Of a stretch of 64,000 nucleotides of DNA, positions 1 to 64,000 are shown piece after piece. The stretch's first letter is position 1, and each line of letters starts with the position of its first letter. Below the pieces are notes generated by a model, which was not told where the DNA came from, did no database searches, and saw only the letters and a program-made list of their open reading frames with translations. The position numbers and the translations under genes are program-made. This stretch comes from Halobacteroidaceae bacterium (GTDB lineage: Bacteria; Bacillota; Halanaerobiia; B1SED10-174): NCBI GenBank assembly GCA_003551665.1, contig PUNE01000013.1, positions 1-64,000 on the forward strand, written 5' to 3'.

Positions 1-952
1 CAATTCTATTTTCCAGGTAGGTTCCATCTTTATGGATATGGACATTATATTTTTCAGCATTATCCACATCATCCCAGGTAATTACATCTCCAACCCAGAT
101 TGGTTTACCAACCTGATCCAATTGATCCAGCGTACATTCAACAAAAACTGCAGTTATTGATTTATTTCCGTCAATCATGAGTTTCCACTGAGTGTCTTCT
201 TCATAAACTTCATTTCCATGATCTCCAGCCCAATCATCCAAAATATAATCCTGGGCAGGAGTGACCACAAGGGTAATAATCCCTTCACCGAAAATTCCTT
301 GGGAAGGTTCAACAGTTCCAGCCCCTTCAGGATCAATTGCAACTGTAAGGCTAAATTTAACCAGAGGATCAGAAGTTTCGGAAACAGGACCATGGTTAAA
401 GCTTATTCCATCCCCAAGAGCCTGAACCGTTGCAGTGTATTCTCCTGAACCTTCAGTTTGTATAGTGCTGGAGAAATCAAATTCTTCAACGCCTGGGCTT
501 ACATCCTGTGTTTCAATTTGATCTCCATCCTTATATAATTTGACTTCGAAATTAACTGCATCGTTTACATCGTTCCAAGTAATTTTGTTATCAGCCCAAA
601 CCGGTTTTGCCACCTGATTCAGGTTTTCAATTGTTATATTAATAAAAACAGCGGTAATTTGTTTATCTCCGTCAATATTTAGTTTCCAATCACCGGCGTC
701 CTCAACAACTTCGCTTCCGTGAGTGCCGCTCCATTCGGAAAATTCAAAATCCTGAGCCGGAGTAACTTCAAGGGTTATAATTCCTTTCTGAAAATTTCCG
801 CTAGAAGGTGATACATTCCCGCCGCCAGAAGGTTCTATATCGACTGTTAAAGTGTGGGTCACCTGGGTCCCACCGCATCCGGAAAATAAGACCAACAAAA
901 GAGATAAAAAAACAAAAACCAGAACCAGAACCTTAGAATTCTTTTGGTCCAT
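1..952 (-). CDS. Lipoprotein with tandem repeat/Fn3-like modules (partial)
   Basis: The gene runs off the left edge; 317 codons are visible. The start is an ATG at 952-950 behind an AAGGAGG site. The N-terminus is a lipoprotein signal peptide (hydrophobic run ending LLVLFSGCGG), so the mature protein should be lipid-anchored on the cell surface or in the periplasm. Two units follow, each made of a beta-rich 'bacterial repeat' segment (SLTVAIDPEGAGTVEPSQG in the second copy, a close relative in the first) and a fibronectin-like segment (QVAKPVWADNKITWNDV versus QVGKPIWVGDVITWDDV). Each repeat segment ends in the (S/Q)ITAVF motif seen in InlB/Flg_new-type repeats. The function is unknown; a surface or adhesion role is inference. 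Confidence 0.75.
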   Translation of the reverse strand, partial: MDQKNSKVLVLVFVFLSLLLVLFSGCGGTQVTHTLTVDIEPSGGGNVSPSSGNFQKGIITLEVTPAQDFEFSEWSGTHGSEVVEDAGDWKLNIDGDKQITAVFINITIENLNQVAKPVWADNKITWNDVNDAVNFEVKLYKDGDQIETQDVSPGVEEFDFSSTIQTEGSGEYTATVQALGDGISFNHGPVSETSDPLVKFSLTVAIDPEGAGTVEPSQGIFGEGIITLVVTPAQDYILDDWAGDHGNEVYEEDTQWKLMIDGNKSITAVFVECTLDQLDQVGKPIWVGDVITWDDVDNAEKYNVHIHKDGTYLENRI

Positions 953-1383
953 TGTTAACCTCCTTTTTATTATCAAAATTAACAGCTGGAGAATCTTCAA
1001 AGCAGGATTTATCACCACCCTTCTTTGGGAGTCTAAATTTCAAAAGCTTTTTTAACAAAAATTTTCCTGGGATAAAACTGCATTTAAACTAAGACTTACC
1101 AAACACTTCCTTAATTTAAAATACCACAATAACATTAAGTTAACCTAAAGTTTGGATAAATTAATCCTAAAGTTTTATTTTTTTCAGAGGAGGAGGTTTT
1201 GGGAAAATTTTTATGAAAAAAGTCCAAGTTAAAAACCTTGGCCAACCTTTAAAAATTTAAATATATGGTTTGTAGTGAGTCAATTAGGGAAAAACAAACC
1301 TTCCTATTCAATAGGCAAATTTTATACAAGCCTCCATAACCATTGCTAAAACCAGGCAGATAAAATTTTCTGGAAAAGACGAA

Positions 1384-1413
1384 AAAATTAAGGGCCCGGA
1401 GTTTTCCGGGCCC
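1384..1413 (-). terminator. Rho-independent terminator of the lipoprotein gene
   Basis: GGGCCCGGA and TCCGGGCCC form a GC-rich hairpin (1392-1413). Read on the minus strand it is followed by TTAATTTTTT, directly after the stop of the gene at 1440-2180. The rest of 953-1439 is AT-rich and shows no gene that I can support. Confidence 0.85.
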
Positions 1414-1439
1414 AAAGTTTATTTTGTTGTTGTTTTTCC

Positions 1440-2180
1440 TTATTCAGTCGATATAATTTCCATTTCTCCAATCTCAAACTTTTCTTCGAGGGCATCTACA
1501 TCAAAATCAAATTCATCAAGGGGGAAAAGTTGGAAATCTTTATCTTCCTTGCTGGTGAGGGGTTCAATTTCTACTGGGGTAGCCTGGTCTTCTTCAGGGT
1601 CCTCGACACCAAAATAACCAATGTAGGGATCTCCATTTTCTTCACCAGCTTGAGCAAAAAGAATATATTCTTCGCCTTCAGAAAAGCTTTCTTCTAAAAC
1701 GAAAATTAGCTCATAGGGAATTGTTTCTTCACCTTCTGGCCAATCAAATTCTATTCCAAATGGCATTTCTCCAATAAAAATCCCAACAACGCTAACTTTG
1801 TCTTCCTCAGGCCCCCCCTCAATGCTCAGGGTTCCTTGAAGAGCTCCCCTGGTTTCAACAGGTTCAAAGGTTATGGTTTCTCCTGCGTTTTCTTCAGTAA
1901 CTGTTTTAGGTTCAAAAATACTGTACTCGTCTTCATCGATAACCTGAATATCAACCTCTCCTTCAATATCAGGGAGAGTGACTTTACCATCTTCATCAGT
2001 TGTCCCGGAGACTTCATGAGGCTCAGTAGTTACTTCCATTTCTTCAAGAGGTTCCTCTTGATAATCAAGGACCTCAACAATGACATCATATGGTTGTTCT
2101 TCTTCAACCAAATCACAACCTGATAACGGGAAAACAAGGAGTCCAAAAATTAATAAAAAAGCGGCATAAGTTTTTTTCAT
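1440..2180 (-). CDS. Acidic lipoprotein with carboxypeptidase-regulatory-like domain
   Basis: This 246-residue protein has a lipoprotein signal with lipobox LSGC (cysteine 22). The mature part is very rich in Glu and Asp. Residues about 33-90 look like a carboxypeptidase-regulatory-like/CNA-B-like beta sandwich (GTTDEDGKVTLPDIEGEV). The remainder is unrecognised. The start ATG is preceded by GGGGGG on the minus strand. It is transcribed away from the metabolic block and is probably monocistronic, since a strong terminator follows. The acidic surface would suit an externally exposed protein in a saline habitat, which is inference. The adjacent intergenic stretch 2181-2516 shows no further gene. 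Confidence 0.75.
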   Translation of the reverse strand: MKKTYAAFLLIFGLLVFPLSGCDLVEEEQPYDVIVEVLDYQEEPLEEMEVTTEPHEVSGTTDEDGKVTLPDIEGEVDIQVIDEDEYSIFEPKTVTEENAGETITFEPVETRGALQGTLSIEGGPEEDKVSVVGIFIGEMPFGIEFDWPEGEETIPYELIFVLEESFSEGEEYILFAQAGEENGDPYIGYFGVEDPEEDQATPVEIEPLTSKEDKDFQLFPLDEFDFDVDALEEKFEIGEMEIISTE

Positions 2181-2516
2181 TCTATGTTGACCCCCCTAAA
2201 AATAAGAATTCCTAGACTTTTTCTATATTAACCAATACAAACCTCCCCGTTTCCAGTAACTTCTAATGAAACAAAGTCCTTGCACAAAAGGGAAAGGGAA
2301 ATGAAAAGAAAGACTGGTTTTATTTACCAGTTGGAAAGGTTTCCGAAGCTAAAATACTCGTTTGTTCAGAACAAAGGGCTATTATTTTTGGGGATGCGAA
2401 ACCCAGAGTAACTTTTTGGAGACCAGATTAAAAAGGAATCTTTGTCTGAGGTGGCGTAGTTTCCTTTAAGAGGTAATTTTTTAGAAATAATTTAAATAAA
2501 AAGGAGAGGTGTTCCC

Positions 2517-3053
2517 GTGCATAGGACAATTATTGCTGTTGTGGGGAGCGGAGATGTATCTCCTGATTCGAAAGAATACCAGTTAGCAAAGGAACTTGGG
2601 CGCTTAATTGCCCGCGAAGGAATTATAATTTCCTGTGGCGGTCTTGGGGGTGTCATGGAGGGGGTTTGCCTGGGAGCCTATGAAGAAAAAGGAAAGGATG
2701 CCAAAACTGTAGGCATTCTACCGGGAGAAAACCCTGAAGAAGCCAATGATTATGTTAATATCCCCATCCCCACAGGGATAGGGGAGGCACGTAACGCTAT
2801 CGTAGCAGGTGCCGATGCCGTTATTGCAATAGGGGGAGGGGCGGGAACCCTATCCGAAATTGCCATGGCCTGGAAAAAGGGAAAGCTCCTCCTGGGCTGG
2901 CGAGGAAGCGGTTGGAGCGGTGAACTGGCGGATCAGTTAATTGATTCCCGTGGTAGGGGTAATGATTTTAACCGCGACGATATTATCCTCGGATTTGACA
3001 GTGCACAGGAGGCAATTAATATAATCAAGAAATTTTTACCCCTGAATCCTTAA
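2517..3053 (+). CDS. TIGR00725-family LOG-like (SLOG) protein
   Basis: This 178-residue protein has a Rossmann-like nucleotide-binding fold of the LOG/lysine decarboxylase-like (SLOG) superfamily. Visible features are VVGSGDVSP near the N-terminus, GGLGGVMEGV around residues 41-50 and the family signature GGGAGTLSEIAMAW around residues 105-118. The length fits the TIGR00725 family. LOG relatives act on nucleotide 5'-monophosphates, but this subfamily has no assigned substrate, so no reaction is claimed. The start is GTG, behind AAAGGAGAGG. It lies 19 bp upstream of the formimidoylglutamase gene and is probably cotranscribed with it. Confidence 0.8.
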   Translation: MHRTIIAVVGSGDVSPDSKEYQLAKELGRLIAREGIIISCGGLGGVMEGVCLGAYEEKGKDAKTVGILPGENPEEANDYVNIPIPTGIGEARNAIVAGADAVIAIGGGAGTLSEIAMAWKKGKLLLGWRGSGWSGELADQLIDSRGRGNDFNRDDIILGFDSAQEAINIIKKFLPLNP

Positions 3054-3072
3054 ATACAGTGGAGGTGAGAAT

Positions 3073-4077
3073 TTGTATCTAGAAAAATACTATCAACCAA
3101 CTCCCAAAAAAGACTGGCAGGGAAGAATAGACGATACTGAAAACTACAGGGCATTCCGCTGGCATCAGTGGGTTAACATTTTCCACCTTTTAGAAGAGGA
3201 AATTAAGCCTGCCCCCGGTGGCAGAGAAAAGAATTTTTGTTTTTTAGGGTTTTTCTGCGATAAGGGAGTTCAGAAAAATAAAGGCCGGGCAGGGGCAGCC
3301 AAAGGGCCCCTGAGTATCCGTGAAGAAATGGGGAATCTCCCCTGTAGTTTTGGAGAAGAAGTAAAAATTTATGATGCCGGAAATATTAATTGTTCTGGAG
3401 AGGCCAGCCTCGAAGAAGGGCAAAAGGCACTGGAAGAAGCAGTAACAAAAATACTAAAACTCGGGCTTTTTCCTATTGTTCTGGGTGGGGGCCACGAGAT
3501 TGCTCTTGGTGATTATCGGGGCATAAAAAAATTCCTGGGCAATAAAAACCCTGGGATTATAAACTTCGATGCTCATTTTGATCTCCGCCCCTATCCCGAG
3601 GGTGGTAATTCCGGTACAATGTTTTTACAGATTGCCGACCAGTGCCGGGAAGAAGGTAGCCAGTTTTCCTACCTGGGCCTGGGCATTCAGAAATACGGGA
3701 ATACAGTTAGCCTTTTTGATAAAGCTCATGACCTTGGAGCAGAGTACATTCTGGCCCGGGATATAAAGGAATACAACCTGGTGGATATCCTGGAGAAAAT
3801 TGATTCCTTCATCAAAAGAAACCCCTATATTTACCTTACAGTATGTGCAGATGTATTCTCTTCTGCCTTTGCTCCGGGGGTAAGTTCTTCCCATCCTTTA
3901 GGGTTGGAACCGGAAATCTTTTTGCGGCTTTTCAAGCATATCCTGCGCTCGGAAAAAATTCTTGGTTTTGATATTGCCGAGGTTTCACCTCGTTTTGACC
4001 TCGATCAATCTACGGCTCAGCTTGCGGCAATAACCATTTTTGCTGCAGTAAATGTCTTAAGCGGTTACGATGATTGA
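3073..4077 (+). CDS. hutG: Formimidoylglutamase-like ureohydrolase (arginase family)
   Basis: This 334-residue protein belongs to the arginase/agmatinase/formimidoylglutamase superfamily. The binuclear Mn site motifs are visible: GGGHEIALGD (about residues 138-147), NFDAHFDLRPY (DxHxD motif, about residues 163-173) and the CADVFSSAFAPGVS segment near residue 257, which holds the last metal aspartate. The HFDLRPY form, together with the GTMF segment, is typical of HutG, which hydrolyses N-formimidoyl-glutamate to glutamate and formamide in histidine breakdown. No other hut genes are in the window, so another ureohydrolase substrate is possible. The start is TTG, with GGAGGTGAG 3-10 bases upstream. 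Confidence 0.75.
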   Translation: MYLEKYYQPTPKKDWQGRIDDTENYRAFRWHQWVNIFHLLEEEIKPAPGGREKNFCFLGFFCDKGVQKNKGRAGAAKGPLSIREEMGNLPCSFGEEVKIYDAGNINCSGEASLEEGQKALEEAVTKILKLGLFPIVLGGGHEIALGDYRGIKKFLGNKNPGIINFDAHFDLRPYPEGGNSGTMFLQIADQCREEGSQFSYLGLGIQKYGNTVSLFDKAHDLGAEYILARDIKEYNLVDILEKIDSFIKRNPYIYLTVCADVFSSAFAPGVSSSHPLGLEPEIFLRLFKHILRSEKILGFDIAEVSPRFDLDQSTAQLAAITIFAAVNVLSGYDD

Positions 4078-4178
4078 TTCTAATTCAAGGGGTTGAGCTT
4101 TCCCCAATAATAAGCAAAATTAAAGCAATTAATTGCTGAAATGATGAACAAATTAAAGAAATTAGAGGAGTGCTTCAA

Positions 4179-4964
4179 ATGAATTCCGATCTTTATAACC
4201 ACCCGTTTTACTACGACTTTGCCTTTGGTTGGGACCAGACTGAAGAAATAAAAGGCCTGGAGCAAATCTGGACCAGGTTTTTTCCCGGAAGGGTTTCTTC
4301 CATTCTTGAACCAGCATGCGGTTCAGGAAGGGTTCTCGTGGCCCTGGCCAAAAAAGGCTACAGGGCCCTGGGTTATGATATTAATAATTCAATGGTTGAA
4401 TTCGCCCGGGAAAAAATTCGGAAGGAAGGGGTTGAAGACAGGGTAAAAATTATCGAGGGAGATATGGTTGATTTTCATTCAGAGGAAAAATTTGAAATAG
4501 CCCTGAACCTGATTAATAGTTTAGGGTATCTAACGGATTTTGAACAGGTTGTTTCCCACCTTCAGTCAACTGCTTCCTGCCTGGTAGAGGGTGGAGTTTA
4601 TATTCCCCAGATAAGCCTGCGAATAAGGGAGGAAGAACTTCCCAAGCAGCAGACCTGGATTGAGAAAGATGAAGAAGTTTGGATTGAAACTACCTGGCAG
4701 GTTTTGCGGGAAGATCCCCAGAAAGACCTTTCCTACCACCGTTGTATTATGAAGATCAGGGAAAAGGGAATAGAAGGAAGACTGGAAGAAGACCACTGCA
4801 TGCGCTCCTGGACTTTTCCGGCCTTTCAAAAGGCTGTTGCTGATTCAGGCTGCTGGGAACTGAAAGCAGTTTATAACGAAAGGTTTAAAGAGATAGAAAT
4901 GCACCCGGAAATGGATGGTTCCCTGGGCAATCTTTACATGGTACTAAAGAAAAGAACTGGGTAA
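4179..4964 (+). CDS. Class I SAM-dependent methyltransferase
   Basis: This 261-residue protein has the class I methyltransferase signature. Motif I is ILEPACGSGRVLVALAKKG (about residues 40-58), the ribose-binding acidic residue follows in GYDINNSMV, and motif II/III regions IIEGDMVDF and ALNLINSLGYL come after. The substrate is unknown. A GTG nine bases upstream is in frame but lies inside the Shine-Dalgarno (GAGGAG, 4165-4170), so the ATG at 4179, eight bases after it, is chosen. It sits alone between the hutG-like gene and the dehydratase operon. Confidence 0.8.
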   Translation: MNSDLYNHPFYYDFAFGWDQTEEIKGLEQIWTRFFPGRVSSILEPACGSGRVLVALAKKGYRALGYDINNSMVEFAREKIRKEGVEDRVKIIEGDMVDFHSEEKFEIALNLINSLGYLTDFEQVVSHLQSTASCLVEGGVYIPQISLRIREEELPKQQTWIEKDEEVWIETTWQVLREDPQKDLSYHRCIMKIREKGIEGRLEEDHCMRSWTFPAFQKAVADSGCWELKAVYNERFKEIEMHPEMDGSLGNLYMVLKKRTG

Positions 4965-5159
4965 TTTCCAGGTCAGGAAACAATTTTTCCCTGAAAAACC
5001 CAGAGCACCATAGTTATTTTTTCCAAGGCCTTCTGAGCAGTAGCTGCCTAAAAACGGCACCTTTCCTTTATTTTGGTCTTTTTTTCCCTTTTTGGCATTG
5101 GTGGGGTTCAATGAACGGCCTGTTTTTTATTGGAAACTTCCTTTTTCACAATCATTTAT

Positions 5160-5200
5160 TTAACCAAATGGTTAACAAAAAAATAAAACTCTGTTAAAAT
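5160..5200 (+). promoter_or_regulatory. Promoter of the dehydratase operon with overlapping palindrome
   Basis: TTAACA (5172-5177) and TAAAAT (5195-5200) are separated by 17 bp and resemble a vegetative promoter 40 bp ahead of the activase gene. The -35 is overlapped by an inverted repeat with arms TTAACC and GGTTAA (5160-5165 and 5170-5175), a good position for a repressor of the TetR/GntR kind. No regulator gene is adjacent. Confidence 0.5.
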
Positions 5201-5241
5201 AATAGTAGAGAAACAAAAACAAAAAGAAAGGAATGATACCA

Positions 5242-6030
5242 ATGCTATATGCCGGAATCGATGTAGGTTCACTTTCAACCGATGTGGTTTTGGTAGATAG
5301 TGATCTTCAAATCAAAGGCTACAGTATCATTCCAACTGGCGCCGATAGTAAAAAGGCTGCCGGCGAAAGCCTTGATGAGGCTTTATCACAGGCAGGGGCC
5401 AGCCAGGAGGATATCGGGGAAATTATTGCAACGGGCTACGGTAGGATCAGTGTTTCCTTTGCCTCTGACCGTGTTACTGAAATCACCTGTCACGCCCGGG
5501 GAGCTAACAGGCTTTTCCCCCAGGCAAAAACCGTTATAGATATCGGGGGACAGGACAGCAAGGCCATCCGTTTAAACCGCAGAGGAAGAGCTGTGGATTT
5601 TGCCATGAATGATAAATGCGCAGCTGGAACGGGAAGATTCCTAGAAGTAATGGCCCGGGCTTTGGAACTGGATTTAGAAGAACTGGCAGGGCACAGCCTG
5701 AAAGCAGAAAAAACTGTTCCCATCAGCAATATGTGTGCGGTTTTTGCAGAATCCGAAGTTGTCTCCCTGATTGCTGAGGGCAACCCCCGGGAGGAAATAA
5801 TTAAGGGGTTGCATGTTTCTGTTGCCGAAAGGACTCTTTCTCTTGCCAGGAGAATTGGGTACCAGTCCCCTGTCGTTATGACAGGGGGAGTTGCCAAGAA
5901 TGCTGGAGTTATCAGGGCCCTGGAGGAAAAACTGGAAACAGAGCTTTTGATTCCCGAAGAACCGCAGATTATTGGAGCCCTTGGAGCAGCAGTTATTGCT
6001 TTTGAAAGAGCACAGAAGGAGGTGAGCTGA
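5242..6030 (+). CDS. Acyl-CoA dehydratase activase (HgdC/BadF-BadG family)
   Basis: This is a 262-residue ASKHA-fold ATPase that injects one electron, coupled to ATP hydrolysis, into a 2-hydroxyacyl-CoA dehydratase or benzoyl-CoA reductase-type partner. Visible motifs are the phosphate-1 loop GIDVGSLSTD (residues 5-14), phosphate-2 DIGGQDSKAI (100-109), the cluster cysteines in NDKCAAGTGRF (C126) and SNMCAVFAESEVV (C165), and the adenosine motif VMTGGVAKN. The two cysteines, one pair per subunit, hold the inter-subunit [4Fe-4S] cluster in the family. An ATG at 5233 abuts the AAGGA site, so the ATG at 5242 is preferred. It is the first gene of an operon with the two dehydratase subunits, one base apart. 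Confidence 0.92.
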   Translation: MLYAGIDVGSLSTDVVLVDSDLQIKGYSIIPTGADSKKAAGESLDEALSQAGASQEDIGEIIATGYGRISVSFASDRVTEITCHARGANRLFPQAKTVIDIGGQDSKAIRLNRRGRAVDFAMNDKCAAGTGRFLEVMARALELDLEELAGHSLKAEKTVPISNMCAVFAESEVVSLIAEGNPREEIIKGLHVSVAERTLSLARRIGYQSPVVMTGGVAKNAGVIRALEEKLETELLIPEEPQIIGALGAAVIAFERAQKEVS

Positions 6031-6031
6031 T

Positions 6032-7033
6032 ATGTCCGGGGGGCGTATCGGCTTTCTCTGTACTTATACTCCAGGAGAATTAATTGAGGGTGCTGGTTTC
6101 AACCCCTATCGACTTCTACCTCCTTCTGAAGCGGTAGGTTCAGAGGATCTTCTGGACTCCAATCTGTGTCCTTATGTCCGGCAGGTTGCTGGAGCCCTGC
6201 GGAGTGGATACTATCCCCATTTCCAGGGGATAGTAATTGCCCGCTCCTGTGAAGCTTCACTCCACTTTTATAATATTCTGTCCCGGGAACGGGATTTTAA
6301 TGTTTTCCTGCTGGACCTGCCCCGCCAGAGGGGGCCCCGAGCCCAAAAATATTTCCAGGCCCAACTGGAGAATTTAACAAAATGGCTGGAGGAACTGGGA
6401 GGCAAATTAAATGAAGAAGAACTTTCTTCTTCCCTGGATGACTACGGAAAAACAAGGGAACTTTTCCAGGATACCAGGATCAGGGCAAAAGGAGTGGATA
6501 TTTTCCAACTGGCATCTGAATACAACGGCCGCCCTCGGCGGGATTTTAACGCGGCATTAGAGGGGTTTCTAAATGAAAAATGTTTGGAGGAAAACGCACT
6601 TTCCATCCTTCTTACAGGCGCAATTCCCCCGCAGGGTTTAATCAACATTCTGGAGGGGGAGGAAATTATTCTTGATACCTGTCTCGGCCTGCGGGGGTTT
6701 TTAAGGGGTGAGATGCAGGGCAAGAATCTCTTTTCCCGGCTTTCCCATGCCTACCTGAATCGGCCTCCCTGTCCCCGGTTTTTGGACGGAGAAGATCGCC
6801 TGAACCTGTTTTCTCGCCTTCTGGAAACCCAGGAAATCCAGGGTGTAATATACCATGATCTTGGATTCTGCGATGTTTCCAGTTATGATTTTTTGATCCA
6901 GAAAAAATTCTGGGAGGATCAAAATGTGCCCCTGCTCAAGGTAAAAACTGAGCTGGGCAGGGGAGAAACAGGACAGATTTTAACTCGGGTTGAGGCTTTT
7001 CTGGAGACCCTGGAGGAGGGGGGAGAGGAATGA
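6032..7033 (+). CDS. 2-hydroxyacyl-CoA dehydratase subunit (HgdB-like)
   Basis: This 333-residue protein belongs to the HGD-D family. The three family cysteine motifs expected to bind a [4Fe-4S] cluster are visible: GFLCTYTPGELIEGAG near residue 10, SNLCPYVRQVAG near 48, and ARSCEASLHFYNIL near 74. Enzymes of this family dehydrate (R)-2-hydroxyacyl-CoA esters through a ketyl radical. Here the acyl substrate cannot be read from sequence. The conserved arginine pair after the third cysteine (often CEAxRR) is replaced by SLHF, so specificity may differ from the glutarate and lactate enzymes. It follows the activase gene by one base and overlaps the next gene by four. Confidence 0.85.
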   Translation: MSGGRIGFLCTYTPGELIEGAGFNPYRLLPPSEAVGSEDLLDSNLCPYVRQVAGALRSGYYPHFQGIVIARSCEASLHFYNILSRERDFNVFLLDLPRQRGPRAQKYFQAQLENLTKWLEELGGKLNEEELSSSLDDYGKTRELFQDTRIRAKGVDIFQLASEYNGRPRRDFNAALEGFLNEKCLEENALSILLTGAIPPQGLINILEGEEIILDTCLGLRGFLRGEMQGKNLFSRLSHAYLNRPPCPRFLDGEDRLNLFSRLLETQEIQGVIYHDLGFCDVSSYDFLIQKKFWEDQNVPLLKVKTELGRGETGQILTRVEAFLETLEEGGEE

Positions 7034-8307
7034 ACATTGCAGAACTTTTCCGTGAACGAGCTGAAGAGAATTGGGCCCGGAAAATAATCAAAAATCCTGT
7101 AAGTTACAGACTTGCATCGTGGTTTTTACTGTACAACAGGGGAAATTCTCTTCGGGCAACAAGAGAAATGACCTCCCTGGGTATGGAACAGACAGCCCGG
7201 GCCTTTAGCAATAGATCTAAAGTAGCCTGGACAACAGCGTTTTTCCCCAGCGAAATTTTGCACGCTGCTGATATCGTTCCCTTTGCCCCGGAAATCGCAG
7301 CTGGAGTCGCCGCTGCTATTGATATGGCTCCGGACTTTTTGAGGCGAGCGGATGACTGGGAGGTTGATGGAGAGAGCTGTTCCTTCCACCGTTGCGCAGT
7401 AGGTGCCTCCAGTGCCGATCTATTTCCTGACCCGGACCTCATGACTGCCAGTTCCCACCTCTGTGATGGAGCCCCCCACCTGTTTCGTTTTCTGGCAGGA
7501 AAGGAAAAAATCCCCTTTATTGGTCTGGACGTGCCCTCCAAAAGGGGGCAAGCAGCAGAAAAGTACCTGGCCAGCCAGCTGGAAGAAATTACCCGGAGGT
7601 TACAGATCATTTCCGGGAAAAAAATTACTGCAGAAGACTGGGAGAAAACCTTTCATTATGCCAACCGGACTCGGGATAATATGCTGAGGGTTAAAAATCT
7701 CCGGAAACAAATCCCCTCTCTTTTACGGGGGGAGGAGGCCCTATCCTTTGTTTATTTGCAGTTTTTAAGCTACGGTCACCCCCGTGCAGAAAAAATAAGC
7801 AAAATTCTTGTTGAAGAGCTGGAACAGAGAATGTGGGAGGAAGAAAAACACAAGAGTAAGAACCAGAAATTCCGAATTGTCTGGCTGCACCTTCGTCCTT
7901 ATTATGAAAACGACCTCTTCAGGCTCCTGGAAGGTGAGCTGGGAGCAAGGGTTGTTTTTGAAGAAATGAACAACGTCTACTGGGAACCCCTTGACCCGAA
8001 GTACCCCTACCTGAGCCTGGCCCGGAAAATTTTAAACCACCCTGGTGTGGGACCTGTTAAAAGGCGAATTGATGAAATTGAAAAACTGGTCCGGGAATTT
8101 TCTGCTGATGCGGTAATTCATTTTTCCCACTGGGGTTGTCGCCAGTCTACAGGAGTCCTGCCCTATATCCGCAATGAACTTCGGGATAAAGAGATTCCTT
8201 TTCTGGCTCTTGATGGGGATTGTGTTGACAGGGGAAGTTTTCCCGCAGGCCAGATAAGGACCAGGGTGGAGAGTTTTATGGAAATTCTTTCGGAGCAGGC
8301 AGGTTGA
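7030..8307 (+). CDS. 2-hydroxyacyl-CoA dehydratase subunit (HgdA-like)
   Basis: This 425-residue protein is the second HGD-D family subunit, and presumably pairs with the 333-residue neighbour. It carries the FFPSEILHAADIVPFAPE segment (about residues 72-89), cysteine motifs ESCSFHRCAVG and HLCDGAPHLF, and the C-terminal SHWGCRQSTGVLPYI and LDGDCVDRG elements found in dehydratase alpha subunits. The start ATG overlaps the preceding stop (ATGA), which indicates translational coupling. The operon has no dedicated CoA-transferase or acyl-CoA dehydrogenase, unlike classical glutamate or lactate fermentation clusters. The three genes may therefore be a YjiM/YjiL-like system of unknown substrate. 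Confidence 0.85.
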   Translation: MNIAELFRERAEENWARKIIKNPVSYRLASWFLLYNRGNSLRATREMTSLGMEQTARAFSNRSKVAWTTAFFPSEILHAADIVPFAPEIAAGVAAAIDMAPDFLRRADDWEVDGESCSFHRCAVGASSADLFPDPDLMTASSHLCDGAPHLFRFLAGKEKIPFIGLDVPSKRGQAAEKYLASQLEEITRRLQIISGKKITAEDWEKTFHYANRTRDNMLRVKNLRKQIPSLLRGEEALSFVYLQFLSYGHPRAEKISKILVEELEQRMWEEEKHKSKNQKFRIVWLHLRPYYENDLFRLLEGELGARVVFEEMNNVYWEPLDPKYPYLSLARKILNHPGVGPVKRRIDEIEKLVREFSADAVIHFSHWGCRQSTGVLPYIRNELRDKEIPFLALDGDCVDRGSFPAGQIRTRVESFMEILSEQAG

Positions 8308-8326
8308 GAAAAACGGTAAATTTAAG

Positions 8327-8355
8327 AAGACAAGGGTTTGCACAGGTGATATAAT
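8327..8355 (+). promoter_or_regulatory. Extended -10 promoter upstream of the DUF917-like gene
   Basis: TATAAT (8350-8355) carries a TG one base upstream (TGATATAAT). A weak -35 AAGACA (8327-8332) lies at 17-bp spacing. It is placed 71 bp before the next gene, so that gene and the two after it can be expressed apart from the dehydratase operon. Confidence 0.6.
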
Positions 8356-8425
8356 AAAGGACAGGGAAAAAGATTTCCATTTAAAATGAGGCAACGACTT
8401 CCAAAGCAGGACAGGAGGGTGAGGG

Positions 8426-9502
8426 ATGGTGAAAATAGAAAATAAACGGCAGGGAGAGTATCTCCTGCTTGGCGGCGCAATCCTGGGAGGAGGGGGAGGT
8501 GGCTCAGTCCAGGAAGGCCGGAAGGCCCTGGAATGGGCTCTGGAAGTAGGTCCCGTTACCCTGATTGCTCCCCAGGAATTGCCCGGGGATACCATTGTAG
8601 CCACAGTGGCCCTTGTAGGCCCACCCTCAACCAGGCAAAGCTATCCCAGGCCTGAGATATTTGCCCGGGCCTGGCAGAAATTACAGGCCAATTACCCCGA
8701 TGAAATTTCCGGAGTGATTACCAATGAAAATGGTGGGTACGCCAGTATTAATGGATTCTGCCAGGCAGCTGCTTATGGCCTGAAGCTGGTGGACTGTCCC
8801 TGCAACGGAAGAGCTCACCCCCTGGGGCTCATGGGGAGCATGGGTCTTCACAGGGAGGAAGATTTTCTTTCCTGGCAGGCTGCTGTAGGTCCAGGAGATA
8901 AAGAACTCTCCTTCCGCGGGAACATAAAAAGGGGTAGCCAGATGGTCCTTGAAATGGCAGAATCCCAGCAGGCCATGATTGCCGTTGCCCGGAATCCTGT
9001 CCAATTAAGTTATGCCCGAGCCCATGGAGCCCCCGGGGCCCTGGAACAGGCCTACAGACTTGGTTATGAGGTAGCAGCGGGGGTTCCCCTTGGAGGAATG
9101 GAAGCGGCCCGGATCGCTGTTCGCTTTCTCCGGGGTAGTTTTATCGGCCCGGGCAGAGTGGAAAAAATGGAAAGGGACCAGCGGGGAGGTTTTGACCTGG
9201 GTTCTGCATTCATCTCCGGCCTGGAAGCAGAAGCCGTTTTTTGCAACGAATTTATTACACTGGGGCAGGGAGACAGCAACAGGGCAGTTTTCCCGGACCT
9301 GATAACAATGTTTGACATGAAGACCGGCTGGCCGGTTGCTGCTGGGGAACTGGAAACCGGACAGGAGGTAGTTGTAATTACCGCACCCCAGGAACAGTTG
9401 ATCCTGGGAGATGGAGGGAAGGACCGGGAACTTATTAAGGAACTGGAAAGCGTCCTGAACAATTACCTGGGACGAAAAATTCATTTAAAGAAAGGGGAGT
9501 AG
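8426..9502 (+). CDS. DUF917 / S-methyl-thiohydantoin desulfurase-like protein
   Basis: This 358-residue protein matches the DUF917 (S-Me-THD) family. It shows the diagnostic glycine-rich start GGAILGGGGGGSVQEG (residues 16-31), TNENGGYASINGF, and CPCNGRAHPLGLMGSMGL around residues 129-146, plus a C-terminal domain with SAFISGLEAEAVF. Members are linked to hydantoin or thiohydantoin degradation and often sit near hydantoinases and AroM-like genes. That association, not direct evidence, is the basis for suggesting a role in cyclic amide or amino acid breakdown. The start ATG follows GGAGGGTGAGGG. Two bases separate it from the AroM-like gene. Confidence 0.85.
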   Translation: MVKIENKRQGEYLLLGGAILGGGGGGSVQEGRKALEWALEVGPVTLIAPQELPGDTIVATVALVGPPSTRQSYPRPEIFARAWQKLQANYPDEISGVITNENGGYASINGFCQAAAYGLKLVDCPCNGRAHPLGLMGSMGLHREEDFLSWQAAVGPGDKELSFRGNIKRGSQMVLEMAESQQAMIAVARNPVQLSYARAHGAPGALEQAYRLGYEVAAGVPLGGMEAARIAVRFLRGSFIGPGRVEKMERDQRGGFDLGSAFISGLEAEAVFCNEFITLGQGDSNRAVFPDLITMFDMKTGWPVAAGELETGQEVVVITAPQEQLILGDGGKDRELIKELESVLNNYLGRKIHLKKGE

Positions 9503-9504
9503 TT

Positions 9505-10203
9505 TTGAAAACTAAAATTGGTGCTATTACCATTGGGCTTGCTCCCCGCGGGGAAATTTTGGAATGGCTTCCCGATGATTTCGTTGTCTTTCAGGAAGGA
9601 GTTTTAAACCAGCTATCTCCCGAGAAGTGGGACGACCTTGCCCCCGCCGAAGGAGAAACTCCCCTTTTCACCAGGGCTGGAGAGAGGGAAATAAGGATTG
9701 CAACTGAAAGGATTGAGCCCTACCTGGAAAAAGCGGCGGCTCGCCTTTCCGCCCGGGGCGCCGAATTTTTGTTACTATTCTGCTCTGCACCCCTGCCGGG
9801 CTTTAATACCGAGGTCCCCCTATTTATACCCCACAACCTTATTCGGAACTTAATTGAGCGGATGTTACCGGCTGGACGCCTGGGGGTTATTTCTCCGGAC
9901 CCAGGCCAGGAAGAAATGATGAGGGAAAGCTGGGAAAAAAAAGGACGCAACCTGATTTTTGTTTCTCACCCTCCATATTCTGATATGGGGTTTTCCCGTG
10001 ACCAGTTAAAGGTTTTAAAGGATTGTGACCTGATTCTTGCCGATTGTTTTGGTTACAGGGTTTCCTTTCGGGTGGGTCTGCAGGGTGCCACAACCCGGCC
10101 CGTGCTGCTGGTTCGGGAAATCACTATGGTTTTTTTACAGCAACTCCGGAGGTTTTTAAAAAGCAGGGAAGACAATAAAAAAGAATGGAGGAGACTCAAG
10201 TGA
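9505..10203 (+). CDS. AroM-like protein (Asp/Glu racemase-type fold)
   Basis: This 232-residue protein resembles the AroM family. The N-terminus KIGAITIGLAPRGEILEWL, the LLLFCSAPLPGF segment near residue 88 holding a single candidate catalytic cysteine, and LGVISPDPGQ near 126 fit this family. AroM relatives share the Asp/Glu/hydantoin racemase fold, but their reaction is not established. The start is TTG, five bases after GGGGAG. The pairing with the DUF917 gene is a recurrent neighbourhood, which supports one shared pathway. Its stop overlaps the GTG start of the patatin gene. Confidence 0.75.
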   Translation: MKTKIGAITIGLAPRGEILEWLPDDFVVFQEGVLNQLSPEKWDDLAPAEGETPLFTRAGEREIRIATERIEPYLEKAAARLSARGAEFLLLFCSAPLPGFNTEVPLFIPHNLIRNLIERMLPAGRLGVISPDPGQEEMMRESWEKKGRNLIFVSHPPYSDMGFSRDQLKVLKDCDLILADCFGYRVSFRVGLQGATTRPVLLVREITMVFLQQLRRFLKSREDNKKEWRRLK

Positions 10204-11066
10204 CCAGCCAGAGGAAAACGCTCGGTTTTTTAATTTTTACTCTTCTTCTGGTTTCCCTTGCGGGGACCAGCCTGGCTGAAGAAGAAAAAAAAGACCCTGT
10301 TATTGGCCTTGCCCTAAGCGGCGGAGGTTCCTGGGGATTTTCCCATATCGGGGTTTTGGAAGTACTTGAAGAGCATGGAATTGAAGTTGATGTAATTGCA
10401 GGTACCAGCGCAGGTGCCATTGTTGGCTCCCTTTATGCCAGCGGGAAAACCGTCCAGGAAATAAGAGAGTTTGCTGATAATTTCCGGGCGTGGGATTTTT
10501 TTGTTCCCGCAATCCCAGAACTTGGGCTTTTCAGTCCGCGGGGAATTATGAACCAGATAAAAAGATATATCCCCCACGATGATTTTTCCCAATTAGAAAA
10601 AAAGTTTGGAGTTTTAACTGTTGACCTGGTAAAAGGAGAGATTTTTGTTTTTAAGGAGGGTTCAGTAAGCACAGCAGTTGCAGCAAGTTCAGCCCAACCC
10701 CTGATTTTCACCCCCGTGCGGCACGAGGGAATGCTTCTGGTTGACGGGGGAGTTCTAATGAATCTTCCCGATACCCTGGCCTGGGACCTGGGAGCAGAAA
10801 TTGTTATTGCCGTTAGCCTGAATGAAAACCTCAGCTTTGAGGGTGCTCCTGACGGTTATATTGACGTTGCTATTAGAACCTATAATCTCCTGCAGCGGAG
10901 CAGGGTTTTGGAGGTAAAAGCAGATGTCGTTATAACCCCTGATGTTACTGGATTTACTGGTACCCAGGTAGAATCTTATGAACTTTTAATCAACCAGGGC
11001 AGGATTGCTGCAGAGGAAAAGATCCAGGAAATACTGAAGGTAATAGAAGAATTCCAAAGTAAATAA
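10200..11066 (+). CDS. Secreted patatin-like phospholipase (RssA/NTE type)
   Basis: This 288-residue protein has a cleavable signal peptide (residues 1-27, ending LAGTSLAEE). The patatin domain follows, with oxyanion loop ALSGGGSWGFSHIGVL (38-53), nucleophile elbow GTSAG (serine 70) and the catalytic aspartate in VDGGVLMN (Asp 182). It forms a Ser-Asp dyad lipid acyl hydrolase that acts outside the cytoplasm on phospholipids or lysophospholipids. An ATG at 10185 lies upstream of the GGAGGAG site. The GTG at 10200, seven bases after that site and overlapping the previous stop (GTGA), is chosen. Translational coupling to the AroM-like gene is therefore likely. Confidence 0.88.
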   Translation: MTSQRKTLGFLIFTLLLVSLAGTSLAEEEKKDPVIGLALSGGGSWGFSHIGVLEVLEEHGIEVDVIAGTSAGAIVGSLYASGKTVQEIREFADNFRAWDFFVPAIPELGLFSPRGIMNQIKRYIPHDDFSQLEKKFGVLTVDLVKGEIFVFKEGSVSTAVAASSAQPLIFTPVRHEGMLLVDGGVLMNLPDTLAWDLGAEIVIAVSLNENLSFEGAPDGYIDVAIRTYNLLQRSRVLEVKADVVITPDVTGFTGTQVESYELLINQGRIAAEEKIQEILKVIEEFQSK

Positions 11067-11171
11067 AAGTAAACTGGCTTTCTTTTTGTTTGTTTTACAA
11101 TTTTCTGCTTGGAATATTCGAAAAATTAAAAAGGGTCCCCCTGAAAAAACAAAATGAATACCGGTTTACTA

Positions 11172-11199
11172 TTGACATTGTGGGAAGTATGATTATAAT
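11172..11199 (+). promoter_or_regulatory. Strong promoter upstream of lepB leader
   Basis: TTGACA (11172-11177) and TATAAT (11194-11199) are both perfect consensus hexamers with a 16-bp spacer. They lie 200 bp before lepB and drive the structured leader that follows. Confidence 0.8.
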
Positions 11200-11205
11200 A
11201 ATAAC

Positions 11206-11323
11206 TGAAAAAGAGCAGGGCTGAAAGGGGGTGAGAGTCATGGTACTCAGAAAAGTGATTCTGGCTGCCATGTATTCTTCTGCCATCAGTCGTTGCTCTT
11301 TCCGCCGCTCCGGCGGTTTTTTT
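11206..11323 (+). ncRNA. Structured leader / attenuator or small RNA before lepB
   Basis: Downstream of the consensus promoter, AAAGAGCA (11209-11216) can pair with TGCTCTTT (11294-11301). A classical terminator follows at once (CCGCCG, loop CTC, CGGCGG, then seven Ts, 11302-11323). Transcription should therefore usually end here, giving an RNA of about 115 nt, or read through into lepB when the hairpin is disrupted. I do not recognise a known riboswitch class. A short reading frame with a good ribosome binding site covers the terminator, so a peptide-controlled attenuator is possible. Confidence 0.55.
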
Positions 11324-11395
11324 GTACTCTTAAATTTGCAGGAATTAACCAAATGCGGGCGAATAATTAAATTATGTCAAGTTTTACCGGGGTGA
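11240..11395 (+). CDS. Possible 51-residue leader ORF before lepB
   Basis: An ATG at 11240 has AAAGGGGGTGAG upstream and opens 51 codons, ending four bases before the lepB start. The first residues are MVLRKVILAAMYSSAISRC. The frame passes straight through the terminator hairpin at 11302-11323, which is unusual for an ordinary gene. It fits a leader peptide whose translation could interfere with hairpin folding. No homologous family is recognised. Alternatively, the reading frame is fortuitous and only the RNA matters. Confidence 0.35.
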   Translation: MVLRKVILAAMYSSAISRCSFRRSGGFFVLLNLQELTKCGRIIKLCQVLPG

Positions 11396-11399
11396 AGAA

Positions 11400-11927
11400 A
11401 TGCTAAGGGAAATCTGGGTAGTAATAAAAACTGTTGGGCTTGCTGCAATTATAGCCCTCTTAACTGTCCAGTTCGTGGTCCAACCCACAATTGTGGAGGG
11501 TAATTCCATGGAACCGATAGTTTCCAATGGAGAACGCCTCCTGGTAAATAAAATAATCTATCGTTTCTCAACGCCCGAGCGAGGCGATATTGTGGTTTTA
11601 AAAACAGGAGATAACCGGGCTGAGTACCTGAAAAGGATCGTCGGTCTTCCCGGGGAAGAGGTGGAAATCAGAAGGGGTCTCACCTATATCAACGGAGAAA
11701 TCCTGGAAGAACCATATTTGAAGGAGAGAATGATTGGAGAATTTGGTCCTTATGTTATTCCCGAGGGGAACTTTTTTGTCCTGGGTGATAATCGGAATAA
11801 CAGTCTGGACAGTCGCTCACCATCTCTGGGGTTTGTTTCGGTGGAACAGATTTCAGGAAGAGCAGACTTTGTTTTCTGGCCGGTGCTTGAATTTAAGGTC
11901 CTGGCTGGGGATTATGCCCGACCTTAA
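11400..11927 (+). CDS. lepB: Signal peptidase I
   Basis: This 175-residue type I signal peptidase has one N-terminal membrane anchor (residues 9-27) and an extracytoplasmic catalytic domain. It cleaves signal peptides of exported proteins. The catalytic serine is in GNSMEP (Ser 36) and the lysine in EYLKRIVGLPGE (Lys 78), followed by the family box GDNRNNSLDSR. The short, single-anchor form is the Gram-positive (SipS) type. The start ATG has GGGGTG 6-11 bases upstream. It probably serves the exported proteins nearby, such as the patatin, TPR proteins and fimbrial subunits, which is inference. Confidence 0.95.
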   Translation: MLREIWVVIKTVGLAAIIALLTVQFVVQPTIVEGNSMEPIVSNGERLLVNKIIYRFSTPERGDIVVLKTGDNRAEYLKRIVGLPGEEVEIRRGLTYINGEILEEPYLKERMIGEFGPYVIPEGNFFVLGDNRNNSLDSRSPSLGFVSVEQISGRADFVFWPVLEFKVLAGDYARP

Positions 11928-11953
11928 AAGTCCATATTTGCTTTTTGTATCCC

Positions 11954-11979
11954 TGCCAGGAAAATCTCTGGCATTTTTT
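11954..11979 (+). terminator. Terminator after lepB
   Basis: TGCCAG (11954-11959) and CTGGCA (11968-11973) form a hairpin that is followed by six Ts, 27 bp after the lepB stop. Confidence 0.7.
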
Positions 11980-12145
11980 CTTTCCAGAAAGTTTATTTTC
12001 CAAAATATTTCTGGAAATTTTTTTTATTCTGCAGGGTTAAGTAATTCGCCGCAGAATTAAAAAATTATATAAACATTTTTTCCCTGATTGTTTCTGGGAG
12101 GCACCCCAGAATCATATTTTTAAAAGGGGAATGGAGTGGATAGAG

Positions 12146-12778
12146 ATGCAAAAGAGAGAATACGTTTCTTTTTTTTCTCACCTGGCCGGTTTTTTCCTGG
12201 CAGTTGCTGGAACCTTCTGGCTGGTTTTTTTAACCTGGGGGGCATTAGACCTTTTTGTGGTTTCACTTATATATGGTTTATCCATTACCTTTCTCTTTCT
12301 TTCCAGCTCGCTTTACCACGCTTTTAAAAAGGAGGAGGGAGGCGCATCAATCTGGCGTAGGCTTGACCATTTTGCAATTTTTGTTATGATTGCCGGAACC
12401 TATACCCCCATTAGCTATATTTACCTGTCAGGGGCCTGGGGGTGGTCATTGATTGCTATCCAGTGGACTCTGGTGATCGCTGGTTTCTTTTTTAAATTTT
12501 TTGCCCTTAAAGCTCCCCGTTTTTTGTACACACTTATTTACCTGGTCATGGGTTGGGTAGGGGTAGTGTCTTTCGGGACTCTTTTTCCTGCCATGTCCTG
12601 GGCTGCAATCACCTTCCTGGTAATGGGCGGACTTTCATTTACTGCCGGAGCAGTCTTTTACATATTAAAAAAGCCCGTACTGAGTCCTTTTTTCGGGTTT
12701 CACGAAATATTTCATATTTTCATTCTCCTGGGAGGAATTTTTCATTTCCTTCTGGTTTTAACTGCTGTTCGGAGTTAG
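12146..12778 (+). CDS. Hemolysin III / TrhA family membrane protein
   Basis: This protein of about 210 residues has seven predicted membrane helices and belongs to the PAQR/HlyIII (YqfA, TrhA) family. The family metal-site motifs are SSSLYHAF (near residue 58), RLDHFAIFVMIAGTYTP (near 75) and GFHEIFHIFILLGG near the C-terminus, which supply the Ser/His/Asp/His ligands. In Bacillus and E. coli, relatives are implicated in membrane lipid or energy homeostasis rather than haemolysis. An ATG at 12131 abuts AAGGGGA, so ATG 12146, eight bases after GGAG, is preferred. The upstream start would add five residues. Confidence 0.85.
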   Translation: MQKREYVSFFSHLAGFFLAVAGTFWLVFLTWGALDLFVVSLIYGLSITFLFLSSSLYHAFKKEEGGASIWRRLDHFAIFVMIAGTYTPISYIYLSGAWGWSLIAIQWTLVIAGFFFKFFALKAPRFLYTLIYLVMGWVGVVSFGTLFPAMSWAAITFLVMGGLSFTAGAVFYILKKPVLSPFFGFHEIFHIFILLGGIFHFLLVLTAVRS

Positions 12779-12789
12779 GAGGGGTTTGA

Positions 12790-13371
12790 GTGGAATTGTC
12801 GGAAGCAATCCAGAAAAGAAAGAGTATCCGAAAATTCAGGGAAAAAGCCATCCCCCGGGAGGAAATCCAGGAATTAATTGATGCTGCCTGCCAGGCTCCC
12901 TCGGGGAAAAATCTCCAGCCCTGGCACTTCACGGTTCTCACCGGTTCCCCAAAGCAGGAACTGGTGGAGGTAATGTTGGAAGCTGTAGGGAAGCTGGAAA
13001 AAAAGGGGATCCCAACCGGGAGCTGCAGGGGAACTGCCCGGGCCATGGCCCAGGCCCCGGTGGTTATCCTGGTTTTCAATACCCGGGGTAATCCTTTAAA
13101 CCCGCCCCGGGGAAGCGACCGCTATCTCTGGTCTGTTAATATTCAGTCCATAGGGGCTGCAATTCAGAATATGCTCCTGGCCGCAACGGAAAGAGGTTTG
13201 GGGAGCCTCTGGATCTGCGATACCTTTTATGCCGACCCGGAAATAAGGGATTGGCTGGGGCGGAAGGATGAACTGGTAGCAGCAGTCGCCCTGGGATACC
13301 CCGACGAAGCCCCCCAGGCCCGCCCCCGCAAATCCTGTGAAAATGTAACCCGGTGGCTTGAGGAGGGATAA
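12790..13371 (+). CDS. Nitroreductase family flavoprotein
   Basis: This 193-residue protein has the FMN-dependent nitroreductase fold. SEAIQKRKSIRKFREKAIP (residues 4-22) and ACQAPSGKNLQPWHF (about 33-47) are the typical FMN-binding N-terminal motifs. GAAIQNMLLAATERGLGSLWI (split here at residues 121-141) and VALGYPDEAPQARPRK at the C-terminus complete the signature. It is expected to reduce nitro compounds or quinones with NAD(P)H; the physiological substrate is unknown. The start is GTG after AGGAGGGG. The downstream GNAT gene starts within two bases of its stop, so the two are probably cotranscribed. Confidence 0.87.
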   Translation: MELSEAIQKRKSIRKFREKAIPREEIQELIDAACQAPSGKNLQPWHFTVLTGSPKQELVEVMLEAVGKLEKKGIPTGSCRGTARAMAQAPVVILVFNTRGNPLNPPRGSDRYLWSVNIQSIGAAIQNMLLAATERGLGSLWICDTFYADPEIRDWLGRKDELVAAVALGYPDEAPQARPRKSCENVTRWLEEG

Positions 13372-13372
13372 A

Positions 13373-14224
13373 ATGGAACTGAAAATTTATTCTAATCCAA
13401 AAACTTTTCTCCAGGCTACAGAAGAGTACCTTTCTGCAAGGGAAGCAGAAAACAATATGCCCCTGGGTGTTATCGGAAATCTGGCCAGAGATCCGGCCCT
13501 CAAGGCCAATTTTCTTGGCCTTGTGGAAAAAAATGGTTTGCCCGTCCTGATCCTGGTTAGAAGCGGGGGACATTTAATAATCAGTGGAGAAAAAGAACAC
13601 CTCCACCAGAGCACGGATATATTCGCCCGGCATGTCTTAGAAACGGGGGAGGAGGTGCCTGGATTAGTTGGTCCCAAGGGGCAGGTAGAGATTTTCCGGG
13701 AAATCTGGGAAGAAAGATTTTCCCTGCAGTGGCAGGAAATCATGGAACAGAAGATTTTCCGCCTGGATAATGTGGAAAAAGAGCCTGTTAGTCCCGGGAA
13801 ATTAAGGCCTGCTGTGGAAAAGGATATTGAAATGGTAACAGACTGGATTGAAAATTTTTCCCAAGAAGCTGATCCCGGTGGAGAAATTCCCCCTGCAGTG
13901 GCAAGGGAAAAGGCCGAAGGTGGGATCAAGAATGGAGAAATTTTTCTCTGGGAAGATGGAAACCCTGTATCCATGGCCAAAAGAGCCCGACCTACCCGCA
14001 AAGGAATAGCCATAACCATGGTATATACACCAAAAGAATGCAGAAAAAAAGGTTATGGAACTTCGGTGGTTTCTGCACTGAGTCGAAAACTTCTTGGAGA
14101 AAATTTCCGGTTCTGCACTCTTTTTACCGATGCCAAAAATCCCGTTTCCAATAAAATTTACGAGGAAGTTGGCTACCGGGTGGTAGGTAGCGCCCTGGTA
14201 GGAAAATTCTCAAAACAGCCTTAA
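13373..14224 (+). CDS. GNAT acetyltransferase with N-terminal extension
   Basis: This 283-residue protein carries a GNAT domain in its C-terminal half, where VYTPKECRKKGYGTSVVSAL is the acetyl-CoA pyrophosphate loop (about residues 218-237) and NPVSNKIYEEVGYR the C-terminal strand. The N-terminal half (about 130 residues) resembles the extra domain seen in long GNAT proteins of Firmicutes. The substrate is unknown. A TTG at 13358 lies upstream of the GGAGGG site; the ATG at 13373, five bases after it, is the better start. It ends two bases before an in-frame GTG of the Nudix gene. Confidence 0.82.
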   Translation: MELKIYSNPKTFLQATEEYLSAREAENNMPLGVIGNLARDPALKANFLGLVEKNGLPVLILVRSGGHLIISGEKEHLHQSTDIFARHVLETGEEVPGLVGPKGQVEIFREIWEERFSLQWQEIMEQKIFRLDNVEKEPVSPGKLRPAVEKDIEMVTDWIENFSQEADPGGEIPPAVAREKAEGGIKNGEIFLWEDGNPVSMAKRARPTRKGIAITMVYTPKECRKKGYGTSVVSALSRKLLGENFRFCTLFTDAKNPVSNKIYEEVGYRVVGSALVGKFSKQP

Positions 14225-14235
14225 GGGTGATTTTT

Positions 14236-14694
14236 GTGGGGAATTATATTAAAGACCTGCGGGAGGAAGTGGGTTCCCGCCCACTGGTCCTCTGTGGTGC
14301 AGGAACTTTGCTCCTGGATGAGCGAGAAAGACTGCTTTTGGTTTTGCGAACCGATAACAGAACCTGGGGGATACCGGGAGGTTTTCTTGAACCTGGTGAA
14401 AATCTTGAAGAAACTGCCCGAAGGGAACTCGAGGAGGAAACCGGTTTAAATTCAGGAAAATTGGATTTATTTGCAGTTTTTTCCGGACCGGAATTCTATT
14501 ACCAGTACCCCAAGGGAGATGAAGTATATAACGTTTTAAGTATTTTTGTCTGTCGGGATTTTGAGGGTAGTCCTGTTCCCGATGGAAAGGAAACCAGTCA
14601 GATAGGTTGGTTTTCCCCGGAAAACCTTCCTCCGAAAATCAACCCTGTTGACCGGAGAATACTGGCGCGTTTTTCCGAAAGGGAAAAATTATAA
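14236..14694 (+). CDS. Nudix hydrolase
   Basis: This 152-residue Nudix protein has a complete Nudix box spanning about residues 51-73, with GGFLEPGEN at its start and RELEEETGL at its end. It should hydrolyse nucleoside diphosphate-linked substrates with divalent metal. The preceding segment CGAGTLLLDERERLLLVLR and TWGIPGG are typical. Two GTG codons are possible. The GTG at 14227 lies inside AAGGGTG, so the GTG at 14236 is chosen. It follows the GNAT gene directly. Confidence 0.87.
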   Translation: MGNYIKDLREEVGSRPLVLCGAGTLLLDERERLLLVLRTDNRTWGIPGGFLEPGENLEETARRELEEETGLNSGKLDLFAVFSGPEFYYQYPKGDEVYNVLSIFVCRDFEGSPVPDGKETSQIGWFSPENLPPKINPVDRRILARFSEREKL

Positions 14695-14767
14695 GCAATC
14701 ATCTATTTTACTGATTTCCCTACTAATAATTAAGCTCTTTCTATCTACTGACTGGAGGCAAGTTTTA

Positions 14768-15400
14768 ATGCTTTTAATTAATACGGTTTTCTCGTCTCTT
14801 TTGCAGTTAATTTTTTTCAGTTTGCCGGCACTGGTCCTTTTCCTGGTCCGCAACAGGAAGTTTAAAGGTTTTCTGAAATACCTGGGTTTTTTCAAACCAC
14901 CTGGTTATGCCCTGCAGATGGGAATAATGAGCGCTCCGCTGCTTGTCATTCTGGGTTTCGGCGCTACAGTCTGGCCGGAGTTTCGAGAAATAATGCTTTC
15001 CCCGGGAACAGTAGCGGGTGAATTTAGGGGTTATGACCCCGGCCTGGTTTTGGTCCTGAGCATTTTTATTTCGGCTGTTGTCAAAACAGCCCTGGCTGAA
15101 GAAATATTTTTCCGGGCCTTTCTGGGTAGGGAACTGGTTAACCGATGGGGTTTTCCCTTCGGAAATGCAATTCAGGCTTTTTTATTCGGTATTACCCACG
15201 TCCTTTTATTCCGCTATTTCCTCGAGGGTTTAGAAATATCTTCAGTTCTCCTGGCCGTAATTTTCGTGGGGACCTGTGCTGTTGGTTATGTTCTGGGTTA
15301 TTTACAATTGCTCGTGGGCAGGGGAAGTATTATCCCCAACTGGATTGCCCATGCTTTAACCAATCTGGCTGCTTTTTTAATTATGGTATTTTATTTTTAA
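14768..15400 (+). CDS. CPBP-family intramembrane metalloprotease (CAAX protease-like)
   Basis: This 210-residue multi-pass membrane protein shows the Abi/CPBP signature: EEIFFRAFLGREL (first motif, paired glutamates and arginine), FLFGITHVLLF (second motif with histidine) and a C-terminal NWIAHALTN (third motif). Members are glutamic-type intramembrane proteases. In bacteria they are often linked to bacteriocin self-immunity or peptide processing, but no such partner lies nearby. The frame is open upstream into the Nudix gene, but GGAGG at 14754-14758 places the start at the ATG 14768. Confidence 0.85.
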   Translation: MLLINTVFSSLLQLIFFSLPALVLFLVRNRKFKGFLKYLGFFKPPGYALQMGIMSAPLLVILGFGATVWPEFREIMLSPGTVAGEFRGYDPGLVLVLSIFISAVVKTALAEEIFFRAFLGRELVNRWGFPFGNAIQAFLFGITHVLLFRYFLEGLEISSVLLAVIFVGTCAVGYVLGYLQLLVGRGSIIPNWIAHALTNLAAFLIMVFYF

Positions 15401-15415
15401 TCGGGGGGACGGTAA

Positions 15416-16129
15416 ATGATTCCCGCTAAGGATGCTGCAGAAAAATATATAGAAGAATACTATCCCGAGTGCCTTGCGGCTATCCTTGCTGGAAGCGTTG
15501 TCCGAGGGGAAGCAACAGCCACCTCCGACCTGGATATTATTATAATCACCCTTTCTGCTCGGGCCCCTTACCGGGAAAGCCTTTACAGGTATGGCTGGCC
15601 CATTGAAGCCTTTGTTCATACAGAGGCCTCCTTTTTTTCCTTTGCCCGGGGAGATCTGGACAGGCGGCGTCCCAGCCTGCCCCTGATGCTTTCCGAAGGA
15701 CTGGTTTTAAAGGATCTGGAGGGCCTTGCCGGATCCCTTAAGAATGCCTCCCTGCAGATGTTGCAGAAGGGAGTTCGCCCCCTTTCAGGGAAAGAATTAC
15801 GGGACTTTCGTTACCGGATAACCACACTTCTGGATGACCTGATCGGTTCAGGAAGCCAGGACCAGGATTTTTTCATAATTAACGAACTGGTCCAGGAAAT
15901 GGGGAATCTGATCCTGGTGGGTAATGGGGAATGGGAAGCCAGGGGGAAATGGATGGCCAGGAGTTTAAAAAACCTGGATCAAGATCTCTACAGAGACCTG
16001 ATGACAGCCCTAAAGGGATTTTATGCCGAGGGCAATAAAAGGATGCTATTGAATTTTGTTGAACGGGAATTGAAAAGATTTGGAGGCCGGCTCTTTGCCG
16101 GCTATAAGGTTGAAGATGGGGAAAATTGA
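15416..16129 (+). CDS. Nucleotidyltransferase-domain protein
   Basis: This 237-residue protein has a pol-beta-type nucleotidyltransferase core near the N-terminus: LAGSVVRGEATATSDLDIII (residues 24-43) is the GS...DxD metal-binding motif. The remainder is helical and is reminiscent of aminoglycoside adenylyltransferase or MNT-type proteins. The third acidic residue may be Glu in PIEAFVHTE. The substrate is not predictable. GGGGGGAC lies seven bases before the ATG. A bidirectional terminator follows. Confidence 0.8.
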   Translation: MIPAKDAAEKYIEEYYPECLAAILAGSVVRGEATATSDLDIIIITLSARAPYRESLYRYGWPIEAFVHTEASFFSFARGDLDRRRPSLPLMLSEGLVLKDLEGLAGSLKNASLQMLQKGVRPLSGKELRDFRYRITTLLDDLIGSGSQDQDFFIINELVQEMGNLILVGNGEWEARGKWMARSLKNLDQDLYRDLMTALKGFYAEGNKRMLLNFVERELKRFGGRLFAGYKVEDGEN

Positions 16130-16130
16130 A

Positions 16131-16155
16131 AGCCGGCCATAATTGGCCGGCTTTT
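16131..16155. terminator. Bidirectional terminator between convergent genes
   Basis: AGCCGGCC (16131-16138) pairs with GGCCGGCT (16145-16152) and is flanked by short T/A runs. It separates the plus-strand nucleotidyltransferase from the minus-strand gamma-glutamyltransferase. Confidence 0.75.
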
Positions 16156-16161
16156 GTAATT

Positions 16162-17772
16162 CTAGTAAGATGCTATGTGGCTGTCCGTCCGGGGTTCAGT
16201 ACCCCCGGCCAGAACTCCGTTTCTTTCCCTGAGAATAATCTGTCCCCGACCAAATGACCCGGATTCCAGCTTGACTTCCACCTGATGCCCCCTGTCTGCA
16301 AGTTCAAGAGCAAGGTGTTCGGGGAAATTTTTCTCCACGGCCACCTTTTTTCCTTCCAGCCACTGCCAGCGAGGTGCGTCCAGGGCCGCCTGGGGAGACA
16401 GGTTCTGGTCGATCATTTTACGGAGAACCTGCAAATGGCCCTGGGTCTGCATATAACCGCCCATGACTCCGAAGGGGCCCACGGGCTGATTATCACGGGT
16501 TAAAAAGCCGGGAATTATGGTGTGGAAGGTTTTCTTTTCCCCTTCCAGGGCATTGGGGTGTTCGGGGTCAAGCCGGAAGGAAAAACCCCGATTTTGCATG
16601 CTTATGCCTGTCCCGGGTATGACTACCCCAGAACCAAAGCCCATAAAATTGCTCTGGATAAAAGAAACCATATTCCCCTCTCCGTCCGCAGCAGCCAGGT
16701 AAACTGTTCCCCCTGAGGGGGGTTGTCCCGGGCTGGGAGTTAAAGCCCTGCTGCCTATGAGGCGGGCCCTTTCCTCACAGTATTTACTGGAAAGGAGTTC
16801 TTCTGGGGCAACCTTCATTTTTCCGGGATCGGTAATCTGGGCCATTCCGTCGGTTAAGGCCAGTTTTAGGGCCTCGATTTCCCTGTGGAAAAACTCTGCC
16901 GGAGAAACTTCTTCTGGGGGGAGGTGCTTTAAAATGCCCAGGGCCATCAGGGCAACCATGCCCTGGCCGTTGGGGGGAATTTCCCAGACCCTGTAGCGGC
17001 CGTAATCCATCCCCAGCGGCTCTACCCAGCGGGGTTCAAATTCAGCCAGGTCTTCCCCGGTCAGGTACCCACCGTTTTTTTCAGAACAGCTGGCAATATC
17101 CTGGGCAAGAGGGCCCCTGTAGAAAGAGTTCCCATTGCTTTCAGCAATCTGCTTCAGGGTTTCGGCCATGTCCTGGCTATTCCAGATTTCCCCGGGATAG
17201 GGAGCTCTGCCTGCCGGGGCAAAGGTGGAAAACCAGTTCCTGAATTCTTCTCCCTTTAATTTTTCGGCATATGTCCTGTAAGCCCTGGCCCAAGCACGGG
17301 CTAGGACCGGGGAAAGAGGGTAACCTTCCTCGGCAAAGCGATGTGCAGGCTCAAAAAGGCGGGCAAAGGGAAGACGGCCCAATTTTTCCGATGCCGAAGC
17401 CCAGCCGCCAACCGCTCCGGGCACAGTAACGGGGAGCCAACCCCAGGCGGGGATCCTGTCGTAACCCTCACCTTTAACTTTTTCTATGGAAATGGAACGG
17501 GGGGAAGGACCGCTGGCGTTGAGGCCGTGGAGTTTTCCCTGGCTCCAGATGAGGGCGAAAGCATCGCTGCCCAGCCCGTTGGAGGTAGGTTCCACTACCG
17601 TCAGGGCTATTGCTGCTGCCAGGGCAGCATCAACTGCATTGCCGCCCGCCTGCATCATTTCCAGTCCGGCCTGGGCTGCTAGGGGTTGAGAGGTGGCAAC
17701 CATGCCATTTTTTGCATAAACAAGGCTGCGGCGGGAGGGATAGGGGTTGTAATGAGGGTTATAATTGATCAT
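16162..17772 (-). CDS. Gamma-glutamyltransferase family protein (cytoplasmic, YwrD-like)
   Basis: This 536-residue protein is a gamma-glutamyltranspeptidase homologue. AKNGMVATSQPLAAQAGLEM starts the large subunit, and MQAGGNAVDAALAAAIAL follows. The autoprocessing threonine lies in the segment SGGTVYLAAADGEGNMVSF, around residue 344, where the precursor would split into two subunits. Unlike secreted GGTs it has no signal peptide, like the B. subtilis YwrD class. The family transfers or hydrolyses gamma-glutamyl groups. The usual glycine pair in the small subunit is not obvious, so the activity is unverified. The start ATG has AGGAGG seven bases upstream. Confidence 0.85.
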   Translation of the reverse strand: MINYNPHYNPYPSRRSLVYAKNGMVATSQPLAAQAGLEMMQAGGNAVDAALAAAIALTVVEPTSNGLGSDAFALIWSQGKLHGLNASGPSPRSISIEKVKGEGYDRIPAWGWLPVTVPGAVGGWASASEKLGRLPFARLFEPAHRFAEEGYPLSPVLARAWARAYRTYAEKLKGEEFRNWFSTFAPAGRAPYPGEIWNSQDMAETLKQIAESNGNSFYRGPLAQDIASCSEKNGGYLTGEDLAEFEPRWVEPLGMDYGRYRVWEIPPNGQGMVALMALGILKHLPPEEVSPAEFFHREIEALKLALTDGMAQITDPGKMKVAPEELLSSKYCEERARLIGSRALTPSPGQPPSGGTVYLAAADGEGNMVSFIQSNFMGFGSGVVIPGTGISMQNRGFSFRLDPEHPNALEGEKKTFHTIIPGFLTRDNQPVGPFGVMGGYMQTQGHLQVLRKMIDQNLSPQAALDAPRWQWLEGKKVAVEKNFPEHLALELADRGHQVEVKLESGSFGRGQIILRERNGVLAGGTEPRTDSHIASY

Positions 17773-17949
17773 TTAAAAGCCTCCTGTATTCCTTTTTATT
17801 AGTAATTTCCCAGCCGGAAACTTTTTTCCTGCTTTATGGGAAAAATATCGTTTTGTTCTTGTAAAAGCAAATGAAACAGAGTAATATAGTGTTGCAATAA
17901 TCTATTTTTTTCTGGAGAAAAGGGTCTTGTGGAAGGGAGGAAAAACCCC

Positions 17950-18087
17950 ATGGAAGTATTTGGGCTTCTGGCACCTATTGCCTTTGTTTTTGGGTTGGCG
18001 GCCATTTCCCAGGGATCCAGCTTAAAAAAAGAGGTAGAGAAATTGAAAGACAGGATTGAGGAAATGGAAGAAAGATTATCTCATTAA
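17950..18087 (+). CDS. Small single-pass coiled-coil membrane protein (45 aa)
   Basis: This 45-residue frame starts at an ATG nine bases after GGGAGG. Residues 1-20 are hydrophobic (MEVFGLLAPIAFVFGLAAIS). Residues 22-44 are charged with heptad spacing (LKKEVEKLKDRIEEMEERL), which predicts one membrane helix followed by a short coiled coil. Similar short proteins are common in Firmicutes but have no assigned role. It sits 27 bp upstream of rsgA and may be cotranscribed. The rest of 17773-18114 holds only the promoter region. Confidence 0.7.
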   Translation: MEVFGLLAPIAFVFGLAAISQGSSLKKEVEKLKDRIEEMEERLSH

Positions 18088-18114
18088 TTAATTTTTATCA
18101 TAAGGAGGACGCTC

Positions 18115-19152
18115 ATGCATTTGAAAGAGATGGGTTGGAAAACCCGGTTGGAAGAAGCTTTTCATCAGCTCTCACCTGCCAGGGGAATCTTCCCTGCCCG
18201 GGTTATCTCCAGGCATAAAAATATTTACAGGGTTCTATCAGAACAGGGGGAATTTCCAGCTGATATTACGGGAAAAATGAAACACAAAAGAGCATTTCCC
18301 GCAGTTGGAGATTGGGTTGCAGCCCAGCTTCCTCAAGGACAGGGTCCGGCCATTATCCAGGAAATATTGCCTCGCCAGAGCAAGTTTTCACGCAAAGAGG
18401 CAGGTGAGGTCACAACAGAGCAGGTGGTTGCAGCTAATATTGACGTGGTGTTCTTGATGACTTCCCTTAATCAGGATTTTAACCTGCGCAGGTTGGAGCG
18501 GTACCTGACTGTAATCTGGGAAAGTGGTGCCTTACCGGTTATTCTGCTCAGCAAGGCCGACCTGGAAGACCGACCAGAGGAAAGAAAAGCTGAAGTAGAG
18601 GCAATAGCCCCGGGGGTGGAGGTAATTATTTTGAGCACCCTTGAAGGGGAGGGGCTAGATGATATTTCTACTTACCTCCAGTCAGGGAAAACAATAGCCA
18701 TTGTTGGCTCTTCAGGTGTGGGCAAATCAACCCTCATCAATGCCCTGGTTGGCGAAGAAATAGTGGAAGTCCAGGAAATTCGCGAACATGATGGGCGCGG
18801 ACGCCACACTACAACTCATTCCCGACTGTTTTTCCTCCTCCAGGGTGGAATGCTCATTGACACCCCTGGGTTGAGAGAACTTCAACTCTGGGAAGGTGAA
18901 GAAGGAATTGATATTACCTTTGCCGATATTGAAGAACTTGCCCTTAACTGCCGTTTTAATGATTGTGCCCATGATAAAGAACCGGGGTGTGCGGTGAAAA
19001 ATGCAATTGACGAGGGAGATATACCCTCCGAACGCTTGAAAAACTACCGCAAGTTAAAAAGGGAACTGGCCTACATCGAAATGAAGAAAAAGAAAGGGGC
19101 CAACAAGGCAGAAAAAATGAAGTGGGAAAAACTTCTCAAGGGAGAGGATTAA
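18115..19152 (+). CDS. rsgA: Ribosome small-subunit-dependent GTPase RsgA
   Basis: This 345-residue circularly permuted GTPase acts in late 30S subunit maturation. It has an N-terminal OB fold (about residues 22-95). The GTPase motifs appear in permuted order: G4-like SKAD (146-149), G1 GSSGVGKST (198-206) and G3 DTPG (249-252). The C-terminal zinc finger is C279, C284, H286 and C292. Length and architecture match the family. The ATG is preceded by AAGGAGG. A strong terminator follows, so it ends a transcription unit with the 45-residue gene at most. Confidence 0.95.
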   Translation: MHLKEMGWKTRLEEAFHQLSPARGIFPARVISRHKNIYRVLSEQGEFPADITGKMKHKRAFPAVGDWVAAQLPQGQGPAIIQEILPRQSKFSRKEAGEVTTEQVVAANIDVVFLMTSLNQDFNLRRLERYLTVIWESGALPVILLSKADLEDRPEERKAEVEAIAPGVEVIILSTLEGEGLDDISTYLQSGKTIAIVGSSGVGKSTLINALVGEEIVEVQEIREHDGRGRHTTTHSRLFFLLQGGMLIDTPGLRELQLWEGEEGIDITFADIEELALNCRFNDCAHDKEPGCAVKNAIDEGDIPSERLKNYRKLKRELAYIEMKKKKGANKAEKMKWEKLLKGED

Positions 19153-19190
19153 GCTTTTCTTTTTTGGGGAAGAATAAGTGGGAAAACAGG

Positions 19191-19215
19191 AAAACCTCCG
19201 GAATCCGGAGGTTTT
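19191..19215. terminator. Bidirectional terminator after rsgA
   Basis: AAAACCTCCG (19191-19200) and CGGAGGTTTT (19206-19215) form a 10-bp stem with a five-base loop. The flanking A and T runs let it work in both directions, for rsgA and for the minus-strand metQ remnant. Confidence 0.85.
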
Positions 19216-19220
19216 CTCCC

Positions 19221-19552
19221 TTAAAAGGCTGGCACAATGGAATTCTCATATTTCCGGACGATAAAATCCCTGACCTTTTCATGGTTTAAAGCCTCTGCAA
19301 GCTTCAAAATCGTTTCGTTATTTTTATCCTCTTTTCTTACTGCCAGCACATTTACATAGGGTGATGTAGAATCTTCGATAAAAAGGGAGTCAGCAGTTGG
19401 GTCGAAACCTGCTTCCAGGGCGTAATTGGTATTAATTACAGCAATAGCAACATCGGGTAATGCCCTGGGGAGGGATATAGCCTCCGGCTCAACTATTTCC
19501 AGGTTTTTGGGTTTTCAAGGGGGTTAAAAGCCTGGGGAAAAAGGGAAATGTT
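19221..19552 (-). pseudogene. Remnant of a MetQ/NlpA-type substrate-binding lipoprotein
   Basis: On the minus strand, 97 codons ending at 19221 encode KPKNLEIVEPEAISLPRAL at one end, then AVINTNYALEAG, IEDSTSPYVNVLAVR and SIVPAF at the stop. This is the C-terminal third of NlpA/MetQ methionine-binding lipoproteins. Going upstream the frame meets a TGA at 19515-19517. A +1/-1 shift restores a related frame (QAFNPLENPK) for about another 12 codons before similarity ends, close to the stop of the RocB gene. No start, signal peptide or ABC partner genes are present, so this is a decayed fragment left by a deletion. Confidence 0.75.
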
Positions 19553-19585
19553 ATGAGCCTTCACAGGAAATTTTTCTCCCTTTTT

Positions 19586-21229
19586 TTATTTTCTCTCCTG
19601 CAGCAAATCCTGGACTGCCCGGGAAAGGAGATGGGGTACAACGTTGAAACTGTAAGAACACTCAAGCCTTTCTGTGTGCCTGTGGGCATCATAGCCCTGA
19701 ACGCTGATATTGATTACCGGGAGATCAATTTCTTTCAGGTCTTCCAGGGGCAGAGTATACCCCCGGCCCCAGGTCGGCATATTGGGTTTAAAATAATTTT
19801 TGGTATCCTGGTAATCAGAAAGCTGGCAGAAATTAAGGTCTGATATCCCCGGGAAGAAAGGAAAAAGGCTGACCTCGTAACCATGTATATCCCTGGCCAG
19901 TTGCTTCAGTCCACGGGCAACCTTTAACATTTCCCGATCTCTTCCACCCTGGGGGTTGGATTTTACCGGGGGATAGAATGGAGGGGTAAAGCCAAAAACA
20001 AGTCCTGGTCCTTCTTTTTGGAGAAAATCATCAATAATTTCCGTAATCCGGAGACATATTTCCTGTTCTTCCATGTGGTGCTGGTTTTGCAGGAAAAATT
20101 CCGAAATAACCCGGTCTAATTTGCTCCCATTTTCCCCCCGGGCCTGGTTATAAAACTCTTCGTAGGTTAAAACCCAGCCCTTTCTCTTTTTCTCGGGGGG
20201 TTTTTGTCCCTGGCGGGAAAGATATTTTTGCAACCTCTCGTCCATGAGGGGGTTCAGCTCAGAAAAAATCCTCTCCCCGATTTCTATAACTTCCTGTAGG
20301 AGTTCCCGGGGGCTCCGGTAAAGGAGAGAATAATTAAAATAACACCCGGCCGTATGAGGGATCTGGGCCGAATAATGTCTTTTATTATCCCTTACCTTGA
20401 GAAAAGTTGGAGGTGGGGCCATATAACCTTCCAGTTCCTCGCAGAGATCAACATTGCCTTCAATTTTTCTGATCAACTCTGCAATCAACAGGTTGGCGTT
20501 AAACCCGCTCAGAACGTCTCCAACGTGAGTTTCCATCCCCCGGGCATAGCAAAAAAGGACAGCTTTCCCCATTGAACCAGTATAAATGTACCGGTTTTTG
20601 TCGCCGGGAAATGCGGGGAAGGATGGTTCGCAGTTAATAACTCCCCGATAATCCAGTTCTCTTTCCCGGCGGAGTCGGGTTAATAATTTAATTGCTGTCA
20701 GCATGCCCCGGGAAGTTGTTTCTTCGTCGGGGACAGAAAGGAGTAGAATATTGCCCTGGAGGTTTTCCAATCTGGAAAGGTCATTCAAAAGACAGATCTG
20801 GACACTCAACCCGGCTTTCATATCCGCAGTTCCCCGGCCAAACAGAAAATCATTTTCCTGCCCTGAAGGGAGAAGGGCTCTTATCTCTTCCCTCTGGAGA
20901 AGTTGGGCCGTCAATTTCGGAGGGGAAAAGGCCAGTGCCTGGTGTTTCCCGTAGTCCAGAACATCTACCACGTCGTAGTGGCTCAGGAGGATTACTGACT
21001 GTTTGCCCCTGCCGGGAAGAAAGGCCCCAAAAACCTCCCGGTTATGGGGGTCACCTTGCAACCTTTCCCGGATAATGTTTTGGGGGTTTTGCTGGAAAAA
21101 GGGAATCCGGGAAATCACCTCATCAAGTAATTCCACCATGGAATTCTCTGCAGTGGTATTGGAAAATGAAGGAACAGCGCATAATTCAATGAGTAGCTCT
21201 TTGATCCTTTGGGGTTGCGACCAGTTCAT
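19586..21229 (-). CDS. rocB: RocB-like M20 peptidase (arginine utilisation protein)
   Basis: This 547-residue protein has the length and architecture of B. subtilis RocB, an M20-family metallohydrolase. Zinc-site motifs are LLSHYDVVDV (about residues 81-90), FGRGTADMKAG (about 130-140) and SVPDEETTSRG (about 165-175). RocB is linked to arginine catabolism, but its exact reaction is not established. The start ATG at 21229 has GGAG nine bases upstream on the minus strand. A ureohydrolase-family gene lies 17 kb away, so amino acid breakdown is a shared theme rather than one operon. The upstream region 21230-21600 shows no gene that I can support. Confidence 0.85.
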   Translation of the reverse strand: MNWSQPQRIKELLIELCAVPSFSNTTAENSMVELLDEVISRIPFFQQNPQNIIRERLQGDPHNREVFGAFLPGRGKQSVILLSHYDVVDVLDYGKHQALAFSPPKLTAQLLQREEIRALLPSGQENDFLFGRGTADMKAGLSVQICLLNDLSRLENLQGNILLLSVPDEETTSRGMLTAIKLLTRLRRERELDYRGVINCEPSFPAFPGDKNRYIYTGSMGKAVLFCYARGMETHVGDVLSGFNANLLIAELIRKIEGNVDLCEELEGYMAPPPTFLKVRDNKRHYSAQIPHTAGCYFNYSLLYRSPRELLQEVIEIGERIFSELNPLMDERLQKYLSRQGQKPPEKKRKGWVLTYEEFYNQARGENGSKLDRVISEFFLQNQHHMEEQEICLRITEIIDDFLQKEGPGLVFGFTPPFYPPVKSNPQGGRDREMLKVARGLKQLARDIHGYEVSLFPFFPGISDLNFCQLSDYQDTKNYFKPNMPTWGRGYTLPLEDLKEIDLPVINISVQGYDAHRHTERLECSYSFNVVPHLLSRAVQDLLQERK

Positions 21230-21600
21230 ATTATTTCAACTCCTGTTATATGGGGAATGAATGAAAACCAGGATTGTGACCGGAAAAAAGAAAAAGAAGG
21301 CAAATCTTTAAGGGCTTTCCAGAAAACATGTGCCCAATGGGATCGGATAGAAACTGGATTTACCAAAATTACAGGGAGAAAAAAAGAAAGTGTGAATTCT
21401 GGGGGAATGTTACTCACATAGAGGACTATTTAACTTTTTTCCCTTTGTTCCTCTTTTTATTTAAAATAAGCCCCGGAAAAATTGTTAGAATCTGGTGTGG
21501 AAAAGGGGAATCCAGGGGTTGTTATCCTGGTAAGGTAAGGGAAGGTCAGGAAAAGGAGAAAACTCCCGGGAGTAGAAAAAAGAAGTGGGGGGTGTTGAAG

Positions 21601-22074
21601 TTGGCCATAAAATATATTTTCCACCAGGGTTCACCAGAAGACTTTTCTTCCTGGCCCCAGTTGGTAAAACTCAATCAGGAAATTTTCGGCCCCGAATCCC
21701 GACTGCAAAAGGCAGGGGAAATGGACAATTTATTCATCCAGGCCGCCCTTGACGGAGAACGGATCATTGGCTATAAAATTGGTTATCCCTATGATTCCGT
21801 AACCTTTTACAGCTGGATGGGTGGAGTTGATCCCGATTACAGGGGACAGGGGATCGCCAGGGAATTGATGAGGCAGCAGCATCAGTGGTGTGCCCACCAG
21901 GGTTATCTTGAGGTCCAGACCAAAACCCAGAACCGATGGCGGGAAATGTTAATGCTGAACATTTCCTCTGGTTTTGATATCATCGGTTGCCAAATTGACC
22001 GCCGGGGAGAATTAAAAATTATCCTAAGCAAAAATTTAACCGATAATCTAATTAAGGATGGAGGAGATAATTAA
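21601..22074 (+). CDS. GNAT family acetyltransferase
   Basis: This protein of about 157 residues has the GNAT acetyl-CoA motif GVDPDYRGQGIARELMRQQ (about residues 75-93), preceded by the beta4 strand IIGYKIGYPY. The frame is open far upstream, but the only ribosome binding site is GGGGGGUG at 21587-21594. This supports the TTG at 21601, or possibly the TTG at 21595. The substrate is unknown. It is the first gene of a tight run with the alpha/beta hydrolase (adjacent), HD protein and GrpB-like gene. Confidence 0.8.
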   Translation: MAIKYIFHQGSPEDFSSWPQLVKLNQEIFGPESRLQKAGEMDNLFIQAALDGERIIGYKIGYPYDSVTFYSWMGGVDPDYRGQGIARELMRQQHQWCAHQGYLEVQTKTQNRWREMLMLNISSGFDIIGCQIDRRGELKIILSKNLTDNLIKDGGDN

Positions 22075-22893
22075 ATGGGTCTTTATGAAAAAGGAACCTT
22101 CCCCGTTTCCGGAGGGAGGATGGATTATATTTCTTTTGGCAGTGGTTTTCCTCTTTTAATAATTCCGGGACTCGGAGATGGACTGGTTCGGGTAGGGAAA
22201 AGTGCTCTCCAGCTCTATCTTTATTACCGGGATTACGGGAAAAAAGGACGGATTATTATTGCCAGCAGACCTGAACCAGTTAAACAGGGATCTACTACCA
22301 GGGAAATGGCTGCAGAATATGCCCACCTGATGGACCACCTGGGTTTTTCGAATTTCAATGTCCTCGGTCTTTCCATGGGGGGAATGATTGCCCAGTATCT
22401 TGCTGCTGATTATCCGGAAAAGGTGAAAAAAACAGTATTTGCAGTTACCGTTCCCCGGGCGGACAAAAGGGCGAAGGGAGTTGTCAGCCACTGGGTGGAA
22501 CTGGCAGAAAAAAATCGCTACAAAGACCTCCTGATTGATACCAACCTGAAAACCTTCCAGGAACCCCGGGCCAGTCGCTATGCCCGCCTGATTTCAATTC
22601 TGGGTACCTTTTACAGGCCCCGGGACCTTTCCCGCTTTATAATCCAGGGACAGGCCTGCCTGGATCATGATGCCAGGGATATCCTGGGAAAAATTGAATC
22701 CCCCGCCCTGGTTATTAGTGGAGAAAAAGATCTGATTACTTCACCTGAACTGGGGCAAGAATTACACCAGTCCCTTGAGAACAGTTCATTTGAACTGTTA
22801 AAGGGAGTTGGACACGGAGGTTTCGAAGAGCGCAAGCAGGAATTTTCCCGGTTGATCTGGGATTTTTATTCCAATAGGAGTAAGGAGGAATAA
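22075..22893 (+). CDS. Alpha/beta hydrolase
   Basis: This 272-residue alpha/beta hydrolase fold protein shows an oxyanion segment LLIIPGLGDG (about residues 27-36), nucleophile elbow GLSMGGMIAQY (Ser near 101), the acid in SGEKDLITSP and the catalytic histidine in GVGHGGFEE. It is probably an esterase or lipase-like enzyme; the substrate is unknown. The ATG follows GGAGG. It begins directly after the stop of the GNAT gene and ends one base before the HD gene. Confidence 0.87.
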   Translation: MGLYEKGTFPVSGGRMDYISFGSGFPLLIIPGLGDGLVRVGKSALQLYLYYRDYGKKGRIIIASRPEPVKQGSTTREMAAEYAHLMDHLGFSNFNVLGLSMGGMIAQYLAADYPEKVKKTVFAVTVPRADKRAKGVVSHWVELAEKNRYKDLLIDTNLKTFQEPRASRYARLISILGTFYRPRDLSRFIIQGQACLDHDARDILGKIESPALVISGEKDLITSPELGQELHQSLENSSFELLKGVGHGGFEERKQEFSRLIWDFYSNRSKEE

Positions 22894-22894
22894 A

Positions 22895-23536
22895 ATGGAT
22901 TTTCCAGAACTGGAAACCCTGGCCCGGAAATTGATGGGCAAAAGGAAAACCCGCGATAACCGGGAAACAGGTTTCATTTTTAACCACGGACGGAGAGTGG
23001 GGTTCCTTGCCACCAAACTTCGCTCCCTGGTGGCAGCAGATTACCCGGAATTTGATGATTTAATTTACCTGGCCGGTCTTTATCACGATATCGGCAGGGG
23101 CATTGAACCCCATTCCTGGTCAGGTGCAGTTCTGGCGAGGGAAATACTTAAGGAACACCTGGCAAAGGAAGAGCTTGAAACTGTCCTGGATATTATTAGC
23201 AACCATAATCGGATCCTTCCCGGTGCAGAACACCCTTTTTATATCAGGGTAATTCAGGATGCTGATCTCCTTGATCATATGGGAACCATGGAAGTCTGGC
23301 TTAAATTTTTCGATTTTTCCAGCAGAGGGGATGGCCCGGAAGGGGTACTGGAGTACTGGAAAAGTGAAGATTACCAGAGAAAAACTGTCCAGTGGCGAAA
23401 TCGGCTGAATTTCGAGGAGTCAAAAAAAATATTTGATGAACGGATGGAATTTTTAAAAAGGTTTATCAGAAGGATGGAAAGGGAAAATAACGGGGAGATT
23501 TTCGGACTGGAGGAGATGGAAGGTGCCCCTGAATAA
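22895..23536 (+). CDS. HD-domain phosphohydrolase
   Basis: This 213-residue protein has the HD metal-binding signature: H in FNHGRRVGFLATKL (about residue 28), HD in AGLYHDIGRGIEPHS (about 65-66) and the final aspartate in IQDADLLDHMG. The proteins act on phosphoester or nucleotide substrates. The specific substrate is unknown. Its 3' end overlaps the GrpB-like gene by 14 bp. Confidence 0.85.
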   Translation: MDFPELETLARKLMGKRKTRDNRETGFIFNHGRRVGFLATKLRSLVAADYPEFDDLIYLAGLYHDIGRGIEPHSWSGAVLAREILKEHLAKEELETVLDIISNHNRILPGAEHPFYIRVIQDADLLDHMGTMEVWLKFFDFSSRGDGPEGVLEYWKSEDYQRKTVQWRNRLNFEESKKIFDERMEFLKRFIRRMERENNGEIFGLEEMEGAPE

Positions 23537-24095
23537 AAGAGAACCGGTAGTTATTGTTCCCTACGATCCCTGCTGGCCCCTGGAATTTAAGAACCTTGCG
23601 GAAGTCTTGAAAAACCACCTGGGAGAACTGGCCATAGCAATTGAGCACGTTGGCAGCACTTCAGTCCCGGGTCTCCCCGCGAAACCAATAATAGATCTGG
23701 ATGTGGTAATTGCAGGAGAAGAAAAACTGCAGGAGGTAACAGAGCAACTCAAAACCCTGGATTACACTCCCGAAGGGGAAAAGGGTATTCCAGGCCGGTG
23801 GGCTTTCAGCAGGAAAGACGAAAAAACTCCCAATGACGGGAGCCAAAAAACCTGGATGGACCACCATTTATACGTGTGTCCGGAGGGAACGCTGGAGTTA
23901 AAAAGACACCTTTTTTTACGTGAATACCTTCGTTTTCACCCTGAAACTGCCAGAGCATACGGGAAAATGAAAAAGGTTTTTTCGGAAGAATTCGCACAGG
24001 ACCGAATGGAATATACTGAAGCCAAAACGGATTTCCTGCAGAAAATTCTTGCCAGGGGCGCTCCAGATTATGAACTGGAAAAGGCCAGAAAGTGA
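23523..24095 (+). CDS. GrpB family (UPF0157) nucleotidyltransferase-fold protein
   Basis: This 190-residue protein matches the GrpB/UPF0157 family: VPYDPCWPLEFKNL near the N-terminus, IEHVGSTSVPGLPAKPIIDL (about residues 40-59) and HHLYVCPEGTLELKRHLFLR (about residues 113-132). The fold is nucleotidyltransferase-like, but the function is not established. The GTG start overlaps the HD gene, with GGAGG and GGAAG just upstream, which indicates coupled translation. Confidence 0.87.
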   Translation: MPLNKREPVVIVPYDPCWPLEFKNLAEVLKNHLGELAIAIEHVGSTSVPGLPAKPIIDLDVVIAGEEKLQEVTEQLKTLDYTPEGEKGIPGRWAFSRKDEKTPNDGSQKTWMDHHLYVCPEGTLELKRHLFLREYLRFHPETARAYGKMKKVFSEEFAQDRMEYTEAKTDFLQKILARGAPDYELEKARK

Positions 24096-24187
24096 GATCA
24101 GTCAGGGGTAATTATACCCGAACTAGAGGACAAAATTTGCTGGTTTTTAATATCACTGATTTAAATTTGGAAGGGGGAAGAGGAGGT

Positions 24188-24679
24188 ATGGAAAAAATAA
24201 ACGGACTGCCGCCGGTAATTGCTCCTGGCTGCCGGGTTTTACTCCTGGGCTCCATGCCCGGGCAAGTTTCCCTGGAGAAAAGAGAATATTATGCCCATCC
24301 CCGGAACGATTTCTGGCCAATTATTTTTTCCCTGCTCCAGCTTCCTCTTCCTTTTGATTATCAAAAAAGGCAGGATTTAATTCTTAAAAGAGGCATTGCC
24401 CTCTGGGATGTCCTGAAAACCTGCCAGCGAAATGGAAGTTCTGATTCTTCGATCAGGGCAGGAGAACTTAATGATTTTTCAACACTCTTTAACCGTAATA
24501 ATTCTATACGGGCTGTTTTTTTTAACGGGAAAAAGGCCGGGGATCTTTTCAATACCCGGGGAGGTTATCTACCCCGAGGAACAAATAGTTTTTACCTGCC
24601 TTCTTCCAGCCCGGCCCATACCATCAGCCGCAGGGAAAAACTGGAGGCCTGGAAGAGAATACTGGTTTACCTTGATTAA
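24188..24679 (+). CDS. DNA-deoxyinosine/hypoxanthine glycosylase (UDG superfamily)
   Basis: This protein of about 163 residues is of the TIGR04274 type. VLLLGSMPGQVSLEKREYY is the substrate-water loop (about residues 18-36), followed by AHPRNDFWPI, and SSSPAHTISRREK is the C-terminal DNA-intercalation loop. The family removes deaminated adenine (hypoxanthine) from DNA in base excision repair. The frame is open 32 codons further upstream. The ATG at 24188, after GGGGGAAGAGGAGG, is chosen because similarity begins there. Confidence 0.82.
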   Translation: MEKINGLPPVIAPGCRVLLLGSMPGQVSLEKREYYAHPRNDFWPIIFSLLQLPLPFDYQKRQDLILKRGIALWDVLKTCQRNGSSDSSIRAGELNDFSTLFNRNNSIRAVFFNGKKAGDLFNTRGGYLPRGTNSFYLPSSSPAHTISRREKLEAWKRILVYLD

Positions 24680-24701
24680 AAAAAGAATGGGGGAATGCAC
24701 T

Positions 24702-25100
24702 GTGGCACTTGAACCTGGATTAAAAGGAATGGCTGAACTTTTAGTTAAAAAGGAAAATACGGCTCGGGAAATGGAGAGTGGATCCCTATCTGTCCTGGCT
24801 ACTCCAGCGCTTGTTGCTTTAATGGAAAAGGCCGCAACCAGGGCCCTGGAGGGGCACCTGGAAGAAGGAAAGACAACGGTTGGGATCCGGATTGATGTTC
24901 ATCACCTGGCCCCAACTCCCCTGGGAATGACCGTAAAAGCCCGGGCAGAACTCATTGATGTCGAGGGCCAAAGGCTCCATTTCCAAGTGGAAGCAGGCGA
25001 CGAGACTGAATTAATTGGCCGGGCAGAACATTTCCGGGTGATTATCCCCGGGGAAAATTTTGAAAAAAGGGCCGAAGGGAAAAAGGAAGCACAGGAGTGA
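24702..25100 (+). CDS. FlK-like thioesterase (hotdog fold)
   Basis: This 132-residue hotdog-fold protein resembles fluoroacetyl-CoA thioesterase relatives: LATPALVALMEKAATRALEG (about residues 29-48), TTVGIRIDVHHLAPTPLGM (about residues 56-74) and GRAEHFRVII near the end. These proteins hydrolyse acyl-CoA thioesters, possibly a toxic or dead-end acyl-CoA. The frame is open upstream, but GGGGGAA (24689-24695) supports the GTG at 24702. An ATG at 24687 is the alternative. Confidence 0.82.
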   Translation: MALEPGLKGMAELLVKKENTAREMESGSLSVLATPALVALMEKAATRALEGHLEEGKTTVGIRIDVHHLAPTPLGMTVKARAELIDVEGQRLHFQVEAGDETELIGRAEHFRVIIPGENFEKRAEGKKEAQE

Positions 25101-25217
25101 AAGCTGTTAATTGTAGAAGGGGTCTTTTGTTTTAAAACAAAAAAATGGAAAATCATCAAAAAACCAAAGAAAAAAATAAAAATATAGGTCAAAAAGGTTA
25201 AAAAAATCAATTTTTCC

Positions 25218-25246
25218 TTGACAAATATTCTCTTTCTGAATATAAT
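25218..25246 (+). promoter_or_regulatory. Perfect consensus promoter of a candidate small RNA
   Basis: TTGACA (25218-25223) and TATAAT (25241-25246) are both perfect and spaced by 17 bp. No gene starts within 140 bp, and a terminator lies about 75 bp after the expected start site. Confidence 0.85.
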
Positions 25247-25252
25247 AAAGAC

Positions 25253-25325
25253 ATAAATAAAAGTTGACACCCCAATAACATATATTCCACCCCGGAGGCC
25301 CTGCTTTTTTGCAGGGCATTTTTTT
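25253..25325 (+). ncRNA. Candidate C-rich small RNA
   Basis: An RNA of about 73 nt is expected between the consensus promoter and the terminator hairpin GCCCTGC (25298-25304), loop of six Ts, GCAGGGC (25311-25317) and T tract. It has no useful reading frame. The unpaired 5' part carries two CACCCC motifs (25268-25273 and 25288-25293, the latter as CCACCCC). Both could pair with the GGGGTG-like Shine-Dalgarno sequences found in this genome, as with C-rich small RNAs of other Firmicutes. hfq lies in the same window. Expression and targets are inference. Confidence 0.6.
25298..25325 (+). terminator. Terminator of the candidate small RNA
   Basis: A 7-bp GC-rich stem (GCCCTGC/GCAGGGC) with a T6 loop is followed by ATTTTTTT. 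It is a strong intrinsic terminator with no coding gene in front of it on the same strand for 200 bp. Confidence 0.88.
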
Positions 25326-25399
25326 GTAAATCTGCAGGTATTAACAGTGTTTTTTAGAATTTTAAAATAAAGAGGAGATTTAAAAGGGGAGTGCCGGTA

Positions 25400-25948
25400 A
25401 TGGTAAAAAAATTCGGGGATATCAGGCTCCGCGAGGCCAGCTCCAGTGATGCTGCATTTTTACGCGATCTTTTTAACCTGCCGATTATAATGGATATTTT
25501 TAATCTGCACCCCTCAACTACTTCTCGCTGGAGAAAAACCCTCCAGGAGTGGGAAGAAAACCCCAGAGCCCGTCCCCTTATTATTGAAAAAGGAAAAGGA
25601 ACCCGGAAAAAGCAGGGAATCATGGTAATAAAAGATGATCCTCAAGAACCAGGCCTGGTCTGGCTGGATTTAATTGCCTTTACTCCAGAATACTGGGGAT
25701 CGGGCCAAGCCCAGACCTCTCTCGATATTTTTTTCCGAATGTGTTCTTTGGAGGGAAAAAGAAGAATTCGGTTGCGGGTAAATAGCGAAAACAAATGGGC
25801 CAGAAAATTTTTTGAAAAAAATGGGTTTTTTAACTCTGGAGAAGTGGAAGAACCATTCGGTGACACCGGAGAAAGAAAAAAACGCCTGATTATGGAGAGA
25901 AGTGTTATTTCTATTGAAAGACGCCAGACTCCAGAAGGGAGAAATTGA
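25400..25948 (+). CDS. GNAT family acetyltransferase (RimJ/RimL-like)
   Basis: This 182-residue protein has a GNAT fold. The N-terminus IRLREASSSDAAFLRDLF is typical, AFTPEYWGSGQAQTSLDIFF is the acetyl-CoA loop (about residues 94-113), and VNSENKWARKFFEKNGF marks the C-terminal part. The substrate is unknown. A GTG at 25391 overlaps the GGGGAG site, so the ATG at 25400 is chosen. The next gene starts one base after its stop. Confidence 0.8.
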   Translation: MVKKFGDIRLREASSSDAAFLRDLFNLPIIMDIFNLHPSTTSRWRKTLQEWEENPRARPLIIEKGKGTRKKQGIMVIKDDPQEPGLVWLDLIAFTPEYWGSGQAQTSLDIFFRMCSLEGKRRIRLRVNSENKWARKFFEKNGFFNSGEVEEPFGDTGERKKRLIMERSVISIERRQTPEGRN

Positions 25949-25949
25949 A

Positions 25950-26861
25950 TTGGCGGAAAAAATGGGTTTGATAAGGGAGATTGTATATGAGGTTCTGGGG
26001 GAAGAACCGGAAATTTCCCGGGAAGGGGGCAGTTATTTTTTCCTGCGGAAAAGCGGTGAACCCTGCAAGTTAAAAATTTCCCAGACAGAAAAAGCCCAGC
26101 CTTTAGAAATGGAAGCCGCCCTGTTTAACTTTATCCAGAAAGAAACCAGCCTGCCCATACCCCGGGTCTTGGGCAGTGGAAACTGGGGAACGCTTTTTTA
26201 TCTTCTCCATTCTTATTTTTCCGGTCCCGTTTTGGAGGAGGTTCTATTAGGGAACAAAAATGTTGATAAACTGCTTTTTTCTGCAGGACAGTTGCTGGGT
26301 ATCCTGCACAGTATAGAACTCCACCGGGGTGGAATCTTAAAACCAGACCTGAGCATCAAGGAATTTACCTTTTCATCAAGACAGGAATACCGAAAGAAGT
26401 TAGAGTTTCTTTTAATTGGGGAATATATTTCCCGGGATCTTTTTGGGGAACTCCAGGAAATTGATATCGATTTTTTCTTTATGGACAAGCCCGTCGTGCT
26501 CTGTCATGGCACTTTCACCCCGTCAAATCTTTTTACGGGTGAAAAAGAAATATCCGGAATAGCTGGCTGGGATTGCACCCGGGCAGAACCTCCCTTTATT
26601 GACCTGGCCTCTTTTGAGCTTGGTCTGGAGGAACTGGCGGTAAATATTTCTCCCACTCCTTTTTACGATGGCTATAGCCGGATTAAACCCCTTCCATCAA
26701 TCTACCTGGAATATGAAGAATTCTACAAGTTTTACCGGTTGTTAGAAGAACTGACCCTGTTAAGGGGAAAGAAACAGGTTGGAAAGAAATTAGAACTACT
26801 CTTATTTTATGCTCGCCAGAATGGCAACTGGCCTCGCTGTGGGGTGGGTTCCGCACCCTGA
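25950..26861 (+). CDS. APH-fold kinase-like protein with lost catalytic aspartates
   Basis: This protein of about 303 residues has the aminoglycoside phosphotransferase/choline kinase fold. The N-lobe carries SYFFLRKSGEPCKLKI, and the middle carries AGQLLGILHSIEL. The catalytic loop reads CHGTFTPSNLF where active kinases have HGDxxxxN; Thr 188 replaces the catalytic Asp. The metal-binding element reads GIAGWDC where IDW is expected, so that Asp is also lost. It may be a pseudokinase or have lost function recently. The start is TTG 25950, eight bases after GGGAG. The frame is intact and codon use looks normal. It is followed by a methyltransferase and by a second, intact APH-like gene. Confidence 0.7.
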   Translation: MAEKMGLIREIVYEVLGEEPEISREGGSYFFLRKSGEPCKLKISQTEKAQPLEMEAALFNFIQKETSLPIPRVLGSGNWGTLFYLLHSYFSGPVLEEVLLGNKNVDKLLFSAGQLLGILHSIELHRGGILKPDLSIKEFTFSSRQEYRKKLEFLLIGEYISRDLFGELQEIDIDFFFMDKPVVLCHGTFTPSNLFTGEKEISGIAGWDCTRAEPPFIDLASFELGLEELAVNISPTPFYDGYSRIKPLPSIYLEYEEFYKFYRLLEELTLLRGKKQVGKKLELLLFYARQNGNWPRCGVGSAP

Positions 26862-26899
26862 ACAAAGATTTGGCATGCAATTCATTAGGAGGAATTTTT

Positions 26900-27586
26900 A
26901 TGGGCAACCATTGGGAAAAATACCAGAAAACGGCTTCTTTCTGGGATAAAGTTTTTGACCGCCTGCCTGATTTTGACCCCGAAGAACCTCTACCTTCAAT
27001 AGAAATTGAAAATGCCCTGGGCTGGCTTGCAGAGGGAGACCCCAGGGTTCTTGATTTTGGCTGTGGCCACGGTCGGGTACTATTTCGGGCGCAAAAGCAC
27101 GGGGCAAGAGAAGGGATTGGAATCGATGTTTCTAGGAACGCCGTGGAGAAAGGCAGAGCAATGGTCAATAAATTTGGCCTGGAAGAAAAAATTAGCCTGG
27201 TCCAGGGGGGGATTCCGGAGCTGAAGAAGTTCCAGGATGAATCATTTGAAGGAATAATAATTTTCAATGTCCTGGATAATCTGCTCCCGGATCACGGAAA
27301 ATTGTTCCTCTCAGAAGCAAAGCGCCTCCTTGCTCCAGAAGGAAAAATGTTAATCAAGTTAAACCCCTTCCTGGAGGCGGAGGATATTAAAGAAGCAATG
27401 CAGGATGCTGTTGCAGTTCAGGCAAATCTTTTTCTGCAGCAGAACGGTATCTATTTCTGGAATATCAGGTCGGAAGAAGTCAGGGAAATGGCTGAACCGG
27501 AATTGCACATTGAAAAGGAAAAAGAAATTGATCAGGGGGAAAATGCTCCTCAAAACAGGTTGTTTTTCCTTCGAAAAATTAATTGA
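26900..27586 (+). CDS. Class I SAM-dependent methyltransferase
   Basis: This 228-residue protein has motif I VLDFGCGHGRVLFRAQKHG (about residues 50-68), the acidic residue in GIGIDVSRNAV, and the motif III-like LLAPEGKMLIKLNPF region. The acceptor is unknown. An AGGAGG site lies seven bases before the ATG. It stands between two APH-like genes, 13 bp before the second, so the three may form a small transcription unit. Confidence 0.85.
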   Translation: MGNHWEKYQKTASFWDKVFDRLPDFDPEEPLPSIEIENALGWLAEGDPRVLDFGCGHGRVLFRAQKHGAREGIGIDVSRNAVEKGRAMVNKFGLEEKISLVQGGIPELKKFQDESFEGIIIFNVLDNLLPDHGKLFLSEAKRLLAPEGKMLIKLNPFLEAEDIKEAMQDAVAVQANLFLQQNGIYFWNIRSEEVREMAEPELHIEKEKEIDQGENAPQNRLFFLRKIN

Positions 27587-27599
27587 AAGGATTTGAACA

Positions 27600-28586
27600 A
27601 TGCGAAAACCACAGGAACTGGCCCGGGAAATTGTTCCCGATATTATTTCTATGGAGGCAATTACAGAAGGAGAAAGCGGTAGCAGCCTTTTTCGTATAAA
27701 GGCAGAAGGGGGAAAGAGGCTGGTTCTGAAAATAACCCGGCCGGAAACAATTCCTTCCTATCTTCTGGAACAGTACCCTCAAATAGGGGAAACCGAATAT
27801 TATTTTTACAAGGAGATTTTTCCCTACCTGGAACTACCCGGCCCCCTGGTTTTTGAAAGGGACCTTTTACAAGGGGGAGGAAGTTTTATTTTTTTCTCCG
27901 ATATTTCGGAAACCTTTTTCATTCCCAGCCAGACCAGGTATTTGAAAAGAAATAACTGGGAAAGAATTCTGCGAAGTTTTGCTCATATTCATGGGTTCTG
28001 CCAGAAATCTTTCCAGAATAATGCAATTCCCTCCTGGTTAAATCCTCCCCTCTGCAGCAGGTATACCCCCGTTTCAACCATTTCAACCTGGGAGAAACTG
28101 GCCAAACACCCTCTGACCTGTGAGATTACGAGTGGAATTGCCAAATCACCAGGCCTCCTGGACCTGGCAGAAAAAGTTCAGGCTTGCCTGGAAAAGGCCA
28201 GCAGCACACTTCTACACAATGATTTTTTCCCTGGCAATATAGCACTGCCCCTGAAGGAGGGAGACCGGGCAGCAATTCTGGACTGGCAGTTGAGCAGTAG
28301 CGGTCCCGGGTCTCTCGATCTGGTTCAGATGGACCTGGAATGGGATGATAACTGGCTCGGGTTTTACCACAGAGAACTTTGCGGTTTTTTGGGTGAGAAC
28401 ATTTCCCTGGAAGAACTTAAAGCAGAATTCTATTTTTCCAGGCTTTTATCCGGGGCAATTTTTCTCCCCGTAATATTGAAAGCCGCCCACCGGAATAACA
28501 AGGAAGGGAAAAAACTCTCTCCCTGGATGCTGGGTTGTTTACAAAAATTTTCCCAGGACTGGAAAAAAGCCCTGGGATTAAGCTGA
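27600..28586 (+). CDS. APH-family phosphotransferase-like kinase
   Basis: This 328-residue protein of the aminoglycoside phosphotransferase/choline kinase fold keeps the catalytic loop LLHNDFFPGNIAL (His-Asn-Asp and Asn) and the metal motif AAILDWQLSSSG. The N-lobe contains SGSSLFRIKAEGGKRLVLKI. It should phosphorylate a small-molecule alcohol or sugar; the substrate cannot be deduced. Its 3' end overlaps the convergent sirtuin gene by 9 bp without an intervening terminator. Confidence 0.78.
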   Translation: MRKPQELAREIVPDIISMEAITEGESGSSLFRIKAEGGKRLVLKITRPETIPSYLLEQYPQIGETEYYFYKEIFPYLELPGPLVFERDLLQGGGSFIFFSDISETFFIPSQTRYLKRNNWERILRSFAHIHGFCQKSFQNNAIPSWLNPPLCSRYTPVSTISTWEKLAKHPLTCEITSGIAKSPGLLDLAEKVQACLEKASSTLLHNDFFPGNIALPLKEGDRAAILDWQLSSSGPGSLDLVQMDLEWDDNWLGFYHRELCGFLGENISLEELKAEFYFSRLLSGAIFLPVILKAAHRNNKEGKKLSPWMLGCLQKFSQDWKKALGLS

Positions 28587-29318
28587 TCCTTTTTTTAGAA
28601 TTCGGTTAACCTGGGATAATATTTCCCCCGCAGAACCCTGCAGTATGAGGTCAAACAAAGAAGAAAGGGGAGGGGATTCCCGGTTAATTAAAACCTGAGG
28701 GCCTCTTCCCTCAAAGAACAGAGGAAGCTGATTAACCGGTGCAACAGCAAGACTGGTCCCGACTACCAGAAAAAAATCAGCCTGCTCAAGATGGCGTGTG
28801 GCTTCTTCCCAGGGTTTTTGGGGCAGACCCTCTCCAAAGAGGACCACTCCAGGCCGCAGCTTTCCATTACAGTGCGCGCAGGCTACATCCTTTTCAAATT
28901 CTTCTGGGGAAAAGGAAGCACTGCACTTAACACAGCTGAACCGGTGCAGGCTCCCGTGGAGTTCGAGCACTTCTTTACTTCCTGCCTGCTGGTGAAAACC
29001 GTCTACATTTTGAGTAAAAACAGCCTTGAGAAACCCCTCTTTTTCCCACTCTGCCAGAATCTGGTGTCCCCTGTGAGGAGCGGCTTCTTTTAATTTTTGA
29101 ACCCGCCAGAGGTAAAATTCCCTGAACTCCCCGTAATTATCCTGCATCGCCTGGAATGAAGCAAGCTGCATGGGATCTTTTCCTTGCCAGAGGCCTCCTG
29201 GAGACCGGAAATCGGCCAGGCCACTTTCAGTTGACATACCGGCACCAGTAAGGGCAACAGCATGGCTTGCTTTCTTGAGTAATTGGGTAAGCTGGATTAT
29301 TTCACTTTTCCCCTGCAT
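28578..29318 (-). CDS. cobB: NAD-dependent protein deacylase (sirtuin)
   Basis: This 246-residue Sir2-family protein removes acyl groups from lysines using NAD. Motifs are GAGMSTESGLADFR (residues 25-38), FTQNVDGFHQQAG (101-113), catalytic His 121 in ELHGSLH, four zinc cysteines (129, 132, 147, 150) and VVGTSLAVAP. An ATG at 29345 is in frame upstream. The ATG at 29318 is favoured because GGGGGTG lies seven bases before it. It overlaps the end of the THEP1 NTPase gene, which is transcribed first. Confidence 0.92.
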   Translation of the reverse strand: MQGKSEIIQLTQLLKKASHAVALTGAGMSTESGLADFRSPGGLWQGKDPMQLASFQAMQDNYGEFREFYLWRVQKLKEAAPHRGHQILAEWEKEGFLKAVFTQNVDGFHQQAGSKEVLELHGSLHRFSCVKCSASFSPEEFEKDVACAHCNGKLRPGVVLFGEGLPQKPWEEATRHLEQADFFLVVGTSLAVAPVNQLPLFFEGRGPQVLINRESPPLSSLFDLILQGSAGEILSQVNRILKKGSA

Positions 29319-29850
29319 TCTTTTCACCCCCGATTTTTTGGGCAAGCTTTGCTGGTAATTGGTCTCGGTTCTCCCGAGAAACCTCTATCAGCCTGATCCC
29401 GGGAATTTTCTTGAGAGGATCGGTTTGCGGATTGGAAGCGGCCAGGATAGTGGCAACAACGGGGATATCTGGAGTCTCAAGGATTTCTCTGACCAGGGGA
29501 AGAAAACGGGGATTGAACAGTTCCATTTTTCCAATTTCATCAATTAAAAATAAGGTGGCCCCGGCTTTTTCTGTCCCCAAAAACCTTTCCATTTCGTCTA
29601 TGAAGGGGTCAAGGGCTTCAGGGCAAACCCCGTATGGTCCCACCCGGTAGTTGCTTTCCATTTCCCTGTGGGCCAGGGTTGCAACTTTTTCCAAACCAGG
29701 AAGAGAGCCAATGGAAAAACCCATTCGCCGACCACTTTTTTTTATTTCCGCTGTAAGGAAGCCGGATACGGGAAGAGGAGAAAGGCTGCTCAGCTTTTTT
29801 ACTGCAGTTGTCTTGCCCGACCCGGGTCTTCCACTTAAAAGGATCTTCAT
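29302..29850 (-). CDS. THEP1-family nucleoside-triphosphatase
   Basis: This 182-residue P-loop protein is of the NTPase THEP1 family: Walker A SGRPGSGKTTAVKKL (residues 6-20), FLTAEIKKSGRRMGF, and Walker B FLIDEIGKMELF (around residue 100). It hydrolyses nucleoside triphosphates; its physiological role in bacteria is unclear. The start ATG at 29850 is preceded by AAGGAGG. It is the first gene of a two-gene minus-strand operon with the sirtuin. Confidence 0.88.
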   Translation of the reverse strand: MKILLSGRPGSGKTTAVKKLSSLSPLPVSGFLTAEIKKSGRRMGFSIGSLPGLEKVATLAHREMESNYRVGPYGVCPEALDPFIDEMERFLGTEKAGATLFLIDEIGKMELFNPRFLPLVREILETPDIPVVATILAASNPQTDPLKKIPGIRLIEVSRENRDQLPAKLAQKIGGEKNAGEK

Positions 29851-29987
29851 CAGGAAACCTCCTTAAGAAAAAACCTAACCCCACCAGGAGTTTGTAATTA
29901 AAAAGCAGGAAAGCAGGGTGAAAAAACTAAATAGATATAAGTAGGCAATTTAAATTTCTTAATCCTTTAGTTTAGGGAGGGAGTAGC

Positions 29988-31271
29988 TTGCTCAAAATAG
30001 GTATGGCTTTTTTCCTGATTATGGTTCTGGGTTTTCCAGCTTTTTCCCTTGGTCTCAGGGACCAGGAAAAAGAATATCTCCAGGACCATTGCCAGGAAAT
30101 TGAACTTGGAGCAGCAAATTTTCCCCTCCTTGAGAACTATCTTGAGGATTATTCCATCTTTCTTGCAGGGAAAAATCAGGGTCTTGCCTATAATTCCCAG
30201 TTGCAGATGGATCTTTTGCAGTTTCTCCACCAGGAAGCGGGTGTGAAATACCTGCTGGTAGAAGCACCCTTTGCCAGCGGAGAATTCATAAACCGATACC
30301 TGGAAACTGGAGAGGAGGAATACCTGGAACTGGTAATCACTTACTGGCGGCGCAGCAAAGAAAGATTTGATTTCTTCCGGGATCTGAAGGAATATAATTC
30401 AAAATTCCCTGAAGAGGAGCAGATCCGGGTAATTGGAATGGACTTGCAGGGTCCTCCCCGGACATTAATTTCTATAAAATATCTGGGAGACCTGCTCATG
30501 GACACCCGAATTCCCCTTGACCTGGAATACTTTCTTCTTCCTCTTGTTTCACTGGCCCAGGATTTTATAGAATTGCGGCAGGATCCAGACCACCCCCTCA
30601 GGGCCCAGACTGAATACCGGGCTGGAATCCCCGGCGAAATGATAGAATCCGCCCGGGAAATTGCCCGGGATATTCTTGATCACTGGAAAGAAGACTCCGA
30701 GCCCTACCGGGAGCTTTTAGATCAGCCCGAACATTTTTACCTGGTTTTGAATAATATTGTTGATGCCTTTATTATGGAAGAAAAACTCCGGGAAGGTATT
30801 GAAGCAAGTCACCAGTTTCGGAGTGACAGAGCATTTTCCAACCTGCTTTTTCTTCTAGAAGGAATGGAGGGAGAAAAGTTTTTTGGCCAGTGGGAAGAGC
30901 TCAATGTGTTCCAGAAAAAATTCCGGGGTGTTGATTGGCTGGGGGCCAAACTTGCCGGTCCGGATTCCCCCTTTAATGATCGTGTTATGTCTATCTGGTA
31001 TGTCTACCATGATTCCCAGCAAATGCAGCCCTTTTCTCCTGGAGAGGTGGTTGATTTTGACAGCACCTATATCATGCGGAACCTGGAAGAATTAACCGAA
31101 CTGGCTCCAGGGAAGCTGAGTATTTTCAAGCTAGATGCTCCTGGTTCCCCCTTTTCTCAGGGCCAGTTTTTTCTGGAGGATGTTGAAGAAAACATAGTTT
31201 CCACTGATTTTTTCCAATATCTGCTTTTGATAAAAGAATCCCCTGCCGCAAGTCCTTTTTACCAGCCCTAA
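29988..31271 (+). CDS. Exported erythromycin esterase/ChaN-like protein with degenerate active site
   Basis: This 427-residue protein has an N-terminal signal peptide (residues 1-22). The region around residues 55-145 resembles erythromycin esterase/ChaN-type proteins: a loop, then LQMDLLQFLHQEAGVKYLLV, a FINRYLETGEEEYLEL segment and LKEYNSKFPEEEQIRVIGMD. In relatives the loop is GExH-G with catalytic or metal Glu and His. Here it reads GKNQG (residues 61-65), so both are lost. The protein is therefore either a pseudoenzyme or uses another site. The start is TTG, after AGGGAGGGAG. It is monocistronic with its own terminator. Confidence 0.6.
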   Translation: MLKIGMAFFLIMVLGFPAFSLGLRDQEKEYLQDHCQEIELGAANFPLLENYLEDYSIFLAGKNQGLAYNSQLQMDLLQFLHQEAGVKYLLVEAPFASGEFINRYLETGEEEYLELVITYWRRSKERFDFFRDLKEYNSKFPEEEQIRVIGMDLQGPPRTLISIKYLGDLLMDTRIPLDLEYFLLPLVSLAQDFIELRQDPDHPLRAQTEYRAGIPGEMIESAREIARDILDHWKEDSEPYRELLDQPEHFYLVLNNIVDAFIMEEKLREGIEASHQFRSDRAFSNLLFLLEGMEGEKFFGQWEELNVFQKKFRGVDWLGAKLAGPDSPFNDRVMSIWYVYHDSQQMQPFSPGEVVDFDSTYIMRNLEELTELAPGKLSIFKLDAPGSPFSQGQFFLEDVEENIVSTDFFQYLLLIKESPAASPFYQP

Positions 31272-31295
31272 AACCTCCCCAGGGAGGTTTTTTCT
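31271..31295 (+). terminator. Terminator before miaB
   Basis: AAACCTCCC and GGGAGGTTT form a hairpin that is followed by a T tract, overlapping the last base of the preceding stop codon. It separates the esterase-like gene from the miaB operon. Confidence 0.85.
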
Positions 31296-31460
31296 TTTCC
31301 TTCTATATTTCCAATATTGTCCTCGTTCATCCTGGTATTTTCCCGGTTTTTTTTAAACCTAGTGCAGGCCTGTAGAAATTTCTGCAAAAATCGCAAATTT
31401 TGTGTTATCATAAGGAAAGGATAAAGAAATGGACGTTCCGCTCCAATGGGAGATGATGAT

Positions 31461-32780
31461 ATGAAGTGGTATCACCTGCTAACCTATGGGTGTCAGATGA
31501 ACGAACTGGACAGTGAAAAAATGGCGGGAATGCTTGAAGAAAACGGCTGGGAAAAAGCCGAGAACCTGGAAAAAGCAGACCTGATAATTTTGAATACCTG
31601 CTGTGTTCGGGCCAAGGCCGAGGATAAGGTTAAGGGTAAGCTGGGCCAGTTAAAAAAACTAAAAATAGAAAAACCCGACCTCCTGATTGGAATCGGGGGC
31701 TGCATGATGCAGCAGGAAAATGTTGGCCAGAAATTTTTGCAGCAATTTCCCTTTGTCGATTTCATCTTTGGTCCCCATACCATGGATAGGCTTAATGAAA
31801 TCGTGGAAAAAAGCTGCACCGGTAGGGTTCTGGAAATTGAAGCCGACCGTTTTGATGTTCCCCGGCTACCAATAAAGCGAGAAAGCAGTTTCCGGGCCTG
31901 GGTATCCATTATCAAGGGTTGTGAAAATTTCTGTTCGTACTGTATCGTTCCCTATGTCAGGGGCAGAGAAGTAAGCAGGCCCCTGGAAGAAATAATAGAT
32001 GAGGTTAAAGAACACGTTGAAAACGGAGGTAAAGAAGTGGTTCTCCTGGGGCAGAATGTTAATGCCTACGGGAGGGATTCCGGCAGGGTTGATTTTGCCC
32101 GCCTGCTGGAAAGAACAGATAGAGTTCCTGGTCTGGAGAGGCTTCGTTTTATGACCAGCCATCCCCGGGATTTTCCCCTGGAACTGGTTCAGGCCCTTGT
32201 GGAAATGCCAAGGGTCTGTGAGCACCTCCACCTGCCAATCCAGGCGGGAAGCAACAGGATTTTGCAAAAAATGAACCGGGGTTATACCCGTGAGGACTAC
32301 CTGAAACTGGTGGAATTTATCCGGGAGAAGATCCCCGGTGCCAGTATAACCACTGATATTATTGTCGGCTTTCCCGGTGAAACGGACAGCGACTTCGCGG
32401 ATACCATGGACGTTGTGGAAAAGGCAAGGTTTGCCTCAGCCTTCACCTTTTTGTATTCCCCTCGGGAAGGGACACCGGCAGCCCGTTATTCTGAACAGGT
32501 CCCCCATTCCATTAAACGTAAAAGGCTGGATTATTTAATGTCTCGCCAGAACCAGATCAGCCTTGAATACAACCAGGCATTGATCGGTAAAATGGAGGAA
32601 GTTCTGGTAGAAGGTCCGAGTAAAAAAGACAGCGAATTTTATATGGGAAGAACAAGAACCAACCGGCCCGTAATTTTTTCCGGACCTGCAGAAAAAGGGG
32701 CTCTGAAACCGGTAAAAATAACGAGCTGCAATGCCCACACCCTTTACGGTGACCTGCAGGAGGATAGTGCCCATGAATGA
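31461..32780 (+). CDS. miaB: tRNA-2-methylthio-N6-dimethylallyladenosine synthase
   Basis: This protein of about 439 residues is a radical-SAM methylthiotransferase. It has an N-terminal UPF0004 domain (TYGCQMNELDSEKMAGML with cysteine ligands, CCVRAKAEDKVKG, IGGCMMQQ), radical-SAM cysteines in KGCENFCSYCIVPYVRGRE and a C-terminal TRAM domain. It adds the methylthio group to isopentenyl-A37 of tRNAs, using the product of miaA encoded four genes on. An ATG at 31446 lies before GGGAG; the ATG at 31461, eight bases after it, is chosen. It overlaps mutS by eight bases. Confidence 0.95.
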   Translation: MKWYHLLTYGCQMNELDSEKMAGMLEENGWEKAENLEKADLIILNTCCVRAKAEDKVKGKLGQLKKLKIEKPDLLIGIGGCMMQQENVGQKFLQQFPFVDFIFGPHTMDRLNEIVEKSCTGRVLEIEADRFDVPRLPIKRESSFRAWVSIIKGCENFCSYCIVPYVRGREVSRPLEEIIDEVKEHVENGGKEVVLLGQNVNAYGRDSGRVDFARLLERTDRVPGLERLRFMTSHPRDFPLELVQALVEMPRVCEHLHLPIQAGSNRILQKMNRGYTREDYLKLVEFIREKIPGASITTDIIVGFPGETDSDFADTMDVVEKARFASAFTFLYSPREGTPAARYSEQVPHSIKRKRLDYLMSRQNQISLEYNQALIGKMEEVLVEGPSKKDSEFYMGRTRTNRPVIFSGPAEKGALKPVKITSCNAHTLYGDLQEDSAHE

Positions 32781-35403
32781 GAATGCTACTCCCATGATAA
32801 AACAATACCTCCAGCTCAAGGAAGAATATCCTTCCTGTATTCTATTTTTCCGGCTTGGAGATTTTTATGAAATGTTCTTTGAGGATGCAGAAACTGCAGC
32901 CCGGGAACTGGGTATCACCCTGACCTCTCGCCAGGCAGGAGGAGGGGAGAAGGCTGCTATGGCCGGAGTCCCTTATCATTCTGCTGAGGGCTATATAGCC
33001 CAGCTGATTGAAAAGGGTTACCGGGTGGCCATCTGTGAGCAGATGGAAGATCCCCGGCAGGCCAAGGGTATCGTTTCCCGAGAGGTGGTCCGGGTAATCA
33101 GCCCGGGGACAGTGGTAGAAGAAGAACTGCTTCCTGCAGGAGAAAACAATTTCCTGGTAACCATTGTGAAAATAGAGGATGGCTGGGGGCTGGCCTATAG
33201 TGATATTTCCACGGGAGAAATCGGCAGCACTGAAATTGATTCCGATAATCTCAATACCCTCTGGGGAGAAATTGCCCGCCTGCAGCCCAGGGAGCTTTAT
33301 GTCTGCCCGGAATTATTGAGGCAGGAAGGGTTTCGGGAAATTACCACCAGCCTTGATCACCCCCTGGTCAATTCCATTTCCGGGGAGATGTCCTTAAGCC
33401 AGGCCCGGAAATTTCTAAAGGAACAATTCGGGGTAGCCAATCTGGAGGGATTCGGCCTGGAAAAAAGACCGGGGGCCACTGTAGCAACAGCAACCCTGGC
33501 CGAGTACCTGTTAAAAAGCCAGAAGCGCTCCTTAGAGTATCTCCGGCAGATCCACTATTACAACCTGGAAGGGTACATGGTTCTGGATCCCCATACCAGG
33601 CGAAACCTGGAGTTAAACCAGGGGCTCATGCACGGTTCAACAAGGGGCAGCCTCGTGGGAATTCTAGATCGGACCAGGACGGCAATGGGCAGCAGGCTTC
33701 TGAAAAAATGGATCAACCAGCCCCTTCTGGATATAGATACCATTAACTCCCGGCTGGATTTTGTCGAGGAATTAATCAGAAATGATAATATCCGGGAGAG
33801 GTTATCTCGAATGCTTGGTGAGGTGTATGACCTGGAAAGGCTCCTTACCAAGGTTAGTTATGGTACAGCCAACGCCCGGGACCTGGTAGCACTCCAGAAA
33901 TCCCTGTTCCACCTGCCCGAGATTAAAAACATTCTCAATTCGTTGGAAAGCGGTGATTACCTCCTTGAGGGTGAAGAAATGGATGACCTCACCGACCTGA
34001 AAGAACTTCTTCAGGGTGCTCTTGCAGAAGAACCTCCAATTACCCTGACCGAGGGAGGGTTAATCCGGCAGGGGTTTAATGAAGAACTGGACACCCTCCG
34101 CAATGAGGCCGAGGAGGCCCGGATCTGGATTGCCAATCTGGAAAATTCGGAAAGGAAAAGAACTGGAATAAAATCCCTGAAAGTCGGCTATAACAAGGTG
34201 TTCGGCTATTACCTGGAGGCAACCCGGGCCAATCTGCACCTTGTTCCCGATGAATACGTTCGCAAGCAGACCCTGGCCAACGCAGAACGCTATTTTACCC
34301 CCGAGCTTAAAGAAAAAGAAAATCAGATTTTGGGAGCCGAGGAAAAAATTAATGCCCTGGAATACGAGATCTTTACGGGCCTCAGGAAAAAAGTAGAGAT
34401 AGAAATGACCCGAATTCAGCGAGTGGCCTCTATTCTGGCAGCCCTTGATGTCCTGCTTTCCTTTAGCAGGGTTGCTCTGGACCGGGACTACTTTCGTCCC
34501 ACTCTGGATAATAGCAGGGAAATTGAGATTAAACAGGGCAGACACCCCGTAGTTGAAGCAGTAATGGATGAGGAAGGCTTTGTTCCCAATAATACCTACA
34601 TGGATGGAAAAGAAAACCGTTTTCACCTGATTACTGGACCCAATATGGCCGGGAAATCAACATACCTCCGCCAGGTAGCCCTGATTGCTTTAATGGCCCA
34701 GGTTGGGTCATTTGTTCCCGCCCGTGAAGCCCGAATCGGCCTTGTAGACAGGATTTTTACCCGAGTGGGGGCGACTGATGACCTGACCCGGGGCAAAAGT
34801 ACATTTTTGGTAGAAATGAATGAGGTGGCTCAGATCCTCCATTCCGCCTCTCCCCGCTCTTTAATCCTGCTGGATGAGGTAGGGAGGGGAACTTCAACCT
34901 ATGATGGGCTAAGCATCGCCTGGGCGGTTACAGAATATATCAATAATCCAGGTCGAATTGGAGCTCGTACTCTCTTCGCCACCCATTACCATGAGCTTAC
35001 GGTCCTGGATAAAAAAGAAAAGGGACTGCGAAATTACAACGTTGCTGTTGAGGAACAGGGCGAGGACATAATCTTTTTGCACACCATTAAAGAAGGTAGC
35101 ACAGATGAAAGTTATGGGATCCACGTGGCCCGCCTTGCAGGGATACCTCCCGAGGTCTTGTTCCGCGCCCGGGAAATCCTCAACTCCCTGGAAAACAAAG
35201 AACACAGGGTAAAACCTCCACCACCACGCCGGGTTCCCCTTTTTCCCGATTCGGACAGGGAAAACATGAAAAAACTTTTACAGGAATTTTCCCGGATCGA
35301 CCTGATGGAACAATCTCCACTGGAGTCCCTCAATCAGGTTCACAAGCTCCAAAAAAAGGCTCAAAAACTTATAAACGGGGATGGTAAAGATGGGAAAAAT
35401 TAA
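32773..35403 (+). CDS. mutS: DNA mismatch repair protein MutS
   Basis: This 876-residue MutS recognises mismatches. The mismatch-binding wedge is in LGDFYEMFFEDAE (FxE motif, about residues 31-43). The Walker A motif is TGPNMAGKSTYLRQ (about 622-635), Walker B is LILLDEVGRGTSTYDG, and a C-terminal dimerisation segment follows. The start ATG at 32773 lies eight bases after AGGAGGA inside the end of miaB, so translation is coupled. Length is standard for the family. Confidence 0.97.
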   Translation: MNENATPMIKQYLQLKEEYPSCILFFRLGDFYEMFFEDAETAARELGITLTSRQAGGGEKAAMAGVPYHSAEGYIAQLIEKGYRVAICEQMEDPRQAKGIVSREVVRVISPGTVVEEELLPAGENNFLVTIVKIEDGWGLAYSDISTGEIGSTEIDSDNLNTLWGEIARLQPRELYVCPELLRQEGFREITTSLDHPLVNSISGEMSLSQARKFLKEQFGVANLEGFGLEKRPGATVATATLAEYLLKSQKRSLEYLRQIHYYNLEGYMVLDPHTRRNLELNQGLMHGSTRGSLVGILDRTRTAMGSRLLKKWINQPLLDIDTINSRLDFVEELIRNDNIRERLSRMLGEVYDLERLLTKVSYGTANARDLVALQKSLFHLPEIKNILNSLESGDYLLEGEEMDDLTDLKELLQGALAEEPPITLTEGGLIRQGFNEELDTLRNEAEEARIWIANLENSERKRTGIKSLKVGYNKVFGYYLEATRANLHLVPDEYVRKQTLANAERYFTPELKEKENQILGAEEKINALEYEIFTGLRKKVEIEMTRIQRVASILAALDVLLSFSRVALDRDYFRPTLDNSREIEIKQGRHPVVEAVMDEEGFVPNNTYMDGKENRFHLITGPNMAGKSTYLRQVALIALMAQVGSFVPAREARIGLVDRIFTRVGATDDLTRGKSTFLVEMNEVAQILHSASPRSLILLDEVGRGTSTYDGLSIAWAVTEYINNPGRIGARTLFATHYHELTVLDKKEKGLRNYNVAVEEQGEDIIFLHTIKEGSTDESYGIHVARLAGIPPEVLFRAREILNSLENKEHRVKPPPPRRVPLFPDSDRENMKKLLQEFSRIDLMEQSPLESLNQVHKLQKKAQKLINGDGKDGKN

Positions 35404-37117
35404 ACCCCTTCCTCCCGAGGTAATTGATAAAATTGCTGCGGGCGAAGTTATCGAACGACCGGCTTCGGTTGTAAAAGAACTCGTAGAAAACAGTATTGAT
35501 GCGGGTGCTGAAAATATCCAGGTTCATTTTACCGATGGTGGTCGGGATAAAATCCAGGTTATTGACGATGGTGAAGGAATGTCAGAAGAAGACCTGCAAC
35601 TGGCAGTCCAGAGCCACACCACAAGCAAACTGGAAGGAATAGATGACCTGTGGCGTTTGACCTCCCTGGGTTTCCGGGGAGAAGCCCTGGCTTCAATAGT
35701 AAGTATAGCCCGGGTCAGTATTACTTCTCGTCTCAGGAGAAGTGATAGAGGAATTAAACTGGAAGTAAACGGGGGAGAGCGGGGGAACATTGAGGCTGTT
35801 GGTTCACCCCCGGGAACAACAATTGAAGTGCGGGACCTTTTTTACAATACCCCTGCCCGGAAAAAATTTATGGGAGATCCCCGCCGGGAGACAGGGTTTA
35901 TTCTTCAGCAGGTTATCCCCCTGGCCTTGGCTCACCCCCAAATCCGCTTTCGGGTTCTACATAACCAGAAACAGGTAATTCGAACCACGGGAAGAGGAGA
36001 TGTTCTCTCGGCCTGGGGAGACATTTTTAACCATGAAGAAAAGGAAAAATTCCTGCCCATTGACCCTGTAGAGAAAAATTATGTTGAACTGGAGGGCTTT
36101 TTAGGTTTGCCGGAAATTTCCCGTTCCACCCGCAGAGGGATTTATCTTTTTGTTAACGGAAGACCTTTCTATAACCGCAGACTGGTCCAGGCTGTAGTTG
36201 AGGGTTACGAAGAAATGCTTCCCCCGGGAAGGTCTCCTCAGTCCCTGGTTTTTTTCAGGGTTAATCCCATCCACCTGGATATTAATGTCCACCCAACCAA
36301 AAGGGAGGTCAGCTTCAGCCAGCTGGAAACACTGGCCCGGAACCTTACCGGCTTAATCAGGGAAACCCTCCCCCAGAAGGTTGGGGGTGGTAAGAAAGAA
36401 GAAACCGGGGTCCATTCCCAAGAAAAAACGGGTAAAACCCAGGGGAAAAGCAATCTTTTCCCCACCCCAACCCCCACTGAAAAGGTTGGGGGTGGGGACA
36501 GAGAACAGGTAAAGGAGCCTTTGCCCTCAGAGTACGATCCCGTTTACCGGGTTTTCCAGGTTCGCCAGGCCTATCTATTCGTGGAGAAAACAGATGGCCT
36601 GTTTATAATTGACCAGCATGCTGCCCACGAGAGGCTTTTATACAATCAATTACAAAAGGATTTTTCCAGGGCCCAGAGCCCCCAGAAAAACCTCTTGACT
36701 CCGGTGCCCATATCCCTTGATCCGAACCAGGTAGAACAAAAAGAAGAAATTAAATCCTACCTCCTGGGGCTGGGTTTTAGCGTTGAAGAATTCGGGACAA
36801 GAGAGCTGCTCCTCAGGAGCATACCCATGAGTATAGGCCGTTACCTTAAGTGTGGTGCAGAGGTATTGGTTCGAGACCTGATGGATCTTTTTTCCGAAGA
36901 ACAGAAGGAAAAGGACCGCTTAAACCTTCAGAAAAAGGCCCTTAAAACCCTTGCCTGCCACCGGGCCATTAAGTTTGGCGGTGAACTATCTCCAGAAGAG
37001 AGCAAAAGGCTTGTCGAAGACCTCTTTTCCTCTGAACAGAACAGCACCTGCCCTCACGGGAGGCCGGTTTTTAAAGTTTTTTCCTGGGCTGACCTGGAAA
37101 AGTGGTTTGCCCGTTAA
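35390..37117 (+). CDS. mutL: DNA mismatch repair protein MutL
   Basis: This 575-residue GHKL ATPase carries IAAGEVIERPASVVKELVEN, DDGEGM and GFRGEALASI in the N-terminal ATPase domain. A Pro/Thr/Gly-rich linker (about 325-375) and the endonuclease/dimerisation domain follow. The domain keeps LACHRAIKFGG and CPHGRPVFKVF. The metal motif reads DQHAAHERLLYN, where the family form DQHA(X)2E(X)4E has Glu instead of the last Asn (residue 419). The ATG at 35390, six bases after GGGGATGG, is preferred to the ATG at 35381. It overlaps mutS by 14 bases. Confidence 0.96.
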   Translation: MGKIKPLPPEVIDKIAAGEVIERPASVVKELVENSIDAGAENIQVHFTDGGRDKIQVIDDGEGMSEEDLQLAVQSHTTSKLEGIDDLWRLTSLGFRGEALASIVSIARVSITSRLRRSDRGIKLEVNGGERGNIEAVGSPPGTTIEVRDLFYNTPARKKFMGDPRRETGFILQQVIPLALAHPQIRFRVLHNQKQVIRTTGRGDVLSAWGDIFNHEEKEKFLPIDPVEKNYVELEGFLGLPEISRSTRRGIYLFVNGRPFYNRRLVQAVVEGYEEMLPPGRSPQSLVFFRVNPIHLDINVHPTKREVSFSQLETLARNLTGLIRETLPQKVGGGKKEETGVHSQEKTGKTQGKSNLFPTPTPTEKVGGGDREQVKEPLPSEYDPVYRVFQVRQAYLFVEKTDGLFIIDQHAAHERLLYNQLQKDFSRAQSPQKNLLTPVPISLDPNQVEQKEEIKSYLLGLGFSVEEFGTRELLLRSIPMSIGRYLKCGAEVLVRDLMDLFSEEQKEKDRLNLQKKALKTLACHRAIKFGGELSPEESKRLVEDLFSSEQNSTCPHGRPVFKVFSWADLEKWFAR

Positions 37118-37124
37118 CCAGGAG

Positions 37125-38075
37125 GTGGGGGATATCAGCAAAATAGTTGTTATTACAGGACCGACTGCTGTTGGTAAAACTGACCTGGCCATTTATCTTG
37201 CCCGGCAGTTGAAGGGAGAAATAATTTCTGCTGACTCCATGCAGATTTACCGGGGGATGGATATTGGGACAGCAAAACCAACCCCTGTAGAGCGAAAAAA
37301 AGCACCCCACCACCTTATTGATTTTATTGATCCCCGGGAAACCTATTCAGCGGGTGATTTTCAACGTGATGCCCGGGAAAGAATTGAAAAAATTTCCAGC
37401 AAAAAAAATCTTCCCCTGGTGGTTGGGGGTACCGGGCTTTACATCCAGGCCCTGCTATATGGCCTGCCAGCAGGGTTTGATAAAAAGGACCCCAACCTCC
37501 GCCATGAGCTTCGAGAAATTGCTGCCAAGGAGGGCAGGGAATTTTTGCATAAAAAACTCCGCCAGTGTGACCCCGAACTTGCCTCTCGAATCCACCCCAA
37601 TGATATTCAGAGGGTAATCCGGGGACTGGAAGTTTTCAAATTAACCGGCCGGCCTCTCTCAGAACTGCAAAAAGAAAACCAGTCCGGCGAACTTCCCTAC
37701 AGGGTTGGGGGTTATGTGTTGAATCGACCCCGGGAAGAACTCTACCAGAGAATTGACTGGAGAGTGGAAAAAATGATAGAGGAAGGCCTGGAAGAGGAAG
37801 TCAGAGGCCTGGTTAATAAAGGATGTAACCTCGGCCACACCGCGATGCAGGGGCTGGGTTATAGGGAACTTTACCTCTATCTGCAGGGTGAACTAAACCG
37901 GGACGAAGCAGTTCAGCTTATCAAACGCAATACTCGCCGTTATGCCAAACGCCAGCTCACCTGGTTCAAAAATAAATTTGATTTTTCCTGGATCAGGGTC
38001 GAGGACAGTGAAGAGTTTTTTCCCGGTGTCCTGGAAAGGATCCGCAATGATCTGGGGGAGGGGAGGAAGAGCTAG
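37125..38075 (+). CDS. miaA: tRNA dimethylallyltransferase MiaA
   Basis: This protein of about 316 residues transfers the dimethylallyl group to A37 of tRNA. It shows ITGPTAVGKTDLAIYLA (P-loop), SADSMQIYRGMDIGTAKPT, HHLIDFIDPRETYSAGDF and GGTGLYIQALLYG, which are diagnostic. The only standard start is the GTG at 37125, but it lies inside AGGAGGTG. The codon eight bases after that site is ATC (37134), so true initiation at ATC, giving MSKIVVITGP, is possible. The frame is open further upstream into mutL without a good start site. Confidence 0.93.
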   Translation: MGDISKIVVITGPTAVGKTDLAIYLARQLKGEIISADSMQIYRGMDIGTAKPTPVERKKAPHHLIDFIDPRETYSAGDFQRDARERIEKISSKKNLPLVVGGTGLYIQALLYGLPAGFDKKDPNLRHELREIAAKEGREFLHKKLRQCDPELASRIHPNDIQRVIRGLEVFKLTGRPLSELQKENQSGELPYRVGGYVLNRPREELYQRIDWRVEKMIEEGLEEEVRGLVNKGCNLGHTAMQGLGYRELYLYLQGELNRDEAVQLIKRNTRRYAKRQLTWFKNKFDFSWIRVEDSEEFFPGVLERIRNDLGEGRKS

Positions 38076-38196
38076 CTGGATAATGGTGGTAGTTTTATTT
38101 CGCAAAACAAAAGCCTTTCCTACCTCAGAGCAGGATAAGGGTGGGGGTTGTCGAAATAGGAAAATATATAAATAGAGAAAGAGGAGGTTGATTAAT

Positions 38197-38442
38197 TTGA
38201 AACCCCAACAAAACCAACAGGATGCGATGCTTAACGCCATTCGTCGGGACAGCGCTTTTGTTACTATCTATCTGGTTAACGGTCTACCCTTAAGGGGAAC
38301 GGTTAAAGGTTTTGATAATTTCACAATTTTACTGGAGAGCGAGGGGAAACAGCACATGGTCTACAAACATGCAGTCTCCACCATAACCCCACAAACTCCG
38401 ATTAACCTGCTGGAAGAACAGGCCGGCGGAGAGGAAAAGTAA
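38197..38442 (+). CDS. hfq: RNA chaperone Hfq
   Basis: This 81-residue Sm-like protein forms hexamers that help small RNAs pair with mRNAs. The Sm1 motif includes [20 protein letters not shown] and the Sm2 motif is [14 protein letters not shown] (KHA form). A TTG at 38188 touches GAGGAGG, so the TTG at 38197, nine bases after it, is the likely start. Its place after miaA is conserved in many bacteria. The acidic tail EEQAGGEEK is short. It could act with the C-rich small RNA candidate at 25.25 kb. Confidence 0.96.
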
Positions 38443-38446
38443 ATAG

Positions 38447-39283
38447 ATGCTGGAATTTCAAAAATATCACGGTCTCGGCAACGACTTTATAATTATTAAC
38501 ACTGAAGATCAAGAAAGGGACTGGGGAAAAGTTGCCAGAAAAGTGTGCCAGCGCCGTTTTGCTGTTGGTGCTGATGGGCTGATGACCTGTACTGTAAAAG
38601 AAGGAAAACCCTTAATGCGCATTTTCAATCCCGATGGTTCGGAAGCAGAAATGTGCGGCAATGGTCTGCGTTGTTTTGTGCACCACCTTTACAGGCACGG
38701 CCTTTTCCCGGGCAAAACTGTTGAAGTCCATACCAAAAACGGGTTGCTTCAGGGAGAGGTCTTGGAAGAGGAAGGAAACAGAGTCAGGATAGCGAATATT
38801 CTGGGGATTCCAGAGTTCCAACCCGGAAAAATCCCCGTGAATTTCTCCGGGGAAAGGTTCTTGGAGGAAAAGATAACTGTTGCCGACGAGGAGTTTAAGG
38901 TTTCGGCTGTACGGACCGGTCCCCCCCATGCGGTAATTTTTGTTTCCGACCTGGAGGGTTTTCCCGCCCAATACTGGGGACCGCTGGTGGAAAAGCACCC
39001 GGTTTTTCCCAACAAAGCCAACATCAATTTCACCCAGCTTCTGACACCGGACCGGATAAGAGTGGTGGTCTGGGAGAGGGGCGTTGGACTGACCCAGGCC
39101 TGTGGCACCGGGGCCACTGCAGCTACCGTAATTGGCCAGGTTTTGGGGAAATTGAAAAGGAATGTTATGGTCGAATTACCGGGTGGTTCCCTGGAGATCA
39201 AATGGAACGGCTTGGGAACACCCGCAACGATGGTGGGTAATTCTCAGTATGTTTTCAAAGGGAATGTTGACTCCCAATTATAG
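38447..39283 (+). CDS. dapF: Diaminopimelate epimerase
   Basis: This 278-residue protein converts LL- to meso-diaminopimelate for lysine and peptidoglycan synthesis. FQKYHGLGNDFIIINT (N-terminal), SEAEMCGNGLRCFVHH (catalytic Cys of the first half) and ERGVGLTQACGTGATAATV (catalytic Cys of the second half) are diagnostic. The start ATG is four bases after the hfq stop. A meso-DAP cell wall is therefore expected, as in diderms and many Firmicutes. Confidence 0.95.
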   Translation: MLEFQKYHGLGNDFIIINTEDQERDWGKVARKVCQRRFAVGADGLMTCTVKEGKPLMRIFNPDGSEAEMCGNGLRCFVHHLYRHGLFPGKTVEVHTKNGLLQGEVLEEEGNRVRIANILGIPEFQPGKIPVNFSGERFLEEKITVADEEFKVSAVRTGPPHAVIFVSDLEGFPAQYWGPLVEKHPVFPNKANINFTQLLTPDRIRVVVWERGVGLTQACGTGATAATVIGQVLGKLKRNVMVELPGGSLEIKWNGLGTPATMVGNSQYVFKGNVDSQL

Positions 39284-39368
39284 ATATATGCCCCGCCAGC
39301 CTGAAAAATCAACCTCTCGATTGAACAGGACAGGGGAAAAAAATACAGGGCAATAATGGAGGTTGACC

Positions 39369-39596
39369 ATGGAAAATAAAGTTAAGGTGGTTTCAATAGG
39401 TCTTTTTGTAGGCCTCTTCCTGATTCCTTTTCTCGGAGTTTTCTTGGGCCGGGCTATTGGAATTGGCGAGCTCTGGGGCTTTGCTATCGGCGGCTTTATC
39501 GGCTTTTTCCTGTTATTGTGGGTCTTTATGGTCCACCTTAAAGCCAAGGCTGAAAAATCCGCCGAAGAAGAGGAAGAAGAGGGAGGAGAATCTTAA
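39369..39596 (+). CDS. Small two-pass membrane protein with acidic tail
   Basis: This 75-residue protein has two hydrophobic segments (about residues 6-26 and 33-53) separated by a short GRAIGIGELWG loop, and ends in an EEEEEEGG-type acidic tail. I recognise no family. The ATG lies six bases after GGAGG; an in-frame TTG at 39363 touches the ribosome binding site. It is 86 bases after dapF and just before the TPR gene. Confidence 0.65.
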   Translation: MENKVKVVSIGLFVGLFLIPFLGVFLGRAIGIGELWGFAIGGFIGFFLLLWVFMVHLKAKAEKSAEEEEEEGGES

Positions 39597-39626
39597 AAGG
39601 GATGTTCCCCTTCAGGAGGGAAAAAA

Positions 39627-40262
39627 TTGCAATTCAGGTTTTTTATCGCCATATTTTTCAGCTTAATATTGGTAACCGGCTATCCGGCAGAAGGGAAATC
39701 TCTCTATGAAGAGGACTGGCTTGCTTTTCTTGCTGCCAACCAGATGGTCCTGGATGAGGATGAGGATAATCCCGAAGCCCGATTCCAGCTGGCAGTAGCC
39801 CAGGCCAACCTGGGCTTTGTGGATGAGGCTATGGAGTCCTTTTCTCGCTTTGAAGAAACACATAACGAGGAGCAATCCCAGGAAATGCTGCAGAAAACCC
39901 AGAGCGAACTGGAGCAAACGCCAGATAATTTTTTAATTCTGAACCAGAAAGGGTTTCTGCTGTTTTCGCTGCAACGCCATTCGGAAGCCGAAGAAATTTT
40001 CCAGGAATTGATCAAGGAAGATAGGGAAAACCCCTGGCTTTATAATTTCCTGGCCTTAACTCAGTTTGCCCAGATTAAAACCGATGAAGCCAGAAACACT
40101 CTTTATCAGTCACTGGAGGTGGAAAACAACAACTATACTCATGCCCTGCTGGGCCAGATGTACTGGGCAGAAGGCAGGTATTTTTCCGCCTGGAGGCATT
40201 TCCTGCAGACCGGTTCGCTCCTACTGTCAATTAGAGAATCAATTAGACCGGAGGTGGATTAA
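39627..40262 (+). CDS. Exported TPR-repeat protein
   Basis: This 211-residue protein has an N-terminal signal peptide (residues 1-23, ending TGYPAEGK) and about four TPR-like helical hairpins, for example NPEARFQLAVAQANLGFVDEA and NFLILNQKGFLLFSLQRHSEA, each given here in abbreviated form. It is probably a periplasmic protein-interaction module. No partner is clear. The start is TTG, after AGGAGGG. The stop is directly followed by the TTG of the uracil-DNA glycosylase gene. Confidence 0.75.
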   Translation: MQFRFFIAIFFSLILVTGYPAEGKSLYEEDWLAFLAANQMVLDEDEDNPEARFQLAVAQANLGFVDEAMESFSRFEETHNEEQSQEMLQKTQSELEQTPDNFLILNQKGFLLFSLQRHSEAEEIFQELIKEDRENPWLYNFLALTQFAQIKTDEARNTLYQSLEVENNNYTHALLGQMYWAEGRYFSAWRHFLQTGSLLLSIRESIRPEVD

Positions 40263-40862
40263 TTGTTCTGGGAAGAAACACCCAGGCCCGCTTCGCTATT
40301 CTCTCCCCAGGAAAGCAAAACCTATGCCGGGGTAAAAAAAGAAGCCCTGGAATGTAAACGCTGCCACCTGCGTGAGGGATGCAGTCAGGTTGTCTTCGGG
40401 GTCGGCAACCCGTCAGGTTCTCTGATGCTTGTTGGAGAGGGCCCTGGAGCCCGCGAGGATGAGCTGGGAGAGCCATTTGTTGGCAGGGCAGGTCAGCTTT
40501 TGACAAGGATCCTTGCCGCCATTAACCTGGGCCGGGAAGATGTTTACATAAGCAATATTGTGAAATGCCGGCCTCCCAATAACCGGCAGCCCTCGCCCCA
40601 GGAAATGGAAGTGTGCATGCCGTGGCTGAAAGAAGAATTTCGGTTGGTGAAACCCCGGGTGCTCGTCCTTCTGGGAGCAACTGCTTACAAGGGACTAATT
40701 GATTCCCAGGGGAAGATTACCCGTGACCGGGGAAAATGGATTGAACGGAAAAACCTTCTAATAATGCCCACCTTTCATCCGGCTGCCCTTCTGAGGGATC
40801 CCCGGAAGAAAGTTCCCGTGTGGGAAGATTTCCAGAAGATTGAAAAAGCCCTAAAATCCTGA
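40263..40862 (+). CDS. Type-4 uracil-DNA glycosylase (Fe-S)
   Basis: This 199-residue protein is a family 4 UDG, which excises uracil from DNA. Family motifs are GEGPGAREDELGEPFVGRAG (about residues 59-78) and HPAALLRDP (about 179-187). The [4Fe-4S] cysteines are visible at ECKRCHL (two), NIVKCRP and MEVCMPW. The start TTG follows GGAGGTGG at the end of the TPR gene. It complements the deaminated-base glycosylase at 24.2 kb. Confidence 0.93.
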   Translation: MFWEETPRPASLFSPQESKTYAGVKKEALECKRCHLREGCSQVVFGVGNPSGSLMLVGEGPGAREDELGEPFVGRAGQLLTRILAAINLGREDVYISNIVKCRPPNNRQPSPQEMEVCMPWLKEEFRLVKPRVLVLLGATAYKGLIDSQGKITRDRGKWIERKNLLIMPTFHPAALLRDPRKKVPVWEDFQKIEKALKS

Positions 40863-40878
40863 GAACGGGAGTGATTTT

Positions 40879-41616
40879 TTGAGAAAAAACATTTTCTTTG
40901 TTGCTGTTTTCTTCTTTTTTGTCCTTGGGTTTTCCACTTCTCTCATAGCCGGCAATATTAACTTTCTTGATGAAGCCTGGGAAGAAAGGGGAGAGATGGA
41001 CCCGGTTATCCAGGCTCTGGAAAAGGCCAGGGGAATGGAAGAAGAAATGGATAACCCGGAGTTTCTCTGGAAAAAAGCTCGCCTTTATTACTTTTACGGG
41101 GATAATATTGCCCAGGAACGTGATTATAAACTGGAAAACTTTGAAAGAGGACTGGAATTAATAGAAAAAGCAGAAGAACTCGATGACCAGAGTGCAGATA
41201 TTTATTACTGGAAAGCTTCTCTAACAGGAATGCGGGGACAAACCAGGGGAGTTTTACAGAGCCTTTTTATGGTAAGTCCCATGAAAGAAGCGCTGGAAAG
41301 AACAATAGAGCTTGACCCGGACTATGATTCTGCTTATTTTGTTCTGGGTATTCTTTACCGCGAAGTCCCGGGCTGGCCTTTAAGTATTGGAGATGATAAA
41401 AAGAGCGTTGAATATCTGGAAAAAGCACTATCTTATCGTCCCGATGACCTGGAATGGAAATATGAACTGGCCTTAAGTTTAATTGAAAAAAAGGAAAGAG
41501 AACGGGCCCTTCAAATCCTTGAAGAAATAGTTAATACTGATCTTGCCCAGGATGCTTCCTTTGAGTGGTTCAGGGCACAGGAAAAAGCAAAAAAGTTACT
41601 GGAAGATGAGTTTTAA
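40879..41616 (+). CDS. Exported TPR protein (TatT-like)
   Basis: This 245-residue protein has a signal peptide (residues 1-24) and TPR-like repeats. The stretch MRGQTRGVLQSLFMVSPM followed by ELDPDYDSAYFVLGILYREV and PLSIGDDKKSVEYLEKAL resembles TRAP-associated TatT proteins, in which a lipid- or ligand-binding pore is formed by TPR helices. No TRAP transporter is nearby. The start is TTG, 11 bases after GGGAG. The following 41617-41781 has no gene. Confidence 0.72.
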   Translation: MRKNIFFVAVFFFFVLGFSTSLIAGNINFLDEAWEERGEMDPVIQALEKARGMEEEMDNPEFLWKKARLYYFYGDNIAQERDYKLENFERGLELIEKAEELDDQSADIYYWKASLTGMRGQTRGVLQSLFMVSPMKEALERTIELDPDYDSAYFVLGILYREVPGWPLSIGDDKKSVEYLEKALSYRPDDLEWKYELALSLIEKKERERALQILEEIVNTDLAQDASFEWFRAQEKAKKLLEDEF

Positions 41617-41781
41617 CCATTCTACAAGAGAACCAGGCAAGGAGAGCTACCAATAAAAACCAATCAATTGGCCATCAGTTTGATAGCTTTTCTCATTTCA
41701 AAAGGAGGAAGGTGAACTGATGGCTTTGTTTTAATAGTGAAAAAGTTCTAATTAAAAAGGAAAGGACTCAGGTAAGAAAAA

Positions 41782-43044
41782 ATGAAACAGAAAAAAGTTA
41801 GACCAAGTAAAACAAGGATTGAGGAGCGTATTTCCGAAATCAGCACTTTTAACCTGACTCCGGGGCAGGGTACAACCAGGCCAACCTTTTCCGAGCCGTA
41901 TATAGCCGCAAGCAAATATCTTTTTGATATAATGGAGGGCCTTGGTTTAGAAACCGGAGTCACCTGCCACGGCAATATGATTGCAACTTGGGAGGGAGAG
42001 AATAACCAGCCTGGTATCCTTTTGGGATCCCATATTGATTCCGTCCCTCACGGAGGAAATTATGATGGGGTTACAGGGGTAATAGCGGCCATTGAAGCCG
42101 TTCAGTGCTTAAAGAAAGAAGGTTTTAAACCTTTAAAGCCTGTTCATATTATTGTTTTTGCCGAAGAAGAGGGAACAACTTTTGGTCACATGCTTGTCGG
42201 AAGCAAGGCCTCCCTTGGGCAGATAACCCAGAAAAAGCTGGCCTCTCTTAAAAACAAAGAAGGAAAAAGCTACCTGGAGTGTGCAGAAAAATTCCAGAAG
42301 ATATTCGGAAAGCCTCTCTTTGATTATATTCGTCCCGAAATGACACGAGCAATGCTGGAATTACATGTTGAACAAAGTGTGGTCCTGGAAGAAAAGAATT
42401 TCCAGGTTGGTATTGTTACAGAAATAGCAGGGGCCCAAGAGTATATTATCTCAATCAAGGGATTGGCAAACCATGCGGGGGCAACACCGATGAAATTTCG
42501 CCTGGATGCTGTAGCCGGCCTTGGAGAAGCCATTGTTGGAATCGAAAAAACCATAACTAAACATAAATCACCCCTGGGGGTGGCCACTGTTGGTTCCGTT
42601 TCCTGTTTTCCTGGTGCAGCAAACATTATAGCTGGGGAAGCTTCTTTTTCTCTGGATATACGGGATGTAAAAAAAGAAAACCTAGAAATACTGGAACGGA
42701 ATATGCTTTCCAAAATAGGCAAAATTATGGATAAAAGAAATCTTTCTCTTGAAATCAATAGGACCTCCAGTTCAATTCCTATCGTTCTTGATGAAGGTAT
42801 AAGATCTCTGCTGGAAGAAGTAGCGGAAGATAACAATATACCAGTATTGAAGATGCCCAGCGGGGCAGTACATGATTCTGCAGAAATAGCCCGGTTTATC
42901 CCCACCGGAATGATTTTTGTCCCCAGCAAAAATGGGCGGAGCCACTGTTCGGAAGAATATACTAATGCCGAGGATATTACCCAGGGGTGCACCATCCTCA
43001 AAGAAACAATAAGAAAGCTTTCCCTTGACCAGATTTTTAAGTAA
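41782..43044 (+). CDS. M20 Zn-dependent amidohydrolase (carbamoylase/allantoate hydrolase type)
   Basis: This 420-residue enzyme resembles N-carbamoyl-L-amino acid hydrolase, ureidoglycolate hydrolase and allantoate amidohydrolase. Metal motifs are LLGSHIDSVPHGGNYDGVTG (about residues 75-94), FAEEEGTTFG (about 127-136), ELHVEQS (about 193-199) and the late HDSAEIARFIPTGMIFVPS. GLANHAGATPM marks the dimerisation domain. It hydrolyses N-carbamoyl or ureido compounds. With the DUF917 and AroM-like genes it hints at hydantoin or ureide use, but it is 30 kb away. It precedes a 460-bp regulatory gap. Confidence 0.87.
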   Translation: MKQKKVRPSKTRIEERISEISTFNLTPGQGTTRPTFSEPYIAASKYLFDIMEGLGLETGVTCHGNMIATWEGENNQPGILLGSHIDSVPHGGNYDGVTGVIAAIEAVQCLKKEGFKPLKPVHIIVFAEEEGTTFGHMLVGSKASLGQITQKKLASLKNKEGKSYLECAEKFQKIFGKPLFDYIRPEMTRAMLELHVEQSVVLEEKNFQVGIVTEIAGAQEYIISIKGLANHAGATPMKFRLDAVAGLGEAIVGIEKTITKHKSPLGVATVGSVSCFPGAANIIAGEASFSLDIRDVKKENLEILERNMLSKIGKIMDKRNLSLEINRTSSSIPIVLDEGIRSLLEEVAEDNNIPVLKMPSGAVHDSAEIARFIPTGMIFVPSKNGRSHCSEEYTNAEDITQGCTILKETIRKLSLDQIFK

Positions 43045-43239
43045 AAAGCAAAATTGGTTATCATTCTTTGGGGTAATCAGGTTTTCAAAACAGGAGGAAA
43101 TCAGCCTCGCAGAAGAAAGAATTAAATAAATTTCTCCCTTGGGCAAAGAAGAACAAAATTTCTGGAAATTAAAAGGGAGGGAGTACGGAAAAAATTAAAA
43201 AAAAATATAGAAAATTTACTTTCTTTAAAACCCCTTTAT

Positions 43240-43268
43240 AGAGGAGCTTTCGCTCTTCTTTTTTTTTG
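43240..43268 (+). terminator. Terminator upstream of the fimbrial operon
   Basis: AGAGGAGC and GCTCTTCT form a hairpin with a TTTC loop that is followed by a long T tract. It isolates the following promoter from read-through of the amidohydrolase gene. Confidence 0.75.
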
Positions 43269-43282
43269 GTTTTTTAAGCTTG

Positions 43283-43325
43283 TGACTTAAATTTGACTTA
43301 ATTATGATTTTTTTGTGACTATAAT
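43283..43325 (+). promoter_or_regulatory. Activator-type promoter with four 11-bp-spaced direct repeats
   Basis: A perfect -10 TATAAT (43320-43325) has no recognisable -35 at the right distance. Instead TGACTTA, TGACTTA, TGATTTT and TGACTAT begin at 43283, 43294, 43305 and 43316, exactly 11 bp apart. Head-to-tail repeats with an 11-bp helical period are the usual binding pattern of OmpR/PhoB/PhoP-type response regulators. A promoter that needs such an activator for the fimbrial operon is inferred. No response regulator gene is in the window. Confidence 0.55.
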
Positions 43326-43354
43326 CTGGTAAATTTTGACCTAAAGACAAGTAA

Positions 43355-43417
43355 GCCGGTAGTATTGATAGGTTTATTCTGTTTTCTTCCTTGCCACTAT
43401 TCTACCAAGGGATCGGC
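43355..43417 (+). other. Possible folded 5' leader of the fimbrial operon
   Basis: In the 5' untranslated region, GCCGGTAG (43355-43362) can pair with CTACC (43402-43406) and GGC (43415-43417). GATAG and CTATT extend the stem inside. The structure has bulges and was judged by eye. It does not match the riboswitch consensus sequences I know, including those for cyclic di-GMP. Confidence 0.3.
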
Positions 43418-43506
43418 AAACAAATTTGAAAAGGTTCTTCCAGATTGGTGATTTTTCCAAAAATTTGACAGATTTGGCCTAAAAAATAGCTAGGGGGAGC
43501 GATAAA

Positions 43507-44385
43507 ATGAAAAATAAAACCAACTTTTTAAAGCAATTTGCTGGGGGAGTTATAATTTTTACTTTTTTTGTTTCAGCTATTTTCAGTCAGGTTTCCATAA
43601 GTGCCCCCGGGAAGGAACTGAATTTTGGCCAGGTAAAAGCAGATGAAGTCCAGACAAGAAAAATTGTAATCAACTATTACCCAGAATTTGATGACCCGGA
43701 AAAACTAGAGATCTGGTTAGAAGGGAAGCTTATTTCTCAAGGAAACAATCAACAACTGGCTGCAAATAGGGTTCGGGTCTACATAGCAGATGAAGCTTTA
43801 ACTCTCGAAGAATATCCTTCTAATTTAATTAACATTGAAACGAAAAACCAAATCCAAATAGTTTTGGAAATTACCCTAAGACCAGAAGATCTTCCCGGAG
43901 AATATAAGGGATTGGTTTTCATCAGGGAAACCAGCCAAAAAGGAGAAATATCAGCACCAAGAAAAATCCCTCTTCGAGTTAAGGTTGGAGCCTGGCTTGA
44001 TGTAGAAATGGACTTTTCCGGACCATTGCGGTTAAGACACCCTTTTACAAGTGAAAATCAGGTTTTAACTGAAGTCCCCGGAAAAATAAAGATATCGGGA
44101 AATGTCCCTTGGGAACTTAAGTGTTACCTCGAGGAAAAATTCCTTTTTGATACTTCTCTAAGCATCAAGATTTTGGCCCATCAGGAAAATCTATTTGAAA
44201 GGATTTATTCCGATTGGATTAACCTGGGAGAGGATCCAGCAACCATGGCCAAAGGCAATGCACCCGTTTTGCTGCCGGATAATTTTATAGAAATTGAATT
44301 TTCTCTAAGTATTGAAGATTTTACCCAAGTTAGGGGAGGAGTTCATCACTTTCCACTCGCCATTATTGTCCGACCTGGTTCTTAG
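43507..44385 (+). CDS. Exported fimbrial-type protein, first gene of the chaperone-usher operon
   Basis: This 292-residue protein has a signal peptide (residues 1-28 or so, KQFAGGVIIFTFFVSAIFSQ). The rest is beta-rich, with no cysteine pair. Two Ig-like halves can be seen, the first ending LPGEYKGLVFIRE and the second ending GGVHHFPLAIIVRPG, a final strand reminiscent of chaperone-usher subunits. It may be a minor subunit or tip protein. The ATG follows GGGGGAGCG. Codon use is more AT-rich than the housekeeping genes around it. Assignment rests mainly on its neighbours (pilin-like, chaperone, usher). Confidence 0.55.
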   Translation: MKNKTNFLKQFAGGVIIFTFFVSAIFSQVSISAPGKELNFGQVKADEVQTRKIVINYYPEFDDPEKLEIWLEGKLISQGNNQQLAANRVRVYIADEALTLEEYPSNLINIETKNQIQIVLEITLRPEDLPGEYKGLVFIRETSQKGEISAPRKIPLRVKVGAWLDVEMDFSGPLRLRHPFTSENQVLTEVPGKIKISGNVPWELKCYLEEKFLFDTSLSIKILAHQENLFERIYSDWINLGEDPATMAKGNAPVLLPDNFIEIEFSLSIEDFTQVRGGVHHFPLAIIVRPGS

Positions 44386-44389
44386 CGAC

Positions 44390-44427
44390 AACAACTTCAC
44401 ACTCCGTTTTCCGGGGAGTGAGTTGTT
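44390..44427 (+). other. Intercistronic hairpin without T tract
   Basis: AACAACT (44390-44396) pairs with AGTTGTT (44421-44427), and CACTCC (44400-44405) with GGAGTG (44415-44420), leaving a three-base bulge. No T run follows. It is therefore more likely an mRNA processing or stability element than a terminator. Confidence 0.55.
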
Positions 44428-44459
44428 AATATAAATAAAATATTTCAGGGAGGTGTTAA

Positions 44460-44474
44460 ATGGAAGAGGTTTGA
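44460..44474 (+). other. Four-codon ORF (MEEV) with strong ribosome binding site
   Basis: GGGAGGTG lies five bases before an ATG that opens only M-E-E-V and then TGA. The TGA overlaps the next ATG (TGATG). The best ribosome binding site of the region thus serves a minimal frame, which suggests termination-reinitiation into the 55-codon frame that follows. Confidence 0.4.
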
Positions 44475-44641
44475 TGGCAATAAAAAACTTCATTCGGTGT
44501 TTTGGTAAACGGAAAAAACAGGAGGCGGAGAACCACCCAATCCTAAACTGGTCACCAACGATTGAGTGGGGAGCCAATGGTGAAACCGGCCAAAATCCAA
44601 TGAGGAGGGTTTTTAAAAATGAAAAGAATGTCAATTCTTAG
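44474..44641 (+). CDS. Possible 55-residue protein before the pilin gene
   Basis: A frame of 55 codons starts at ATG 44474, overlapping the stop of the four-codon ORF, and ends inside the pilin-like gene. Its start MAIKNFIRCFGKRKKQE is basic and the rest is polar (ILNWSPTIEWGANGETG). No family is recognised. It may be a translated regulatory frame that couples translation to the pilin gene, or be fortuitous. Confidence 0.35.
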   Translation: MAIKNFIRCFGKRKKQEAENHPILNWSPTIEWGANGETGQNPMRRVFKNEKNVNS

Positions 44642-45422
44642 TCTCGTATTGGTGTTTGTCCTGGGTCTTAGCCTTAACGTAATGGCAGATGGTTATGGAG
44701 AAAAGCCCGATCCAACTATACCGGGAGAAAACGATCCGGGCTTTGAAATTGGTAAAGGAATATTCGAAGACTATGAGGGGTTTGCAAACTTCTCATTTGA
44801 AGAGACTGACATCGATTCAGAATACACTGTTATCTCCGGAGCAAGAACCACCGGAAGCACCGAGGAATTTTTCGTTGAGCAAGGGGACCAGAAAGTAAAA
44901 GTAATAATTAACACTGTTGCCAATATTCCCTGTTACTTAGAAATGGAACTTACAGGAAACGCAGGGTATAGCCATGGAATCAGCTTTGGTCCCGAAGCGG
45001 AAGCCCTGATGGACAGAAGGGGCGAATCCCACTGGATGCTCTTCCATAGTGACTTTGGCGGATTCCTTAATGAAAACTGGGAATCTGTTGCCCAGGAAGA
45101 TGTTGAAGCTGGAGCCGGGCTTTATCTACATGCCTGCGATATGTGGGAAGCCCGGGTATATGGTAATATCAACCACCGGTTGGACGTAATAGCTACTCCT
45201 CTTGTTAACCAGGAAAATGGAGAAGAGATCCTTATGGATATGCGCCATACCCTCGAGGGCAACCCTAATTGGGTTGAAAATACCGAAATCAGTGAAGTAA
45301 CTGTCGGAGATTTCGATTACCTGGAAGAAAATACTATCTATATGCAGTTCAGGGTTCCCTTTGACGACGTTCCTGCAGGCCAATACGATGGTGACATTAC
45401 CTTTAAAACCTATTCCATCTAA
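44619..45422 (+). CDS. Exported pilin-like protein (probable major subunit)
   Basis: This 267-residue protein has a clean signal peptide (residues 1-23, ending LSLNVMADG) and a beta-rich acidic mature part. The end VPAGQYDGDITFKTYSI matches the closing strands of archaic/spore-coat-U-type chaperone-usher pilins (aGxYxDxxxxxxxY). Two cysteines (in NIPCYLEME and HACDMWE) could form a disulphide. The ribosome binding site is AGGAGG. A hairpin follows the gene, which would favour high pilin mRNA levels. Assignment as subunit is inference from this motif and operon position. Confidence 0.6.
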   Translation: MKRMSILSLVLVFVLGLSLNVMADGYGEKPDPTIPGENDPGFEIGKGIFEDYEGFANFSFEETDIDSEYTVISGARTTGSTEEFFVEQGDQKVKVIINTVANIPCYLEMELTGNAGYSHGISFGPEAEALMDRRGESHWMLFHSDFGGFLNENWESVAQEDVEAGAGLYLHACDMWEARVYGNINHRLDVIATPLVNQENGEEILMDMRHTLEGNPNWVENTEISEVTVGDFDYLEENTIYMQFRVPFDDVPAGQYDGDITFKTYSI

Positions 45423-45454
45423 ATACGGCCTTAAAAGGCTGGGAATTTAAAAAA

Positions 45455-45483
45455 AGGGGCTGATGTTAACTGCATCAGCCCCT
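45455..45483 (+). other. Intercistronic perfect hairpin after the pilin-like gene
   Basis: AGGGGCTGATG (45455-45465) and CATCAGCCCCT (45473-45483) form a perfect 11-bp stem with a seven-base loop, flanked by A runs on both sides. On the plus strand there is no T tract, so it should protect or process the 3' end of the pilin message rather than terminate it. On the minus strand it could act as a terminator. Confidence 0.65.
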
Positions 45484-45510
45484 AAAAAAAGAAGTGGAGG
45501 GATGGTCGTG

Positions 45511-46299
45511 ATGGCCAAAATGGTAAGAGTTTTAATGGTATTTTTGTTACTTTTTGGATTTGCTATAACCACAGAAGCCAGCATTAAGGTTGACCCTTCC
45601 CGGGTAATTTTCCACATGGAAGAGGGACAGAGAAAAACAGGAACAATTCAGGTTTACAATAACTCCAACCGGGAACTTGACCTCTTTGCCGTCCTTTACG
45701 ATTGGGAATTAGATGAAGAAAATAACCTGGTTGATTATGAAAGCGGAACTTTTGAACATAGCCTTGATGGCTTAATCAGATTTAACCCCAGGCAATTTTC
45801 TCTTGGACCAGGGGAATCCCAGCTGGTTAGATTTACAATTACTTTTCCTGAGGAAGAGAACCCTTTTGAAAGAAGAGGGATAATATTTTTTGAACATGAA
45901 GATCCTCTTGATGAAGATGATGTGGCGGGAGCTCAACTCCGAACCATGATTGGAACAACTGTTTATGCTATGCCGGAAATTTATGAAATTTCTCTTCATT
46001 ACCTTGAAGGCTTGGTCCATGAAAGCGAAGATGGAACTTTCTGGGGAGCAATTCTTTTAGGTAATAATTCTCCAGTTCACACTCGCCTAGAGGTTGATTA
46101 CACCCTGATTAACGAAAAAGGCGCGGTAATCGAGGAAGGGCGCTCCGAAGAGAGGGTTTTGCTTCCCCAGGATGTTCGAGGAATTTATTTTCCCCTGGAA
46201 GAAAATTTTGAACCAGGTAATTATCAGTTATTATGCGATATCAACCTGGTAGGAATTGATTTTACTATTTCCGAATCTATTTCATTCGAAATTGAGTGA
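45511..46299 (+). CDS. Periplasmic chaperone of chaperone-usher type (PapD-like)
   Basis: This protein of about 262 residues has a signal peptide (to about residue 23, AITTEAS). The first Ig-like domain shows VDPSRVIFHMEEGQRKTGTI, VYNNSN, FNPRQFSLGPGESQLVRFTI and RRGIIFFEH, in the order typical of PapD/FimC-type chaperones. The second domain is shorter. Such chaperones fold subunits by donor-strand complementation and deliver them to the usher. Starts at 45502 and 45508 are also in frame; ATG 45511 is nine bases after GGAGGG. The stop overlaps a GTG of the usher gene. Confidence 0.72.
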   Translation: MAKMVRVLMVFLLLFGFAITTEASIKVDPSRVIFHMEEGQRKTGTIQVYNNSNRELDLFAVLYDWELDEENNLVDYESGTFEHSLDGLIRFNPRQFSLGPGESQLVRFTITFPEEENPFERRGIIFFEHEDPLDEDDVAGAQLRTMIGTTVYAMPEIYEISLHYLEGLVHESEDGTFWGAILLGNNSPVHTRLEVDYTLINEKGAVIEEGRSEERVLLPQDVRGIYFPLEENFEPGNYQLLCDINLVGIDFTISESISFEIE

Positions 46300-46304
46300 T
46301 TAAA

Positions 46305-49300
46305 ATGGAACCTATTTTTCAGAATAACCTCCATAACCAACAAAAAACCAGGTTCCCTCTTAATTACCTTTTGATTTTTTCAATTTTTTTCTTACTGAGT
46401 GTCCCTGTGAATGGAGCCCATTTCGAAGATGTTAGCTTTGTAACCCTGGAAATTAAAAAGGATCATTATGTTTTCCAGGCCGAAGAATACTTTGAAATTA
46501 TTGACCTTTTTGATTATATCCTTCTGCCCGCCAATCAGCTTTCCATTTTCCTACCGATTGAGTTAAGCTTTGACAGGGAAAAGGAAGTTCTAAAAATAAT
46601 TCATGAAACATCCAAAAAATCTGGAGAAGTTGATTTCAAAAATGGAATATACCCAGACTTTCCGGATTTAAATAAAAAAACGCCCATTTTATATGAAGGA
46701 GACTTTTTTGTAGCGCCGGAATTTTTAGAGAAAATAACCGGGAAAGGTTTTGAGTGGAATTCAAGACGCCAAAAACTCTATGTTCATGTTGACTGGGAAA
46801 TACCTGAAAAAGAAAGAGAAGAGGGCCCCATCGAACGAGACCGCCCTCAGGAACCAGAAACCCTTGAGTTAAAACCAACTCATTACGGGCAGGATATTAC
46901 TCTGGGATCAATCCATTATAATATAACTGGAGAAGGGCGCTGGGATAAGGAGGGTGATTTCAGTTCTCATTCCAGGCAGAACGTTTTTTTCCACGGTAGA
47001 TATCATGACTGGGCAATTTCATTAGGGCTTTCTTCTGGGTTTAGCCTTTATGAAAAGGAAACAGAAAACCACCTATCTGTTCCTTTAATCAGGGCCCTTT
47101 ACCTTGACGATTACCGGATTGTAATTGGGGATTCCAGGGTAAACTTTCCTTTAACTGTGGGAAATAAAAACCTGCGGGGCATTCTTTACAGTAACCCCGC
47201 TTTTTTTACCAGGAAAGACATCCCTCGGGTTAAGGTTACCGGTGAAGCTCAAGAAGACGAATGGGTATATTTATTGGTAAATGGAGAAAAGATTAACAAG
47301 CAATACATGTCAGAATCTGGCCAGTATTCCTTTGCAAATGTTCCTTTGCAAAACAAAAGAACCAACCTTATTCAAATTATCAGGGAAAAACCTAGCGGAG
47401 AATTGGTTGAAGAAAGACGTGAAATTGGGGGGCATGTTCGAATTCTAGAAAAGGGGATCGGTGAGGTAAAATTTGCTGCGGGGAGTTTTCAGCGCAGCAA
47501 TGAGCAGGAAAGCCAGGGTAGGTTAATAGGTCTGCAGTTGAATGAAGCACTGGATGAGCGTAGCTCTTTTAACCTGGGGTTATTGGGTCGAGAGGTTTTA
47601 ACTCAAGATAGCTGGGAGCCATTTGAATTGGGAGGGATAGCAGGTTTTTCCCTGCAACCCTTAAAATCCCTAATCCTTACCGGAGATTTTTTATTCGGTG
47701 GAGAAGTCGAAAATTTAAAAGGAGGCCTTGCTAGCTCCCTTGTTTATACCCTTTCCCGGGGCTATTTCAGCACCTCTTATAAATATATACCAGATGAAAT
47801 AACCGAAATAGTTGATAAAAATTCTGGAAAACAATTTCAACTAGGGGGAGAGTATGATTTTTCTCCAAGGTGGAGTTCTTTTTTCCAGGGGAACTTCCGG
47901 GAATCAATTGGAGATAGGCCTTTTTATTCTATACCTCAAGCCCGACTAGGATTTTCTTACAGGGATGCCTGGGAAGGAGCCACTACCGTCTCCGGGATCC
48001 TGGGAACCGGACAACGTGATCTGGAAACAGGACAGGATGAACTCACAAGAGCTGAGTTTGATGAATACGGCCTTAATATAAGCAGGCAGAGGAGGACAGA
48101 AGTTTTTTCTTCCAGGTCCAGCTTGGATTATTCTGAAACTGATTTTTATTTTCCGCAAGCTTCTTCCCATTCAGAACAGAAATTGGATTTAGTCAGTAAT
48201 ATGTCCTGGAGAATCCGAGAAACAATTCGTTTCAATAGCGCCTTTGATCTGTCCTTACTTTGGAAGGAAAAAGAACTGATTCAAGGAGAAGCAGAACTTA
48301 ATTCAGGGTTTAGGTGGAATCCAACCCTGAATACATTCGTAAGAGGAACTGGTTCTGCACTTGTAGAGGCAAGCAACAACCTCTCCAGTGAACTAAACCT
48401 TAGAGAATCAAAAGCAAGTTTTTCCTTGCGGAGATTTTTACGGGCAGGTTCTTCTTTTGGAGTTGAAGGGAGCTATAATATCCTCCATTACATCCAGGAT
48501 TCTTATTTCACCCTGGGATTTGACCTGGCCCATCAGTGGCAGGAAGGAAAATATACTGCCGGGTTAAATTTCACAGCCAAATCCCCCGTTGAAAGAAGAG
48601 ATACTTATCAACTATCCGCCGGACTGGAGTTGGGTTGGAAACTTCCTTCAGAAATCCTGTTAGAATTTCAGGCACAGAGGATTTACCAAAACCTATTTGA
48701 AGAGCAACCAGAACATTCTCTTTCGGTTTCAATTAGCCATGCTTTGGGTTTTTCGGGGAAAGAGATTTTTGGCCAGAGCTACTCCTCTAGAGGTACCCAC
48801 CAGCCCACAATCGCTGGAATTGTGTATCTTGATAGAAATCAAACTGGAGAATTTAACGAAGGGGACCCCGTTTTAAAAAATATCCCCATGGCTCTCGGGG
48901 GGCGAAGAACTGAAACGGATGTCAGGGGCGAATTTAAATTTGAACGGGTTAATCCAGGTGTTTACCCACTCCATTTTGATCTTGGCTCCCTGCTGGCTGA
49001 TTATTCAGTAATAACTGAGGAGAAGATTGTGGAAATCAGGGAGAACGAAAACCTATTCTTTTATTTTGGTCTAACCTTGAATGGATCGATATCCGGTCGG
49101 GTATTTCTGGACAGGAATGCTTCAGGGACCTTTGATGAGGGAGATGAACCCTTGTCCTGGATCGCTCTAGAAATAGAAACAACTGGAGAAACGGCTTTTT
49201 CAAGGAGTAATGGCGAGTTTTATATTGAAAATGTTCCCCTCGGTCAGCATCAAATAAAAGTAGTGACAGACGGTCTTCCCCCTAATACTACCCCAAAAGA

Positions 49301-49385
49301 AAAAACAATACCGGTTGAAATTACTCGAGAAGACCTTGAAAAGGGGGAAATATTGATACCTATCCGCTATAAGGTTGATAATTAA
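46305..49385 (+). CDS. Outer-membrane usher-like protein with C-terminal SdrD-type domains
   Basis: This protein of about 1026 residues has an N-terminal signal segment (about 20-37). Residues about 44-165 contain two strand-rich modules (LLPANQLSIFLPIELSFD and DFFVAPEFLEKITGKGFEW) like the N-terminus of archaic ushers. A large beta-barrel follows. GDSRVNFPLTVGNKNLRGIL, then IPRVKVTGEAQ, VYLLVNGEKI and SGQYSFANVPL are usher plug-domain features. The end (about 835-1020) carries two SdrD B-like/Cna-B modules (IAGIVYLDRNQTGEFNEGD, ISGRVFLDRNASGTFDEGD) in place of the usual C-terminal plug domains. It implies an outer membrane. A GTG at 46296 overlapping the chaperone stop is an alternative start. 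Confidence 0.72.
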   Translation: MEPIFQNNLHNQQKTRFPLNYLLIFSIFFLLSVPVNGAHFEDVSFVTLEIKKDHYVFQAEEYFEIIDLFDYILLPANQLSIFLPIELSFDREKEVLKIIHETSKKSGEVDFKNGIYPDFPDLNKKTPILYEGDFFVAPEFLEKITGKGFEWNSRRQKLYVHVDWEIPEKEREEGPIERDRPQEPETLELKPTHYGQDITLGSIHYNITGEGRWDKEGDFSSHSRQNVFFHGRYHDWAISLGLSSGFSLYEKETENHLSVPLIRALYLDDYRIVIGDSRVNFPLTVGNKNLRGILYSNPAFFTRKDIPRVKVTGEAQEDEWVYLLVNGEKINKQYMSESGQYSFANVPLQNKRTNLIQIIREKPSGELVEERREIGGHVRILEKGIGEVKFAAGSFQRSNEQESQGRLIGLQLNEALDERSSFNLGLLGREVLTQDSWEPFELGGIAGFSLQPLKSLILTGDFLFGGEVENLKGGLASSLVYTLSRGYFSTSYKYIPDEITEIVDKNSGKQFQLGGEYDFSPRWSSFFQGNFRESIGDRPFYSIPQARLGFSYRDAWEGATTVSGILGTGQRDLETGQDELTRAEFDEYGLNISRQRRTEVFSSRSSLDYSETDFYFPQASSHSEQKLDLVSNMSWRIRETIRFNSAFDLSLLWKEKELIQGEAELNSGFRWNPTLNTFVRGTGSALVEASNNLSSELNLRESKASFSLRRFLRAGSSFGVEGSYNILHYIQDSYFTLGFDLAHQWQEGKYTAGLNFTAKSPVERRDTYQLSAGLELGWKLPSEILLEFQAQRIYQNLFEEQPEHSLSVSISHALGFSGKEIFGQSYSSRGTHQPTIAGIVYLDRNQTGEFNEGDPVLKNIPMALGGRRTETDVRGEFKFERVNPGVYPLHFDLGSLLADYSVITEEKIVEIRENENLFFYFGLTLNGSISGRVFLDRNASGTFDEGDEPLSWIALEIETTGETAFSRSNGEFYIENVPLGQHQIKVVTDGLPPNTTPKEKTIPVEITREDLEKGEILIPIRYKVDN

Positions 49386-49427
49386 AAGATTTTAAAAATT
49401 TGCTTTCTCTCACCCCATCCCTCATAG

Positions 49428-49463
49428 ATATACCCTGCTCTTTGTTGCAGGGTATATCTCCTT
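49428..49463 (+). terminator. Terminator of the fimbrial operon
   Basis: ATATACCCTGC (49428-49438) and GCAGGGTATAT (49447-49457) form an 11-bp stem with an eight-base loop that is followed by CTCCTTTT, 42 bp after the usher stop. Confidence 0.8.
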
Positions 49464-49573
49464 TTCGTATTCTTTGACTGAATGGAGTTTGATATGGTAA
49501 GATTATTTTGCAACAATAATAAGTTACTCTAAAAAACCTCTTTTTAAATACATAAAGACTGGAGTTGATTAAA

Positions 49574-51562
49574 ATGCCTACTGAGAAAATAATAACTGCC
49601 TGTCCCCGGGATTGTCAGGATTGCTGTTCCCTGGAGGTTGAAGTTCAGGATGGGAAAATAATAAGGGTGGACGGGGACAAAAACCACCCCATAACAAAGG
49701 GCTTTGCCTGCCCCAGGGGACGTTCTTACCCTGAACTGATTTACCATTCCGAAAGAATTTTAACACCACTTCTGAAAGACAATGATGGCTGGAAAGAAAT
49801 TTCCTGGGATGATGCTATGGACCTTGTTGAGGAAAAAATTCGAGGCTATATCCAGGAATATGGCCCGGAAAGCATTTTCCATTATCACTACAGTGGCTCG
49901 GAATCCCTAACCAAAAAAGTTACCATGCGCCTTTTTGACCGCCTGGGTACAACCGGAGTAAGTGGTGATCTCTGTATGCAGGCAGGAGTTGCTGCCCAAC
50001 AATATGATTTTGGGGGCCTGGAGCAAAGCGATCTGAAAGATTTAACAAATGCCAAAGGCTGCGTTGTCTGGGGCCGCAATATCAGGGTTACCCATCCCCA
50101 TTCCCTGCCTTTTATCAGGGAAGGGAAGGAGAAGGGCATGCAAATGGCCACTGTTAACCCTCTTTCCACTGGTGTAGAGGATATGGCTGATTTAATTATC
50201 AGGCCCCGCCCCGGAACTGATGCAGCACTGGCCCTGGGAATTGCCAACTACCTGATCCAGAAGGGATTGATTGATGACGATTTTATCTTTGAACACGTTT
50301 ATGGGTTCACTGCCTTCCGAGAAGTTGCTGAAAAATATTCTCTGGAAAAAACCAGTGAAATAACCGGTGTTGAAAAGGATAAGATTGTTGCCCTGGCCTG
50401 GTATTACAAAAAAAATAAACCGGTCACCACTCTCCTGGGGTACGGTTTAACCAGATATAGGGGAGGGGGAAACATAATCCGGGCAATAGATGCCCTGGCT
50501 GCAATTACCGGAAACATTGGAGAAGAAGGAGCTGGAGTTTCCTATTGCTCAGATCGCTTCTGGTTCCTGGCAAAACACCTCCAGGGTGAAACCAATCCCT
50601 ACCGCCGTTACCTGGACATGGCTCATCTTGCTCCTGCAATTATAGAGGCCGAAAATCCTCCTCTGAAAATGGGATTCATAAATGCGGCCAATCCCGTAGT
50701 CAATGCACCCGATTCTCTGGAAATGCAAAAAGCCCTGCGGGGGCTTGATTTTCTGGTTGTTTGCGATCTTTTCCTTACTGACACTGCCCGGGAAGCGGAT
50801 CTGGTCCTCCCCTGTACTTCTTTTTTTGAGGAGGAGGGGGTCAGAGTAAGTTCCTGGAGCCCCTGGGTCTATTTCTGCCCACAAATTATTGAACCCCTGG
50901 GAGAAGCCCGTTCTGATGAAGAAATCGTGCTTGAACTGGCTCAGAGGCTTGGTATAAAGGATTTCCCCTGGCTTGATCGGGATGAGCTCCTGGAATGGGC
51001 TGCCGAACCCCTTTCCGAGATGGGAATAACCCTTAAAGATCTACGGGGAAAGGGGCACCTGCTGCCCAGGGACCACAATCCAGTTGCCTGGGAGGGATGC
51101 AATTTCCGAACTCCATCCCGGCGGGTCGAGCTCTTTTCCCACAGGGCAAAAGAAGATGGTAATTACCCCGTTGCAACCTATCTGCCGCCCCTCGCTGATA
51201 ATTATGAGTTCCCCTTCCAATTGATTTCTGCTCACTCCCAGTACAGGATCCACTCCCAGTTCCAGGTAACTCCCTACATTAAAAAATTAAACCCCGAACC
51301 TCGGGTAATAATCAACCCCTCAATTGCACAGGAAAAGGGCCTGGAAGAAGAGGACCTGGCCATAATTTTCAATGACCGGGGAGAAATAACCGCCCGAGTG
51401 GAAGTGGACAACAGGATCCGGCCCGGAGTATTGCAGGTTGAGTCCGGCTGGGACATTGACAGCGGGGGCTGTGTTAACTGTCTCCTGCCTCCTCAGAAAA
51501 CTGAAATGGGAGATTGTGGAGCCTTATATGACGTGCGTGCCGACATCAGGAAAAAGGAATAA
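49574..51562 (+). CDS. Molybdopterin (Mo/W-bisPGD) oxidoreductase, DMSO reductase family
   Basis: This 662-residue catalytic subunit has an N-terminal [4Fe-4S] site (ACPRDCQDCCSLEVEV and GFACPRGR) and family domains: GCVVWGRNIRVTHPHSLPF, the RPRPGTDAALALGIANYLI segment, and a C-terminal dinucleotide-binding domain (QLISAHSQYRIHSQFQ). The probable metal ligand is the cysteine in SGDLCMQAG. The substrate is unknown; relatives include formate dehydrogenases and polysulfide or thiosulfate reductases. There is no signal peptide and no electron-transfer subunit gene beside it, so it may work as a soluble single-subunit enzyme. The TTG at 49565 abuts GGAG, so ATG 49574 is chosen. Confidence 0.87.
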   Translation: MPTEKIITACPRDCQDCCSLEVEVQDGKIIRVDGDKNHPITKGFACPRGRSYPELIYHSERILTPLLKDNDGWKEISWDDAMDLVEEKIRGYIQEYGPESIFHYHYSGSESLTKKVTMRLFDRLGTTGVSGDLCMQAGVAAQQYDFGGLEQSDLKDLTNAKGCVVWGRNIRVTHPHSLPFIREGKEKGMQMATVNPLSTGVEDMADLIIRPRPGTDAALALGIANYLIQKGLIDDDFIFEHVYGFTAFREVAEKYSLEKTSEITGVEKDKIVALAWYYKKNKPVTTLLGYGLTRYRGGGNIIRAIDALAAITGNIGEEGAGVSYCSDRFWFLAKHLQGETNPYRRYLDMAHLAPAIIEAENPPLKMGFINAANPVVNAPDSLEMQKALRGLDFLVVCDLFLTDTAREADLVLPCTSFFEEEGVRVSSWSPWVYFCPQIIEPLGEARSDEEIVLELAQRLGIKDFPWLDRDELLEWAAEPLSEMGITLKDLRGKGHLLPRDHNPVAWEGCNFRTPSRRVELFSHRAKEDGNYPVATYLPPLADNYEFPFQLISAHSQYRIHSQFQVTPYIKKLNPEPRVIINPSIAQEKGLEEEDLAIIFNDRGEITARVEVDNRIRPGVLQVESGWDIDSGGCVNCLLPPQKTEMGDCGALYDVRADIRKKE

Positions 51563-51564
51563 AA

Positions 51565-51600
51565 AAAGCCCCTGGACCAGTTATCCCGGCCAGGGGCTTT
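51565..51600. terminator. Bidirectional terminator between the Mo enzyme and lexA
   Basis: AAAGCCCCTGG (51565-51575) pairs with CCAGGGGCTTT (51590-51600). The genes converge on it from both sides. Confidence 0.85.
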
Positions 51601-51608
51601 ATATATCT

Positions 51609-52259
51609 CTAATACTTCCGCAAAAGGCTGATTAATTTTCCGAGGATTGTTACCTCGCTGGTGTAGATGGGTTCCATGCTGGAATTATCCGGCTGCAGGC
51701 GGAAGGTATCGTTTTCCCGGTAAAACCTTTTAAGGGTGGCCTCATCACCCATGAGAGCTGCAACAATATCACCGTTTTCTGCAGTTTGCTGTTGCCTTAT
51801 TATTGCCAGGTCTCCATGGCGGATCCCAGCTTCAATCATACTGTCACCTTCCACCCGGAGAACAAAATGTTGCCCTCCGCCGGAAATAAGTTCCGGAGGA
51901 AGGGGAATTGTATCTTCAATGTTTTCCTGGGCCAGGATAGGCTGACCCGCGGTGATTGCTCCTACCAGGGGGAGGCGGATGATATCATCACCTTCATAAA
52001 TGCTTTCCTGTTGATCGGGGTATTCTTCTTTTAACAGGCCGATTGTTCGAGGCTGAGCAGGGTTTTTCTGGATATATCCAAATTTCTGCAAACGTTCCAG
52101 GTGATTATGAACTGTGGAAGGAGAACGAAGGCCTACCGCTTTTCCAATTTCTCGAACGGAAGGGGGGTAACCTTTTTCTCTAATATTTTTACGAATAAAT
52201 TCGAGGATTTCCAACTGCCGGGGGCCCAGCTTTTTCTTGCTGGCTTTTTTATCCAACAC
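51609..52259 (-). CDS. lexA: SOS repressor LexA
   Basis: This 216-residue protein has an N-terminal winged helix (LGPRQLEILEFIRKNI, PPSVREIGKAVGLRSPSTVHNH). The self-cleavage site is Ala104-Gly105 in GAITAGQPIL, and the catalytic pair is Ser 140 (EGDSMIEAG) and Lys 177 (DEATLKRFY). It represses DNA-damage genes until RecA-stimulated cleavage. A GTG at 52265 lies in the AGGAGG site, so GTG 52259 is chosen. Two boxes upstream indicate autoregulation. It is divergent from the yneA-like gene, an arrangement known from Bacillus. Confidence 0.95.
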   Translation of the reverse strand: MLDKKASKKKLGPRQLEILEFIRKNIREKGYPPSVREIGKAVGLRSPSTVHNHLERLQKFGYIQKNPAQPRTIGLLKEEYPDQQESIYEGDDIIRLPLVGAITAGQPILAQENIEDTIPLPPELISGGGQHFVLRVEGDSMIEAGIRHGDLAIIRQQQTAENGDIVAALMGDEATLKRFYRENDTFRLQPDNSSMEPIYTSEVTILGKLISLLRKY

Positions 52260-52278
52260 AAGCACCTCCTTTTCCCAT

Positions 52279-52332
52279 ATTATACCACAGCATACCCCTC
52301 AATGCAAACCTTTGTTCCAAAAACATTTGTTT
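52279..52332 (-). promoter_or_regulatory. lexA promoter with two LexA-type boxes
   Basis: On the minus strand, TTGCAT and TATAAT (plus coordinates 52302-52307 and 52279-52284) are spaced by 17 bp. Boxes AAACCTTTGTTC (52306-52317) and AAACATTTGTTT (52321-52332), both close to the GAAC-N4-GTTC pattern, start exactly 15 bp apart. The first overlaps the -35. Confidence 0.75.
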
Positions 52333-52443
52333 GGGCCCTTGATTTTATGAAAAAAAAGTCCGAAAATTAAAAAATTCCCTGTAGCCAGCCTCAGACCTAA
52401 TTCCTTTAGTTTTGCCTGCCAAAGGTATAAAACCATTACCCTG

Positions 52444-52486
52444 GACCCTCAAGGGCCTTAAAACGGCTCTCAGAGGGTCATTTTTT
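52444..52486 (+). terminator. Orphan intrinsic terminator in the lexA-yneA gap
   Basis: GACCCTC (52444-52450) and GAGGGTC (52473-52479) enclose 22 bases and are followed by ATTTTTT. No coding gene precedes it on the plus strand. It implies either a short RNA starting between 52333 and 52440 or a shield that keeps stray transcription out of the yneA-like promoter. I found no convincing promoter for such an RNA. Confidence 0.45.
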
Positions 52487-52565
52487 ATTTGATTTTTCCA
52501 GGATAGGGTCTGGGAAAGAAAAAATTTCTTTTGGGAAAAAAGAGAAGAGTAAAAGAGAAAAAACA

Positions 52566-52615
52566 AAACATTTGTTCTAAAAACACTTGTTCTTAGAACA
52601 GGTGTATGGTATAAT
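52566..52615 (+). promoter_or_regulatory. yneA-like promoter with three LexA-type boxes
   Basis: AAACATTTGTTC (52566-52577), AAACACTTGTTC (52581-52592) and GAACAGGTGTAT (52596-52607) begin exactly 15 bp apart. They cover a promoter with -35 TTGTTC (52587-52592) and -10 TATAAT (52610-52615) at 17-bp spacing. Tight SOS repression of the downstream gene is inferred. Confidence 0.75.
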
Positions 52616-52681
52616 TAAAACCAACAGATTGAATTAAGTCGTTTATTTTCATATCAGGAAGATTTATAAGGAGGGGATCTA

Positions 52682-52945
52682 ATGCGGTGGCGTTATCCAT
52701 TTTTTGTTCTGGTCCTGGCCCTTATTTTCATAGCACTTTTTACTATTTTTGCCCACAGTGAGGAGCCAACCCAGGTGGTTACAGTAAGGGTAAGCTCGGG
52801 AGACACACTATGGAGCCTGGCGAGGGAATACGGGGATCCAGGAACCGATCCCAGAAATACTGTGTTTGCCATAAGGCAGATCAACAACCTGGAAAACCCC
52901 CGGATCTACCCGGGACAGGAATTAAAAGTTCCCCTGAGCAATTAG
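52682..52945 (+). CDS. yneA: LysM cell-division-inhibitor-like protein (YneA-like)
   Basis: This 87-residue protein has an N-terminal membrane segment (residues 6-24) and one LysM domain outside the membrane (VRVSSGDTLWSLAREYGDPG at 35-54, IYPGQELKVPLSN at the end). Size, topology, divergent position to lexA and LexA-type boxes match B. subtilis YneA, which halts division during the SOS response. Sequence identity to YneA could not be checked, so orthology is inference. The ATG follows AAGGAGGGG. Confidence 0.8.
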   Translation: MRWRYPFFVLVLALIFIALFTIFAHSEEPTQVVTVRVSSGDTLWSLAREYGDPGTDPRNTVFAIRQINNLENPRIYPGQELKVPLSN

Positions 52946-53016
52946 ATAACTAGAAGAAACTGAGAGGCGGAGCTTTTAAAAGGGAAAGGCAAATTGATAA
53001 AGGAAAAAACTAAGAA

Positions 53017-53053
53017 ACCGGGGTCAAAAAAATAGACCCCGGTAAATTTTTTT
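53017..53053 (+). terminator. Terminator after the yneA-like gene
   Basis: ACCGGGGTC (53017-53025) and GACCCCGGT (53035-53043) form a 9-bp stem, and AAATTTTTTT follows. Confidence 0.88.
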
Positions 53054-53193
53054 CGGGGTGAGAAAAAAGGAAATGTTGTTCTGGTTTTAATGAGAGTGAT
53101 TTAAAAATAAGCTGGCCGAATGGTTGGGGGTCTGGAAAAAAAATTAGAGGATTTGCAGGAAAAAATCATCTTTTGTGGTAATTAAACTATAAG

Positions 53194-53221
53194 ATTTCGC
53201 AAAATTATTATTTTGCGAAAT
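53194..53221. other. dif: Candidate dif (Xer recombination) site
   Basis: Left arm ATTTCGCAAAA (53194-53204) and right arm TTTTGCGAAAT (53211-53221) are perfect inverted repeats around a six-base centre TTATTA, giving the 11-6-11 layout of dif sites. One more base pair (G/C) extends the symmetry on each side. The arm differs by one base from the XerC half-site ATTTCGCATAA of known dif and pdif sites. The site lies 27 bp before a XerC/D-like gene, and the main coding strand changes here. A cruciform operator for the recombinase gene is the alternative. Confidence 0.6.
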
Positions 53222-53249
53222 CAAATTCAGGCCAAAAAGGGGTTTTAAT

Positions 53250-54176
53250 ATGAATTTTGATCGGGCCCTGGAGTTTTATGTTAAGTATCTGCAAACCGAA
53301 CTGGGCTATTCCCTGCTAACTGTCAAAGAATACAAAAGTGACCTTACCCTTTTTTCTCGGTACCTTCGCCAGAAAAAAAATTTAAAAGAAACCCAACCCT
53401 TATCTGTTTCCAATATCGATAAATTTGACCTGGGTGATTTTCTGGCCGACCTTATCCTGGAAAGAAATAATGATCCCCGGACCAGGAATCGAAAACTTTT
53501 TGCTCTCCGCTCTTTTTTTCAGTTCCTTGTCCGCCAGGAAGTAATTACAGATGACCCCACCCGGGCCTACCGCTCCTCCAAAACCAGGACCTCTATTGAG
53601 CCCATATACCTGCGCCTGCCCCAGGCAAGGACATTTATGGATACCATATCCCGCTCGGGCCTTAAAACGGCTATTAGAGACCTGGCTATAATGAAACTCT
53701 TCCTTTATTGCGGTCTTCGTCTAAGTGAACTGGTCAGCCTCAACCTGAAAGATCTTCGTCTTGATGAGGACCCTTCCATCAGGGTTCTGGGTAAAGGAAA
53801 TAAAGAAAGAAATGTTCCCCTGCATGGAGAGGTTGCCAGCACCCTGAAAGAATATCTTCCCTGGAGAAATGAACTGAATCCAACCGGCAAAGATGCTCAG
53901 GCCCTCTTTTTATCCTTGCGCAAGCGCCGGATAAACCCCAGGACAATCCAGATTATGGTTAAAAAGTATGCCAAAAAAGCCGGCCTGGAAAACTCTTCGG
54001 ATATCACTCCCCACAAACTCCGCCATACCTTCGCCTCTCTACTTTATAAAGAAACAAAAGACCTGCGGGTGTTACAGGAACTTCTGGGCCATACAAGCGT
54101 ATCTACAACCCAGATCTATACCCACACTGATCCCGAACAACGCCGGAAAACAGTGGATAAAATGCCCAGGTTGTAA
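53250..54176 (+). CDS. XerC/XerD-like tyrosine recombinase
   Basis: This 308-residue site-specific recombinase has an N-terminal SAM-like core-binding domain (about 1-95) and a catalytic domain with Arg in YCGLRLSELVSL, Lys in LGKGNKERNVPLH, HKLRH (His and Arg), LGHTSVSTTQIYTH (His and nucleophile Tyr). Length equals Xer proteins and it lacks the extra N-terminal arm-binding domain of phage integrases. Together with the symmetric site 27 bp upstream it looks like a one-recombinase Xer system (compare XerS, XerH, XerA). Whether another Xer gene exists elsewhere cannot be seen. Confidence 0.9.
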   Translation: MNFDRALEFYVKYLQTELGYSLLTVKEYKSDLTLFSRYLRQKKNLKETQPLSVSNIDKFDLGDFLADLILERNNDPRTRNRKLFALRSFFQFLVRQEVITDDPTRAYRSSKTRTSIEPIYLRLPQARTFMDTISRSGLKTAIRDLAIMKLFLYCGLRLSELVSLNLKDLRLDEDPSIRVLGKGNKERNVPLHGEVASTLKEYLPWRNELNPTGKDAQALFLSLRKRRINPRTIQIMVKKYAKKAGLENSSDITPHKLRHTFASLLYKETKDLRVLQELLGHTSVSTTQIYTHTDPEQRRKTVDKMPRL

Positions 54177-54220
54177 AAGAAAAATATTGACAGATCCCCC
54201 CTATGCCTGCTGATTAAAAG

Positions 54221-54502
54221 ATGGGCGTGCATATAATGTTGCCACACACTTTCAAGCAAAAAGGGGGATTAAAATGTGTTGGAAGCTCCCGCAGTATCAA
54301 TGTAAGAAGGATTTTTTCCCTCGGTTCAGAAAAAAACAACGGAGAAAAACTTAAAACCTATCGGCTCGCTTTTAAATTGATCCTGGAAAAGAAATTGACC
54401 TCCCCCCTCCTGACTCATACTTTTCCCCAGACGGACTATAAAGAAGCGATCAACTTGAATAAAAAAGAAAACAGGCTGATAAAAAGTTCCTTTAAAATCT
54501 AA
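54221..54502 (+). pseudogene. Remnant of a zinc-type medium-chain dehydrogenase
   Basis: The last 45 codons of an open frame (54356-54502) encode TYRLAFKLILEKKLTSPLLT and then HTFPQTDYKEAINLN. This resembles the C-terminal segment of Zn-dependent alcohol/threonine dehydrogenases (AxxLIxxGxxxxxxLxTHxFPLxxxxEA). The upstream part has no dehydrogenase features and no NAD- or zinc-binding motifs are present. It seems to be a truncated relic just beyond the recombinase gene. Confidence 0.45.
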
Positions 54503-54515
54503 TAGTAGCAAAAAT

Positions 54516-54540
54516 ATAAGCCCATGCAGGGCTTATTTTC
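54516..54540 (+). terminator. Terminator after the dehydrogenase remnant
   Basis: ATAAGCCC and GGGCTTAT form an 8-bp stem with a five-base loop, followed by TTTC. It may be the surviving terminator of the decayed gene. Confidence 0.6.
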
Positions 54541-54628
54541 TGGTTCTGGATTTCTGACAGAAGAAATCAATTGACAGGAGAAATGGATCGAGTAATTTAT
54601 TGGTCATAGCCAGTTTATTTGAAGAAAA

Positions 54629-55018
54629 TTATTTTTTGGTAATGGGTCTGCCAATTTGCTTTTCAATTCTCCACTGGGGGGCTTTTCCGTCGTCGCCCCA
54701 GTATTCATCCAGCACTATAATCTTGCCAGCTTTAAACTCGAAAAAGGATACCGCGTGGAAAGAAATTGCTTCCCGGTTTTGTTGTTGTACTTTTACCACA
54801 GAAATCACCAGGTTTCCTCTTTCTTCTAATCGTTCAATATCTATCTTCCAGTCTCCCGGGTATTCTGAATTTACGGTGATAAACTCGGCGACACTAAAGC
54901 TTTCATTGGTATTATGCCAGTTAATTATGGCCTCATCATCAAAATATCTGCCCAGGTTTTGCCATTTCTTCCTGTCCATATCATTCCATAAAGCCACTAC
55001 CTGTGCTCCATATTCCAT
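54629..55018 (-). CDS. NTF2-like/SnoaL-like small protein
   Basis: This 129-residue protein has the NTF2-like fold pattern. The N-terminal helix VVALWNDMDRKKWQNLGRYF is followed by DDEAIINWHNTNESFSVAEF and beta strands ending in IIVLDEYWGDDGKAPQWR, as in SnoaL-like or nuclear transport factor 2 family proteins. These bind small molecules or act as hydrolases or isomerases; no function is assigned here. The start ATG at 55018 has GGGGGGAG upstream on the minus strand. It is the first of a run of minus-strand genes right of the candidate dif site. Confidence 0.75.
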   Translation of the reverse strand: MEYGAQVVALWNDMDRKKWQNLGRYFDDEAIINWHNTNESFSVAEFITVNSEYPGDWKIDIERLEERGNLVISVVKVQQQNREAISFHAVSFFEFKAGKIIVLDEYWGDDGKAPQWRIEKQIGRPITKK

Positions 55019-55245
55019 GATTTCTCCCCCCTTTTATTCATTGTGCTAAAAGTTTGATATTCCACATTGTTTTTTCCCGGACTTAAGAATTAATTTATGG
55101 TGTTAACAAAAGCTTTTTATGCTTTTCATTGGAAAACTACCCGGGTTAAAACCCTTTCCATGGAAACCAGTGTAATCCTTCTCCTCCCGAGTTTCTTTCT
55201 TTGGAATGGGGAATAACCCTCTCCTTGATCAATCTTTCTAACTTA

Positions 55246-55271
55246 AAAAAACTCCCGGAAAGGGAGTTTTT
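55246..55271. terminator. Terminator of uppP
   Basis: ACTCCC (55251-55256) and GGGAGT (55262-55267) are flanked by A and T runs, so the hairpin can act in both directions. It sits at the 3' end of uppP. Confidence 0.75.
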
Positions 55272-56134
55272 TACAATGAGTTAACCAAAAATGAAATTAT
55301 TATTATCCCCGCCAGGGTCCAGACGTAATAAGAAAAGAACCTGAACTTTGCCCGGTAAAGCAGCGTTATTACAATATAAAGAGCCAGGATTCCAACCAGA
55401 GCAGCTACAAAAAACCCAATTATCAGAGACAACCAGTCCAGGCTGGCGAGTCCCGAACTAAAATGAATTTCCAGGCCATGCAGAAAAGCTGCCCCCAGAA
55501 TGGTAGGGATGGCAACGAAAAAGCTGAATTCTGCAGCCCACCTCCGTTTTAAACCGACAAGAAGGGCGGCTACGATGGTTATCCCGCTTCTGCTGATCCC
55601 GGGTAAAAGAGCTATGGCCTGGGCAAGACCAATGATCAGGGCCATCCAGAGGGCAAATTCTCTTAAGCCTCTTGGTCGCCTGGGGAGAATATCGGTTACC
55701 CAGAGTAAAATTCCAGTGATGATAAGAGTAAAAGCTATAAAAATTGGCTGAGCAAAAGCTCTTTCAAATAAGCTTTTTAAGGGAAAACCTACCATCCCCG
55801 TAACCAGGACAGCAAAAAAACCAAATCCCATTAATTTCAGGTGCAGGGCTTCCCTCAGGGGAACTGTACCTTTCTTCCAGTTTTTAAAATCCCTCAAGGT
55901 ATCACTAACTAGCTGGCGCAGGCTTTTTCTGAACACGAAAATAATGGAAACAACTGTCCCCACGTGAACCACCAGGTCAAAAGCAATCATTTCCGGAGAT
56001 TCAGGAAGCGGTAATCCCCCTCCCCTGCTTATCAGCCAGTGCTGAACCAGCACCAGGTGGCTGGTTGAACTAACGGGAAAAAACATAAAAATTCCCTGGA
56101 TTATTCCCAGGAAAATAGCTTCCCAGATTGCCAT
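55271..56134 (-). CDS. uppP: Undecaprenyl-diphosphatase
   Basis: This 287-residue BacA/UppP family membrane protein recycles the undecaprenyl carrier for peptidoglycan synthesis and confers some bacitracin tolerance. Motif 1 is IQGIFMFFPVSSTSHLVL (about residues 12-29) and motif 2 is ALLPGISRSGITI (about 174-186, PGxSRSG), with seven to eight membrane helices. The start ATG at 56134 follows a GGAGGA site on the minus strand. Confidence 0.94.
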   Translation of the reverse strand: MAIWEAIFLGIIQGIFMFFPVSSTSHLVLVQHWLISRGGGLPLPESPEMIAFDLVVHVGTVVSIIFVFRKSLRQLVSDTLRDFKNWKKGTVPLREALHLKLMGFGFFAVLVTGMVGFPLKSLFERAFAQPIFIAFTLIITGILLWVTDILPRRPRGLREFALWMALIIGLAQAIALLPGISRSGITIVAALLVGLKRRWAAEFSFFVAIPTILGAAFLHGLEIHFSSGLASLDWLSLIIGFFVAALVGILALYIVITLLYRAKFRFFSYYVWTLAGIIIISFLVNSL

Positions 56135-56160
56135 TTCATCTTCCTCCAGCTATTCAAGTT

Positions 56161-56200
56161 ATGTTAAAAATAAATCGGCCCGCTTCCGCAGGCCGATTTA
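56161..56200 (-). terminator. Terminator after the ferritin-like gene
   Basis: On the minus strand, TAAATCGGCC and GGCCGATTTA form a stem that is followed by a TTTTTAAC tract, 20 bp after the ferritin-like stop. Confidence 0.8.
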
Positions 56201-56218
56201 CTTCTTTCCTGCTGACAT

Positions 56219-56701
56219 TTAGCCAAGCAGGGTTTCGAAATCATCTTCGTGCTCGACTTCTTCCTGCATAATGTGGCGGATTACGTGGAAGGTAATCGGG
56301 TCTTTAATATCGCCTTTCAGTTTTTCCATTATTTCCTCGTAGACTTTAATGGCGCACTGCTCAGCCTCGATTCCTGCCTTGAGAAATCCTTCCAGGTCTT
56401 TGGGATCCTCAGGAAGGTTTACAGTTTTGCAGTTAGCCTGAGCTTTTAGCTCATCAAATTCCTTTATCACCTCTCCACCGAGTTGTCCGATTCTCTCGGC
56501 AAGCTCTTCGGCATGATGAAGTTCTTCGTCGGCGATTTCGCTGAACTTGCTCGCTACGGCTTCTCTGTTTAAGCCCTCTGCGATTTCTGCTGCAGTTTTG
56601 TAGTAAAAAAATGCCAGCCACTCGTCCGCATAAGCCTTATTCAAGTCCTTAATTAACTCCTCGACCTTGGGTCCAACCATTTTTCTTGCATATTCACCCA
56701 T
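56219..56701 (-). CDS. Ferritin-like diiron protein (DPSL/thioferritin type)
   Basis: This 160-residue four-helix protein has ferritin-type ligands: Glu in YADEWLAFFYYKTA (about 27), EELHHAEELAERI (ExxH, about 59-62), Glu in EAEQCAIKVYEEI (about 112-114) and the last ExxxH in MQEEVEHEDDF. Cysteines 91 and 116, 25 residues apart, recall the cysteine pair of Dps-like DPSL proteins. It probably oxidises ferrous iron with peroxide and protects the anaerobe from oxidative stress, like its neighbour the superoxide reductase. The ATG follows GGAGGGAG. Confidence 0.82.
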   Translation of the reverse strand: MGEYARKMVGPKVEELIKDLNKAYADEWLAFFYYKTAAEIAEGLNREAVASKFSEIADEELHHAEELAERIGQLGGEVIKEFDELKAQANCKTVNLPEDPKDLEGFLKAGIEAEQCAIKVYEEIMEKLKGDIKDPITFHVIRHIMQEEVEHEDDFETLLG

Positions 56702-56738
56702 AAGTATCTCCCTCCTATTTTTATTATATTATTGGGGG

Positions 56739-57131
56739 TTAAAACCCTATGTCCTGCTCGTTTTCCCAGAGCCCATGAATGTTGCAATAGCTAAGCGCCA
56801 TGAGTTTCCCGGGTTTTTCCAGCGTGATTCTGGTTTTTACAGCGGGTTCGCACCTGGCGGGTCCAGTATCGGGACCCTGAACAGATTCCCCGTGGGCTTC
56901 AAATTGATAGGTTCCCAGGTGATAGGTAAATTTATCTCCCTCTGGCTGGAAAAATAGTTTAATCCACCGAATATGGTGTTCGGTTTTGTGGGGGTGGGGG
57001 ATTTCGGCTCCCACAGAAAGATGAACGTTAAAGGGTTTACCTTTTTCCGGCTGATCGGTAACCTTAATTACCGGAACGTGTTTTTCATTTTTCCAATCGT
57101 CTGTCTGAATATATTTCCCGATTGTACTCAT
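56739..57131 (-). CDS. Superoxide reductase (neelaredoxin, class II)
   Basis: This 130-residue protein reduces superoxide to peroxide without releasing oxygen, a typical anaerobe defence. It has EKHVPVIKV near the N-terminus, EIPHPHKTEHHIRWI with the iron-binding histidines, and the C-terminal ALSYCNIHGLWE with the cysteine and histidine ligands of the [Fe(His)4Cys] centre. No N-terminal desulforedoxin domain is present. An upstream ATG gives a longer frame, but AGGAGGGG lies just before the ATG at 57131. Confidence 0.93.
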   Translation of the reverse strand: MSTIGKYIQTDDWKNEKHVPVIKVTDQPEKGKPFNVHLSVGAEIPHPHKTEHHIRWIKLFFQPEGDKFTYHLGTYQFEAHGESVQGPDTGPARCEPAVKTRITLEKPGKLMALSYCNIHGLWENEQDIGF

Positions 57132-57209
57132 CCAATCACCCCTCCTTTCGAATCTATATATAAATTCTATCTGAAAACAGGTTTTCCTTCCCAAATTAGG
57201 AATTATTAT

Positions 57210-58574
57210 TTATTCAAAATTTTCTCTTTTCTCCCAGAACGGAACAACAATGGTTATTATAGGTAAAAGCCAGTTCATAAAAGCATATGGCAGGTAGGCA
57301 AGAACATCAACTCCCAGGACGCTAACCACAAGCAGGGCATTAATATTCCAGGGTATCAGGGGAGAAAAAACCAGCCCTGTGTCCGCAAGGGTCCTGCCTA
57401 GAAGGCGCTGGGCTTTTTTCTCCCTGTATACTGGCAGGAAGGTATGCCCCGGGAGCAAAACGGCTAAAAGCTGATTGCAGCCCACCATTGCAACAAAAAT
57501 ACCTGAAAGCCCGGTATAAAAAACAAGTCCCGCCAGGTGCTGGACCTTTTTTAAAAGTGTATTTAGCACCAGGGTAAAAACACCCATTCCTTCCAGAATA
57601 CCTGCCAGGCATGATGCCAGCATGATCAGGGCCAGTAAATCTAGGAGACTCAAAATCCCCCCGCGGGAAAACAGTTGATCTAAAAAGGGTTCACCGGTAT
57701 CAAGAATAAGGCCGTCATATGTGCTTTCTAAAACCCCGATAATTTCCCCGGGAAGAATAATAAAACCGATGATCAGGCTGAAAACCAGCCCTGCTGCAAG
57801 ATTGGGCAGGGTGGGAAGGCGGAAAAAGGCTGCCAGGATAATAAAAAGGGGAGGCAAAAGTACCCATGGAGTTATGGGAAAATTAGAACTAACGAAATCC
57901 AGCAATTCACTTCCTGCAGAACCCAGATATCCAGTCCCTGTTTCCAGGCCCCTTCCCAACCAGTAATATAAAACAGAAGAAATGGCAAAAGCGGGTATGG
58001 TGGTCCCCAACATTTTCCCCAGCAAATCCCTGATAGAAACACCGGCGGTATGGGCTGTGAAAATTGCAATTGAGGAAACCGGAGAAAAACGGTCTCCAAA
58101 ATAAGAACCGGAAACAATCGCCCCGGCTACCACAGGTAGAGGCAGACCAAGACTGCTCCCGATACTGAAAAGGGCCAGGCCCATTGTGCTCATGGTTCCA
58201 AAACCCGTGCCCATGGCCAGGGAAACAACCGAACACAGCAGGAAAGAAACCAGGTAAAAAAGCCGTGGACTGATTAAATCAAGACCATAAAAAACCATTG
58301 TAGGGATTGTTCCAATATACATCCAGACTCCAATCAGGCCCCCAATAAGCATGAGAATAAGGACAATGGGACCGGATTTCTGGAGCCCCTTTAGAATCAT
58401 CTCCTCAACTTCTATCCAGTCGCCACCCCAGAGAACCGCTAAAAAGGCAGTTATGATCAATTGAAAAAGGATGGGCAGATGAAGCGGCAGTCCCAGAAGA
58501 CCAAAACCTACAAAAACAAGGACTGCCATTATAACAAGAATCAAAAGTGCCTGTCTTAGGTTGATTGCTGGCAT
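57210..58574 (-). CDS. nhaC: NhaC-type Na+/H+ antiporter
   Basis: This 454-residue membrane protein has about eleven helices. It fits the NhaC family: GGLIGVWMYIGTIPTMVFY (about 77-95), the MGTGFGTMSTMGLALFSIG segment (about 121-139), VSGSYFGDRFSPVSS (about 154-168) and LVFSPLIPWNINALL near the C-terminus. It exports sodium (or takes up amino acid-related ions in some members) in exchange for protons, in keeping with a salty habitat. The start ATG has AAGGAGG upstream on the minus strand. Confidence 0.9.
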   Translation of the reverse strand: MPAINLRQALLILVIMAVLVFVGFGLLGLPLHLPILFQLIITAFLAVLWGGDWIEVEEMILKGLQKSGPIVLILMLIGGLIGVWMYIGTIPTMVFYGLDLISPRLFYLVSFLLCSVVSLAMGTGFGTMSTMGLALFSIGSSLGLPLPVVAGAIVSGSYFGDRFSPVSSIAIFTAHTAGVSIRDLLGKMLGTTIPAFAISSVLYYWLGRGLETGTGYLGSAGSELLDFVSSNFPITPWVLLPPLFIILAAFFRLPTLPNLAAGLVFSLIIGFIILPGEIIGVLESTYDGLILDTGEPFLDQLFSRGGILSLLDLLALIMLASCLAGILEGMGVFTLVLNTLLKKVQHLAGLVFYTGLSGIFVAMVGCNQLLAVLLPGHTFLPVYREKKAQRLLGRTLADTGLVFSPLIPWNINALLVVSVLGVDVLAYLPYAFMNWLLPIITIVVPFWEKRENFE

Positions 58575-58598
58575 GATAGCCTCCTTAAGGGCAGGGCT

Positions 58599-58718
58599 TT
58601 ACTGGTCATCTGGGTCGTAGGTTTTTTTCGATTTGATGGCAATACCCGTGAAGTAAAAAAGCCCACCGAAAATAACCACAAGGCCAAAAATCATCATTAA
58701 AAGGGCGTCTAAAGGCAT
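58599..58718 (-). CDS. MetS-like small subunit of the NSS transporter
   Basis: This 39-residue protein begins directly after the stop of the NSS transporter (TAG then ATG), with GGAGGGG upstream. One hydrophobic helix (LLMMIFGLVVIFGGLFYF) is followed by a short charged tail KSKKTYDPDDQ. Position, size and MPxxAL start match MetS-type small partners of NSS transporters, which stabilise or modulate the large subunit. It is below the size limit of most gene finders. Confidence 0.75.
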   Translation of the reverse strand: MPLDALLMMIFGLVVIFGGLFYFTGIAIKSKKTYDPDDQ

Positions 58719-60230
58719 CTAATTCCCCTCCTCTTCTGGTAAGGGGCGGTCAAGAAAATCGGGGCGGGATGCTCTTATTCGGGCAAAAATAAATGAAATG
58801 GGGATGAGAAGCAGAACAACCAGCCAGCCCCCAGCCAATAGGCTTGTTGCTGGGTAATCCCGGTAGGGAATCATCAGTCTTTCACTCAGGGTAAGAATTA
58901 CGGATATTCCCAGAATTAGTGGGGTAACATACTTGATCATGATATCCCACCAGGCGCCAACTTTTACGTCCGATACGGGATTGATAAATTTGCGCATTTT
59001 TTCTGCCTTGTAAACCCAGCCAATGAAAATGCATTCTAACAGGCCGACGACTGCCAGTCCAAAATTAGTAATAAAATGGTCTACTATGTCCAACCACCAC
59101 AGTCCCGCGCCGGTGGAAAAAACAAGCCCCAGCAGGAAACCGAATAAACAGACGAGTGTAAGCCAAATTGACCTGTTAACCTTAAACTTATCATCCAGGC
59201 TGGTAATAACTGATTCCGCAAGGGAGAAGGCCGAATCTATTCCCAGTGTGAGCAGAGTTAAAAAGAAAACAAAACCGAAAAAGGCTGCTCCAAAGGGCAG
59301 CAGGGATATTGCCTCGGGGTAGGCGATAAAGGCAAGTCCTATTCCCTCCTCAACAACACTTTCAATTCCAACGTTTTGCACATTGGCCATGTACCCCAGG
59401 GTTCCAAAAACCGCAAATCCAGCAAGAAAACTGATCCCCGCATCAGCCAGGGCAGTAATTATGGCATTGTTATTGATATCGCTGGTCCGGGGCAAATAGG
59501 AGGCATAGGCTATCATCACCCCGAACCCCAGGCTCAGGGTAAAAAATACCTGGGAGTAGGCCGCCACCCAAACATTATAATCAAGGAGAGCAGAAAAATC
59601 AGGTTGCAAGTAGTATGTAATCCCTTCCATTGCGCCATCCAGGGTTATTGCTCTGATCCCCAGTATTACCAGCAGAATAATCGGCAGGGGAACAGTAACC
59701 AGAACAACCTTGCCCAGAAACTGGACACCCCGGTGCAAAATCAGCCAGATTACAACCCACGTTAAAAGGAGGCCGATCATTACCGGAACACTGATTGGTC
59801 CGAATTGCAGAGGACCGTCAGTGCTATTTAAGATATCCCTGTAGAAAAATTCTAAAACCTTGCCTTCCCAGGCAACAGAAAGAGAACCATAGATATAATT
59901 CCAGGTCCAGGCCATAATTACGGCGTAATAAGACATTATAATAAAACCAATAAAAACTGCCCACCAGCCAAGCCCTTCCCAGGTTTGCCTTATCCTTGCT
60001 ATAGCTCCTGGTGCACCCGCCTGCATTTTCTGCCCCAGTCCATATTCAAGAATAAGCAAGGGAATTCCGGCGGTAAAAAGGGCGATAAAAAAGGGAATTA
60101 AGAAGGCTCCTCCCCCGTTTTGATAGGCTATGTAAGGAAAACGCCATGCATTACCCAGTCCGGCTGCCGATCCGATTGCAGCAAAAACAAAGGCTGGCCG
60201 GTTTAACCAGCGTTCCCTTTTGATCGCCAT
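58719..60230 (-). CDS. Sodium-dependent NSS-family transporter
   Basis: This 503-residue protein of the neurotransmitter:sodium symporter family has 11-12 helices. The N-terminal signature RPAFVFAAIGSAAGLGNAWRF (residues 11-31, here given in part as AAIGSAAGLGNAWRFPY) forms the sodium and substrate site. AYSQVFFTLSLGFGVMIAYA is TM6. It imports an amino acid with sodium; the substrate is not predictable, but a MetS-like partner suggests a MetP-type methionine or alanine porter. The start ATG at 60230 has AAAGGATG upstream. Confidence 0.92.
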   Translation of the reverse strand: MAIKRERWLNRPAFVFAAIGSAAGLGNAWRFPYIAYQNGGGAFLIPFFIALFTAGIPLLILEYGLGQKMQAGAPGAIARIRQTWEGLGWWAVFIGFIIMSYYAVIMAWTWNYIYGSLSVAWEGKVLEFFYRDILNSTDGPLQFGPISVPVMIGLLLTWVVIWLILHRGVQFLGKVVLVTVPLPIILLVILGIRAITLDGAMEGITYYLQPDFSALLDYNVWVAAYSQVFFTLSLGFGVMIAYASYLPRTSDINNNAIITALADAGISFLAGFAVFGTLGYMANVQNVGIESVVEEGIGLAFIAYPEAISLLPFGAAFFGFVFFLTLLTLGIDSAFSLAESVITSLDDKFKVNRSIWLTLVCLFGFLLGLVFSTGAGLWWLDIVDHFITNFGLAVVGLLECIFIGWVYKAEKMRKFINPVSDVKVGAWWDIMIKYVTPLILGISVILTLSERLMIPYRDYPATSLLAGGWLVVLLLIPISFIFARIRASRPDFLDRPLPEEEGN

Positions 60231-60295
60231 GATTACACATCCTTTCCAGGTAACCGTATTCTCTCCTGTGCATATATTTCTGCACCTGTTTTTAT

Positions 60296-61225
60296 TTACC
60301 TGCCTGCCCTATTGCAAAGTTGTTCCAGCAAATCTTTAATAATTCTGAAGTCGTCGCCAGTTCCCTTAAAACCAACAAAATTTTCGTCTCCCCAGAGGTT
60401 TTCCACCTGACTATCACCAATCCCTCGCTTCATTATTTCCAGCAGGTCAATTTTTTCCTGGTAATTGGGACTCTGGACGAGCCGTATAATTATATCATCA
60501 CCCTCCTGGGAAAGAACAAGGGCTATATCGGCCCCCAGTTCAATCAGCATCATTGCAACGTAATATACGTAGTCCGGACTGGTCCGGGTAAAAACAAGAA
60601 GTTCCTCTTCCAGCCAGTAGATCTCGGCATCAATAGCGGCTTTTAATTTAGTTTCCCGGGAAAGCTTCCTGCTGATGCGCAGAACTTCCAGAGCATCCTT
60701 AAAGGTTATTTCCCCTGCCTGAAGGATCTTTCCCAGGATTACAATGGTCTCATTGCTGGCCTTTTCCAGGTAGATTGTATCCCCCAAAATCCCGGCAGAG
60801 AGAGCCAGTGCAATTTCCCTATCCACGGGAAAATCCATTTCTTTAACCACTTGGAAAACAAGCTGGCAGGTGGAGTCTACCTTTTCATGGAAAAAGGCCT
60901 GGGCTGTTTCCAGTAGTTTGTTATTGTTATGATGATCAATAACGGCAAACTCTCCCAGTTGAATTTCTGGAAGCTGTTGCCTGTCAGCTGTATCGGCAAT
61001 TATTACCGGTTTTTCCCGAAGATCACTGGGCCCGAATTCAACTTCAAAACCAATTTGATCCATCAGTTCCTGGCCGTGTTCGGAGACTTTTTTGGGAACC
61101 ACAATTTTACCCCCGGTCAATCTACTGAGAACGTAACCGGCACCCAAGGCATCGGCATCGGAATCGTCGTGCAGAAGAATAACCGGTTCGTTTGCTTCTC
61201 GGATAAATCTGATAAAATCCTGCAT
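60296..61225 (-). CDS. DHH-family phosphoesterase
   Basis: This 309-residue protein has the DHH domain, with LLHDDSDADALGAGYVL (about 18-34), IIADTADRQQLPE and AVIDHHNNNKLL (DHH motif, about 94-105), then a DHHA1-like C-terminal part. Relatives hydrolyse short oligonucleotides (NrnA) or cyclic dinucleotides. The first motif is HDDSDAD rather than HxxPDxD, as in archaeal-type DHH proteins. The start ATG at 61225 follows AGGAGGA. It is divergent from polX. Confidence 0.85.
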   Translation of the reverse strand: MQDFIRFIREANEPVILLHDDSDADALGAGYVLSRLTGGKIVVPKKVSEHGQELMDQIGFEVEFGPSDLREKPVIIADTADRQQLPEIQLGEFAVIDHHNNNKLLETAQAFFHEKVDSTCQLVFQVVKEMDFPVDREIALALSAGILGDTIYLEKASNETIVILGKILQAGEITFKDALEVLRISRKLSRETKLKAAIDAEIYWLEEELLVFTRTSPDYVYYVAMMLIELGADIALVLSQEGDDIIIRLVQSPNYQEKIDLLEIMKRGIGDSQVENLWGDENFVGFKGTGDDFRIIKDLLEQLCNRAGR

Positions 61226-61303
61226 GGAATTTTCCTCCTGTTCAAAAAGGTCAGGCAGGGTTTCAGGTAAAATTTGCCGAAATAATTATTTTGAGGTGAT
61301 AAA

Positions 61304-63028
61304 ATGGATAAAAAGGAAGTTGCGGGCTTACTTAAAGAAACTGCCTTGTTTCTGGAAATACAGGAAGAGGAACCATTTCGTGCCCAGTCCTACCTGAGAG
61401 CTGCCCGGGCCCTAGATAGTTCCGAAGAAGACTTAGATACATTAATTCAAGAAAATCTCCTGGAAACCCTTCCCGGGATTGGAACCAATCTGAAAAAAAA
61501 GATCGAAGAAATACATTCCACTGGGACCCTTTCCCTTCACGAGGAATTAAAAGAACAAATTCCCCCGGGGCTGTTGGAAATCTTAAAAATCCCCGGACTG
61601 GGAGTGAAAAAGGTTAAAACCCTTTATAAAGAACTTGGTATTTCCAACCTGGGTGAACTTGCTTATGCCTGCGAGGAAAACCGCTTGCTGGAACTCCCGG
61701 GCTTCGGGAAAAAATCCCAAGAGAAAATTCTGGAGGGTATTGAAACCCTTCTCCATTACCAGAAATCTTTCCTCCTGCTTACTGCCCGAGAAGTTCTGGA
61801 AAGGGTCCAGCAAGATCTTCTTTCCTATGACAGGGTTGAAAAATGTGTTGCCACAGGTTCTGTCCGCCGGTGGTGCGACATTGTCCATGATCTGGATATT
61901 CTTGTTCTGGGGATAAGTGCTGAGGACCTGGTTCCCCTGTTAATTGAGATGGAAACAATTGAGGAAACTGAAATGGTAAACGAACGACTGGTAATTGGGA
62001 AAACTCCTGAGGGTATTCCAATTGACTTCCACATCGGTGACCACCAGGCCTGGGGTAGCTGGCTTGTAGCCACTACGGGGAATTCAATGCACCTGGGTCT
62101 CATCCAGGAAAACGAAGCTTCTTCTCCGCCAGCCCTTGATCTCCGGGAGGGGAAAGTTCCCCAACCACAAATGAAAACTGAAAAGGATTTTTACCAACAT
62201 TACTCCCTCCCCTTTATCCCCCCTGAATTAAGAGAAGGATACAAAGAAAAAGAGTTTTTTCAGAGCAATTCAACACCCCGCCTGATCGAGTCCTCTGATA
62301 TCAAGGGAATTTTTCATATCCATACAACTTTCAGCGACGGTGCTGCTACCCTGAAAAAGGTGGCAGAAGAATCCGCAAGTCTTGGTTGGGAATATATTGG
62401 CATCTCCGATCACAGTCAGTCCGCTTTTTACGCCAATGGACTTGAAAGAAAAGACCTGGAAAGACAGGCTAAAGAGATCGCCCGGTTGAATGAAAAATAC
62501 GGAGACAGGATTCACCTTTTTCACGGAGTAGAATGCGACATTTTGCCTGATGGATCCCTGGATTACCCTGACTCACTTCTGAATGAATTAAATCTGGATT
62601 TTATTATCGCTTCGGTTCATTCCCACTTTCGAATGACCAGAGAAGAAATGACCCGGCGAATTACCAGGGCCCTGAAACATCCCCGTGTAACTATGCTGGG
62701 TCATCCAACAGGAAGACTTCTTCTTGCACGAGAAGCCTATCCTCTCGATCTCGAAGAGATTATCAGGGTTGCAACTGAAAATGAAGTTATCCTGGAGATA
62801 AATGCTAACCCCTACCGCCTGGATTTAAGCTGGGAATGGGCAGATTATGCCTATGAACAGGGAGCTTTCCTGGCAATTAACCCCGATGCTCACCGCTTGG
62901 ACGGATTGGAGCACCTCGAGTATGGGCTTGCAGTTGCGCGCAAGGCCGCCCTTCCTCCCCAGGCAGTTATCAATACCTTTTCCCGAGATGATGTCCAGAA
63001 ACTTTTCAATCAGAAGAGAAAAGGTTGA
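61304..63028 (+). CDS. polX: DNA polymerase X with PHP exonuclease domain
   Basis: This 574-residue protein has helix-hairpin-helix motifs (LPGIGTNLKKKIEEI, IPGLGVKKVKTLY), a pol-beta-type palm with GSVRRWCDIVHDLDILV (metal aspartates DxD) and IPIDFHIGD (third Asp), and a C-terminal PHP domain (HIHTTFSDG, ISDHSQS, VECDILPDG, INPDAHRLDGLEH). It fills short gaps in base excision repair and its PHP domain gives 3'-5' exonuclease or AP-endonuclease activity in Bacillus-type enzymes. It is the only plus-strand gene right of the candidate dif site and overlaps the convergent HAD gene by 23 bp. Confidence 0.95.
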   Translation: MDKKEVAGLLKETALFLEIQEEEPFRAQSYLRAARALDSSEEDLDTLIQENLLETLPGIGTNLKKKIEEIHSTGTLSLHEELKEQIPPGLLEILKIPGLGVKKVKTLYKELGISNLGELAYACEENRLLELPGFGKKSQEKILEGIETLLHYQKSFLLLTAREVLERVQQDLLSYDRVEKCVATGSVRRWCDIVHDLDILVLGISAEDLVPLLIEMETIEETEMVNERLVIGKTPEGIPIDFHIGDHQAWGSWLVATTGNSMHLGLIQENEASSPPALDLREGKVPQPQMKTEKDFYQHYSLPFIPPELREGYKEKEFFQSNSTPRLIESSDIKGIFHIHTTFSDGAATLKKVAEESASLGWEYIGISDHSQSAFYANGLERKDLERQAKEIARLNEKYGDRIHLFHGVECDILPDGSLDYPDSLLNELNLDFIIASVHSHFRMTREEMTRRITRALKHPRVTMLGHPTGRLLLAREAYPLDLEEIIRVATENEVILEINANPYRLDLSWEWADYAYEQGAFLAINPDAHRLDGLEHLEYGLAVARKAALPPQAVINTFSRDDVQKLFNQKRKG

Positions 63029-63665
63029 TAATTTCTGGAAAACTATCGATCAGGTGGTCGGCTTCCTTTAATTCCTGGGCCTCTCCGTAACCGTAACGAC
63101 AGCCAACGGTAATAAGACTGTTGTCCTGACCTGCTTCCACATCCGACCTTCTATCGCCAACCATGGCTTTTAAACCGGGGAACTTTTGCCTGGCAATCTG
63201 CAAGAGGTCCCCTTTATTTTTGGTTCCATATTCCCCAGCACTATAGATTCCCGCAAAGAAAGCGTTTAAATTATGAAATTCAATTACTGATTTTACGTAC
63301 CCTTCCCCTCCGTTAGAGGCCACCAGGAAATCCCACCCCTTTTCTTTCAATTCCTGGAGGGTATCCCTGACACCGGGATATATTCGCCCCAGTCCTTTTT
63401 GCAGAAATTCTTTTTCAATTTTTTCCAGGAGGTAATCAGCCCTCTCCTGGACCCGGGGACCTGAACCAGGCAATAGAAAATCCCAGATTTCTTCGCTGAT
63501 CATCCCAAGAACTTCCAGGCATTCCTCTTTTTGGGGCTCGGGCCGGGAGTAAAGCCCTTCTTCCTTCAGTTTTTCCATGGTTTTCTTTACAGCAACAACG
63601 GCAAGTTCCTCCGTCTCGAAAAGGGTCCCATCCAGATCGAAGGCAATAGTTTTTTTCTGGATCAT
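63006..63665 (-). CDS. HAD-superfamily phosphatase
   Basis: This 219-residue HAD hydrolase is of the phosphoglycolate phosphatase/beta-phosphoglucomutase group. Motif I is IAFDLDGTLFETEELAV (nucleophile Asp near residue 10), motif II is FLVASNGGEG (Ser/Asn), and motif III/IV is MVGDRRSDVEAGQDN. The usual TGK form of motif II is replaced by ASNG. The substrate is unknown. The start ATG overlaps the stop of the upstream MFS gene by four bases, so they are translationally coupled. Confidence 0.87.
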   Translation of the reverse strand: MIQKKTIAFDLDGTLFETEELAVVAVKKTMEKLKEEGLYSRPEPQKEECLEVLGMISEEIWDFLLPGSGPRVQERADYLLEKIEKEFLQKGLGRIYPGVRDTLQELKEKGWDFLVASNGGEGYVKSVIEFHNLNAFFAGIYSAGEYGTKNKGDLLQIARQKFPGLKAMVGDRRSDVEAGQDNSLITVGCRYGYGEAQELKEADHLIDSFPEIINLFSSD

Positions 63666-64000
63666 TTTGATGTTCCTTCCTCCTTTTTTTCTACAATAAA
63701 CAGTGATGCAATAAATCCTACCAGGGCAAAAATTATGAAGATGGAAAAGGCATCCTGGTAAGCAGAAAGTGGATATAGCCTGAAACCTTCCACCAGTTCA
63801 CCCTCCCACCGTTGGTCAAGCATATATCCAATTATCAGGCTGATAATTGAACTGATGCTAAAGGCTCCGAAGTTGATTACACTTGTGGCTATTCCCGAAT
63901 AACGGCTGGGATTAACCTGGGTAACATTGGTAAAACAGAGGATAAAAACAATTGAAAAGAATCCCACCCCAAAATATAAAAAGGGCCATAGCCAACCTGG
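63662..64000 (-). CDS. MFS transporter (C-terminal part; runs off the window)
   Basis: The frame is open to the right edge, with 112 codons visible. It shows three membrane helices typical of the end of a major facilitator protein (GFFSIVFILCFTNVTQVNPS, TSVINFGAFSISSIISLIIG, AFSIFIIFALVGFIASLFIV), with SRYSGIATSVINFGAF resembling the family segment that follows helix 10. The substrate is unknown. It is cotranscribed with the HAD phosphatase gene downstream. Confidence 0.82.
   Translation of the reverse strand, partial: PGWLWPFLYFGVGFFSIVFILCFTNVTQVNPSRYSGIATSVINFGAFSISSIISLIIGYMLDQRWEGELVEGFRLYPLSAYQDAFSIFIIFALVGFIASLFIVEKKEEGTSK

Follow-up and report, generated by a model that had tools for sequence, protein, structure and literature searches.

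The 28-bp inverted repeat upstream of a Xer-type tyrosine recombinase gene in a Halobacteroidaceae bacterium is, in our judgement, very probably the dif site of its chromosome, with the neighbouring gene encoding the only Xer protein needed to act on it. The locus was found in the first 64,000 nucleotides of contig PUNE01000013.1 (hereafter the window), and its features are listed in Table 1. The sequence-only reading of the window had proposed a single-recombinase locus for the resolution of chromosome dimers, and the three points on which that proposal depended, namely the copy number of the site, its distance from the GC-skew switch and the possible presence of a XerC/XerD pair with a classical dif elsewhere, all turned out in its favour. 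With one conserved Xer protein and a unique site at the terminus, the system very probably belongs to the single-recombinase kind of dif/Xer systems.

Table 1. Features of the dif/xer locus and its surroundings in the window.
Feature	Position	Strand	Basis
dif-like recombination site (predicted)	53194..53221	.	sequence, single copy, class conservation, arm covariation, GC-skew maximum
Site, first arm ATTTCGCAAAA	53194-53204		
Site, centre TTATTA	53205-53210		
Site, second arm TTTTGCGAAAT	53211-53221		
Xer-type tyrosine recombinase, 308 aa	53250..54176	+	ORF, PF00589 + PF02899, NCBIfam, PDB relatives, invariant columns, tree
Possible -10 element TATAAG, directly before the site	53188..53193	+	sequence only
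Probable intrinsic terminator between LysM gene and xer	53018..53053	+	CCGGGGTC-AAAAAAATA-GACCCCGG-TAAATTTTTTT, read in sequence
Small protein with LysM domain in a YneA-like position beside lexA, outside the core system	52682..52945	+	PF01476
LexA repressor, neighbour	51609..52265	-	PF01726 + PF00717

The two arms of the site are complementary at 11 of 11 positions and enclose a 6-bp centre, which gives the perfect 11-6-11 layout described earlier; the gap to the start codon of the recombinase gene, previously given as 27 bp, is 28 bp (53222-53249). When up to three mismatches were allowed, this was the only copy in the window (0 expected from 100 shuffles), and the 2.87-Mb assembly likewise contains one copy, as had been anticipated. 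Perfect 11-6-11 palindromes as such are common since terminators form them, with 2 in the contig of the window and 6-39 in related 400-kb stretches. The bare palindrome count was therefore dropped as evidence, and the significance of the site rests on conservation and position rather than on palindromy. According to the sequence-only reading, each arm would be one base away from a putative XerC half-site ATTTCGCATAA. The left arm of E. coli dif is printed as GGTGCGCATAA (PMC3325230). In XerCD/dif systems of Bacillota the arms are asymmetric and dif is B. subtilis-like; the arms found here are fully symmetric, and a search of the window genome for a B. subtilis-like dif with up to three mismatches found none.

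The position of the site at the replication terminus is indicated by the cumulative GC skew, which climbs along the 251,793-bp contig to a single maximum at 53,285 and then declines. With its centre at 53,207, the site lies 78 bp from this contig-wide maximum, in line with the expectation that the skew would switch close to it. Long open reading frames also switch strand at the site (37 on the plus and 11 on the minus strand to its left, 17 and 136 to its right). In complete genomes of the class Halanaerobiia the distance between skew maximum and site is 133 bp in G012, 296 bp in G017, 220 bp in G022 and 43 bp in G024, and in G026 one of two nearly equal maxima coincides with it. The recombinase gene is 50 kb, 35 kb and 20 kb away from the maximum in G012, G022 and G024, respectively, which shows that the site and not the gene marks the skew switch. 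The sites are located at 0.48-0.54 of the numbered sequence, of which the numbering start may not be the origin. Moreover, in each of the six genomes examined GAAGAAG heptamers are polar and converge on the site from either side, and they resemble the A-rich guide heptamers reported for L. lactis (PMC5357621). This strong polarity may reflect a function as FtsK guide sequence (KOPS), yet codon use on the leading strand could produce it as well; given that the two are inseparable, we count it as supporting evidence only.

Across the class, an ortholog of the recombinase was identified in 52 of 59 genomes, and the motif TTCGYWAAA-N6-TTTWRCGAA with at most one mismatch in 50 of 59, nearly always as a single copy, while a reversed control pattern matched in 10 of 59. 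The window genome falls into this halophilic class by kinship, its named relatives being Frackibacter, Fuchsiella, Halanaerobacter and Natroniella. The arms match fully (11/11) in 34 of 47 sites, the 6-bp spacing is fixed and none of the 47 centres is palindromic. Arm positions 1, 2, 7 and 8 vary among genera, as exemplified by ATTTCGCAAAA, ACTTCGTAAAA and CCTTCGTTAAA, and these variable positions are concordant between both arms in 81 of 92 cases from 23 genera, a value that exceeds all 20,000 shuffles, with counts inflated by shared ancestry. The covariation of the arms within one site argues that a single protein reads both, as there is no other reason for them to change together. The seven genomes lacking the ortholog are mostly incomplete assemblies; G008 is complete, and an imperfect copy of the site is present there at G008:C1:716491-716518, at approximately 0.2 of the sequence, with an integrase-like gene some 2.5 kb away. 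G013 yielded no clear site. Most genomes carry one copy, while four exact motif copies are present in G054 (C41, C50, C58 and C131), an assembly with 6% contamination; these extra copies could be due to contamination or to elements using the site. In G034, ftsK, xer and the site are located within 15 kb (G034:C3:125114-139562).

None of the 59 class genomes encodes a protein passing the NCBIfam cut-offs for XerC or XerD, whereas in a sample of 81 genomes of the phylum the XerD cut-off is passed in 61 and the XerC cut-off in 48. In the window genome, neither a XerC/XerD pair nor a B. subtilis-like dif was detected. In four genomes, G002 (97% complete), G034 (99%), G039 (95%) and G040 (90%), the site-linked Xer is the single tyrosine recombinase matching PF00589. 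The window genome encodes three more tyrosine recombinases, two of which resemble phage-type integrases. The third is a Xer-like protein on another contig (L172:15304-16317, G000:C49) that is 36% identical to the site-linked Xer, and it raises the question of a two-recombinase, XerCD-like system with an overlooked partner. Its XerC/XerD scores of 219-232 bits are good, and similar second Xer-like matches occur in G004, as do more remote ones in f3 genomes. Nevertheless, the protein stays below both cut-offs, stands alone between unrelated genes and is missing from several relatives that retain the site, and the four genomes named above possess the site with no second match. In addition, arms that stay identical and covary are not what one would expect a pair of different recombinases to maintain. 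We therefore consider a missed partner very unlikely. FtsK with a gamma domain was found in 54 of the 59 class genomes. The C-terminal RQ-QQ residues by which XerD is reported to contact FtsK (PMC5357621) are absent from the 308-aa protein, as is likewise reported for XerS.

The 308-aa protein has the two-domain Xer layout (PF02899 and PF00589), and its residues R157, K182 or K185, H255, R258, H281 and Y290 match the RKHRHY-type catalytic pattern and are invariant across 26 class sequences. Its scores were below the curated cut-offs for XerC (249.5 against 335.15 bits), XerD (222.2 against 329.6), the XerS equivalog NF003462 (160.1 against 267) and archaeal XerA NF040815 (205.9 against 220). 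Judged by these cut-offs, it is neither a XerCD-type protein nor XerS nor archaeal XerA. The nearest solved structures are those of XerD, XerA and XerH (phmmer E-values of 9.2e-36, 8.9e-29 and, for 5jjv, 1.8e-23). The AlphaFold model (pLDDT 81, pTM 0.59) is of low confidence around the catalytic tyrosine; as a prediction it confirms the Xer fold and supports nothing beyond it.

Given that the site lies directly before xer, between the terminator and the ribosome binding site, and that a dyad is the usual shape of an operator, the palindrome might alternatively be an operator for the control of xer, bound by the recombinase itself or by some other dimeric regulator, with no role in recombination. 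The site is indeed 28-341 bp upstream of xer in approximately 12 genomes. In other genomes and families, however, the same site is 5-79 kb away from the gene (G006, G012, G014, G018, G024, G026, G038) and still at the skew maximum; wherever site and gene share a contig, the site is 5' of xer. Together with the invariable spacing and the non-palindromic centres, this makes a purely regulatory function highly improbable. Binding at the dif site could regulate xer in addition to its role in recombination. The recombinase gene is probably transcribed on its own, since a probable terminator separates it from the LysM gene; this terminator was missing from the automatic scan, whose loop limit is 8. 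The automatic scan detected no sigma-70-like promoter on the plus strand in the stretch around TATAAG. If this hexamer were a -10 element, which is speculative, the site would lie at the 5' end of the xer transcript.

A divergent lexA/LysM pair with SOS-box-like repeats, found by motif scan at 52305, 52565, 52580 and 52595 in the intergenic stretch near lexA, is located directly upstream of xer in the window (51609-53249). A neighbourhood of this lexA/LysM type is also present at loci L036, L037 and L038, the last being a similar arrangement in Frackibacter, and in Eubacterium callanderi (L047) lexA lies directly downstream of xer. The fact that lexA adjoins the system in the window, L038 and L047 suggests a possible link between dimer resolution and the SOS response.

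A tyrosine recombinase beside its own core site is also typical of integrative elements, but the neighbouring genes (lexA, LysM, uppP-like and others) include no mobile-element genes, the Xer proteins of the class group in a single clade with good support and the site occurs once per genome at the terminus throughout the class, so that we give practically no credence to an attachment site with the neighbouring gene as its integrase. Inheritance is consistently vertical and the place at the terminus is fixed, both of which speak against such an element. Viral contigs contained 0 matches to the exact 28-bp pattern and 0 to its clostridial version. As candidates for mobile elements using the site, 61 viral-contig matches to a relaxed 24-bp pattern were considered and rejected; their base composition is mixed, the outer letters mostly differ, and they look like chance matches or terminators.

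Under the interpretation as a single-recombinase dif, we infer binding, cleavage and recombination at the site, a dependence on FtsK and, as the outcome, the resolution of chromosome dimers. Each of the identical 11-bp arms would be bound by one Xer protomer. FtsK, guided by polar sequences that converge on the site, would pair the two sites of a dimeric chromosome at the septum, and four identical Xer subunits would then cut and swap strands around the 6-bp centre, thereby converting the dimer into two monomers. As the arms are identical, the direction of the site can come only from the non-palindromic centre, the immediate flanks or FtsK, and the order of strand exchange is perhaps set likewise.

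To our knowledge, only few bacterial single-recombinase systems have been described, namely XerS, XerH and XerL. Perfectly symmetric arms, one recombinase and a direction given by the asymmetric centre alone are features of Cre/loxP of phage P1, which has a 13-8-13 layout, resides on a phage plasmid and works without FtsK; Cre matches the 308-aa Xer at the level of the fold only. XerCD/dif of E. coli and its CodV/RipX counterpart of B. subtilis share with the present system the 28-bp length, the 11-6-11 layout, the terminus position, FtsK-gamma and the Xer fold, but use two recombinases and asymmetric arms. Apart from dif/XerL of the Legionellales, dif sites, including those of single recombinases, show just partial symmetry (PMC9765430). 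The sequence-only reading had likened the locus to XerS/difSL and XerH/difH, which holds for the single recombinase and the gene beside the site but not for the perfect symmetry, as the arms of difSL and difH are unequal (PMC5357621, PMC5241119). Both are hence poor precedents in this respect, and dif/XerL of the Legionellales is the appropriate one. It shares the single recombinase, the uninterrupted inverted-repeat arms, the position at the cumulative GC-skew maximum and letters unrelated to classical dif; its arms are 10 and 12 bp long instead of 11 bp, more than 400 kb separate xerL from dif in L. pneumophila, and in Coxiella the gene is carried by plasmids (PMC9765430), whereas xer is usually adjacent or within tens of kb here. 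The Legionellales belong to a different phylum, and the recombinases are likened by description. XerS/difSL of streptococci and lactococci is likewise a system of Bacillota with one recombinase encoded directly beside a terminus site, but difSL has 31 bp, an 11-bp centre and unequal arms, and XerS has 356 aa (PMC5357621). XerH/difH of Helicobacter and Campylobacter has one recombinase, a 6-bp centre and a site often near the gene (PMC3325230, PMC5241119), while the unequal arms of natural difH fix the order of binding and cleavage (PMC5241119, PMC3325230). The XerH chain, which has 363 residues, matches the 308-aa Xer less closely than XerD or XerA do; our tree was built without XerH sequences. 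In the literature consulted we found no description of such a system, and nothing on Xer or dif in Halanaerobiales or Halothermothrix. The group is not mentioned in the main text of the Kono survey, the supplementary tables of which may list a predicted Halothermothrix dif, and a 2017 review on Xer does not mention Halanaerobiales or Halothermothrix.

The system proposed by the sequence-only reading extends beyond this locus, throughout the Halanaerobiia and apparently into the Clostridia. In the tree the Xer proteins of the class form one clade (support 100/99), and its sister (95/89) comprises Clostridia proteins of Eubacterium, Clostridiaceae and Oscillospiraceae. The Clostridia members tested (L044-L047) are also below the XerC and XerD cut-offs. 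A perfect 11-6-11 palindrome with other letters is centred 84-229 bp before xer at seven Clostridia loci (L044, L045, L047, L049, L050, L051 and L068, the last of which was not placed in the tree), and at five of them approximately 50 bp or less separates the palindrome centre from the skew maximum of the 11-13-kb locus. About 40 loci that carry other xer or integrase genes served as controls, and none of them has this pairing. At L046, L048, L052 and L053, in or near the Clostridia clade, no adjacent palindrome was found. It seems fairly probable to us that the Halanaerobiia and their sister Clostridia (gut Eubacterium, Faecalibacterium-like) share a further class of bacterial single-recombinase dimer resolution, characterized by symmetric, coevolving 11-bp arms with all direction in the 6-bp centre. 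It would represent a natural, chromosomal loxP-like dif in which strand order is given by the centre or FtsK.

In this way a whole class of salt-loving anaerobes, and apparently some gut Clostridia, very probably separate accidentally joined chromosomes and do so without the two-enzyme system. XerS and XerH draw on the inequality of their arms to favour one strand for the first cut. With its identical, covarying arms, a class-wide single-recombinase system makes the need for arm asymmetry directly testable, as well as the possibility that FtsK or the centre alone is the source of order and direction. The varied arm sequences paired with their own recombinases also provide natural pairs for studying the arm-recognition code of Xer proteins, and the site is a ready terminus marker for assemblies of Halanaerobiia and possibly of common gut Clostridia. 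Outside these groups, three other genomes of Bacillota at least 97% complete (G062, G083 and G088) encode one or two Xer matches below both cut-offs and may represent further single-recombinase lineages.
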